From: an uncultured Pelagibacteraceae bacterium
Lineage (GTDB): Bacteria; Pseudomonadota; Alphaproteobacteria; Pelagibacterales; Pelagibacteraceae
Reading direction: 5' to 3'
Length of the DNA stretch: 37,261 bases
Assembly: GCA_902569055.1 (NCBI GenBank)
Contig: CACFSU010000010.1
Span: 1-37,261 of the forward strand
The notes under the pieces were generated by a model. That model saw only the letters and a list, made by a program, of their open reading frames with translations, had not been told where the DNA came from and searched no databases. Of the stretch, positions 1 through 37,261 are shown in pieces. Numbering within the stretch: the first letter of the stretch is position 1; each line of letters starts with the position of its first letter. A program made the translations under genes and the position numbers.

Positions 1-391
1 TTTGAAAAAATCTTTTGGTTCTATGCCTGGTTCAACTGGAAAAGGTGCTGGAGTATTTTCTACAGTAGCAAGTGCTGCTGGTATTGATAGCTCTGGTCCT
101 TACACAGGAGAATCTTATGATGCTGCTGCTCTAATTATTTTAGCTATGCAAGCAGGAGGGTCTACAGATAGATCTTCAATTGCAAAAAATGTAATGGATG
201 TTGCTAATGGCCCTGGAACAAAGATTTACCCAGGGGAGCTTAAAAAAGGGTTAGATTTATTAGCTAAAGGTAAAAAAGTTGATTACGAAGGTGCAACTGG
301 AGTTACTTTTACTGACGTCGGTGAAGCTGAAGGTTCTTTCTTAGAACAAGAAATTAAAGGCGGAAAATTTAAAACTAAAAAACAAAGATAA
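1..391 (+). CDS. Liv-type ABC transporter substrate-binding protein, C-terminal part (cut by window edge)
   Basis: This is the last ~129 residues of a periplasmic binding protein of the branched-chain amino acid/amide family (LivK-like, type I fold). The frame is open to the window edge, so the gene begins upstream and the apparent TTG at position 2 is not a real start. The motif GPYTGESYDAAALI followed by a GELKKGLDLLAKGK stretch and a YEGATGVTF segment is typical of the C-terminal lobe of this family. The gene converges on an operon encoding LivG, LivF, LivH and LivM on the other strand and ends at a shared hairpin terminator. It may supply the solute receptor for that permease, since no other binding-protein gene is next to it; this is inference. 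The ligand cannot be read from the fragment. Confidence 0.85.
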   Translation, partial: LKKSFGSMPGSTGKGAGVFSTVASAAGIDSSGPYTGESYDAAALIILAMQAGGSTDRSSIAKNVMDVANGPGTKIYPGELKKGLDLLAKGKKVDYEGATGVTFTDVGEAEGSFLEQEIKGGKFKTKKQR

Positions 392-404
392 TTATATCTT
401 ATTC

Positions 405-440
405 AAAAAACCCCGGTAATAAAATTACTGGGGTTTTTTT
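405..440. terminator. Bidirectional intrinsic terminator between convergent genes
   Basis: A hairpin has arms 405-420 and about 424-438 (ACCCCGGTAAT against ATTACTGGGGT, with one G-T/C-A position), an A run on the left and a T run on the right. Transcripts from either side would therefore end in a U-tract. The right arm overlaps the stop codon and last codons of the MFS gene on the minus strand. Confidence 0.8.
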
Positions 441-1594
441 TGTAAAAAATCTGTTCTCAGAGTTGCGATAACGATGATGATTATAAAAATTATACAAATT
501 AAATTCATTGTTTTCCAGCTTGTTAAATTTAGAAATACCCCAGCAGATAAACTTGCTGCTGCTTGGACTGAGTAAACTATAAAATCATTAAAACCTTGAG
601 CTTTAAATTTTTCCTCTTCTCTATAAGATAATACCAATAAACTAGTGCCAGATATAAATAAAAAATTCCAACCAAATCCTAAAAATATTAAAGATATTAA
701 ATAATTTATAAAATTTTGATCAAATAAACTAGTTACAATTGTTACTGAAAACAATACAGCTCCAACATGCATTATCTTACTATGTCCATATTTTTTTATT
801 AAATTTCCAGTAATCAATGATGGTAAAAACATTGCTGCAATATGCAGTTGGATTACAATACCAGTTTTAGTCAGACTTATTTTTTCCATCACATGCATAC
901 TAATTGGTGTCGCAGTCATTAAAAAAGACATAACAGCATATGCAAAAGCAGAGGCTATTAAAGCTTGAAAAAATCTTGGATTTGACAGTAATTCAAAATA
1001 AGTTCTAGTAGCTTTTTTATTAATTGTCTTTGGTTTATGATTATCATTATAAAATAATAAAAAAATTGCTGAACAAAAAGTTAATAAAGCAAGAACAATA
1101 TATGAGCCTGCATATAAATGATTTGAAATAAGTTCCTTTGAAATATTAGCTAAATTAGGCCCAATAAAAGCTGAACCAATTCCTGCTAATAATATTATTG
1201 ATATGGCTTTTGGTGCCATCTCTTTATTTACAGTTTCTACAGCTGCAAAACGATATTGATGACTAAAAGCTACTCCAGCACCAAGTAAAAAACATCCTAA
1301 ATTAAAAAAAATAAAACTTTCTATTATTATTGAGAATGAAGCTATCAATGACGCAATTGAGCTTCCAATTGAAGCAAGAATAAATCCTAATCTACGTCCA
1401 ATTATACTCATTATTTTTGCTGCAAATATTGCAAATATTGCTATTCCAACTATAGACAATGCCATTGGTAAAGTTGCTAAAGATTTTGTAGGAGCAAATT
1501 TGCCACCTATAATTCCACTTAAAAAAACTGTGACTGGCGCAGCAGTAAAGGCAAAAATCTGACTTAAAATCAGCAGCCAAAGATTTTTATTCAT
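425..1594 (-). CDS. Major facilitator superfamily transporter
   Basis: A 389-residue integral membrane protein with about 12 hydrophobic segments, the size and pattern of an MFS secondary transporter of the inner membrane. The A-like motif in the loop after the second segment (IIGRRLGFI, about residues 64-72) fits the family. It is the last gene of the proC-like/liv operon. Its ATG overlaps by one base the stop of a 22-codon ORF upstream, which suggests translational coupling. The C-terminus is basic and short (KKPQ). The substrate is unknown; being in an operon with an amino-acid importer makes a drug- or metabolite-efflux role possible, but nothing in the sequence decides it. Confidence 0.85.
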   Translation of the reverse strand: MNKNLWLLILSQIFAFTAAPVTVFLSGIIGGKFAPTKSLATLPMALSIVGIAIFAIFAAKIMSIIGRRLGFILASIGSSIASLIASFSIIIESFIFFNLGCFLLGAGVAFSHQYRFAAVETVNKEMAPKAISIILLAGIGSAFIGPNLANISKELISNHLYAGSYIVLALLTFCSAIFLLFYNDNHKPKTINKKATRTYFELLSNPRFFQALIASAFAYAVMSFLMTATPISMHVMEKISLTKTGIVIQLHIAAMFLPSLITGNLIKKYGHSKIMHVGAVLFSVTIVTSLFDQNFINYLISLIFLGFGWNFLFISGTSLLVLSYREEEKFKAQGFNDFIVYSVQAAASLSAGVFLNLTSWKTMNLICIIFIIIIVIATLRTDFLQKKPQ

Positions 1595-1662
1595 TAAAAC
1601 ATGTACTTATCTGCCATGTACATAAACCAAGCTATGGCGGCTCCTAAAATAATATATTTCAT
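1594..1662 (-). CDS. Small hydrophobic protein, 22 aa (candidate)
   Basis: A 22-codon ORF (begins MKYIILGAAI, ends ADKYMF) fills the only gap between livM and the MFS gene. It starts 7 bases after the livM stop, and its TAA overlaps the MFS ATG as TAATG. It would be one hydrophobic membrane-spanning segment (YIILGAAIAWFMYM) with a short polar tail. No Shine-Dalgarno is visible, as with many genes here. The exact fit between its neighbours argues for real translation, either as a small membrane protein or as a coupling peptide for the MFS gene. Its function is unknown and its reality is inferred only from spacing. Confidence 0.5.
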   Translation of the reverse strand: MKYIILGAAIAWFMYMADKYMF

Positions 1663-1669
1663 ATTAGTA

Positions 1670-3040
1670 TTATTTTATTTCTATTTTTTCTGGAAGTATA
1701 CCTTTTGGTCTATACCTCATAATCAAAAGTAAACCTATTCCCATCATTAAAAACCTAAAATATGGAACACTCTCTATTAAATGAACTTTTAAAAAATGAC
1801 TATTATCTAAACCAGCAGTTATTAAATTAACCAAATATAATCCTATAGGAGCTGCTTCAATCCATAAAAACCAAACGACAAAACCTCCTAGAATTGCACC
1901 AAAATTATTTCCACTTCCACCTACAATAACCATTACCCAAATTAAAAAAGTATATCTCATTGGTCTGTAACTTCCTGGAGTAAATAATCCATCTTGAGTT
2001 ACTAACATAGCACCAGCTATTCCAACTATTGCTGACCCTAATACAAAAATTAACAAATGCTGTTTTACTACATTTTTTCCCATAGCATTGGCAGCTTCTT
2101 CATTGTCTCTAATAGCTCTCATCATTCTTCCCCAAGGAGAGTAAAGAGCTTTTTGAGTTAAAATTAAAAGAATAATTACAACAACTAAAAATAGTCCTGA
2201 ATAACAAAGTTTAACAAACACTGATGATCCTTCAATTACAAATTGATTTAAAGCTGCCTGTCTCTCAGATAAATCAGAGATCAAATTCAATTTACTTAAA
2301 TTAAACTTTTCCACTAAATTTATAAACCAATCAGTTTGTTGTAAATTTACCTCATAAGGTGCAGGACGTTTTAAACCAATTACATTTTTAACACCTCTAG
2401 TCAACCAATCTTCATGTTTTATAATTGCTATAACAATTTCTGATATTAACAATGTGGCTATCGCTAAATAATCTGCTCTTAAACCCAAAGCTACTTTTCC
2501 GATTATAAATGCTAATCCTCCCGCAAATAATGCTCCAACTATCCAAGAAAAAATAATTGGAAGACCAAAACCACCTAAAAAACCAGTTTTTGCAGGATTT
2601 ACAGATTCAATTGCTTCAATGCCAGGCTCAGCTGTAAATCTAATAATTACAATTCCTAAAATTATAATTGCTGCTATAGAGTATGTTCTTATTTTAGATT
2701 TTTTATATTTTTTTAAAATATACTTTACGGCTAACACCATTATTATAATAAAGAACAAACTCATTAGAATATTAAAACCTCCTTCACTCCAGGCTTCCTG
2801 TACTGGATCAACAGAAATTAAAACAGCAGCCAAGCCTCCAAGAGCTGTGTAACCCATTATACCAAAGTTTATGAGGCCAGCATAACCCCATTGAATATTG
2901 GCTCCCATAGTCATAACAGCCGAAATCAAACAAAGATTAAATATTGATAGAGCAATATTCCAGGACTGAAATATTCCAACAAGAATAATTAATCCCATCA
3001 TAATACTGTAAGCAGCTATTACATTTAAATTTTTTCTCAT
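1670..3040 (-). CDS. livM: Liv-type ABC transporter permease, LivM-like
   Basis: A 456-residue inner-membrane permease of the branched-chain amino acid/amide ABC family. Multiple hydrophobic segments are present, and the family signature appears as GLRADYLAIATLLISEI (about residues 185-201), the cytoplasmic coupling loop WGRMMRAIRDNEEAANAMG, and the C-terminal RYRPKGILPE. It is longer than most LivM proteins because of extra loops near residues 110-160 and 215-275. It pairs with the LivH-like permease upstream, whose stop overlaps its ATG by 4 bases, and with the LivG and LivF ATPases. The imported solute is unknown; an amino acid or amide is likely from the family. Confidence 0.9.
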   Translation of the reverse strand: MRKNLNVIAAYSIMMGLIILVGIFQSWNIALSIFNLCLISAVMTMGANIQWGYAGLINFGIMGYTALGGLAAVLISVDPVQEAWSEGGFNILMSLFFIIIMVLAVKYILKKYKKSKIRTYSIAAIIILGIVIIRFTAEPGIEAIESVNPAKTGFLGGFGLPIIFSWIVGALFAGGLAFIIGKVALGLRADYLAIATLLISEIVIAIIKHEDWLTRGVKNVIGLKRPAPYEVNLQQTDWFINLVEKFNLSKLNLISDLSERQAALNQFVIEGSSVFVKLCYSGLFLVVVIILLILTQKALYSPWGRMMRAIRDNEEAANAMGKNVVKQHLLIFVLGSAIVGIAGAMLVTQDGLFTPGSYRPMRYTFLIWVMVIVGGSGNNFGAILGGFVVWFLWIEAAPIGLYLVNLITAGLDNSHFLKVHLIESVPYFRFLMMGIGLLLIMRYRPKGILPEKIEIK

Positions 3041-4047
3041 AATATTTTTCCTTTGAAAATACCAGAAGGTCTATACAACAGTACAATAACTAATATTGAG
3101 AATGACACAGCAAATTTATAATCTGTTGAAAGTAGTTGAATCAATCCTTCAGGTTCCATGCTTTCAGGTAAAATGTACATAAAAAATTTCTTATAAGCAT
3201 AAGTTAAAAGTATTTCTGAAAAAGCAATCACATATCCACCTAAAAAAGCTCCAAATGGATTTCCAATTCCACCGACTATAGCTGCAGCAAATATAGGAAG
3301 CATATTATTAAAATAAGTAAAAGGTTTAAAACTTTTATCTAAACCATATAAAGCACCTCCTATAGTTGCCAAAATGGCTGCTATAATCCAAGTAATCATA
3401 ACTATTTTTTTTGGATCAATTCCAGAGAGTAATGCCAAATCTTCATTATCTGAATAAGCTCTCATACTTTTTCCGGTTCTTGTTTTATTTAGAAACCAAA
3501 AAAGAGTTGATACAAGGATCAATGTAACTATGATGGTAATAACTTGAGTGGATTTTATTGCAAGACCTTCATTTAAACCTGTTATTTCTTTAAATTCGCC
3601 TGCTCTAATTAAAAATTTTTCTCCATCAAAGAATCTTCTGTCAGAAGGCCCAATTATAATTCTCACAACTGCTTGAGTAACAAACATTACTCCAATGCTT
3701 ACCATTGCTAATTGAACTGGAGGACTTTTGTTAACTCTATAATATTTAAAAACAAACTTATCTATTAATAACATATAACTAGCCATAAATATGATGGCAA
3801 AGGGAATAGCTAAAAGAGCAGTGGGTAAAAAACCTAGACTTATTCCTAGAGATTGAAAATACCAAGTAAATAAAATCGTAACCATGGTTCCAAAAGACAT
3901 CATGTCTCCTGTTGCAAAGTTTGCAAATCTCAAAATTCCATAAATCAAAGTTACAAAAATTGCACCGAGTGCTAATTGAGATCCGTAAGCTAAAGCAGGT
4001 ATAAAAATATAATTTAATAAAAGTATAATAGCATTTATAAAATCCAT
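3037..4047 (-). CDS. livH: Liv-type ABC transporter permease, LivH-like
   Basis: A 336-residue inner-membrane permease. Family marks are GAIFVTLIYGILRFANFATGD near the N-terminus, the cytoplasmic loop RTGKSMRAYSDNEDLALLSGID, and AAAIVGGIGNPFGAFLGG in the second half. I chose the ATG at 4047, which leaves one base after the livF stop. A GTG three codons upstream (4056) would overlap livF by 8 bases and adds nothing recognisable. It forms the permease pair with the LivM-like protein downstream (4-base overlap). Substrate inferred only at family level. Confidence 0.9.
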   Translation of the reverse strand: MDFINAIILLLNYIFIPALAYGSQLALGAIFVTLIYGILRFANFATGDMMSFGTMVTILFTWYFQSLGISLGFLPTALLAIPFAIIFMASYMLLIDKFVFKYYRVNKSPPVQLAMVSIGVMFVTQAVVRIIIGPSDRRFFDGEKFLIRAGEFKEITGLNEGLAIKSTQVITIIVTLILVSTLFWFLNKTRTGKSMRAYSDNEDLALLSGIDPKKIVMITWIIAAILATIGGALYGLDKSFKPFTYFNNMLPIFAAAIVGGIGNPFGAFLGGYVIAFSEILLTYAYKKFFMYILPESMEPEGLIQLLSTDYKFAVSFSILVIVLLYRPSGIFKGKIL

Positions 4048-4048
4048 A

Positions 4049-4756
4049 TTACCCACCTAAAAATGAACTTCTGACTCTTGGATCATTTAATAATTCTTTT
4101 CCAGTGCCAGAGTAACGGTTTTCTCCTGTAACCAAAACATAGCCTCTATCTGAAATATTTAATGCCTGTTTTGCATTTTGTTCTACCATTAGAATAGCTA
4201 CATTAGTTTTTTTAACTTTAATTATATGATCAAATAATTCATCCATTACGATAGGAGAGACTCCTGCGGTTGGTTCATCTAACATTAAAACAGAAGGTTT
4301 AATCATTAATGCTCTACCTAATGCCACTTGCTGTCTTTGTCCTCCTGATAATTCACCAACTAATTGATCTTTTTTTTCTTTTAAAATTGGAAATAAATTA
4401 TAAATTTCTTCAATTACTGCTTTGTAATCACTATTAATTAAAAATGCTCCAATTTCTAAATTTTCTTTAACTGTCATGCCCGCAAAAACATTTTTATTTT
4501 GTGGAACAAAAGAAATACCTTCTTTAACTCTATCTTGAGGAGATAGGTGTGAAATATTTTTTCCATCAATAATTACCGAGCCAGATTTTAAATTTAGTAA
4601 ACCTAGCATAGCTTTCATAGCAGTTGATTTTCCAGCCCCATTAGGTCCAAGAATAGAAACTATTTCACCTCTATCTACATTTACTGAACATGAATTAATA
4701 ATATCAGGACCTTTTCCATATCCACCTGTCATATTATTTCCTTCAAAAAAAGCCAT
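4049..4756 (-). CDS. livF: Liv-type ABC transporter ATPase, LivF-like
   Basis: A 235-residue ATP-binding subunit, the usual LivF length. The Walker A motif GPNGAGKS is at residues 37-44, the ABC signature LSGGQRQQ starts at 134, and Walker B ends in LMLDEP with D158-E159. The switch His of many ABC proteins is replaced by Gln (MVEQNAKQAL), which is normal for LivF. It lies one base after livG and abuts livH, within a five-gene importer operon headed by the proC-like gene. It hydrolyses ATP at the inner membrane as a LivG/LivF heterodimer. Confidence 0.9.
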   Translation of the reverse strand: MAFFEGNNMTGGYGKGPDIINSCSVNVDRGEIVSILGPNGAGKSTAMKAMLGLLNLKSGSVIIDGKNISHLSPQDRVKEGISFVPQNKNVFAGMTVKENLEIGAFLINSDYKAVIEEIYNLFPILKEKKDQLVGELSGGQRQQVALGRALMIKPSVLMLDEPTAGVSPIVMDELFDHIIKVKKTNVAILMVEQNAKQALNISDRGYVLVTGENRYSGTGKELLNDPRVRSSFLGG

Positions 4757-4757
4757 A

Positions 4758-5543
4758 TTAATTATTACTCAATTTTGATCCTCTTCCTAAATAACTTTCA
4801 ATAACTTTTTCATCTTTTTTTGCTTCCTCAACTGAACCTTCAAAGAGAACAGAGCCTTCAGCCATAACAATCACTGGATCACATAATCTTCCTATAAAAT
4901 CCATATCATGTTCAATCATACAAAAAGTATAACCTTTTTCTTTATTAAGTTTTTCTATAGCAGTACCAAGATCTTTAAGTAAAGTTCTGTTCACCCCGGC
5001 TCCTACTTCATCTAATAAAACTAATTTAGCATTAACCATCATTGTACGACCTAATTCCAATAATTTTTTTTGACCACCAGATAAATTCCCTGCTAGTTCA
5101 TTTTTCAAGTGACTTAAATTAAGAAATTCAGCCACCTCAAGTGCTTTTTCTTTAATTTGTTTTTCTTCTTTTGAAATTAATGAAGACTTAAATAATGCAT
5201 TCATTATTTTTTCTCCGGATTGATTACCAGGAACCATCATCAAATTTTCTAAAACAGATAAGTTTGTAAACTCATGTGCAATTTGAAAGGTTCTAAGCAA
5301 ACCTTTAGAAAATAATTCATAAGAAGGAACGTCAGTAATATCTTCATTGTTAAAAATAACACTTCCTGCTGAACATTTTAAATTTCCTGCAATTAAATTA
5401 AACAAAGTTGTTTTTCCTGATCCATTTGGACCAATAATGCCTGTAATAGTTCCTTTTTTAACTTGAAGAGAGCATTCTGAAACAGCAGCCAATCCTCCAA
5501 AATATTTTGATAAATTATTAATTTCTAAGATGTTATCAGACAT
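4758..5543 (-). CDS. livG: Liv-type ABC transporter ATPase, LivG-like
   Basis: A 261-residue ATP-binding subunit with Walker A GPNGSGKT (38-45), signature LSGGQ (154-158) and Walker B LVLLDEV (D178-E179), followed by the switch His in CMIEHDMDFI. The C-terminal segment VIESYLGRG is the usual LivG ending. It starts 3 bases after the proC-like gene and ends one base before livF, so the genes are almost certainly co-transcribed. The two ATPases energise one importer. Confidence 0.9.
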   Translation of the reverse strand: MSDNILEINNLSKYFGGLAAVSECSLQVKKGTITGIIGPNGSGKTTLFNLIAGNLKCSAGSVIFNNEDITDVPSYELFSKGLLRTFQIAHEFTNLSVLENLMMVPGNQSGEKIMNALFKSSLISKEEKQIKEKALEVAEFLNLSHLKNELAGNLSGGQKKLLELGRTMMVNAKLVLLDEVGAGVNRTLLKDLGTAIEKLNKEKGYTFCMIEHDMDFIGRLCDPVIVMAEGSVLFEGSVEEAKKDEKVIESYLGRGSKLSNN

Positions 5544-5546
5544 TAA

Positions 5547-6314
5547 TTATCTGTTTAATCTTTTGTGGATAATATTTAAAGTATTAATTATAGATTTATA
5601 GATACCTTTTTTTTTCATTTCTTTTAATCCTTGTTCGTTTAATCCTTTTGGTGTTTGAGACTCTTTTACCAAATATTTTAATTCTTTTTTTGAATTTATA
5701 ACTGCATCTTCTGATAAAGCTAAAAATAATGAGGTAATATATTTCTGTGCCTCTGACCTTTTTATACCTTTATTAACTAACCATTCACTCATTATTTTTA
5801 ATATTTCATAATAAGAAGCCATCATTCCTGATATTGACCAAAAATTTATTGACGATTTTTCATTCTTAATTTCAATCGTTGTTCCAATTTTATTAAAAAA
5901 ATTTTTTACTTTTTTATTTGGTGGACAAATAGGAACTGGTCCTTTTTTTAAAGATATTGGAGGTAATGGTATCGCTCTTACTATTTTTGCTTTTACTTTA
6001 ATTGCTTTTTTTAATTGAGATAAAGTTAAAGTAGAAATAAAACTGATTATGGTTTGATTATATTTAAATTTGAGTTTTTTAATAATTTTTTTTCCAACTA
6101 TTGGTGTAATTGACAAAAAAATCCAATTACAATTATTCACTATTTCTTGATTATTTTTAGCAACTACAACTTTATTAAATTTTTTTTTTAAGTTAGCTGC
6201 AATTATTTTATTACGCGGTGAAATCCAAATTTTAGTATACGATATTTTTGAATTGCAAATGCCTGTTACTACTGATGAGGCGATTTTTCCTGTTCCAATA
6301 AAACCGATTTTCAT
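5547..6314 (-). CDS. Divergent pyrroline-5-carboxylate reductase-like (ProC family) protein
   Basis: The N-terminus MKIGFIGTGKIASSVVTGI is a Rossmann dinucleotide-binding motif, and the layout (255 residues, NAD(P)-binding half plus helical dimerisation half) matches ProC, which reduces cyclic imines such as pyrroline-5-carboxylate to proline. It is a diverged member. The usual RAMPNTPA region reads RAIPLPP, the SGSGPAY segment reads SGMMASYYE, and the PGGTT active-site loop reads TPKGLN. It is very lysine-rich. It heads the liv operon and has a promoter placed for an almost leaderless transcript. A cyclic-imine reductase acting on the imported solute is a reasonable guess; an unrelated NAD(P)H imine reductase activity is equally possible. 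Confidence 0.7.
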   Translation of the reverse strand: MKIGFIGTGKIASSVVTGICNSKISYTKIWISPRNKIIAANLKKKFNKVVVAKNNQEIVNNCNWIFLSITPIVGKKIIKKLKFKYNQTIISFISTLTLSQLKKAIKVKAKIVRAIPLPPISLKKGPVPICPPNKKVKNFFNKIGTTIEIKNEKSSINFWSISGMMASYYEILKIMSEWLVNKGIKRSEAQKYITSLFLALSEDAVINSKKELKYLVKESQTPKGLNEQGLKEMKKKGIYKSIINTLNIIHKRLNR

Positions 6315-6324
6315 AACTACAAAT

Positions 6325-6352
6325 ATTGTAGGACGCCTGAATACTCTGTCTA
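6325..6352 (-). promoter_or_regulatory. Candidate sigma-70 promoter of the proC-like/liv operon
   Basis: On the minus strand TAGACA (6347-6352) and TACAAT (6325-6330) are separated by 16 bases; each matches the consensus at 5 of 6 positions. Transcription would start about 4 bases before the ATG at 6314, giving an almost leaderless mRNA. The -35 box lies against the U-tract of the preceding gene's terminator. Confidence 0.55.
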
Positions 6353-6353
6353 C

Positions 6354-6392
6354 AAAAAAAAATAGCCGGCAACATTTTGTTGCCAGCTATTT
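6354..6392 (-). terminator. Intrinsic terminator of the outer-membrane barrel gene
   Basis: On the minus strand a 15-bp stem (arms 6378-6392 and 6360-6374, core GCTGGCAACA with one G-U pair) and a 3-base loop are followed by a run of nine U (6354-6362). It lies about 30 bases after the stop codon at 6422. Confidence 0.9.
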
Positions 6393-6421
6393 AAAATATT
6401 AATAAAAACTTTATTTATCTC

Positions 6422-7108
6422 TTAGTCTCTACCTAGAGTTAATGTTAGTGCTATTTTTCCAGTTAGACCTTCTGCACTGCTCATTTCTACAGTGTTTCGT
6501 CCACCGTTAGCTACAGATCCACCAGTAGATGAAACTCCGTTATTTGTTGAAACGTCATCTAGTTCCATATAACTTCCTTCTACTCTAATTCCCAAAGCAC
6601 TGTCATTTATTTGTTTTGAATAACCAAGACCTAATACAGTACCCTCAGTACTTACGTTAGAGTAAGTTCTTCCTGAAGCCATAGACTCTTTAATATCTAG
6701 GTCAGTCTCAACATAACCTGCTCTAGCAAAAAGACCAGTATCTCCAAAGTTTATTTTTAAATACATAGTGTTCACATCATTGAAATCAACAGACACTGTT
6801 GAAGATGCAACATTTTCTCTTGTTTCATTTTGTGGCGTACTTATTGCGTCAGGAGTATGTTCATAACCTAGAGATACATAATCACCTAAATTAAGTTCAA
6901 TAAAACCTGTAGTATAACTGTCTGTGAAAACACCTTTTTCATTCTTAATGTGTCCTGCAGTGTTTGTCTCAGTTAAATTTGTTTCTTTACCTGTCGCACC
7001 AAAAACTGAACTGTTGAACCCAACACCAGCAGTTAATGAAACATTTCGTGCGTTAGCTGTTACTGTACTTATTGCAAGCACAGCGATTGCTACTATAATT
7101 TTTTTCAT
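6422..7108 (-). CDS. Outer-membrane beta-barrel protein
   Basis: A 228-residue exported protein. A clear signal peptide (MKKIIVAIAVLAISTVTANA) is followed by alternating hydrophobic/polar strands such as VSLTAGVGFN, GFIELNLGDYVSLGYEH, TMYLKINFG, GLFARAGYVETD and GLGYSKQI, as in small 8-10-stranded outer-membrane barrels. Glycine-, serine- and asparagine-rich loops lie between strands. The last strand ALTLTLG ends in RD rather than the usual terminal aromatic residue. A Shine-Dalgarno AAGGA sits 7 bases before the ATG (7116-7120). The gene stands alone between a strong terminator and a 190-base gap containing an 18-bp palindrome, suggesting separate regulation and possibly high expression. No specific family or pore substrate can be assigned. 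Confidence 0.75.
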   Translation of the reverse strand: MKKIIVAIAVLAISTVTANARNVSLTAGVGFNSSVFGATGKETNLTETNTAGHIKNEKGVFTDSYTTGFIELNLGDYVSLGYEHTPDAISTPQNETRENVASSTVSVDFNDVNTMYLKINFGDTGLFARAGYVETDLDIKESMASGRTYSNVSTEGTVLGLGYSKQINDSALGIRVEGSYMELDDVSTNNGVSSTGGSVANGGRNTVEMSSAEGLTGKIALTLTLGRD

Positions 7109-7207
7109 TTTAATATCCTTGTGTTTATTAATATTTTTACGTATTTTTATATTTTTTAATTAGAAAAGAATACCCTCAACAACAGTAAAATCCATTTAAT
7201 TTATCAA

Positions 7208-7225
7208 TGTTGTAATTTTACAACA
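7208..7225. promoter_or_regulatory. 18-bp perfect palindrome, candidate operator or leader hairpin
   Basis: TGTTGTAA, two central T, TTACAACA form a perfect inverted repeat about 100 bases upstream of the barrel gene. No U-tract follows on either strand, so it is unlikely to be a terminator of the glaH gene. The remaining gap (7109-7298) holds no ORF and no clear -35/-10 pair. Confidence 0.4.
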
Positions 7226-7298
7226 AAAATACCTATAATTTATGCGGTTTATTTCAAGTATTTTTTAGCTCTCGCTTAAATTGTAAAATGTAAAACAT

Positions 7299-8204
7299 TT
7301 AAAAAAATTTTCCTCTAATCCTCATTAACTCTCGACTCAGCAGTTTGTTTTTTACAAAAGGTTTTCTTCCATGCAGCCAAAAATAATTATTTGCTACTAT
7401 AGTATAACCACTGGGTAATTTTGTTATTATTTTATTCTCACTTTTCTCTAAAAAATCAGATAATCGTTGTAAAAAATTTCCTTGTTCCATGTTTTGTGGT
7501 TGGGGAAACTGATCTATGTAGGATATGTTTGGTCTTCCATTTTCATCAGAGAAAAAAACTGGATGTTCTACTTGATAATTTACATTTTTACTTTTAGGAG
7601 ATCCCCAAGTAAAATCTTGTCTGCCCACTGGGTCTTTTGACAAATCATCACAATATTCCCAATCATCTAAATGTAACATGACAGTTTCACCACCTTCTAC
7701 ATTTTTTTCTTCTAATTTAGTCATAATTAACCAATCTGTAATTTCATTTACATAAGTTCCGTCAGTATGAAGATCCATATTTCTATAAGCTTTCCTTAAA
7801 TATGAATCACTTTTATCTTCATGTTTAACATGAAATCTCGCATAATATTTATCAGTCATAGAATCATGATTTGGAATTCCAATCAAATAAGCAACTGCTG
7901 TGGATAATTTTACTAAAAATTTATCAGTAGTTTTTGAAGAAATATTTTTGGGACCTATTATAAAACAACCTTTTGACCTATCTCTAATAATTAAATTCAT
8001 TAATTTACTAAGTTTAGTTTCTGTTAAATCATCTAAACTTTTTGCTATAGTAAATCTAGTGAATGGTTTAAGTTCTAGTGTTGTTAAATCAAATTTATTA
8101 AAAAGAAAAATTAATCTCTCTATAATTTTATCATCTAATTTAATTTCTAATATTCTATTGGATTTTTTATGCTCTTCAATTTCAAGACCAATTATTTTTT
8201 CCAT
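7299..8204 (-). CDS. glaH: Glutarate 2-hydroxylase (CsiD/GlaH family Fe(II)/2-oxoglutarate dioxygenase)
   Basis: A 301-residue cytosolic enzyme that, by family, hydroxylates glutarate to (S)-2-hydroxyglutarate with 2-oxoglutarate and O2, yielding succinate and CO2, in the lysine/5-aminovalerate route. The facial triad is visible as H146 and D148 in LHTDGTY, and H278 in FWLHGR; the 132-residue gap from the first to the last His equals that of E. coli CsiD as I remember it. R291 in RELMR is placed to bind 2-oxoglutarate. The stretch YARFHVKHEDKSDSYLRKAY is family-typical. It is the last gene after azlCD, 40 bases downstream. No 2-hydroxyglutarate oxidase is in the window, so the next step must be encoded elsewhere. 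Family assignment is strong; the exact substrate is inferred. Confidence 0.85.
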   Translation of the reverse strand: MEKIIGLEIEEHKKSNRILEIKLDDKIIERLIFLFNKFDLTTLELKPFTRFTIAKSLDDLTETKLSKLMNLIIRDRSKGCFIIGPKNISSKTTDKFLVKLSTAVAYLIGIPNHDSMTDKYYARFHVKHEDKSDSYLRKAYRNMDLHTDGTYVNEITDWLIMTKLEEKNVEGGETVMLHLDDWEYCDDLSKDPVGRQDFTWGSPKSKNVNYQVEHPVFFSDENGRPNISYIDQFPQPQNMEQGNFLQRLSDFLEKSENKIITKLPSGYTIVANNYFWLHGRKPFVKNKLLSRELMRIRGKFF

Positions 8205-8244
8205 ATTAAATTTTAAGTTAAATTAGTTTATAAATCAATTTTAT

Positions 8245-8568
8245 TTAAAAAAAATTGCTTAATAGAGACATGCAAAAAGCTGAAAAGATAGTTGGATAAA
8301 CATAATTTTTCTTTGAAATAAGAAAAACTATTAAAGATAAAACTACAACTATTAATCTAATAAAATAACTTGCTTCATTTAAAATACCTACAGGAAAAAT
8401 AATTGTTCTAGAAATTAATGCCGCCAGAGTTGCATAAGCTAAACAGTTAAACCACTTGAATATTTTTGAAGTTTCTTTAATTCTCTCAGAACTTAATGCA
8501 CCAAGAATTCTTGATAAAAAAGTAGCAAGTGAAGTAACAAAAATTGCTAAAACTATGTTAACTGACAT
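8245..8568 (-). CDS. azlD: Branched-chain amino acid exporter small subunit, AzlD family
   Basis: A 107-residue protein with four hydrophobic segments, the normal AzlD size. It begins MSVNIVLAIFVTSLATFLSRILG, and the TFLSRILG turn is typical of the family. AzlD works with the larger AzlC permease to export branched-chain amino acids (LIV-E family). Its ATG lies within the end of azlC (11-base overlap), indicating tight coupling. It lies downstream of a Liv-type importer, so import and export are encoded in one transcription unit. Confidence 0.85.
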   Translation of the reverse strand: MSVNIVLAIFVTSLATFLSRILGALSSERIKETSKIFKWFNCLAYATLAALISRTIIFPVGILNEASYFIRLIVVVLSLIVFLISKKNYVYPTIFSAFCMSLLSNFF

Positions 8569-9262
8569 GTAGTTCTCCTACTAGATATGCAATAGTTCCA
8601 CCTACTATACCACCTAATAATATTGACCATTCAGGAGTCAGAAAATAAAAAATTGGTCCCAAAATAGCACCTAGCAAAACTGATAATGTTATTTGAATTG
8701 TTTTTGATGCACCTACCATCATGCATAAAAAATAAATGGGATTTAAAATTGCTAATCCCATCATCATATCTTTGTTTAGATATTCTGAAAAAAAGAAACC
8801 AATAAATGTCCCAATAATAGCGACACTCCATGTAGCACTTCCAATTCCTATCCAATAATCAATTCTTTGTTTTTTTGGTATTGAATTATAGTTACTTTTC
8901 ATGATTAACCAGGCCGAAACTGCAATAAAATGACATGAAAAATAATATTTCCACTTTGGTTGATCTTCGTGAATCATTAATGGAAATAAAGAGACTGCCA
9001 TTGGATAAAGACGTGCATTTACCAACCAAACGGCTAGAAAAATGTTTATTAAAGATGCACCAACTAACAATGACTCTGCCATTACTAAAGAGCCAGGTAA
9101 AGCATAAGTTAACATTGTAGAGAAAATACTTTCTTGAATATTGAAACCCAAATTTTTAAGCAATGCTCCTATAGCAATAAAACAACAACCTAAGGCTATT
9201 GCTGGACTATCGTGAGCAAGGATAGATTTGTATCCTTTAAAGAAAAATTCTCTATTAATCAT
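8558..9262 (-). CDS. azlC: Branched-chain amino acid exporter large subunit, AzlC family
   Basis: A 234-residue inner-membrane protein of the AzlC family. Recognisable elements are FFKGYKSILAHDSPAIALG at the N-terminus, the repeat-like segment TYALPGSLVMAESLLVGASL, and NARLYPMAVSLFPL, the NxRhxLMA-like motif of AzlC. The ATG overlaps the livF stop by one base (TAATG). Together with AzlD it should export branched-chain amino acids or analogues. Co-transcription with an importer suggests overflow protection, or that the two systems handle different members of one solute group. Confidence 0.87.
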   Translation of the reverse strand: MINREFFFKGYKSILAHDSPAIALGCCFIAIGALLKNLGFNIQESIFSTMLTYALPGSLVMAESLLVGASLINIFLAVWLVNARLYPMAVSLFPLMIHEDQPKWKYYFSCHFIAVSAWLIMKSNYNSIPKKQRIDYWIGIGSATWSVAIIGTFIGFFFSEYLNKDMMMGLAILNPIYFLCMMVGASKTIQITLSVLLGAILGPIFYFLTPEWSILLGGIVGGTIAYLVGELHVS

Positions 9263-10047
9263 TAACCGCCAAGAAATAGTCTACCAACATCTGGATTTTT
9301 TAGTAAACTATTTCCTTCACCAGCTATGGCAGTTTGTCCAGATACTAAAACATATCCAATGTCAGCGAACTCTAGACCTTTTTTGGCATTTTGTTCTACA
9401 AGAATAATAGTTTTTTTTTCATTTTTTTGAAGATCTCTTAAAATTTCAAAAACCATATCAATATATTTTGGTTCCAAGCCAATAGAAGGTTCATCTACAA
9501 GTAATACCGATGGTTTCATTACCAGCGCTCTAGAAATTTCTAATAATCTTCTTTCACCTCCAGATAAAACTTTTGCAGGTTGATTTCTCCTATTTCTTAA
9601 TCTTTCGTATTTCTCAAAAATTCTCTCTGCTTCTTGATAAGACTCTTCTGACTTATCTTTTATATAACCACCCATTAATAAATTTTCTTCTACCGTCATA
9701 TCTGGAAAAACAGAATTATCTTGAAGTATATAAGCTATGCCTACAGATTTTAATTTTTCTGCGGGTGTTAAGTTTGTAATTTCTTTTCCATCAATTTCTA
9801 TTTGGCCTGAAAAAATATTTGTAAATCCATAAATTGAGTGAAGAATAGTTGATTTTCCTGCACCATTTGGGCCTATTAAACATAAGGATTGAGCTTTACT
9901 TACAAAAAGTTCAAAGTTATGGAGTATTTCCATTTTTCCATAACCGGCATTTAAATCTTTAATTCTTAAATGCAAATTTGATGGTGAAAGCTTTCTCAAA
10001 TCATCTGCTTGAGGTGCTTTTCCCAAGACTTCATATTGATTTGACAT
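9262..10047 (-). CDS. livF: Liv-type ABC transporter ATPase, LivF-like (second system)
   Basis: A 261-residue ATPase with Walker A GPNGAGKS (59-66), signature LSGGERRL from 161, Walker B LLVDEP and the LivF-type VEQNAKKGLE. It has about 25 extra residues at the N-terminus (MSNQYEVLGKAPQADDLRKL) compared with the first LivF here. The ATG overlaps the livG stop by one base, and no internal Met lies close to the domain start, so the extension is probably real. It is part of the operon running from the binding protein at 14438. Confidence 0.9.
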   Translation of the reverse strand: MSNQYEVLGKAPQADDLRKLSPSNLHLRIKDLNAGYGKMEILHNFELFVSKAQSLCLIGPNGAGKSTILHSIYGFTNIFSGQIEIDGKEITNLTPAEKLKSVGIAYILQDNSVFPDMTVEENLLMGGYIKDKSEESYQEAERIFEKYERLRNRRNQPAKVLSGGERRLLEISRALVMKPSVLLVDEPSIGLEPKYIDMVFEILRDLQKNEKKTIILVEQNAKKGLEFADIGYVLVSGQTAIAGEGNSLLKNPDVGRLFLGG

Positions 10048-10787
10048 TATTGGGCTCCTAAATAAGCATCTATTACACGCTTGTCGTTTTTAATTTCTTC
10101 TGGTGAACCATTTGCTAACATTTTACCATGCGCCAAACAAAAAATATTTTCTGCTAATTGCATAATTACTCTCATATTATGTTCAATAACTAATAAAGTA
10201 ATTCCAAAATCTTGATTTACTTTTATTAGTCTGTCTATAATTCCATTAATTAATGTTGGATTAATTCCGGCTGTTGGTTCATCTAATAAAAGCATTTCTG
10301 GTTCATTCATTAATGCCATTGCTAATTCTAATAGTTTTTGTTGACCAAAAGATAAATCTCCTGCTCTTAATTTTCTTTTTTGGTATAAGCCAACAAAGCT
10401 TAATAAATTTTCAGCTTTTTCAGTTAAATCTTTAGGAATTCTAGAAAATATTTTTAATATACTTGCATCACTTCCTTTATGACTGATAAGCATATTCTCT
10501 ACGCAGTTTAATTTTCCATAAATTCTTGTTTGCTGAAATGTTCGAAGTAAACCAAGTTTTGCAATAACTGGAACGGGTAGTTCAGATACCTCTTTTTTAT
10601 TAAATTTTATAGAACCATTATCTATGGGATAGGTTCCAACTATCGAATTAAATAAAGTAGTTTTACCAGACCCGTTTGGCCCGATAAGACCAACTATTTT
10701 ACCTTTTTCAACTGTCATTGAAATATCAACGTTAGCTTTTACACCACCAAATGATTTACTTACATTGCTAACTTCTAAAATACTCAT
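10047..10787 (-). CDS. livG: Liv-type ABC transporter ATPase, LivG-like (second system)
   Basis: A 246-residue ATPase with Walker A GPNGSGKT (36-43), signature LSFGQ (145-149, a common LivG variant of LSGGQ), Walker B MLLLDEP and switch His in VIEHNMRVIM. Its ATG overlaps the livM stop by 4 bases and its stop overlaps the livF ATG by one base. It forms the ATPase pair of the second importer with the LivF downstream. Confidence 0.9.
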   Translation of the reverse strand: MSILEVSNVSKSFGGVKANVDISMTVEKGKIVGLIGPNGSGKTTLFNSIVGTYPIDNGSIKFNKKEVSELPVPVIAKLGLLRTFQQTRIYGKLNCVENMLISHKGSDASILKIFSRIPKDLTEKAENLLSFVGLYQKRKLRAGDLSFGQQKLLELAMALMNEPEMLLLDEPTAGINPTLINGIIDRLIKVNQDFGITLLVIEHNMRVIMQLAENIFCLAHGKMLANGSPEEIKNDKRVIDAYLGAQ

Positions 10788-11833
10788 TTTAATTCCACCT
10801 GTGCTTTTCGATCAGCTTCATCAACTACTTCTCCAAATCGTTCTGGATATTTTTCTCTTAACCATCCCATTATTCCTTCTGGGAAATAAATTACTATAAC
10901 TACAATAAGAACACCTAAAGCAACATACTGCCATCCTAAAAAGAATGTCCAGAAACCTTCTTTAAAAATATGAAATACTGTTGCACCTATTATAGGTCCC
11001 CATAATGTTCCTTTGCCACCCAAGATAGCCATTAAGACCATAAATACTCCCATTTCTCTTCCATCAAATGCTACATCTGTAGAGTCTATATAACCAACTA
11101 ATCCTCCCATTATTCCTCCAGCTAATCCACAAAAGAATGCTGATACCATCCAGCCAATAATTTTATATTTCATCGTCTCAATGCCCATTGCTTCAGCTTT
11201 ATCTTCATTGTCTCTTATTGCATTTAAAATTAATTTAAATCTTGTTGAGTAAATTGCCCTTATAGTTATGAAAGAAAGCACAAGTACAAAAAAACTTAAG
11301 AAATAGAAAAATTCACCTCGTGCCTCTAAGCCTCCAACATTTGGAAAGGGTGGCGTAGTAAATCCTTGTCCAGCTCCTATAATTTCAATGCCTCCAGAAA
11401 TTTCTCCAGCAGCTACGCCTAGACCTAAAGTACAAATTGCAAAATAATGTCCTCTTAATCCTAAAATCGAATATCCTATTAAACCAGCAACTATTGTAGG
11501 AACTATTGCTGCAACTACTAGACCAACAGCCATTCCTTGAAAGAATTGTGCTGGTGTATGTACAAAAGTTTTTTCTCCACCACTTTCTGTCCATTCAGCT
11601 AAAGGAAAAAACATTCCAACTTGTACTGAAGCACACAAATACATTCCAAGACCATAAAATAATATATTTCCAAATGAATTATATCCCATTTCTCCACCTT
11701 GAATATTCCAAGTAAGAGCTAAGACAATTAATACGCAAAGTATGGATAATTGAACTTTAAATGCTGGAAATATAAATGGTGCTGTTAATCCAAAAAATAA
11801 TATTACAAAATATAAAGTTAAATTTTTATACAT
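10784..11833 (-). CDS. livM: Liv-type ABC transporter permease, LivM-like (second system)
   Basis: A 349-residue permease. Family marks are LALTWNIQGGEMGYNSFG (near residues 30-50), GLRGHYFAICTLGLGVAAGE, the coupling loop KLILNAIRDNEDKAEAMGIE, and the C-terminal VIYFPEGIMGWLREKYP. I chose the ATG at 11833 (begins MYKNLTLYF), four bases after the GFA stop. A TTG ten codons upstream would overlap that gene by 26 bases. The tail DEADRKAQVELK is charged and cytoplasmic. It pairs with the LivH at 12248-13141, from which it is separated by the GFA gene. Confidence 0.88.
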   Translation of the reverse strand: MYKNLTLYFVILFFGLTAPFIFPAFKVQLSILCVLIVLALTWNIQGGEMGYNSFGNILFYGLGMYLCASVQVGMFFPLAEWTESGGEKTFVHTPAQFFQGMAVGLVVAAIVPTIVAGLIGYSILGLRGHYFAICTLGLGVAAGEISGGIEIIGAGQGFTTPPFPNVGGLEARGEFFYFLSFFVLVLSFITIRAIYSTRFKLILNAIRDNEDKAEAMGIETMKYKIIGWMVSAFFCGLAGGIMGGLVGYIDSTDVAFDGREMGVFMVLMAILGGKGTLWGPIIGATVFHIFKEGFWTFFLGWQYVALGVLIVVIVIYFPEGIMGWLREKYPERFGEVVDEADRKAQVELK

Positions 11834-11837
11834 AATT

Positions 11838-12248
11838 TTAAATAGTAAGCTCTTCTTCTTCAATCTTCATAAAAGGAAAATGAGAGTCTTTATAAAATAT
11901 ATTTTTTGCATTTTTAATAAAATCAATATTATCCAATAGACCAGCAAATAAATAATTTCTTTTCCATAAAGATACATATCTAAATATTGGAGCAGTACAA
12001 GTTTTACAAAAATAATTTTTTATTTCATTTCCACTTCCACCTAGTTGCGTAAAAATTCCTAGATTTTGTTTTTCTATTTTTAATGCTCCGTCTCTTAAAT
12101 CAATAATTGTAATCATTCCACCAAATGCTTTTCTACAGTCTAGACAATGACAATTATAAACCCTTGGAATTTCATCAATATCTACTGTAAATTTTACTCT
12201 GCCACAAATACATCTACCAGAATGTTTATTCATTTTTTTTTCAGGCAT
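11838..12248 (-). CDS. GFA/CENP-V family zinc protein
   Basis: A 136-residue small cytosolic protein with the full zinc-binding cysteine set of the GFA (glutathione-dependent formaldehyde-activating) fold: C13-x-C15, C33-x-C35-x-x-C38 and C81-x-x-C84. Most members have no proven substrate; the S-hydroxymethylglutathione activity described for one member should not be transferred. It is inserted between livH and livM of one importer, overlapping the livH stop by one base (TAATG) and leaving four bases before livM, so it is translated with the transporter. A role in processing a thiol-linked or one-carbon adduct of the imported solute is only a guess. Confidence 0.8.
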   Translation of the reverse strand: MPEKKMNKHSGRCICGRVKFTVDIDEIPRVYNCHCLDCRKAFGGMITIIDLRDGALKIEKQNLGIFTQLGGSGNEIKNYFCKTCTAPIFRYVSLWKRNYLFAGLLDNIDFIKNAKNIFYKDSHFPFMKIEEEELTI

Positions 12249-13141
12249 TATTTTAAATATTCTCTTTTTCTTGATAATTTAAATCTTCTGTAAACTAGAA
12301 TTATAACTAATAATAAAAATACTGAGCCTATTCTAAATTCTGTTCCTAAAATATAATCTGCAAATTCCTCGAAAACACCTAAGCCCATACCCGATAATGC
12401 TACACCTGGAAGATTTCCTAAACCTGCAACAATTACAATCATAAATGATCTAATAGTATAAGGTAATCCCATATATGGATGAATTGTAAATGTTATTGAA
12501 ATCAAAGCTCCAGCAACACCGCAAAGTGCAGCATTTATTCCAAAAGTAGCTGCATAAACTTTTTCAGTATCAACACCTAAAATCTTTGCTGCTCTTGCAT
12601 TTTGAGCAGTTGCCCTTATTGCCCTACCAAGTTTTGATTTTTTCATATAAATCACTAAACAAATAGCAAATACAATACTAACAACAGCAGAAAATATTTT
12701 TGAGTTTGGTAAAACTACATTGCTATCAAATAAAAAAGTTGTTCCATAACCTGAATTAGCTAAAACAACGTCCGCACCAAATGCAAAATTCATCAATTGC
12801 ATAAAAAGAATACTTATCCCAAATGTTGCTAAGATTGAGATGAATAAATCCCTATCGACAACTTTGTTAATTACTAATTTGTAAATTCCAACACCTACAA
12901 AAAACATTATTACAGGAGCAACTATCACTCCCCAAGCAGGGTGAATTCCATAAAGATACATAAAGTATGCTATATATCCACCAAGAATAACTAAATCACC
13001 TTGAGCAATATTTATGATATTCATTACTCCCCATTGCAAAGCCATACCGTAAGCAATTAAAGCAAACAATACACCCAAAAGAATTCCGTCCAAGCAAGCT
13101 TGAACAGTTATCATTGGATATTGGAAAACCATAAAATCCAT
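12248..13141 (-). CDS. livH: Liv-type ABC transporter permease, LivH-like (second system)
   Basis: A 297-residue permease, close to the usual LivH length. It contains GVLFALIAYGMALQWGVMNIINIAQGD near the N-terminus (read in two overlapping family blocks), the coupling loop LGRAIRATAQNARAAKILG, and AGLGNLPGVALSGMGLGVFEE. It follows the binding-protein gene after a 58-base gap occupied by a terminator-like hairpin, so permease expression is probably set below that of the binding protein. It pairs with the LivM at 10784-11833. Confidence 0.9.
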   Translation of the reverse strand: MDFMVFQYPMITVQACLDGILLGVLFALIAYGMALQWGVMNIINIAQGDLVILGGYIAYFMYLYGIHPAWGVIVAPVIMFFVGVGIYKLVINKVVDRDLFISILATFGISILFMQLMNFAFGADVVLANSGYGTTFLFDSNVVLPNSKIFSAVVSIVFAICLVIYMKKSKLGRAIRATAQNARAAKILGVDTEKVYAATFGINAALCGVAGALISITFTIHPYMGLPYTIRSFMIVIVAGLGNLPGVALSGMGLGVFEEFADYILGTEFRIGSVFLLLVIILVYRRFKLSRKREYLK

Positions 13142-13152
13142 AAATTGCCCTT

Positions 13153-13187
13153 AAAAAAAAATACCCCCTAGAGTTTAGGGGGTATTT
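13153..13187 (-). terminator. Intercistronic terminator/attenuator between binding protein and permease genes
   Basis: On the minus strand a perfect 12-bp stem (AAATACCCCCTA 13159-13170 with TAGGGGGTATTT 13176-13187) and 5-base loop are followed by nine U (13153-13161). It sits 12 bases after the binding-protein stop and before livH. Partial read-through would give more receptor than permease. Confidence 0.85.
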
Positions 13188-13199
13188 ATAGATTAGTTA

Positions 13200-14438
13200 T
13201 TATCTGTCAGACCACTTAGGAATTGGATGTATCAACTTAGCTGACGCCCACTTAAGAGGAGCAACAACTTTATTTTCACATTTTCCTGCACCATCACACA
13301 TTACTTGGAAAAGCACCATAGGCTTATCAACATTTTGACCACCTGGAGCAAATTTAATATTTCCATAGAATGTTTGCATATTAGTTGCTGCAAGAGCATC
13401 TCTTACTTTCTTTTGATCGAAAGAATTTGCTCTTTCAAATGCATCTTTAAATACCAATAAAGCTGCAGATGACTCTGCTGATTGATAAGGCGGATCATAA
13501 CCAAATTCTTTTTGGAAATCTGCCGCGTAAGTCATTCCATCTTTAAAGAAATTATCTTTATAAGTTAATGTTTTATGCCATTGAGAAGCACAGAGAGCAT
13601 ACTGAGAATTTTTACCATGTTGTTTTGATAATTTCGCAGCATCACAGTGTGTCATAGCTAACATTGGAACATCTACTTTCATTTCAGCTATTTGTCTAAT
13701 TGCTGTTAATGCTCCTTTTGTATGACCTGATACAACAAGCACATCTGGCTTCATTTGTTTAACTTTAACTAAAGTAGCAGCCATATCATTAAGCTCTTTC
13801 GGGAGCTTATCATCGATTATGATTTCAGATCCAGTTTCTTTAGCTGCATCTAAAATACCTAATCTTACATCTTGTGAAAAAGCATCTTGTTCAAATGCTT
13901 GCGCAATTCTAACACCTTTTCCACCATTTAATTCAACAGCTGTTCTAATAGCTACATCAAGGTATAAATTAGCTGGAGCTAACACTGCAAATAGATATTT
14001 ATAACCTTTAGTAAATAAAGATCTAGAAGCACCATTTGCTTCAACCATTGGAACACCATATTTTTCTGTAACAGGAGCTATAGCTTTAGTTAAACCTGAA
14101 CTGTAAGGTCCAAGCATAAATTCAACTTTATCCTGTGAGATTAATCTTTCTGCTAATTGGGCTGCTCTTTTTGGGTTTGACTCATCATCATAATAAATGA
14201 TTTCAAACTTATAAGTTTTTCCACCAACTTTTACTCCACCCATGCTATTAATTCTATCAACAGCCATGTTATAGCCGTTTTGAGTATGAACACCATTTGA
14301 TGAATATTTTCCAGTTAATGAAATAGCAGCACCTAACACAATCTTATCACCAACAACTTTTGCAAAAGATGTTACTGAAGAAGATAAAAGTAGTGCTATT
14401 GCAGAAATAAAACTCAAGATTATTTTATTCATTTTCAT
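13200..14438 (-). CDS. Liv-type ABC transporter substrate-binding protein
   Basis: A 412-residue periplasmic receptor of the amino acid/amide (LivK-like) family. A signal peptide (about residues 1-26, ending SVTSFA) precedes the first lobe, which opens with IVLGAAISLTGKYSSNGVHTQNGY and has DDESNPKRAAQLAERLI and FMLGPYSSGLT. The second lobe ends in QTFYGNIKFAPGG, VLFQVM and KWASAKLIHPIPKWSDR. A Shine-Dalgarno GAGGA lies 6 bases before the ATG. It heads the operon ending in azlCD and glaH. The ligand is unknown; proteins of this type bind branched-chain amino acids, amides or aromatic/organic acids. Confidence 0.9.
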   Translation of the reverse strand: MKMNKIILSFISAIALLLSSSVTSFAKVVGDKIVLGAAISLTGKYSSNGVHTQNGYNMAVDRINSMGGVKVGGKTYKFEIIYYDDESNPKRAAQLAERLISQDKVEFMLGPYSSGLTKAIAPVTEKYGVPMVEANGASRSLFTKGYKYLFAVLAPANLYLDVAIRTAVELNGGKGVRIAQAFEQDAFSQDVRLGILDAAKETGSEIIIDDKLPKELNDMAATLVKVKQMKPDVLVVSGHTKGALTAIRQIAEMKVDVPMLAMTHCDAAKLSKQHGKNSQYALCASQWHKTLTYKDNFFKDGMTYAADFQKEFGYDPPYQSAESSAALLVFKDAFERANSFDQKKVRDALAATNMQTFYGNIKFAPGGQNVDKPMVLFQVMCDGAGKCENKVVAPLKWASAKLIHPIPKWSDR

Positions 14439-14473
14439 TTTATTTCCTCGGTTAATTAATTAATTAAAAACTA

Positions 14474-14502
14474 ATTTAATAAAGAAAACTATGCTTTTGC
14501 AA
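14474..14502 (-). promoter_or_regulatory. Candidate promoter of the second liv operon
   Basis: On the minus strand TTGCAA (14497-14502) and TTAAAT (14474-14479) are 17 bases apart, each 4 of 6 matches to sigma-70 boxes, upstream of the GAGGA Shine-Dalgarno at 14445-14449. The same TTGCAA box is used in the better leuA promoter candidate in this window. Confidence 0.4.
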
Positions 14503-14531
14503 GAGACAAAAAGTGCAAATAGCACCTACTG

Positions 14532-15143
14532 TTATTGTTGAGTAATAATAATTATTAGAGCAATTAAAACTAAAACACTCGCGGAGATTGTATTTATTGT
14601 TTTTGGATTAGCTTTTATCCATAGAATTAATTTTTGAGCCAACAAAGCGTAACCAATCAAAGATAAAAAATCTAAAACAATGTAAGTAATTATTAAAATT
14701 GAAAATTGAACAACATAATTTAAACTAAAATCAATAAATTGTGGAAATATTAAAGGAAAAAACAACCAAGCCTTAGGGCTTGTTCCTGCTACTAAAAAAC
14801 CATCTTTAAAGAAAGAAAATAAACTTTTTGATGTAGTTATTTTAGAATTAATATTTTTTGGTGCTGATTGATAAATATCATAAGCTAAATAAAGTAAATA
14901 GACCACTCCAATCCATTTTGTTATTTTTAAAAAATTTGGATTATCAGATAGAAAAGTTCCCAAAACAAAAATAACTAAAGTTGCTTGAATGAGATTGGCT
15001 GTAACATCTCCCAATGCAGTCCAAATACATTTTTTAACTCCATAATTCATAGAATAAGAAATAATGACTATTCTCGGAGTACCTGGTGTAATAAATAAAA
15101 AAATTATGATTTGTAAAAAAAGGATAAAATCTAAGGGAAGCAT
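14532..15143 (-). CDS. LysE/RhtB family amino-acid exporter
   Basis: A 203-residue inner-membrane protein with about six hydrophobic segments, the usual LysE/RhtB size. The N-terminal FITPGTPRIVIISYSMNYGVKK matches the family's FxxPGPxxxxxxxxxxxxG pattern, and AGTSPKAWLFFPLIFPQF is the typical mid-protein block (GxxNPKxxLFF). It should export a basic or neutral amino acid; the substrate is not readable. It is divergent from the TIGR03643 gene, with a leader hairpin ending 11 bases before its ATG and no Shine-Dalgarno in between. It has its own promoter region, separate from the liv operon downstream. Confidence 0.87.
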   Translation of the reverse strand: MLPLDFILFLQIIIFLFITPGTPRIVIISYSMNYGVKKCIWTALGDVTANLIQATLVIFVLGTFLSDNPNFLKITKWIGVVYLLYLAYDIYQSAPKNINSKITTSKSLFSFFKDGFLVAGTSPKAWLFFPLIFPQFIDFSLNYVVQFSILIITYIVLDFLSLIGYALLAQKLILWIKANPKTINTISASVLVLIALIIIITQQ

Positions 15144-15154
15144 TTGAAAGAAAA

Positions 15155-15201
15155 GATAGTCCTAAAAAACCGGGAGCTAAAGATGGTTAAGAAGGACTAT
15201 C
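15155..15201 (-). promoter_or_regulatory. Leader hairpin of the lysE-family gene (candidate attenuator or RNA switch)
   Basis: On the minus strand a 9-bp perfect outer stem (GATAGTCCT, 15193-15201, with AGGACTATC, 15155-15163) encloses a 4x4 internal loop and a 4-bp AACC/GGTT inner stem with a 13-base loop. It is followed at once by TTTTCTTTC and then the ATG at 15143. It could terminate transcription early or block ribosome access. Confidence 0.5.
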
Positions 15202-15204
15202 AAA

Positions 15205-15212
15205 ATTATAAT
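15205..15212. promoter_or_regulatory. Overlapping divergent -10 boxes
   Basis: The 8 bases ATTATAAT contain a perfect TATAAT on the plus strand (15207-15212, for TIGR03643/grxC) and another on the minus strand (15205-15210, for the lysE gene). Matching -35 boxes are weak on both sides. Only one polymerase could occupy the site at a time. Confidence 0.4.
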
Positions 15213-15264
15213 AACAGATCTAAAAAAAAATGCATTATCGATTTTTTTCAAATATAAGGAATTA

Positions 15265-15561
15265 ATGAAAAAAAAAGGTCACACCCCGATTACAAAGGTT
15301 AAAAATCCTGAACCAAATATTGAAAGTCCAGATTGGGTCATCTGGGCTGCTTGGGCAGATAGAATCACTTTTGAGGAAATAGAGGAAAAAACTGGAAACA
15401 CTGAGTCTCAAGTAATAAAAATAATGAGGAGATCTCTTAAACCATCTTCATTTAGATTGTGGAGGAAAAGAGTAAATCAGAAAAGTATAAAACATAGAAA
15501 AAAATTTGAATATTCAAGAAAACAAATTACTAGTAAAATTAAAAAAGGTGATTATCTATAG
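15265..15561 (+). CDS. TIGR03643 / DUF2805 family protein
   Basis: A 98-residue basic protein. The block VIWAAWADRITFEEIEEKTG followed by SQVIKIMRRSLKPSSFRLWRKRV is the hallmark of TIGR03643, a small family of unknown function with a helix-turn-helix-like arrangement (residues about 35-65). The C-terminal third is lysine/arginine-rich, consistent with nucleic-acid binding, but no function is proven. An AAGGA lies 4 bases before the ATG. It is 3 bases upstream of grxC, and the two form a plus-strand operon. Confidence 0.8.
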   Translation: MKKKGHTPITKVKNPEPNIESPDWVIWAAWADRITFEEIEEKTGNTESQVIKIMRRSLKPSSFRLWRKRVNQKSIKHRKKFEYSRKQITSKIKKGDYL

Positions 15562-15564
15562 ATC

Positions 15565-15819
15565 ATGAAAAATATTACAATTTATACTGGTCCTATGTGT
15601 AATTATTGTGAAGCAGCAAAAAAATTATTAACAAGAAATAATGCTATTTATAATGAAATTAATATAGCAACCGTAGATGGTGCGATGGATGAAATGATTA
15701 AAAAAGCTAATGGAAAAAGAACAATACCTCAAATATTTTTTGATGACTTGCATATAGGTGGTTATGATGAAGTCAGAGCTTTAGAAAAAGAGAATAAACT
15801 TCAAAATCTTTTGAAATAA
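15565..15819 (+). CDS. grxC: Glutaredoxin (GrxC type)
   Basis: An 84-residue dithiol glutaredoxin that reduces protein disulfides and glutathione mixed disulfides in the cytosol. The active site is C12-N-Y-C15 (CNYC instead of the usual CPYC), the cis-proline loop is T53-I54-P55 and the glutathione-binding GGYDE block is at 65-69. The length is normal for the family. From codon 31 to the stop the gene is duplicated, with divergence, in the broken copy at 17503-17667. The 3' half of this intact gene may therefore have arrived with the surface-protein cassette that follows. Confidence 0.92.
   Translation: MKNITIYTGPMCNYCEAAKKLLTRNNAIYNEINIATVDGAMDEMIKKANGKRTIPQIFFDDLHIGGYDEVRALEKENKLQNLLK
15655..15819 (+). 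repeat. Direct repeat, left copy: 3' half of grxC
   Basis: The last 55 codons (stop included) of grxC align without gaps to 17503-17667. By hand count 27 of 165 bases differ (about 84% identity); 22 codons differ, 15 of them synonymously. The two copies are in the same orientation with starts 1848 bases apart, and enclose the inverse-autotransporter cassette. Confidence 0.9.
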
Positions 15820-16590
15820 TTATTTAATTGAAATGGTTACAACAGGTTCCATTGGTTCAAAGTTACACAGATTTGTTGTACCAATTTCAGTAGCTTGTAC
15901 TGCGCTAGAAGTTCCAAATGATATATCTATAGTTGGAGCTATTAATGCAACAGTATAAGGTGACTGCAATTTATAAACTAGAACATGATCAGAATCTGTA
16001 GACCCGTCAGCATGTTGTGTTTGATATGTTGAAGAACCTGTTCCTTGTGAGTAAGTTATTGTTACATCATCAGAAGTTGAAGAACAATCAGCAGCTGTAC
16101 AAATTGAAGCTTGATCATTTATTAAATAAGTAGTCATATCTGCTAAAGTTTGATTAGGATTCATTGCAGGTCTATGAGTATGTATTTCATTTCCTGCTGC
16201 AGCGTGACCTCCAGGGTAACCAGAAGTTTCTGCATAAGTTTGACAGTCTGTTGCTATACCTGCAACTGAAATATCAGCTCGAATAGTAAATTTTCTACTT
16301 ATAGTTACTCTCATATGTGTGTAAGTCGTACCTAATGGTAACAAGGCTACATCACCATATGTAGCAGCCTCCGCCCCTGCATCCACAGAAGCAATATCAA
16401 TTTCTTGTTCTCTATCTGCTAATACTACCGAACCTTCACAATTGTCTACTCCTGTACTGCTTTCACAGAGTTCAACTTTTTTCATTGTAACTTTATAAAC
16501 TGTAGCAGCCCCAGTCTCCGCATCAAGATTGGAATTAATGCTTAAAAATAAAAATATACTAAAAAAAAATTTTATTAATTTAATTTTCAT
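15820..16590 (-). CDS. Secreted protein of unknown function, partner of the inverse-autotransporter barrel
   Basis: A 256-residue exported protein I cannot assign to a family. A signal peptide covers about residues 1-24 (ends NLDA). The mature part is rich in Thr, Ser, Ala and Asp, beta-strand-like throughout, with six cysteines (42, 51, 116, 164, 169, 242) that could form three disulfides, and a His-containing stretch EIHTHRP near 135-141. The segment LLPLGTTYTHMRVTISRKF vaguely recalls DUF4382-like beta-sandwiches, which is weak evidence. Its ATG overlaps the stop of the barrel gene by one base (TAATG), so the two are translated together. Its stop lies directly against the grxC stop, on the opposite strand. 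It may be a surface or periplasmic passenger working with the barrel protein (inference). Confidence 0.65.
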   Translation of the reverse strand: MKIKLIKFFFSIFLFLSINSNLDAETGAATVYKVTMKKVELCESSTGVDNCEGSVVLADREQEIDIASVDAGAEAATYGDVALLPLGTTYTHMRVTISRKFTIRADISVAGIATDCQTYAETSGYPGGHAAAGNEIHTHRPAMNPNQTLADMTTYLINDQASICTAADCSSTSDDVTITYSQGTGSSTYQTQHADGSTDSDHVLVYKLQSPYTVALIAPTIDISFGTSSAVQATEIGTTNLCNFEPMEPVVTISIK

Positions 16591-17453
16591 TAATCAGTCC
16601 TAGAAATTGTTGCTGATCCTTTAAATTCAATCATAATTTTATTATTTCTTTTAACTTTGCTCAATAATTCATCTGTCATATCTTTTTTTTCTTTCCAAGC
16701 AGCTTCACTAATACCATCCTTAGCGGTAGGACCATCATTTCTTGGAGGATGTACAAATCTAAATTTTGCATACCATTCATCTTCCAAACCTTTTTTGCTT
16801 TTATCATCGTAAGCTAGTTCAAGATCTAATGACTTTGTTAAAATCATATCTGAGCCATATTTTGCACCCTTAATATCATCTCTCAAAACACCATCCCATT
16901 CATAATAATTAATAAATATTTTTGACCAATGAAGATATGGCACCTGACCAGCTAATCGGTATTCCCAACCGTCTAAAACCCTTTCATCTTGAGAGTCATG
17001 AAACCCCTGGTAAACGTTAGTATGAAAATCTAGTACTGAATTTCTTAATTCTAAACCAATACTTGCTCTTCTGTTTGTTTCACTAAAATCATTATCTATA
17101 AAAGCATTAAATCCTGCTAACGTATTATTGTCATTGGATAACTTTCTAATACCTAATCCAAAATTACCTATTATTTTTTCTTCATTAGCTTGTTCAGTAT
17201 TGAATAATGACAATTGTGTAAAAATATTTCCACTATCTAATTTCAATAATTCTCTAACAGCTAAAATACTATAATCAGGTTTAGAATTTTCTCTCAAATC
17301 TATGCTAGTTTCGGTATATCCTTCACCTGGAATTAGTCCACTAGTGTATTCTGAAATTTTTTCGGAAGCTTTATTTAAAGTACTTTCTAGAATATCTGCA
17401 TTAGATAATCTTGAAAATAATATAATAAATATAATTAATAAAATTTTTTTCAC
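16590..17453 (-). CDS. Inverse-autotransporter beta-barrel domain protein without passenger
   Basis: A 287-residue outer-membrane protein resembling the intimin/invasin beta-domain (IAT_beta). The start chosen is GTG at 17453, giving a signal peptide KKILLIIFIILFSRLSNA (residues 2-19); longer forms have no sensible N-terminus. Diagnostic blocks are NFGLGIRKL, GFNAFIDNDF, RRASIGLELR, DFHTNVYQGFHD, DGWEYRLAGQVPYLHW, IKGAKYGSDMILTKSLDLE and, after the barrel, LLSKVKRNNKIMIEFK, which normally threads out to the passenger. Here the protein stops about 9 residues later, so no passenger is attached. The next gene encodes a secreted protein and overlaps by one base. The region upstream of the GTG is the grxC remnant, so transcription may come from msrB or from a promoter inside the remnant. 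Confidence 0.8.
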   Translation of the reverse strand: MKKILLIIFIILFSRLSNADILESTLNKASEKISEYTSGLIPGEGYTETSIDLRENSKPDYSILAVRELLKLDSGNIFTQLSLFNTEQANEEKIIGNFGLGIRKLSNDNNTLAGFNAFIDNDFSETNRRASIGLELRNSVLDFHTNVYQGFHDSQDERVLDGWEYRLAGQVPYLHWSKIFINYYEWDGVLRDDIKGAKYGSDMILTKSLDLELAYDDKSKKGLEDEWYAKFRFVHPPRNDGPTAKDGISEAAWKEKKDMTDELLSKVKRNNKIMIEFKGSATISRTD

Positions 17454-17466
17454 TAAGTAAGAATAA

Positions 17467-17667
17467 TATTTAATTAAACAATTCTCAAGAATAAAATATA
17501 AAGAGATTAATATTGCAACTGTTGATGGCGAAATAGATGAAATGATTAAAAAGGCTAATGGAAAAAAAACTATACCGCAAATATTTTTCAATGATCAACA
17601 CATTGGTGGCTATGATGAAGTCAGAGCTTTAGAAAAAGAGAATAGGTTGCAAGATCTTTTAAAATAA
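17467..17667 (+). pseudogene. 5'-truncated glutaredoxin gene remnant
   Basis: The plus strand encodes the C-terminal half of a glutaredoxin in one open frame (from YKEINIATVDG through TIPQIFF, IGGYDEVRALEKEN to LLK, stop 17665-17667). Similarity to the intact grxC starts near its codon 28-31; the CxxC active site is missing and an in-frame TAA at 17464-17466 closes the frame upstream. It cannot make a working enzyme. Most codon differences from the intact copy are synonymous, so both halves diverged while still under selection. It ends 3 bases from the convergent msrB stop, which is probably the original grxC-msrB junction. Confidence 0.88.
17503..17667 (+). repeat. Direct repeat, right copy: 3' half of grxC
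   Basis: Right partner of the repeat at 15655-15819, same orientation, gap-free over 165 bases including the stop codon. The best-conserved part is the stretch coding GGYDEVRALEKEN, with one base difference. Confidence 0.9.
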
Positions 17668-17670
17668 AAA

Positions 17671-18042
17671 TTATTCTTTAGGTTTAAAAACTAAACAAAC
17701 TCCATTATTGCAGTATCTTTTACCTGTAGGTTGAGGTCCATCCTCAAAGATATGCCCATGATGAGCATCACAATTCTTACAATGATATTCTGTACGCGCA
17801 TAACCTATCAAATGATCAGTTTTTGTTTCAAAAACATCTGGTAATGACTCATAAAATGATGGCCAACCTGAACCACTTTCATATTTGGAGTTAGAGTCAA
17901 ATAATTTTATTCCACAATTTACACAATGATAACTGCCTTCTCTTTTCTCACTGTTTAAATCACTCGTACCTGGAAGTTCGGTCCCATCCTCAAACATTAC
18001 TAATTTTTGTTCTGCAGTAAGGTTTTGATTAATTTTTTTCAT
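17671..18042 (-). CDS. msrB: Peptide-methionine (R)-S-oxide reductase MsrB
   Basis: A 123-residue enzyme that reduces methionine-R-sulfoxide in proteins, with thioredoxin-type recycling. The catalytic cysteine is C111 in KRYCNNG; the structural zinc site is C40-x-x-C43 and C88-x-x-C91. The blocks SGSGWPSFYE and HHGHIFEDGPQPTGKRYC are family hallmarks. It is slightly short but complete. It follows the 2-hydroxyacid dehydrogenase by 3 bases, so it is in that operon, and converges on the glutaredoxin remnant. Redox-repair genes (grxC, msrB) were probably direct neighbours before the cassette came in. Confidence 0.93.
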   Translation of the reverse strand: MKKINQNLTAEQKLVMFEDGTELPGTSDLNSEKREGSYHCVNCGIKLFDSNSKYESGSGWPSFYESLPDVFETKTDHLIGYARTEYHCKNCDAHHGHIFEDGPQPTGKRYCNNGVCLVFKPKE

Positions 18043-18045
18043 ATC

Positions 18046-18996
18046 TTATTTAATTTCACGTATAGGTTTTTCGTTTACACAAGATTCTAAAGCTTCAATC
18101 ATTTGTGTATAATAAATACTATAATTTTCTGCAGTAACATAGCCTATGTGAGGAGTAAGTAGTGCATTAGGTAAAAATCTAAGTTTATTATTTTCTGGTA
18201 ATGGCTCTCTTTCATAAACATCAATCCCGGCACCAGCAATAACATTTGTAGATAATGCAATAATTAAATCATCCTCATTAATAATGGGTCCTCTAGAAGT
18301 ATTAATAATAAATGAAGTTTTTTTCATTTTATCCATTTCTTTTAAAGTAATACAATCTTTGTATCTATCTCCACCCTGAACATGAATAGATAAAAAATCT
18401 GAGACTTTTATTAAATCTTCTTTACTACAAGGAAGCACATCTAATTCTTTACAGGTATCTAAGTTAAGATTTTCACTCCATGCCATCACCTGCATACCAA
18501 AAGCTTTACCAATTTTAGCTACTTGTGATCCAACTTTACCAAGACCAATTAGACCTAAAATTTTTCCTTTAAGCTCTACTCCAATAGTTGTTTGCCAATA
18601 TCCTTGATACATGTTGTCTATTTCCTCTTTTAAATTTCTGGCTAGTCCTAATATTAAAGCCCAGGTTAACTCGGGCGTTGGATTGATATTACTGTCAGTC
18701 CCACAAACTATAATTTTCCTATTTTTAGCTGCTTCAAGATCTATTGATTTATTTCTTAGACCGCTTGTAATAATAAATTTTAATTTACTAAGATTGTTAA
18801 TTAAATTTTTAGTCATTTGAGTTCTTTCTCGCATAATTAATAAAGCCTCAAAATCTGCTAACTGTTCAAGAGCATCAGCTTCATCAGTAAACGGTTCACT
18901 AAAAATCTTAAATTCGTACTTTCCAGATAGCTTTTCTAAATCAACAAATTGTTGAGAGACATTTTGATAATCATCTAATATAGCAACTTTAAGCAT
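18046..18996 (-). CDS. D-isomer-specific 2-hydroxyacid dehydrogenase
   Basis: A 316-residue NAD(P)-dependent enzyme interconverting 2-oxoacids and D-2-hydroxyacids. The Rossmann motif GLGKVG is at 151-156. The catalytic triad is R235 (TSRGPI), E264 (YEREP) and H283 (TPHIGY). It is most like the phosphoglycerate dehydrogenase branch but lacks a C-terminal regulatory ACT domain, so a catabolic oxoacid role is as likely as serine synthesis. It overlaps the EamA permease gene by 8 bases, which itself abuts the D-amino-acid-dehydrogenase-like gene. A D-amino acid to oxoacid to hydroxyacid sequence is conceivable (inference). Confidence 0.88.
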   Translation of the reverse strand: MLKVAILDDYQNVSQQFVDLEKLSGKYEFKIFSEPFTDEADALEQLADFEALLIMRERTQMTKNLINNLSKLKFIITSGLRNKSIDLEAAKNRKIIVCGTDSNINPTPELTWALILGLARNLKEEIDNMYQGYWQTTIGVELKGKILGLIGLGKVGSQVAKIGKAFGMQVMAWSENLNLDTCKELDVLPCSKEDLIKVSDFLSIHVQGGDRYKDCITLKEMDKMKKTSFIINTSRGPIINEDDLIIALSTNVIAGAGIDVYEREPLPENNKLRFLPNALLTPHIGYVTAENYSIYYTQMIEALESCVNEKPIREIK

Positions 18997-19891
18997 TAAC
19001 TACTTTTTTATTTGATAGCATAATTCCACTTAAAATAAATAAACCTCCTAAAATATGATAAAACATAAATCTTTCATTAAATATTATCATAGCCATAATC
19101 GCACTTAATATTGGCATTAGATGTAAAAATATCCCAGATCTATTTGCTCCAATTAAAGATATTCCTTTTATCCATAATATAAAAGAAGCTAGACCTGGAA
19201 ATAAAACTACGTAACCCAAAATTAGTAAAAAAGGTATCTCTAAATTTACTCTAAAACCTATTTGATATTCTATAAAATAAATTGGAATTAAAAAAATTAA
19301 TCCGAAAGTTATAATTACTTCTAATAAACCTAACTGTGAAATTTGATATGTTTGTTTTTTAAGTAAAGCAGAATAAACGGCCCAAGAAAACATGGCAAAT
19401 ACCATTGTTATGTCACCTTTATTGAAATCTAAATTGACTAAAATTTCTAAGTTAGCTTTCGTAATAATTAATAAAACTCCTATAAAAGAAAACAATACTC
19501 CTAAAATTTGAAAAATATTAGTCTTTTCTATTTTTAATATAGAAGAAATAAATATTATCATAACTGGTATAGTTGAAATCATTAAAACACCACTTATAAC
19601 TTGGGTAAAGTTAAGGGAGTAGTAAACAATTGAATTAAATATTGTAATACTAGTAATACCTAAAATTAAAAATAATTTATAATTTTTAAATATATAATCT
19701 TTATTTTTTAATATTTCAGGAATCGTAAATGGAGCTAAAATCAACCAAGCAAAAAACCACCTATAAAAATTTAAAGTAAAAGGTGGAATCTCATAAAAGC
19801 TTGCAAACTTTCCAACAATAAAGTTGCCAGCCCAAAAAGTGACTGTTAAAAATAAATAAATATATGCAAAAAAATTTGAAGATTTTTTCAC
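18989..19891 (-). CDS. EamA/DMT family permease
   Basis: A 300-residue inner-membrane protein with about ten hydrophobic segments in two EamA repeats. The repeat starts FWAGNFIVGKFA in the first half and FSWAVYSALLKK in the second are typical of the drug/metabolite transporter superfamily. It starts at GTG directly after the stop of the upstream flavoprotein gene, and its 3' end overlaps the hydroxyacid dehydrogenase by 8 bases. Many members export amino acids or related metabolites; the substrate here is unknown. Confidence 0.87.
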   Translation of the reverse strand: MKKSSNFFAYIYLFLTVTFWAGNFIVGKFASFYEIPPFTLNFYRWFFAWLILAPFTIPEILKNKDYIFKNYKLFLILGITSITIFNSIVYYSLNFTQVISGVLMISTIPVMIIFISSILKIEKTNIFQILGVLFSFIGVLLIITKANLEILVNLDFNKGDITMVFAMFSWAVYSALLKKQTYQISQLGLLEVIITFGLIFLIPIYFIEYQIGFRVNLEIPFLLILGYVVLFPGLASFILWIKGISLIGANRSGIFLHLMPILSAIMAMIIFNERFMFYHILGGLFILSGIMLSNKKVVNA

Positions 19892-21127
19892 TTAATTAAA
19901 TCTTTGTGAACTATAAGGATCTAAATTTAAATTTGTGTTTTCTTCAGCTACCATTCTAGAAACTATCTTTCCAGAAATAGGACCTAAAGTCCATCCTAAA
20001 TGATGATGGCCAAAACAATAAAATACATTTTTATAATTTTTTGATGGACCCATCACTGGTAAAAAATCAGGTAAAGTGGGTCTAAAACCAAGCCATTCGT
20101 CCTCATGATTTGGTAAATCCCCCAACATATATTTTGCATTATTAATTAAATTTTTAATTCTTGATTTAGAAAGAGGATTATTTAATCCTCCAAACTCTAC
20201 AGTTCCTACAACTCTCAAACCTTGTTCCATAGGTGTAATTCCAAATCCCCTATTAGAGAAAATTACAGGTCTGCTTAAAAGATTATCACAATTTTTAAAA
20301 TGTACGTGATATCCTCTTTCAGTATCTAAAGGTATTTTTTCATTAAGTTTATCTGTTAGTTTTTTAGAAAATGCTCCACAAGCTATGATAATTTTATCAA
20401 ATTTATATTCTTTCAAATCACTTTTAAATATAGGTTTTTGATCATCAAACTTAATATCTTGAATATTAGATTTTTCAAATTTACCTCCTTTTTTTAAAAA
20501 TAATTCAAAGAATTTTAAAAGAATTTTTTTTGGATTTCTTGCGTGTCTTGCGTAAGGGTAATATACCCCACCATGATAAAAAGGTTTTATATTGGGTTCC
20601 AGATCATGTATCTCTTGTTTATTAACTAACTGTTGCTTAACTCCTAACTCATCTCTTACTTTTATTTCAAGTTCTCTACTTTTTAAATCTTTATCATTCC
20701 AAATATATAATATCCCCTTGTTTTCAACTAGACCTTCTAAATTTATCTCGTCAAATAATTCATCGTACGCAGGTAAGGCTAAATTTAAAATTTGATGCAT
20801 GTACTTTGCGGTATGCATCATTTTACTTTTAGTAGTATTTTTTATAAATTGAATAAACCAAGGTATCATTTTTGGCACATAATTCCATTTGAGAGCCAAA
20901 GGTCCTGTTGAATTTAAAAGCATAGCAGGTACATCTGCTAAAACATCGTATCTATTTAAAGACAAAGATGCATATGGTGAAAAATGTCCAGCATTACCAT
21001 ATGATGCTGTAGGACTACCTGGCTCGTTTCTATCAAAAATAGTCACTTCAAAACCTTTTTTTTGAAGGAATAGAGCATTCGAAATACCTTGTATACCTCC
21101 ACCAATAATTCCAATTTTGTTATCCAT
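19892..21127 (-). CDS. dadA: D-amino-acid dehydrogenase-like FAD oxidoreductase
   Basis: A 411-residue flavoprotein of the DAO family, closest in layout to DadA, which oxidatively deaminates D-amino acids and passes electrons to the respiratory chain at the inner membrane. The FAD motif GIIGGGIQG is at residues 6-14, the AGHFSPYA stretch follows near 46-53, and the C-terminal block FRPTLPDFLPVMGPS with FGHHHLGWTLGP is the DadA-type substrate/FAD closure. The length is normal. It is the first gene of the operon with the EamA permease, hydroxyacid dehydrogenase and msrB. An AGGGAAG about 10 bases upstream may be its ribosome site. Other N-methyl or imino acid oxidases of this family cannot be excluded. 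Confidence 0.8.
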   Translation of the reverse strand: MDNKIGIIGGGIQGISNALFLQKKGFEVTIFDRNEPGSPTASYGNAGHFSPYASLSLNRYDVLADVPAMLLNSTGPLALKWNYVPKMIPWFIQFIKNTTKSKMMHTAKYMHQILNLALPAYDELFDEINLEGLVENKGILYIWNDKDLKSRELEIKVRDELGVKQQLVNKQEIHDLEPNIKPFYHGGVYYPYARHARNPKKILLKFFELFLKKGGKFEKSNIQDIKFDDQKPIFKSDLKEYKFDKIIIACGAFSKKLTDKLNEKIPLDTERGYHVHFKNCDNLLSRPVIFSNRGFGITPMEQGLRVVGTVEFGGLNNPLSKSRIKNLINNAKYMLGDLPNHEDEWLGFRPTLPDFLPVMGPSKNYKNVFYCFGHHHLGWTLGPISGKIVSRMVAEENTNLNLDPYSSQRFN

Positions 21128-21175
21128 AAAAAAGTATACTTCCCTTTTTTTAAAAATTTAAGCGACAAATTATAC

Positions 21176-22300
21176 TTAGGCGATAGATTGATGGTTATGA
21201 ACTTTAGCACTCATAACAATCCCAAATCCAATCATAGTTGCTAGCATTGATGAACCTCCGTAAGACATTATTGGTAGAGGAGATCCTACAATTGGTAACA
21301 TTCCCAAGACCATAAACATATTAATTGTTACAAAAACAAAAATAGCTGAACCAAAACTATAACAAAATATTTTAGCAAAATAGCTTCTTGAAATAGTTCC
21401 AATCCAAATTACCCTGTAAATGACAACAACATAAACTAGTAAAAGGAGCAATGAGCCTAAGAAACCAAATTCTTCAGAAAATATAGTAAAAATAAAATCA
21501 GTATGCTTTTCAGGTAAAAATTCTAAATAACTTTGAGTTCCTTTTAAAAAACCTTTTCCTGTAAGTCCGCCTGATCCAACAGCAATTTTTGACTGAATAA
21601 TTTGATATCCTGCCCCTAAAGGATCTCTATCAGGATTTAAAAAGGTCAAAATTCTAAGTTTTTGGTATGGTTTTAAAAACGAAATTATAAAAGGAAGTGA
21701 AACAACCGAAATTAAAAATGAATAAAAAAAATATTTATGATTTAATCCAACAAACCATAAAACAATAATTCCACTTATTGAGATTAATATCGATGTTCCA
21801 AGGTCTGGTTGAATTATCACTAAACTCATTGGTACAAAAATAATTATCAATGATGTAATAATAGAATAAAATGAATTTACGTTTTCTAGTCTCATTCTAT
21901 GAAAATATTTTGCTAAACAAAGAATTATAGCTATCTTCATAAGCTCAGAAGGTTGAATATTTACAAAATACAAGTCCATCCATCTTTGTGAGCCAGATAC
22001 AGTGATTCCAAAGTTAATTGTCCATATCAACATTAGAACTAATATAAAATAAACTAAATAACTAAGTGAAAACCATAATCTGATATTTATTAAAGATATG
22101 ACCAACATTAATACGCTAAAAATTAGAAATTTTATAAAATGACTTTTAGTGTAAAAAAGAATCTGACCTCCATCTATAGAATACATTGTTGCGAAACTCA
22201 ATATTCCTAAAAATAAAATACAAAGCAACAATATAAAATCTAATTGTTTGATTTTTTTAAAAAAATTTATTTTATTTTCTAATCTATTATGAATATACAT
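21176..22300 (-). CDS. rodA: RodA, SEDS peptidoglycan glycosyltransferase of the elongasome
   Basis: A 374-residue polytopic SEDS protein that polymerises glycan strands during lateral growth with PBP2. The SEDS signature GVTVSGSQRWMD-like stretch (FGITVSGSQRWMDL, 97-110), IQPDLGTS (163-170), the loop GGLTGKG (244-250) and FLPEKHTDFIF with the catalytic-type aspartate D268 are present. It begins directly after the PBP2 stop codon (no gap) and is the last gene of the leuA-mre-mrd unit. No terminator hairpin is visible after it. Confidence 0.95.
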   Translation of the reverse strand: MYIHNRLENKINFFKKIKQLDFILLLCILFLGILSFATMYSIDGGQILFYTKSHFIKFLIFSVLMLVISLINIRLWFSLSYLVYFILVLMLIWTINFGITVSGSQRWMDLYFVNIQPSELMKIAIILCLAKYFHRMRLENVNSFYSIITSLIIIFVPMSLVIIQPDLGTSILISISGIIVLWFVGLNHKYFFYSFLISVVSLPFIISFLKPYQKLRILTFLNPDRDPLGAGYQIIQSKIAVGSGGLTGKGFLKGTQSYLEFLPEKHTDFIFTIFSEEFGFLGSLLLLLVYVVVIYRVIWIGTISRSYFAKIFCYSFGSAIFVFVTINMFMVLGMLPIVGSPLPIMSYGGSSMLATMIGFGIVMSAKVHNHQSIA

Positions 22301-24172
22301 CTAAATATTTAAATATCTTTTTGTTTCAAAGTCTTTTCTGATTTCGTGTCTATCTATTATCATCTTAAATAATTCTTTTGCTAGAGGAGCTGCTACAGAT
22401 CCTCCAGATCCACCGTGCTCAACTACAACACTAAGTGCGTATCTTGGATTTTTATAAGGTCCAAATGCAATATATAAAGCATGGTCCCTTTGTTCATAAG
22501 GAATTTCTGAAGTTTTTAAATCCAATTCTCGTTCCTCTTCAGTAATTCTTTTTACTTGAGCCGTTCCAGTTTTTCCGGCAAATTGATATTTTGGATCATC
22601 TATTCTAGATCTATAAGATGTACCCATCACTTCATTGGTAGAACTAAACATTGCTTCCTGAATAATCTTAATATTTTTTTTATCTTTATACAAAGGAATA
22701 TATTTATCTTTATATTTATCTTCATCTTGATTGTTTATAATTAACTTTGGATAAATTTTATATCCACCATTTGCAATTTGTGCTGTCATAAGACAAAGTT
22801 GAATTGGTGTTGTTTGTATATAACCTTGACCTATTCCAGTAATAATTGTTTCTCCAAGAAGCCAATTTCTTCCTAGAACATTTTTTTTCCACTCGGTATT
22901 TGGAATTAAGCCACTTCTCTCATTATCAAATAAACCTTTAAATACATCTTTTCCTAAACCAAATTTTTTTGCCGTTTCACTTAACCTATCCACTCCAAGT
23001 TTTCTTGCAACTTCATAAAAATAACTATCACAGGATTGTTTCATTGCATTATGTAAACTAACAAAACCATGTCCTTCTTTTTTCCAACAGTGATAAGTTT
23101 GGTCATACATTTCTGTTTTACCTTCACATTTGACAGTGAAGTTTTTGTCAATAATTCCATTTTCTAATGCTGATAGTGCTACTATTGGTTTGATAGTTGA
23201 ACCTGGAGAATAATTTCCTGATATAGATTTATTCACTAACGGTTTCATTGGATTATTTCTTATTAATTGCCAATCATCTTCGTTAATTCCAAATACAAAT
23301 AAATTTGGATCAAATGAGGGTGAGGAATGCATAGCAATAATTGATCCTGTATAAATATCCATCACAGAAATAGAACCTGCTTTTTCCAATAATAATTTAT
23401 GAGCAAGCTCTTGAATTTTGGTATCTATGGTTAATTGAATAGTTTTTCCTTTATCACCTTGTTGAAATGCAAGCTGATTAATTCTTCTTCCATATGCATT
23501 TACCTCATATCTTTCGATAGAGTTAGATCCAATTAATTTCTTTTCAAATGATTTCTCTAAACCAATTTTTCCAACTTTAAGTTCTGGTACAAATTTATCT
23601 TTAATGCTTTCATTTGTTAGAATATCTTTTTCATTAGCCTTACTAACATATCCTAAAACATGGGTGTAATAATCTTTATATGGATATTCTCTTGAAATTG
23701 AAATTACAGGTTTTACTCCATTTAAATCATATAAATGATTATTTATTTTAGAAAAATCTTCCCAACTTAAATTATTTGATACAACTAAAGTTTCCCAGGG
23801 TTTAATATTATTTTTCTTTTTTACTATTTTTTTAAAGTGACTATCAGAAAGATTTAAAAGATCTTTTATTCTATAAATTGTATATCTAAAATCCTCTACT
23901 TCCTCTGGAATAATATGAAGCTCATAAGCTTCGAAGTTACCAGCAATAATATTATTAAAATAATCTTTAAAATCCCCTCTAACAGGTGCGAGTTTCCATT
24001 CTCTTATTCTATTTTTGTCTGAGAGAGTTAAATATTTATCATTTTGCCTGACTTGTAAAAAAAATAATCTACCTATAATTCCACCAAATATAACTATTTT
24101 AGCTGCAGTCATAATAAACATTCTTCTATTAATAGAATTTAGCTTAGTAATATTGTCACTAAATTTATTCAC
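22301..24172 (-). CDS. mrdA: Penicillin-binding protein 2 (transpeptidase of cell elongation)
   Basis: A 623-residue class B PBP, usual PBP2 size. An N-terminal membrane anchor lies near residues 20-40, followed by the pedestal with RGDFKD (where RGxIxDRNG is usual). The transpeptidase domain has the three active-site motifs: S325-T-I-K328, S380-C-D382 and K534-T-G536. It crosslinks peptidoglycan in the periplasm with RodA, MreC and MreD. The start is GTG, overlapping the mreD stop by 8 bases. The RGDFKD stretch lacks the conserved RNG of E. coli PBP2, a mild oddity. Confidence 0.95.
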   Translation of the reverse strand: MNKFSDNITKLNSINRRMFIMTAAKIVIFGGIIGRLFFLQVRQNDKYLTLSDKNRIREWKLAPVRGDFKDYFNNIIAGNFEAYELHIIPEEVEDFRYTIYRIKDLLNLSDSHFKKIVKKKNNIKPWETLVVSNNLSWEDFSKINNHLYDLNGVKPVISISREYPYKDYYTHVLGYVSKANEKDILTNESIKDKFVPELKVGKIGLEKSFEKKLIGSNSIERYEVNAYGRRINQLAFQQGDKGKTIQLTIDTKIQELAHKLLLEKAGSISVMDIYTGSIIAMHSSPSFDPNLFVFGINEDDWQLIRNNPMKPLVNKSISGNYSPGSTIKPIVALSALENGIIDKNFTVKCEGKTEMYDQTYHCWKKEGHGFVSLHNAMKQSCDSYFYEVARKLGVDRLSETAKKFGLGKDVFKGLFDNERSGLIPNTEWKKNVLGRNWLLGETIITGIGQGYIQTTPIQLCLMTAQIANGGYKIYPKLIINNQDEDKYKDKYIPLYKDKKNIKIIQEAMFSSTNEVMGTSYRSRIDDPKYQFAGKTGTAQVKRITEEERELDLKTSEIPYEQRDHALYIAFGPYKNPRYALSVVVEHGGSGGSVAAPLAKELFKMIIDRHEIRKDFETKRYLNI

Positions 24173-24671
24173 TAAGTCCTCTTAAGTAATAATTAAAGAT
24201 GAAGGTAAAAAAGATATAAAGTAAAAATGTAAAAAAATTATTTACTAAATAATAAACGAAATTTAATTCGTAAGAAAAAACTATAAATAAAATTGAATAA
24301 TTAATTGAATTTATTAAACTAATTACAAATAAAAAATAAAACCAATCTTTAATAAGATTTGGCCTAATTGTTATATTTCTTAAATATGAAGCAAATAAAC
24401 AAATTAATACATAAGATAATGAACTTATACCAAGTGGAAATCCTGTCACTACATCATTAATTATTCCTGCAATAAAAACTAAAAAATAATCAAAATGTAA
24501 ATTTTCTTTTAATGTAAAATAGAAAATTAACATAAACGGAAAATTAAATGAAAAATATTCAATATTTAAATAATTGAAATCAAATTCATTTAAAACTGAA
24601 ATAAAAAGTACAATTATAGGAAGCCAAACATATATCTTATAAATCAAATTCTTTTTATGTAAATTTATCAT
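24165..24671 (-). CDS. mreD: Rod shape-determining membrane protein MreD
   Basis: A 168-residue protein with about five hydrophobic segments, consistent with MreD (usually 160-180 residues). Family-type features are FIAGIINDVVTGFPLGISSLSYVL in the middle (the xGxxxDxxxGxPLGxxxL pattern). It is assigned mainly from this block and its position between mreC (4-base overlap) and mrdA (8-base overlap). MreD is poorly conserved in sequence, so context carries much of the weight. It links MreC and the RodA-PBP2 synthase in the inner membrane. Confidence 0.88.
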   Translation of the reverse strand: MINLHKKNLIYKIYVWLPIIVLFISVLNEFDFNYLNIEYFSFNFPFMLIFYFTLKENLHFDYFLVFIAGIINDVVTGFPLGISSLSYVLICLFASYLRNITIRPNLIKDWFYFLFVISLINSINYSILFIVFSYELNFVYYLVNNFFTFLLYIFFTFIFNYYLRGLSE

Positions 24672-25921
24672 TGTATTTTTCCCTTATTAATTACACAATC
24701 TCTATACTCTTTTGTTCCGAATTTAAAACCCTTAGGATTTGTAAAATTTTTTTTACATTTTTTACTATAAATCAAATTTAATTTTAAAAATTCTAATTCT
24801 TTAGTATCAACTTTATTTTGATTAATAACTTTATTTTGTGAAGTAATTTTATTTTGTAAATTTACTAATTGGGAATTTAAATTATTAATTTTTGACTCTA
24901 GTTTTTTATTTTCATTTAATAGTTTAAGATTAGTATTAGTATAAATTTCAATTTGCTCATTAAGTAAATTCAATTTTAATCTATCAGTAGTGGTTAAATA
25001 TTGATTTTGATTATCAGTTTTTAATTCTACTGTTTCGGTATTCTTAATTTTTTCTTTTATAATCTCTTCTCTTTTACTATATAGCTCTGCAAAAACATAT
25101 TTAAGTTGAACGAAACTACTATAAAAATTAACTTTAAAAGTTTTTAGATCCTGATTTTCTAATATTTCAATTCTTCCTACTGGTATTCCGCTTTTGAATA
25201 TTGAGCCTGTTCCTGAAGTATAAACGATGCTTTTATCTTCTATATCATTCAAATAATTACCTTTAATATACTTTATTTCCCCCGCATTTTTTCCATCTCC
25301 ATTAACAATTGCTTGAATATTGCCTGGGGCAATAGAAACCGGAATATTAGAATTTAAATCAGATATCAATAGAACTCTTGAAGTTGTATAATTAACCTCT
25401 ACTACTTTTCCAACTAAATAATTCCTATCATAAATATTGGTTCCTATCCTAATGTTATCTTTACTACCTTTATTAATAATTAAAGATTTTAAAAATGGAC
25501 TATTGTGATCAACTATTACTTTTGCTAAAATTTTATTACTCGTTAAACTGTAATCTTCTATAAGTGCCTTTAATTCTTCATTCTCGCTTCTTATAATTTT
25601 ATTAGAAATCTTTTCAGATTTTAACTTTTCTATTTCAATAGCATTTTTTTCGTAATCTTTATAAAAAGATGAGTATTCAACTATATCTTCGATAGAATTT
25701 AATAAAAAATTTTCTGGGTAAGATACAATAAACGAAGATCTGTATACTATTTCATTTATTACATTTCTTGTTTGACGAACAAGTTTAATATCTAAACTAG
25801 ATAATATAATTATTAATATTGATAAGAATGCTAATGTTAGTAAAGAAAACTTTTGTTTATTACTTTTTTTTAAAAAAGCAGATCGGATTGCTATTACAAA
25901 ATCATCTCTGCTTGAGGCCAT
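24668..25921 (-). CDS. mreC: Rod shape-determining protein MreC with long C-terminal coiled coil
   Basis: A 417-residue periplasmic scaffold protein. One membrane segment is near residues 22-45, a coiled coil at about 85-115, then the MreC beta domain with AKVIVDHNSPFLKSLIINKG, GTNIYDRNYLVGKVVEV, SRVLLISDLNSNIPVSI and a GTGSIFKSGIPVG block. After the beta domain (ends near 280) comes an additional ~135 residues, largely a predicted coiled coil (LNLLNEQIEIYTNTNLKLLN onward) and a final basic segment. Most MreC proteins end soon after the beta domain. It lies 5 bases after mreB and overlaps mreD by 4. Confidence 0.92.
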   Translation of the reverse strand: MASSRDDFVIAIRSAFLKKSNKQKFSLLTLAFLSILIIILSSLDIKLVRQTRNVINEIVYRSSFIVSYPENFLLNSIEDIVEYSSFYKDYEKNAIEIEKLKSEKISNKIIRSENEELKALIEDYSLTSNKILAKVIVDHNSPFLKSLIINKGSKDNIRIGTNIYDRNYLVGKVVEVNYTTSRVLLISDLNSNIPVSIAPGNIQAIVNGDGKNAGEIKYIKGNYLNDIEDKSIVYTSGTGSIFKSGIPVGRIEILENQDLKTFKVNFYSSFVQLKYVFAELYSKREEIIKEKIKNTETVELKTDNQNQYLTTTDRLKLNLLNEQIEIYTNTNLKLLNENKKLESKINNLNSQLVNLQNKITSQNKVINQNKVDTKELEFLKLNLIYSKKCKKNFTNPKGFKFGTKEYRDCVINKGKIQ

Positions 25922-25926
25922 TCTTC

Positions 25927-26961
<1,035 letters not shown>

Positions 26962-28548
26962 TTATATTCCTTTAACTTTTTGACTTTTTTGCTCCATAGG
27001 AGTTTGTTCCATTGGTGCAGTTTTTTCCCTCTTAATAATCATCTTATTTAATGCATTAATATATGCATTAGCAGATGCAACTAATGTATCTGTATCTGCG
27101 GCTTGACCAACCGTTGTTTTTCCATTTTCCTCAATTTTAACACTCACCGTAGCTTGTGCATCTGTTCCCTCTGTAACTGCGTGAACTTGATAAAGTTGAA
27201 GATTTACATCATGTGGATACAAAGTTTTTATACATTTAAATATAGCATCTACTGGACCATCTCCAGTTTCTACCGCTTGCTTTACGTCTCCGTAAACATC
27301 TAAAGTCATTTCAGCCTTTTGAGGTTCTCCTGTTCCTGCATAAACCTTTAATGATTTTAGATTAATCGCATTAACTTTATTGTCAATAATCAAGCTATCA
27401 TCAATTAAAGCAATTATATCCTCGTCATAAACATGTTTTTTTTTATCTGCTAGAACTTTGAATTTTGCAAAAGCATTACTAACAACATCGTCTGTTAAAT
27501 CAGGGTAACCTAAACTATTTAACTTATCCTTAAAAGCATGTCTTCCAGAATGTTTACCCATAACTAAAGAAGTTTGTTTTACTCCAACACTTTCAGGTGT
27601 CATAATTTCATAAGTTTGTCTATTCTTTAACATTCCATCCTGGTGGATACCAGCTTCATGTGCAAAAGCATTTTTTCCAACAATTGCTTTATTATATTGA
27701 ACAGGAAATCCAGTTGCATTTGAAACAATTTTTGAAGCTTTGCTTAAAAGTTTTGTATTTATTCCTGTTTCATATGGCATTAAATCTGGTCTTGTTTTAA
27801 TTGCCATTACAATTTCTTCTAAAGCAGCATTGCCTGCTCTTTCACCTAAGCCATTTATAGTACATTCAACTTGTCTAGCACCTGCTTGTACTCCTGCTAA
27901 AGAATTTGCAACTGCCAAACCTAAATCATTATGACAATGAGTAGATAAAATTGCTTTATCTATATTTGGAACTTTGTTCAACAAAGTTTCAATAATCACT
28001 GTAAATTCTGACGGTATAGTGTAACCAACTGTATCAGGAATATTAATTGTAGTAGCCCCTTTTTTAATAGCAAGTTCTACAGTTTTGCACATATAATCTA
28101 AGTCAGTTCTTGTTCCATCTTCACATGACCACTCAACATCATCTGTAAACTTTCTTGCATATGCAACATGTTTACCAACTGACTCATAAACATCCTCAGG
28201 TGACATATTAAGTTTATGTTTCATGTGTAATGGACTTGTTGAAATAAAAGTATGTATTCTAAATCTTGATGCATGTTTTAAGGCTTCATAAGCTCTATCA
28301 ATATCTTTGATGGAATGTCTTGAAAGACCTGCGGGTATAGAGTTTTTCAAAATTTTACTTACTTCAGAAACAGCTTCAAAATCTCCTGGAGAAGCAATTG
28401 GAAAACCAGCTTCAATAATATCAATCCCTAATTCATCAAATACTCTTGCTATTTGAATTTTTTCTTCCAAACTCATGGATGCACCTGGCGATTGCTCACC
28501 ATCTCTCATAGTAGTATCAAATATAATTACTCTATCTTTATTCTTCAT
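26962..28548 (-). CDS. leuA: 2-isopropylmalate synthase
   Basis: A 528-residue enzyme that condenses acetyl-CoA and 2-oxoisovalerate, the first committed step of leucine synthesis. The TIM-barrel opening DTTMRDGEQSPGASM is at 11-25, the metal-binding HCHND at 204-208, GERAGNAALEE follows, and the GKHSGRHA block leads into the C-terminal LeuA allosteric dimer domain (about 390-505), the site of leucine feedback inhibition. The tail EKTAPMEQTPMEQKSQKVKGI contains a short MEQ repeat and lies outside the domain. It is the first gene of the unit that continues into mreBCD-mrdA-rodA. Confidence 0.96.
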   Translation of the reverse strand: MKNKDRVIIFDTTMRDGEQSPGASMSLEEKIQIARVFDELGIDIIEAGFPIASPGDFEAVSEVSKILKNSIPAGLSRHSIKDIDRAYEALKHASRFRIHTFISTSPLHMKHKLNMSPEDVYESVGKHVAYARKFTDDVEWSCEDGTRTDLDYMCKTVELAIKKGATTINIPDTVGYTIPSEFTVIIETLLNKVPNIDKAILSTHCHNDLGLAVANSLAGVQAGARQVECTINGLGERAGNAALEEIVMAIKTRPDLMPYETGINTKLLSKASKIVSNATGFPVQYNKAIVGKNAFAHEAGIHQDGMLKNRQTYEIMTPESVGVKQTSLVMGKHSGRHAFKDKLNSLGYPDLTDDVVSNAFAKFKVLADKKKHVYDEDIIALIDDSLIIDNKVNAINLKSLKVYAGTGEPQKAEMTLDVYGDVKQAVETGDGPVDAIFKCIKTLYPHDVNLQLYQVHAVTEGTDAQATVSVKIEENGKTTVGQAADTDTLVASANAYINALNKMIIKREKTAPMEQTPMEQKSQKVKGI

Positions 28549-28571
28549 AAGTTAATTTTTTTTGAAAATCT

Positions 28572-28599
28572 ATAATACAATCTATAAGAGAGATTGCAA
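28572..28599 (-). promoter_or_regulatory. Candidate promoter of leuA-mreBCD-mrdA-rodA
   Basis: On the minus strand TTGCAA (28594-28599) and TATTAT (28572-28577, 5 of 6) are 16 bases apart, placing the start near 28565 and a leader of about 17 bases. The leader is too short for a leucine attenuation peptide. Confidence 0.5.
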
Positions 28600-28626
28600 A
28601 ATAATTAGTTAAATTCCTTTTATTAA

Positions 28627-28644
28627 TAGGCCATTTTAGGCCTA
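28627..28644 (-). terminator. Weak hairpin after the dpp operon
   Basis: A perfect 6-bp stem TAGGCC/GGCCTA with a 6-base loop lies 8 bases after the dppDF stop codon. No proper U-tract follows, so it may be a weak terminator or only a 3'-end stabiliser. Confidence 0.4.
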
Positions 28645-28651
28645 CTTAAAA

Positions 28652-30334
28652 TTAATTGTAAATAGACTCAATTTTAGGCATTAAATTTAAAAGTTCTTTT
28701 GTGTATTCATGCTCTGGTTTTAAAAATAAATCTTCTGTATTCGAAACCTCACATAATTTACCGTCTTTCAATACTCCAATTCTATCACACATCTGTCTAA
28801 CAACAGGCAAGTCATGGCTTATAAATAATATTGTTAAATTCAATTGCTCTTGAAGGTCTTTTAATAAGTTTAATATTTGAGCCTGAATACTAACATCCAA
28901 GGCTGAAGTTGGTTCATCACAAACTAGAAGTCTTGGTTGTGTAGCTAGAGCTCTTGCAATAGATATCCTTTGTCTTTGACCTCCAGAAAATTCATGTGGA
29001 TATCGATCAGCTGATTTTTGAGTTAGCTCAACTGACTCTAACAAATCAAAAATATAATTTTCTAAATCGGCATTAGTTATAGAAGGATTGTGTAATTTAA
29101 TTGGTTCCGAAATTATTTCATATACTTTTAATCTACCATTTAACGAGGAGTAAGGATCTTGAAATATCATTTGTATTTGTTTTCTAAATTTCATCATTTC
29201 AGATTTCTTTTTAATTTTTGTTATACAAATATTATCAAAAAATATATCTCCTGAGGATGGTTTAAATAGGTTTACTATCATTTTTGCAATTGTAGATTTT
29301 CCACTCCCACTTTCACCCACTAATCCAAAAGATTCTCCTTCTTTTATTTTAAATGAAACATTGTTTACAGCTATTACAGAATTTTTTGAATTTTCAGTAA
29401 AAAAATTATCATCAAAACTTTTACTCAAATTTTTTACTTGCACCAAATCTTGTTTTATAATTTTTTTTTTTGTCCATCTATTTAATATCTTGATACTGTT
29501 ATCTTTATTTTTTTTATTTTCTTTTTCAATAATTACAAATCTTGAAATCTTTTTATTTGTAGGAGGTACAGAACTAACTAAACTTTTAGTATAAGTTTTT
29601 TTGGGTTTGGTTAATATTTCTTTAGTAGTACCAATCTCAACTAAATCTCCACTTTTCATTACAGCAACACGATCAGTAGTTTCTGCTATAACACCCATAT
29701 CATGGGTAATTAAAATTACTGCAAGATTTCTTTCCTTGGTTAACTTTTTAATTAAATCAAGAATTTGTGATTGAATTGAAACATCTAAAGCTGTAGTTGG
29801 TTCATCAGCAATCAAAAGTTCAGGTTCACAACATAATGCAAGTGAAATCACTACTCTTTGCCTCATCCCACCAGAAAATTGATGAGGATAATTATCAAAT
29901 CTTATCTCAGCGTCTTTTATTCCAACTTCTTTTAATAAACTTATGGATTTATTTTTTGCTTCTTCTTTACTCAATTTAAGATGTGTTTGAATAGTTTCTA
30001 TTAACTGCTCACCAACTGTAAGTATTGGGTTAAGAGATGTTTGAGGATCTTGAAATATTAGGCCGATTTTATTACCTCTATATTTAATAATATTCATAGG
30101 ATCCTCATGAATATTAAGGTCCCCCAAAATGACTGAACCACTTGAAACTTTGCCTGGCTCATCTATCAAATTGATTATAGCATTTCCTACCGTACTTTTT
30201 CCTGAACCAGACTCTCCTACTAAACCAAGGATTTCTCCTTTATTTACTTCAATATTTACGTTTTTTGCAGCATTAATAGTTTCTCTTCTCATTTGATAAT
30301 CAACACTTAGATTATTAATTTTTAAGTAACTCAT
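28652..30334 (-). CDS. Peptide ABC transporter ATPase, two nucleotide-binding domains fused (DppD-DppF type)
   Basis: A 560-residue protein joining two ATPase domains, as in YejF/GsiA. Domain 1 has Walker A GESGSGKS (40-47), signature FSGGMRQR (153-160) and Walker B LLIADEP. Domain 2 has Walker A GESGSGKS (340-347), signature FSGGQRQR (449-456) and Walker B LLVCDEP. A lysine-rich linker separates them around residues 265-305. I chose the ATG at 30334, which overlaps the dppC stop as ATGA; a TTG twelve codons earlier would lie deeper in dppC. It powers import of di-/oligopeptides or a related solute by DppBC. Confidence 0.93.
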   Translation of the reverse strand: MSYLKINNLSVDYQMRRETINAAKNVNIEVNKGEILGLVGESGSGKSTVGNAIINLIDEPGKVSSGSVILGDLNIHEDPMNIIKYRGNKIGLIFQDPQTSLNPILTVGEQLIETIQTHLKLSKEEAKNKSISLLKEVGIKDAEIRFDNYPHQFSGGMRQRVVISLALCCEPELLIADEPTTALDVSIQSQILDLIKKLTKERNLAVILITHDMGVIAETTDRVAVMKSGDLVEIGTTKEILTKPKKTYTKSLVSSVPPTNKKISRFVIIEKENKKNKDNSIKILNRWTKKKIIKQDLVQVKNLSKSFDDNFFTENSKNSVIAVNNVSFKIKEGESFGLVGESGSGKSTIAKMIVNLFKPSSGDIFFDNICITKIKKKSEMMKFRKQIQMIFQDPYSSLNGRLKVYEIISEPIKLHNPSITNADLENYIFDLLESVELTQKSADRYPHEFSGGQRQRISIARALATQPRLLVCDEPTSALDVSIQAQILNLLKDLQEQLNLTILFISHDLPVVRQMCDRIGVLKDGKLCEVSNTEDLFLKPEHEYTKELLNLMPKIESIYN

Positions 30335-31260
30335 TTTTTTAACCTTGGATTTAAAGTATCTCTCATCCAATCCCCTAATAAATTAATTGAAAATGCTAAA
30401 ATCACTAAAAAAATTGCTGGAAAAAAAGTAATCCACCATTCTCCTGAAAATAAAAAATCATTACCTAATCTAATCAATGTGCCTAAAGAAGGAGTTGTTG
30501 GAGGAACGCCCACACCTAAAAAACTTAAGGTAGACTCAGCTATTATTGCAAGTGCAAGACCAATAGTTCCTATTACTAATACTGGTCTTAAAATATTTGG
30601 CAAAATATGCTTAAACATAATAATTATATTTGAAACTCCTATTATAGTTGAAGCAGAAACATAATCTTTGTTCTTTTCAACTAAAGTTGCAGCTCTTGAT
30701 ACTCTTGCAAATTGTGGCCATTCAGAAATTCCAATTGCAAATATCAAAACATAAATAGCCATTTCATCATGCATCTCTCTTGAAATTAATCCTCTTGCTA
30801 TACCATCAACTAAAAGAGCCATTAAGATACTTGGTACTGTTAATTGAACATCTGTTAATCTCATAACAATCATCTCATATTTTCCACCAAAATATCCTGC
30901 TGTTAATCCTAAACCAACTCCTAACAACAAACTAAAAATTATTGCTGAAAAACCAACAATTAGAGAAATTCTAGATCCATATAAAATAGTAGACAGCATG
31001 TCTCTTCCTTGACCATCTGTCCCCAAAATAAATTTTGAAAGACCATTTTCTGTCCATGAAGGAGGAGTAAATGCATCCATCAAAGATAAAGAGGATGGAT
31101 CAAAAGGATTATAAGGAGTTACAAGCTCTACAAAAAAGGAACAGAAAAAAATTATACATAAGATAACTGAGGAAGTGATTGCTGTCGCAGAGTTAATAAA
31201 GCTATGATATATATCGCTATCTTTTATTCTCACCCAAGTACTAATATTATTGTTATCCAC
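30331..31260 (-). CDS. dppC: Peptide ABC transporter permease, DppC/OppC type
   Basis: A 309-residue inner-membrane permease (BPD_transp_1 fold with OppC-type N-terminal segment). The block LGTDGQGRDMLSTILYGSRISLIVG is the DppC/OppC hallmark, and the coupling motif EWPQFARVSRAATLVEKNKDYV follows. The likely start is GTG at 31260, overlapping the dppB stop by 8 bases; the first ATG lies far inside the protein, and a TTG at 31317 would overlap dppB by 65 bases. It forms the channel with DppB. Confidence 0.9.
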   Translation of the reverse strand: MDNNNISTWVRIKDSDIYHSFINSATAITSSVILCIIFFCSFFVELVTPYNPFDPSSLSLMDAFTPPSWTENGLSKFILGTDGQGRDMLSTILYGSRISLIVGFSAIIFSLLLGVGLGLTAGYFGGKYEMIVMRLTDVQLTVPSILMALLVDGIARGLISREMHDEMAIYVLIFAIGISEWPQFARVSRAATLVEKNKDYVSASTIIGVSNIIIMFKHILPNILRPVLVIGTIGLALAIIAESTLSFLGVGVPPTTPSLGTLIRLGNDFLFSGEWWITFFPAIFLVILAFSINLLGDWMRDTLNPRLKK

Positions 31261-32236
31261 TTGCTGTGTCTCCTTTAACTCTAATTCTTGGATCAATAAA
31301 ATAATATAAAATATCAACTATAAAATTAATCATAACAAAAACAAAAGCTATAAAAACTAAATAAGCAGACATAATTGGTATATCTACAAATTGGACTGCT
31401 TGGATAAATAAAAATCCCATCCCTGGCCACTGAAAAACTGTTTCAGTAATTATTGAAAATGCAATTAGTGTTCCTATATTAATTCCAGCTATAGTAATTA
31501 CTGGTATCAATCCATTTTTTAATGCATGTTTGTATTTTATGCTATTTTCACTAATACCACGGGCACGAGCAAATTTTATATAGTCTGTTTGTAAAATCTC
31601 CATCATCTCAGCTCGAACAAGTCTAATAATATATGTCATTTGAAAAAGACTGAGAGTAACTGAAGGAAGAATTATTGCTTTTAATCCAGAGATAGTTAAA
31701 AATCCAGTAGTCCAAAATCCTAAATCTACTACTTCACCTCTTCCAAAAGATGGCAATATTCCTAAAATTACTGCAAATAAATAAATAAATAATATACCAA
31801 TAACAAATGTTGGTAGCGAAACTCCTAGTAATGAAATTGCTAAGACGATATCGCTTAAAAAACCTTTCCTTTTTATTCCAGTATAAACCCCTAATAATGT
31901 TCCAGTTAATAAAGCAATTAAAGCTGAAATTACTACTAATTCAATTGTTGCTGGCAGTCTCTCAACTATCAACTCCGAAACAGGTCGTCTTAATTGATAA
32001 GAAATGCCAAATTCTCCTTTAGATGCATTAACTACAAATTTAGAAAATTGAATGTGAATAGGATCCATTAATCCTAACGTTTTTCTAAGTTCTGCTCTTT
32101 CCTCATCTGAAGTTTCTTCTCCAACCATATTGTTTATTGGATCTCCAACAAAATTAAATAGTGAAAAAGACACAAAGGCAACCACAAGCATTACCATGGC
32201 TGATTGAAATAAACGTTTAAAAAAATATTTTATCAA
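31253..32236 (-). CDS. dppB: Peptide ABC transporter permease, DppB/OppB type
   Basis: A 327-residue permease. It opens with FFKRLFQSAMVMLVVAFVSF (typical DppB first helix), has GDPINNMVGEETSDEERAEL, DFGISYQLRRPVSELI-like sequence (EFGISYQLRRPVSE) and the coupling loop RLVRAEMMEILQTDYIKFARARG. It ends in YYFIDPRIRVKG. It lies 62 bases after the binding protein, the gap being filled by a strong hairpin. It pairs with DppC; specificity is set mainly by the binding protein. Confidence 0.93.
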   Translation of the reverse strand: MIKYFFKRLFQSAMVMLVVAFVSFSLFNFVGDPINNMVGEETSDEERAELRKTLGLMDPIHIQFSKFVVNASKGEFGISYQLRRPVSELIVERLPATIELVVISALIALLTGTLLGVYTGIKRKGFLSDIVLAISLLGVSLPTFVIGILFIYLFAVILGILPSFGRGEVVDLGFWTTGFLTISGLKAIILPSVTLSLFQMTYIIRLVRAEMMEILQTDYIKFARARGISENSIKYKHALKNGLIPVITIAGINIGTLIAFSIITETVFQWPGMGFLFIQAVQFVDIPIMSAYLVFIAFVFVMINFIVDILYYFIDPRIRVKGDTASG

Positions 32237-32254
32237 TTTAAGAAGATTATGAAT

Positions 32255-32288
32255 TTACAAGCCCTTTAATTTAATAAAGGGCTTGTAA
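32255..32288 (-). repeat. 14-bp perfect hairpin between dppA and dppB
   Basis: TTACAAGCCCTTTA (32255-32268) and its exact complement (32275-32288) enclose a 6-base loop. It lies 10 bases after the dppA stop. No U-tract follows on the minus strand, so it is better read as an mRNA stabiliser or processing stop protecting the dppA message than as a terminator. Confidence 0.75.
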
Positions 32289-32298
32289 TAATTTTAAA

Positions 32299-33861
32299 TT
32301 AATTAAAACTAGCAGTACGGAATAACGGTTCGTTATTCGGTCTGATAGGAACATCAATGTTGCTTTTAGATGCCCAAGAAATTACTTGGTGATGTAAAGG
32401 AAGATAAGAAATATCATCTTTAACAATTTTCCATGCTTTTGCTATTGCTGCATTTCTTTTATCTAAATCAACTTCACCTTCCATAACTCTGATTGCATCA
32501 TCTACATCTGAATTACTGAAGTTTACTTTGTTCCAGCTTGCGCCAGTTTCATATAAGTAATGAAATACGTAGTGACTATCTAAAGTAGGCACACCCCACC
32601 CTAACATATAAAAATCACCTTGATCATCTTTAAGCTCTTTGAAATGTTTACTTTTAGTTTGAGCAAATAGATTTACGTTAACACCGATTTTACCTAACAT
32701 TCCAACAACAGCAGTACAAATTGCTTCATCATTTACATATCTATCGTTAGGACATCTTAGTTCTACATCAAAACCATTTGGATAACCTGCATCTGCTAAC
32801 AATTTTTTTGCTGCATCTACATCATAAGGTAATCTCTTATCAAGTTCATCAGTGTAACCATTTACACCTGGAAAAGTTATAATACCAGCAGGTTCACTTA
32901 AACCTCTCATAACTTTTTTCTTGATAGCCTCAATATCAATTGCTTGGTATAGAGCTTGTCTAACCTCTTTTTTTTTAAATGGATTATCTCCTGTGTTACC
33001 AGATCTTAATTTATCAGCTGCTTGATCCATTCCCAAGAAAATAGTTCTCATCTGAGCAGTACTTTCAACTTTATGCCCTGAAGAAGATCCTATTCGTTTT
33101 AAATCTTGGACTGGGGCATCGGTAACTAAATCTATCTCACCAGATAATAACGCTGCTACTCTAGTCGCTGCATTTTTAATTGGAAGTAATTCAATTTGAG
33201 TTACACTCTTATCTTTCATTTCACCCCACCAGTGTTTATTTCGTTTAAACACTGTTTTTGTGTTAGGTTCTCTTAAAGTAATTTTAAATGGTCCGGTTCC
33301 TAAAGCATTTGTAGCAGAAAAAGTTTCTTGCCCTGCATCCCAGTTTTGTGAAGTCATTGCAAAATTTTCTTCTGACCATTGTCTCGACATTACAAAAATA
33401 TTAGATAATTGGTTCAAAAGAATTGGGTTTGGTTTACTTGTTTTAATTTGAACTGTGTAATTATCGATAGCTTTAACTCCAGAAATAGTACTAATATATT
33501 CTTTAAAATCTGATGTAGGTTGTTTTGCTCTTAATATACTAAATACAACATCTTCAGATGTCATCTTTTGTCCATTAGAAAACTTTACATCTTCTCTTAA
33601 AAAAAAGTACCATGTGTTTGGATCCACTGCTTTCCATTTTGTTGCTAAAGCAGGTCCAATTTTCATGTCTAGACCTCTTTGAACGAGTGCTTCGTATACC
33701 TGTCTAGATACCTGGGTTGTTGGACCTTCGTTTTGCGCGTGTGGGTCTAGTGTAAGACTATCCCCTTGCATTGACCACTTAATCGTTTTTGCCCATGCAG
33801 AAGAAAATCCAAATACTAGAACCAATGATAATAGTATTCTTATTATATTTTTAACCTTCAT
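32299..33861 (-). CDS. dppA: Peptide ABC transporter substrate-binding protein (SBP family 5)
   Basis: A 520-residue periplasmic receptor of the DppA/OppA class. A signal peptide (1-24, ending SSAWA) precedes the mature start KTIKWSMQGDSLTLDPHAQN. Family-typical blocks are WYFFLREDVKFSNGQKMTSEDVVFS, GTGPFKI, KRNKHWWG, and AAVGLL-type central region KEVRQALYQAIDIEAI. A strong Shine-Dalgarno GAGGGG lies 4 bases before the ATG (33866-33871). It heads the dpp operon. Ligands of this family range from peptides to nickel and opines; the ligand here is not readable. Confidence 0.92.
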   Translation of the reverse strand: MKVKNIIRILLSLVLVFGFSSAWAKTIKWSMQGDSLTLDPHAQNEGPTTQVSRQVYEALVQRGLDMKIGPALATKWKAVDPNTWYFFLREDVKFSNGQKMTSEDVVFSILRAKQPTSDFKEYISTISGVKAIDNYTVQIKTSKPNPILLNQLSNIFVMSRQWSEENFAMTSQNWDAGQETFSATNALGTGPFKITLREPNTKTVFKRNKHWWGEMKDKSVTQIELLPIKNAATRVAALLSGEIDLVTDAPVQDLKRIGSSSGHKVESTAQMRTIFLGMDQAADKLRSGNTGDNPFKKKEVRQALYQAIDIEAIKKKVMRGLSEPAGIITFPGVNGYTDELDKRLPYDVDAAKKLLADAGYPNGFDVELRCPNDRYVNDEAICTAVVGMLGKIGVNVNLFAQTKSKHFKELKDDQGDFYMLGWGVPTLDSHYVFHYLYETGASWNKVNFSNSDVDDAIRVMEGEVDLDKRNAAIAKAWKIVKDDISYLPLHHQVISWASKSNIDVPIRPNNEPLFRTASFN

Positions 33862-33889
33862 TATTCCCCTCTTTTTAAATTTAAAGAAA

Positions 33890-33918
33890 AGTATAAGTGA
33901 AATAATTGAATAATTGTA
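33890..33918 (-). promoter_or_regulatory. Weak candidate promoter of dppA
   Basis: On the minus strand a -10 TATACT (33890-33895, 5 of 6) lies about 28 bases upstream of the ATG. The hexamer 17 bases further up (TACAAT, 33913-33918) is a poor -35. No terminator separates this gap from ilvC, so read-through from ilvBHC is also possible. Confidence 0.3.
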
Positions 33919-33939
33919 GCAATAAATTTCTAATAATAA

Positions 33940-34965
<1,026 letters not shown>

Positions 34966-34983
34966 TTATTCTCCTCATTAAAT

Positions 34984-35532
34984 TTATTTAAAAATTTCTG
35001 CTCCTCTAGTCATGGCTATAGCCCCTGTTCTTGAGGTGCTTATAAGACCAAGGGGTTTTAGTTTTTTACTCATCTTATCTATATCTCTTCTAAGCGCTGT
35101 TATTTGAATTACGACAGAAAGTTTAGTTTTGTCTAATACTACTGGATTAAAGTTTTTACAAACTTTAATACACTTGTCTAACTTTTTTTTATTTCCAACA
35201 ACTTTAAGTAATGCCATTTCTTTAAAAATTACTTTTTTATCCTCTCTTTTAAAGTCTGCAACTTTATGTACTGGCACTAATTTTCGTAATTGTAATTTAA
35301 TTTGATCAATTACTTGAGGAGTACCAGTGGTAACTATAGTAATTCTTGAAATATTTTTTATCTGATCAACTTCAGCTACAGCTAATGATTCAATATTGTA
35401 ACCCCTTCCAGAAAATAAACCTACAACCCTTGCTAATACTCCAGATTCATTATCAACCCAAACAACAATAATATGAGTATCTGATTTTCCTTTTTTAGTA
35501 GGTATGCTATATGCTGATTTAGGATTTGCCAT
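34984..35532 (-). CDS. ilvH: Acetolactate synthase small (regulatory) subunit
   Basis: A 182-residue regulatory subunit conferring valine feedback control on IlvB. The N-terminal ACT domain begins at HIIVVWVDNESGVLARVVGLF, and the RGYNIESLAVAEVD stretch is typical; a C-terminal ALS_ss_C-like half follows (EMALLKVV onward). I chose the ATG at 35532, which overlaps the ilvB stop by one base (TGATG); a TTG one codon earlier is less likely. It is slightly longer than E. coli IlvH. Confidence 0.95.
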   Translation of the reverse strand: MANPKSAYSIPTKKGKSDTHIIVVWVDNESGVLARVVGLFSGRGYNIESLAVAEVDQIKNISRITIVTTGTPQVIDQIKLQLRKLVPVHKVADFKREDKKVIFKEMALLKVVGNKKKLDKCIKVCKNFNPVVLDKTKLSVVIQITALRRDIDKMSKKLKPLGLISTSRTGAIAMTRGAEIFK

Positions 35533-37261
35533 CAAACTAACGTTTTTCCTTTTTCAGTAATTTTTTTCTCTTTTTCATCATTGGGACCTAAAATCATTTG
35601 ATTATGTGGTTTTCCTGATGGTATCATTGGAAAACAGTTTTCATTTGGATCTACTTGACAATCAAATATTACAGGACCACTATGATTAACCATTTCTTTG
35701 ATTTTAGTATCTAGTTCATTAGGATTATCAACTTTAATTCCCTTACATCCATAAGCTTCAGCTAATTTGACAAAATCAGGTAATGCTTCTGTATAACTTT
35801 CTGAGTAATTTTTTTCATGAAGTAATTCCTGCCATTGTCTTACCATTCCCATATATTGGTTATTTAAAATAAAAATTTTAATAGGTAAATTATATTGAAC
35901 AGCTGTAGACATTTCTTGCATTGTCATTAATACTGAAGCCTCTCCGGCTATATCAATAACAAGTTTATCTGGATGTGCAATTTGAACACCCACTGCTGCG
36001 GGAAGACCATAACCCATGGTTCCAAGCCCTCCAGATGTCATCCATCTGTTAGGTTTGTTAAATTTATAATGTTGTGCTGCCCACATCTGATGCTGACCAA
36101 CTTCTGTAGTAATAAAAGTGTCTTCATTTTTCGTTAATTCATATAATCTTTGAACTGCATGTTGAGGTTTTATAGTTGTCTCACTATTAATAAAGCTAAG
36201 AGAGTCTTTTGATCTCCATTTTTGGATCTGTTCCCACCATTTTGATATATTTTGTTTATTTGAAGTTTTAAAGCCATTTTGTTTTTTTTTGATCTTTTTT
36301 ATAACTACTTTAAGAACTTCATTAACATCTCCTACAATTGCTAAATCTACTTTTATAATTTTATTTATTGAAGAAGGATCAATATCAATATGAACTTTTT
36401 TAGATTTTGGTGAAAATTCATCAATCTTGCCCGTTATTCTGTCATCAAATCTTGCTCCAATATTAATTAACAAATCACAATCATGCATAGCATTGTTTGC
36501 CTCATAGGTACCATGCATTCCTAACATTCCAATAAACTGATTATCGTCTCCTGGAAATGCGCCTAATCCTTGCAAAGTTGATGTGATTGGAAAACCAATT
36601 AGTCTAATAAATTCTCTTAAAGTTTCACTTGCCTTTGGACCAGAGTTGATCACTCCTCCACCTGTATAAATTACAGGTTTTTTTGATTTAGAAATCAAAT
36701 TAATTAATTTATCTATCTCACCCTGGAAAAATTTTTTATGAATTTTACCGTTAAGTTTTTTTTCTTTTTTTGGTTTCGAATAACTAATTTTAGCAAATTG
36801 AATATCTTTTGGAATGTCTACTAAAACAGGACCAGGCCTTCCTGTTGTTGCAACCCTAAAAGCCTCATGAATAATTTTTGATAAATCTTTAATATCTTTT
36901 ACTAACCAATTATGCTTAGTACACGGTCTGGTAATTCCAGTTGTATCACATTCCTGAAATGCATCTGTACCAATTAAATGAGTAGGTACTTGTCCAGATA
37001 TACATACAAGTGGTATTGAGTCCATATATGCATCAGTTAAAGCAGTTACAACATTAGTAGCTCCTGGTCCAGAAGTTACTAAAACTACCCCAGGCTTCCC
37101 AGAAGATCTTGCATAACCTTCAGCTGCATGTCCTGCTCCTTGTTCATGTCTAACTAAGATATGTTTAATAGAGGTATGATTTTTTAATTCATCATAAATT
37201 GGTAAAACCGCTCCTCCAGGATATCCAAAAATATGTTTTACATTCTGATCTTCAAGACATT
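35532..37261 (-). CDS. ilvB: Acetolactate synthase large (catalytic) subunit, 5' end outside the window
   Basis: 575 codons are visible; the frame stays open to the right edge, so the N-terminus (about 15-20 residues) is missing. It uses thiamine diphosphate, Mg2+ and FAD to make acetolactate. The first visible part reads IFGYPGGAVLPIYDEL and HILVRHEQGAGHAAEGYA, where the Glu of RHEQ activates the cofactor. The ThDP/Mg motif, usually GDG or GDA, is GEA here (35937-35945), followed by MTMQEMSTAVQYNLPIK and ILNNQYMGMVRQWQ. The Asp-to-Glu change is conservative. The Met at 37025 is internal, not the start. It overlaps ilvH by one base. Confidence 0.96.
   Translation of the reverse strand, partial: CLEDQNVKHIFGYPGGAVLPIYDELKNHTSIKHILVRHEQGAGHAAEGYARSSGKPGVVLVTSGPGATNVVTALTDAYMDSIPLVCISGQVPTHLIGTDAFQECDTTGITRPCTKHNWLVKDIKDLSKIIHEAFRVATTGRPGPVLVDIPKDIQFAKISYSKPKKEKKLNGKIHKKFFQGEIDKLINLISKSKKPVIYTGGGVINSGPKASETLREFIRLIGFPITSTLQGLGAFPGDDNQFIGMLGMHGTYEANNAMHDCDLLINIGARFDDRITGKIDEFSPKSKKVHIDIDPSSINKIIKVDLAIVGDVNEVLKVVIKKIKKKQNGFKTSNKQNISKWWEQIQKWRSKDSLSFINSETTIKPQHAVQRLYELTKNEDTFITTEVGQHQMWAAQHYKFNKPNRWMTSGGLGTMGYGLPAAVGVQIAHPDKLVIDIAGEASVLMTMQEMSTAVQYNLPIKIFILNNQYMGMVRQWQELLHEKNYSESYTEALPDFVKLAEAYGCKGIKVDNPNELDTKIKEMVNHSGPVIFDCQVDPNENCFPMIPSGKPHNQMILGPNDEKEKKITEKGKTLV

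Follow-up and report, generated by a model that had tools for sequence, protein, structure and literature searches.

A conserved 22-codon gene of Pelagibacteraceae (SAR11) predicted to encode a one-helix membrane protein

The small ORF and its surroundings

The DNA analysed here (the window) is a stretch of 37,261 nucleotides, contig C10 of an uncultured Pelagibacteraceae bacterium whose 957-kb genome is incomplete (75% complete). On its minus strand a proC-like gene is followed by two ABC ATPase genes, a livH-like gene and livM, and the small ORF that is the subject of this study lies between livM and a gene for an MFS transporter (Table 1). The earlier note on this DNA had described a 22-codon ORF that begins 7 bases after livM and whose stop codon overlaps the MFS start as TAATG; we confirmed both the coordinates and the junction, a 1-nt overlap in which the final A of the TAA is common to both codons. 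The same junction was said to be used by other genes of the window, and it was indeed found at four further gene pairs (positions 16590, 12248, 10047 and 9262). No clear Shine-Dalgarno sequence could be seen by eye in the 7-nt spacer, and we infer that translation of the small ORF is coupled to that of livM across it. On the other side of the MFS gene, a hairpin and T run (411-441, by eye) between the convergent ends of that gene and a binding-protein-like gene (2-391) looks like a shared terminator.

Table 1. Features of the window around the small ORF.
Feature	Position	Strand	Remarks
proC-like	5547-6314	-	
ABC ATPase, livG/livF-like	4758-5543	-	name is our reading beyond the Pfam domain
ABC ATPase, livG/livF-like	4049-4756	-	name is our reading beyond the Pfam domain
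livH-like	3037-4056	-	name is our reading beyond the Pfam domains
livM, branched-chain amino acid ABC permease (PF02653)	1670..3040	-	upstream host gene in g1, the window's genus
spacer, 7 nt, livM stop to small ORF	1663..1669	-	read from the sequence
small ORF, 22 codons (22 aa), MKYIILGAAIAWFMYMADKYMF	1594..1662	-	ATG start, TAA stop; predicted single membrane helix; GxxxA at residues 7-11; YxxDKY core at residues 15-20
MFS transporter (PF07690)	425..1594	-	start codon overlaps the small ORF stop (TAATG)

The peptide had been described as hydrophobic with a polar tail. Its GRAVY value of 0.96 and its best 15-residue mean hydropathy of 1.81, from residue 3, agree with this, but the tail is short, consisting of D18-K19-Y20 followed by M-F. 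The usual gene-calling limits (about 90 nt for Prodigal) exceed the length of a 22-codon gene, which annotation pipelines may therefore miss, as the earlier note expected. Among the papers covered by a literature search, none joins SAR11 or Pelagibacter with microprotein, smORF or small-membrane-protein terms. The excerpted text of PMC2704228 describes RNA motifs, one of them near rhtB, proC and livM, and does not mention the small ORF; that of PMC6429828 reports that the intergenic regions of the SAR11 strain HIMB5 hold at least three sORFs, one of which could belong to the family described here. The GMSC catalogue covers global metagenomes and calls ORFs as short as 30 nt (PMC11364881), and copies of the peptide may therefore lie there unnamed; neither Pelagibacter nor SAR11 occurs in the main text of that paper.

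Conservation behind livM and selection on the reading frame

LivM orthologues (E <= 1e-100) were found in 81 of the 197 sampled genomes of the family, 47 of them in g1, and in 42 of these 47 a homologue of 22-23 aa lies directly behind livM. The same holds for 80/80 of the best 80 of 516 named livM records, which may share genomes with the 47 orthologues; these closest named relatives by LivM come from single cells and metagenome bins of Pelagibacteraceae, two of which carry the label Candidatus Pelagibacter ubique. Together the 122 copies encode 28 distinct peptides. ATG is the start codon in every copy, at a distance from the livM stop that runs from 4 nt inside to 8 nt past it; the copies are intact by construction, since the search demanded an intact ORF as well as the pattern Y..DKY. 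Frameshifts or stops in close relatives had been named in the earlier note as what would refute the ORF. The ORF passed this check: the five g1 livM loci that lack it, inspected one by one, hold no remnant at the junction. In G188 the livM locus stops at the contig edge, in G127, G152 and G166 LysE-like genes (so called by likeness to the Pfam-checked LysE of genus g14) lie directly behind livM, and in G083 a thioredoxin-like gene (PF00085; L126, 1379-1741) stands where the small ORF would be, with livM on one side and the MFS gene on the other; profile search detects no copy of the peptide anywhere else in that genome.

We simulated 200,000 random 75-nt spacers with the dinucleotide make-up of the window. 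Of these, 2.5% contained an ATG ORF that began early and spanned at least 18 aa, and 0.28% contained one whose stop also overlaps the next ATG. The position of the small ORF is thus by itself just moderately improbable (about 0.3%), and conservation is the deciding evidence. The selection analysis used the first 22 codons of 95 distinct DNA sequences from behind livM, encoding 27 peptides, with one insertion-bearing peptide excluded. In the frame of the small ORF pS was 0.535 and pN 0.117, a pN/pS of 0.22, whereas the two other same-strand frames gave 1.06 and 1.78 and hold stops in 95/95 and 87/95 sequences. Variability averaged 0.10, 0.05 and 0.25 at the first, second and third codon positions; third positions hold 62% of it, a share not reached in any of 20,000 permutations. 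Ratios of the same order were obtained in four other genera, namely 0.17 in g2 (15 sequences), 0.23 in g4 (35), 0.23 in g5 (10) and 0.19 in g12 (6), so that pN/pS lies at 0.17-0.23 in each of five genera. Purifying selection was seen in one frame only, which is the mark of a protein-coding gene, and the conserved peptide with synonymous-biased substitutions that the earlier note proposed to look for in relatives is there. On frame-specific purifying selection and the random-spacer simulation together we reject a chance ORF. These comparisons support the small ORF as a real conserved gene of SAR11, whose product is predicted to be a small membrane protein.

Only a minority of relatives have a detected MFS gene near the small ORF. 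Of the 122 loci with the peptide behind livM, 22 show an MFS homologue, and the fetched stretches of the other 100, some of them short, show none; on this ground we reject a peptide linked to MFS. Within g1 the gene may be present behind the small ORF (as in L054) or absent (as in L101). Those g1 loci of the sampled genomes (as opposed to the named records) that lack it show no same-strand ORF above 69 aa whose start falls within 150 nt of livM; in L265 the small ORF is followed after 51 nt by a convergent gene. In all 18 aligned loci that have both genes (window included) the small ORF stop and the MFS start overlap by 1 nt, as TAATG or TGATG, as if the MFS gene had been inserted exactly at the stop codon. 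This constant overlap is what would be expected if the small ORF were a coupling or leader peptide whose product is irrelevant and whose role is to control how the next gene (MFS in the window) is translated. We regard that explanation as highly improbable, since purifying selection acts on the amino acid sequence, and since in the loci without a detected MFS gene the downstream genes differ or none is seen nearby.

Distribution and gene neighbourhoods across genera

A profile built from 29 of the peptides was run on the 197 family genomes with a cut-off of E <= 0.001. It matched in 130 of them, in 6 of 14 genera: 45 of 51 genomes in g1, and 47 genomes in g4, 22 in g2, 9 in g5, 6 in g12 and one in g14. 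All 130 matches were at 1e-9 or better and nothing scored between 1e-9 and 1e-3. (A less good profile gave 146/197, a tally inflated by chance matches inside long frames and by weak ones, E 0.01-0.05, in g3, g9 and g11.) The peptide was found in 67 of the 77 genomes of good quality (at least 90% complete, at most 5% contaminated). No profile match was obtained in g3, g6-g11 and g13, nor in the other 10 good-quality genomes, and the peptide is thus dispensable or diverged there. Of 297 genomes sampled at order level, 190 matched at E <= 0.01, all of them belonging to this family (f1). Among the 385 genomes of a class-wide sample, the family genomes G000, G003 and G017 matched and two family genomes of g9 did not; the one match outside the family was weak (E 0.004) and fell within a 266-aa frame, and we therefore discard homologues elsewhere in the class.

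The gene is present as a single copy in 129 of the 130 genomes. The exception, G053, has two copies about 1 kb apart (L257, about 1870-2950), one of which lacks an in-frame ATG, GTG or TTG start. These copy numbers bear on whether the peptide is a small hydrophobic toxin-like product (type I toxin or holin-like) or the remnant of a mobile or phage gene, as its small size, its hydrophobicity and the genus-specific location of its gene might suggest. Such an origin is quite improbable given the near-universal single copy and the viral contigs, which gave no match with two patterns that, as positive controls, do match cellular loci; on the same search we reject a virus-borne gene.

The neighbourhoods were read at 72 loci, a chosen subset of the profile hits, with patterns that demanded G7 and DKY and restricted residue 15; the peptide was recovered in 72/72. 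In g4 all 36 loci have it behind a MazG-like/PRA-PH gene, with start/stop overlap in 35, and in g2 all 16 have it behind an NlpC/P60-like gene with one conserved end, 247 aa and full-length in most. In both genera one member of the host family was identified by Pfam and the others by the matching protein end. The six g12 loci place it 5-18 nt ahead of an AEC-type transporter gene, the single g14 genome between an Old-Yellow-Enzyme-like (OYE) gene and a LysE gene, and in g5 its location varies. A side observation in g5 is a gene for an 88-aa hydrophobic protein that follows the peptide gene, with a 4-nt overlap or short gap, in 5 of 10 cases (L264:2174-2437, and also L257, L268, L269 and L347); the L264 copy matches no Pfam family. 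Even in g1 the arrangement is not fixed. In three g1 genomes the peptide gene is not next to livM, and in one of these it lies 11 nt ahead of a DUF4396 gene; a fourth g1 locus fetched, that of G078, has it behind livM. In G127 and G152 the 80 nt upstream and the 60 nt downstream are free of same-strand genes; these copies stand alone, and coupling to a host gene is consequently not universal.

The peptide could be a small subunit dedicated to the Liv ABC transporter, packing on LivM in the way that KdpF packs on the Kdp pump, and the g1 loci and named records, with the gene so regularly behind livM, speak for this. So do the three genomes in which livM and the peptide gene are separated and both retained, and the four g1 genomes without livM (E <= 1e-100), which also lack the peptide. 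That joint absence fits a Liv role there, and may equally be one deletion, because the two genes adjoin in g1. Outside g1, however, the association fails: a livM-trailing copy was found in 0 of 34 livM loci (one at a contig edge and one with 62 nt beyond livM), and 45 of the 47 peptide-bearing g4 genomes lack livM at E <= 1e-100, a cut-off that leaves out more distant Liv permeases (the two with livM are G102 and G110). Co-occurrence and co-location with livM thus hold in g1 and not across the family. On the g4 genomes without livM at this cut-off and the other hosts elsewhere we reject a LivM-only subunit as the general function, and a Liv subunit in any form seems doubtful to us. Of the livM-MFS junction implied in the earlier note, the livM side stands for g1 and the MFS side for a minority of the loci, and in the other genera the gene has other sites. 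No constant neighbour exists among the 72 loci. Genus-specific sites and a g4 mostly without livM at that cut-off indicate that livM is a host and not a necessary partner, and the retention of the peptide sequence beside different genes across genera suggests that its role is probably not tied to either neighbour.

Peptide anatomy and proposed function

Across loci the peptide is 22-35 aa long, with a best 15-residue mean hydropathy of 1.6-2.3 in five examples; by hydropathy and length it is predicted to be, like AcrZ, a hydrophobic single helix of less than about 50 aa. The 195 peptides yielded 92 distinct 20-residue cores, which we compared. G7, Y15, D18, K19 and Y20 are constant, an invariance that is partly by construction because the search patterns required or restricted these residues. 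Position 11 is occupied by G or A (one S), position 3 by W or Y, and position 22 by F in 87. The core reads GxxxG/A…YxxDKY, of which GxxxG/A is a classical helix-packing motif. Residues 7, 11, 15, 18 and 22 would share one side of a helix. The helical conservation moment, as a test of such a conserved face, was not significant over three ranges (permutation p 0.11, 0.09 and 0.19), and docking through it is accordingly only a conjecture.

None of the 29 members scanned against Pfam and NCBIfam matched at E <= 0.001, and no solved structure matched the peptide significantly. The best Pfam value was 0.018, for PetM, in one member (NCBIfam PetM, E 0.016); CedA2 appeared in three members (best E 0.0025, NCBIfam) and Pfam KdpF in one (E 0.13). 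The likeness to CedA2 and to small subunits of the PetM/cytochrome b6f type consists of these weak profile matches, which a single hydrophobic helix would explain, and no gene of the PetM/cytochrome b6f or CedA2 systems was recognised among the Pfam-examined neighbours. A structural subunit of a separately encoded core complex, respiratory or secretory, would account for a mostly single-copy gene in six genera whatever its neighbours. We hold it to be unlikely, as the peptide was not found in other genera of the family that are assumed to share the same core complexes, and as the single-member PetM and KdpF matches are not significant among 29 scanned.

Very small membrane proteins that act on larger ones offer a closer comparison. 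CydX is one of these; the KdpF and CydX genes lie in the operon of their partner, whereas the SAR11 peptide gene has no constant neighbour, and AcrZ is encoded away from its partner. KdpF, CydX and MgtS resemble the SAR11 peptide in being very small membrane proteins, its membrane location being predicted. In E. coli the small transmembrane protein AcrZ (49 aa) binds a large transporter and modulates it, and KdpF (PMC7267776 for both) and the 31-aa MgtS (cited in PMC7267776) likewise act, as very small membrane proteins, on larger ones. The likeness of the peptide to AcrZ, both being of the small transmembrane type (by prediction in the case of the peptide), is one of description; AcrZ has double the length, and the protein it acts on is known.

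Both the anatomy of the peptide and the absence of any constant neighbour are what one would expect of an accessory helix that binds a larger, separately encoded membrane protein and tunes it. We think it probable that the peptide is an independent membrane protein with one helix, conserved in Pelagibacteraceae (SAR11) and predicted to act as an accessory helix on an unlinked membrane protein. The gene is conserved, under purifying selection, mostly single-copy and set in a genus-specific context; its translation, membrane insertion, docking and regulation of a partner are what we infer from these features. In most loci read, the gene is packed against a same-strand host gene, behind it or just before it; in g1, with livM as the usual host, the Liv permease and the peptide would be produced together. 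The helix would insert into the inner membrane, where the small residues G7 and G/A11 could allow it to pack on a helix of a larger, separately encoded membrane protein, with the conserved Y15 and D18-K19-Y20 anchoring it at the membrane edge. It may then stabilise or tune this partner, as AcrZ does AcrB. Rhodopsin, present in 150 of the 197 genomes, was rejected as the partner, its occurrence not tracking that of the peptide: rhodopsin occurs without the peptide in G006, G007, G009, G010 and G013 (g6, g7, g9, g10 and g13) and in G051, G083, G093, G131 and G164, and the peptide without rhodopsin in G018, G033, G075, G097 and G140. More tentatively, the peptide may be an unnamed lineage-specific microprotein that changed host operon between genera while kept in single copy and strongly conserved, and that regulates a membrane system of wide importance in SAR11.

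We file the SAR11 peptide as an unnamed addition to the small one-helix membrane proteins. Its case also illustrates that operon neighbours can mislead, since the status of livM as a mere host is visible solely by comparison outside g1. The peptide motif provides a handle for proteomic or ribosome-profiling searches. SAR11 genomes are regarded as among the most stripped-down of free-living cells, and selection that has kept a gene of 22 codons in most of the genomes sampled from several such genera points to a real function. On the more tentative reading above, the peptide would be among the smallest conserved bacterial membrane proteins, in some of the ocean's most abundant cells.
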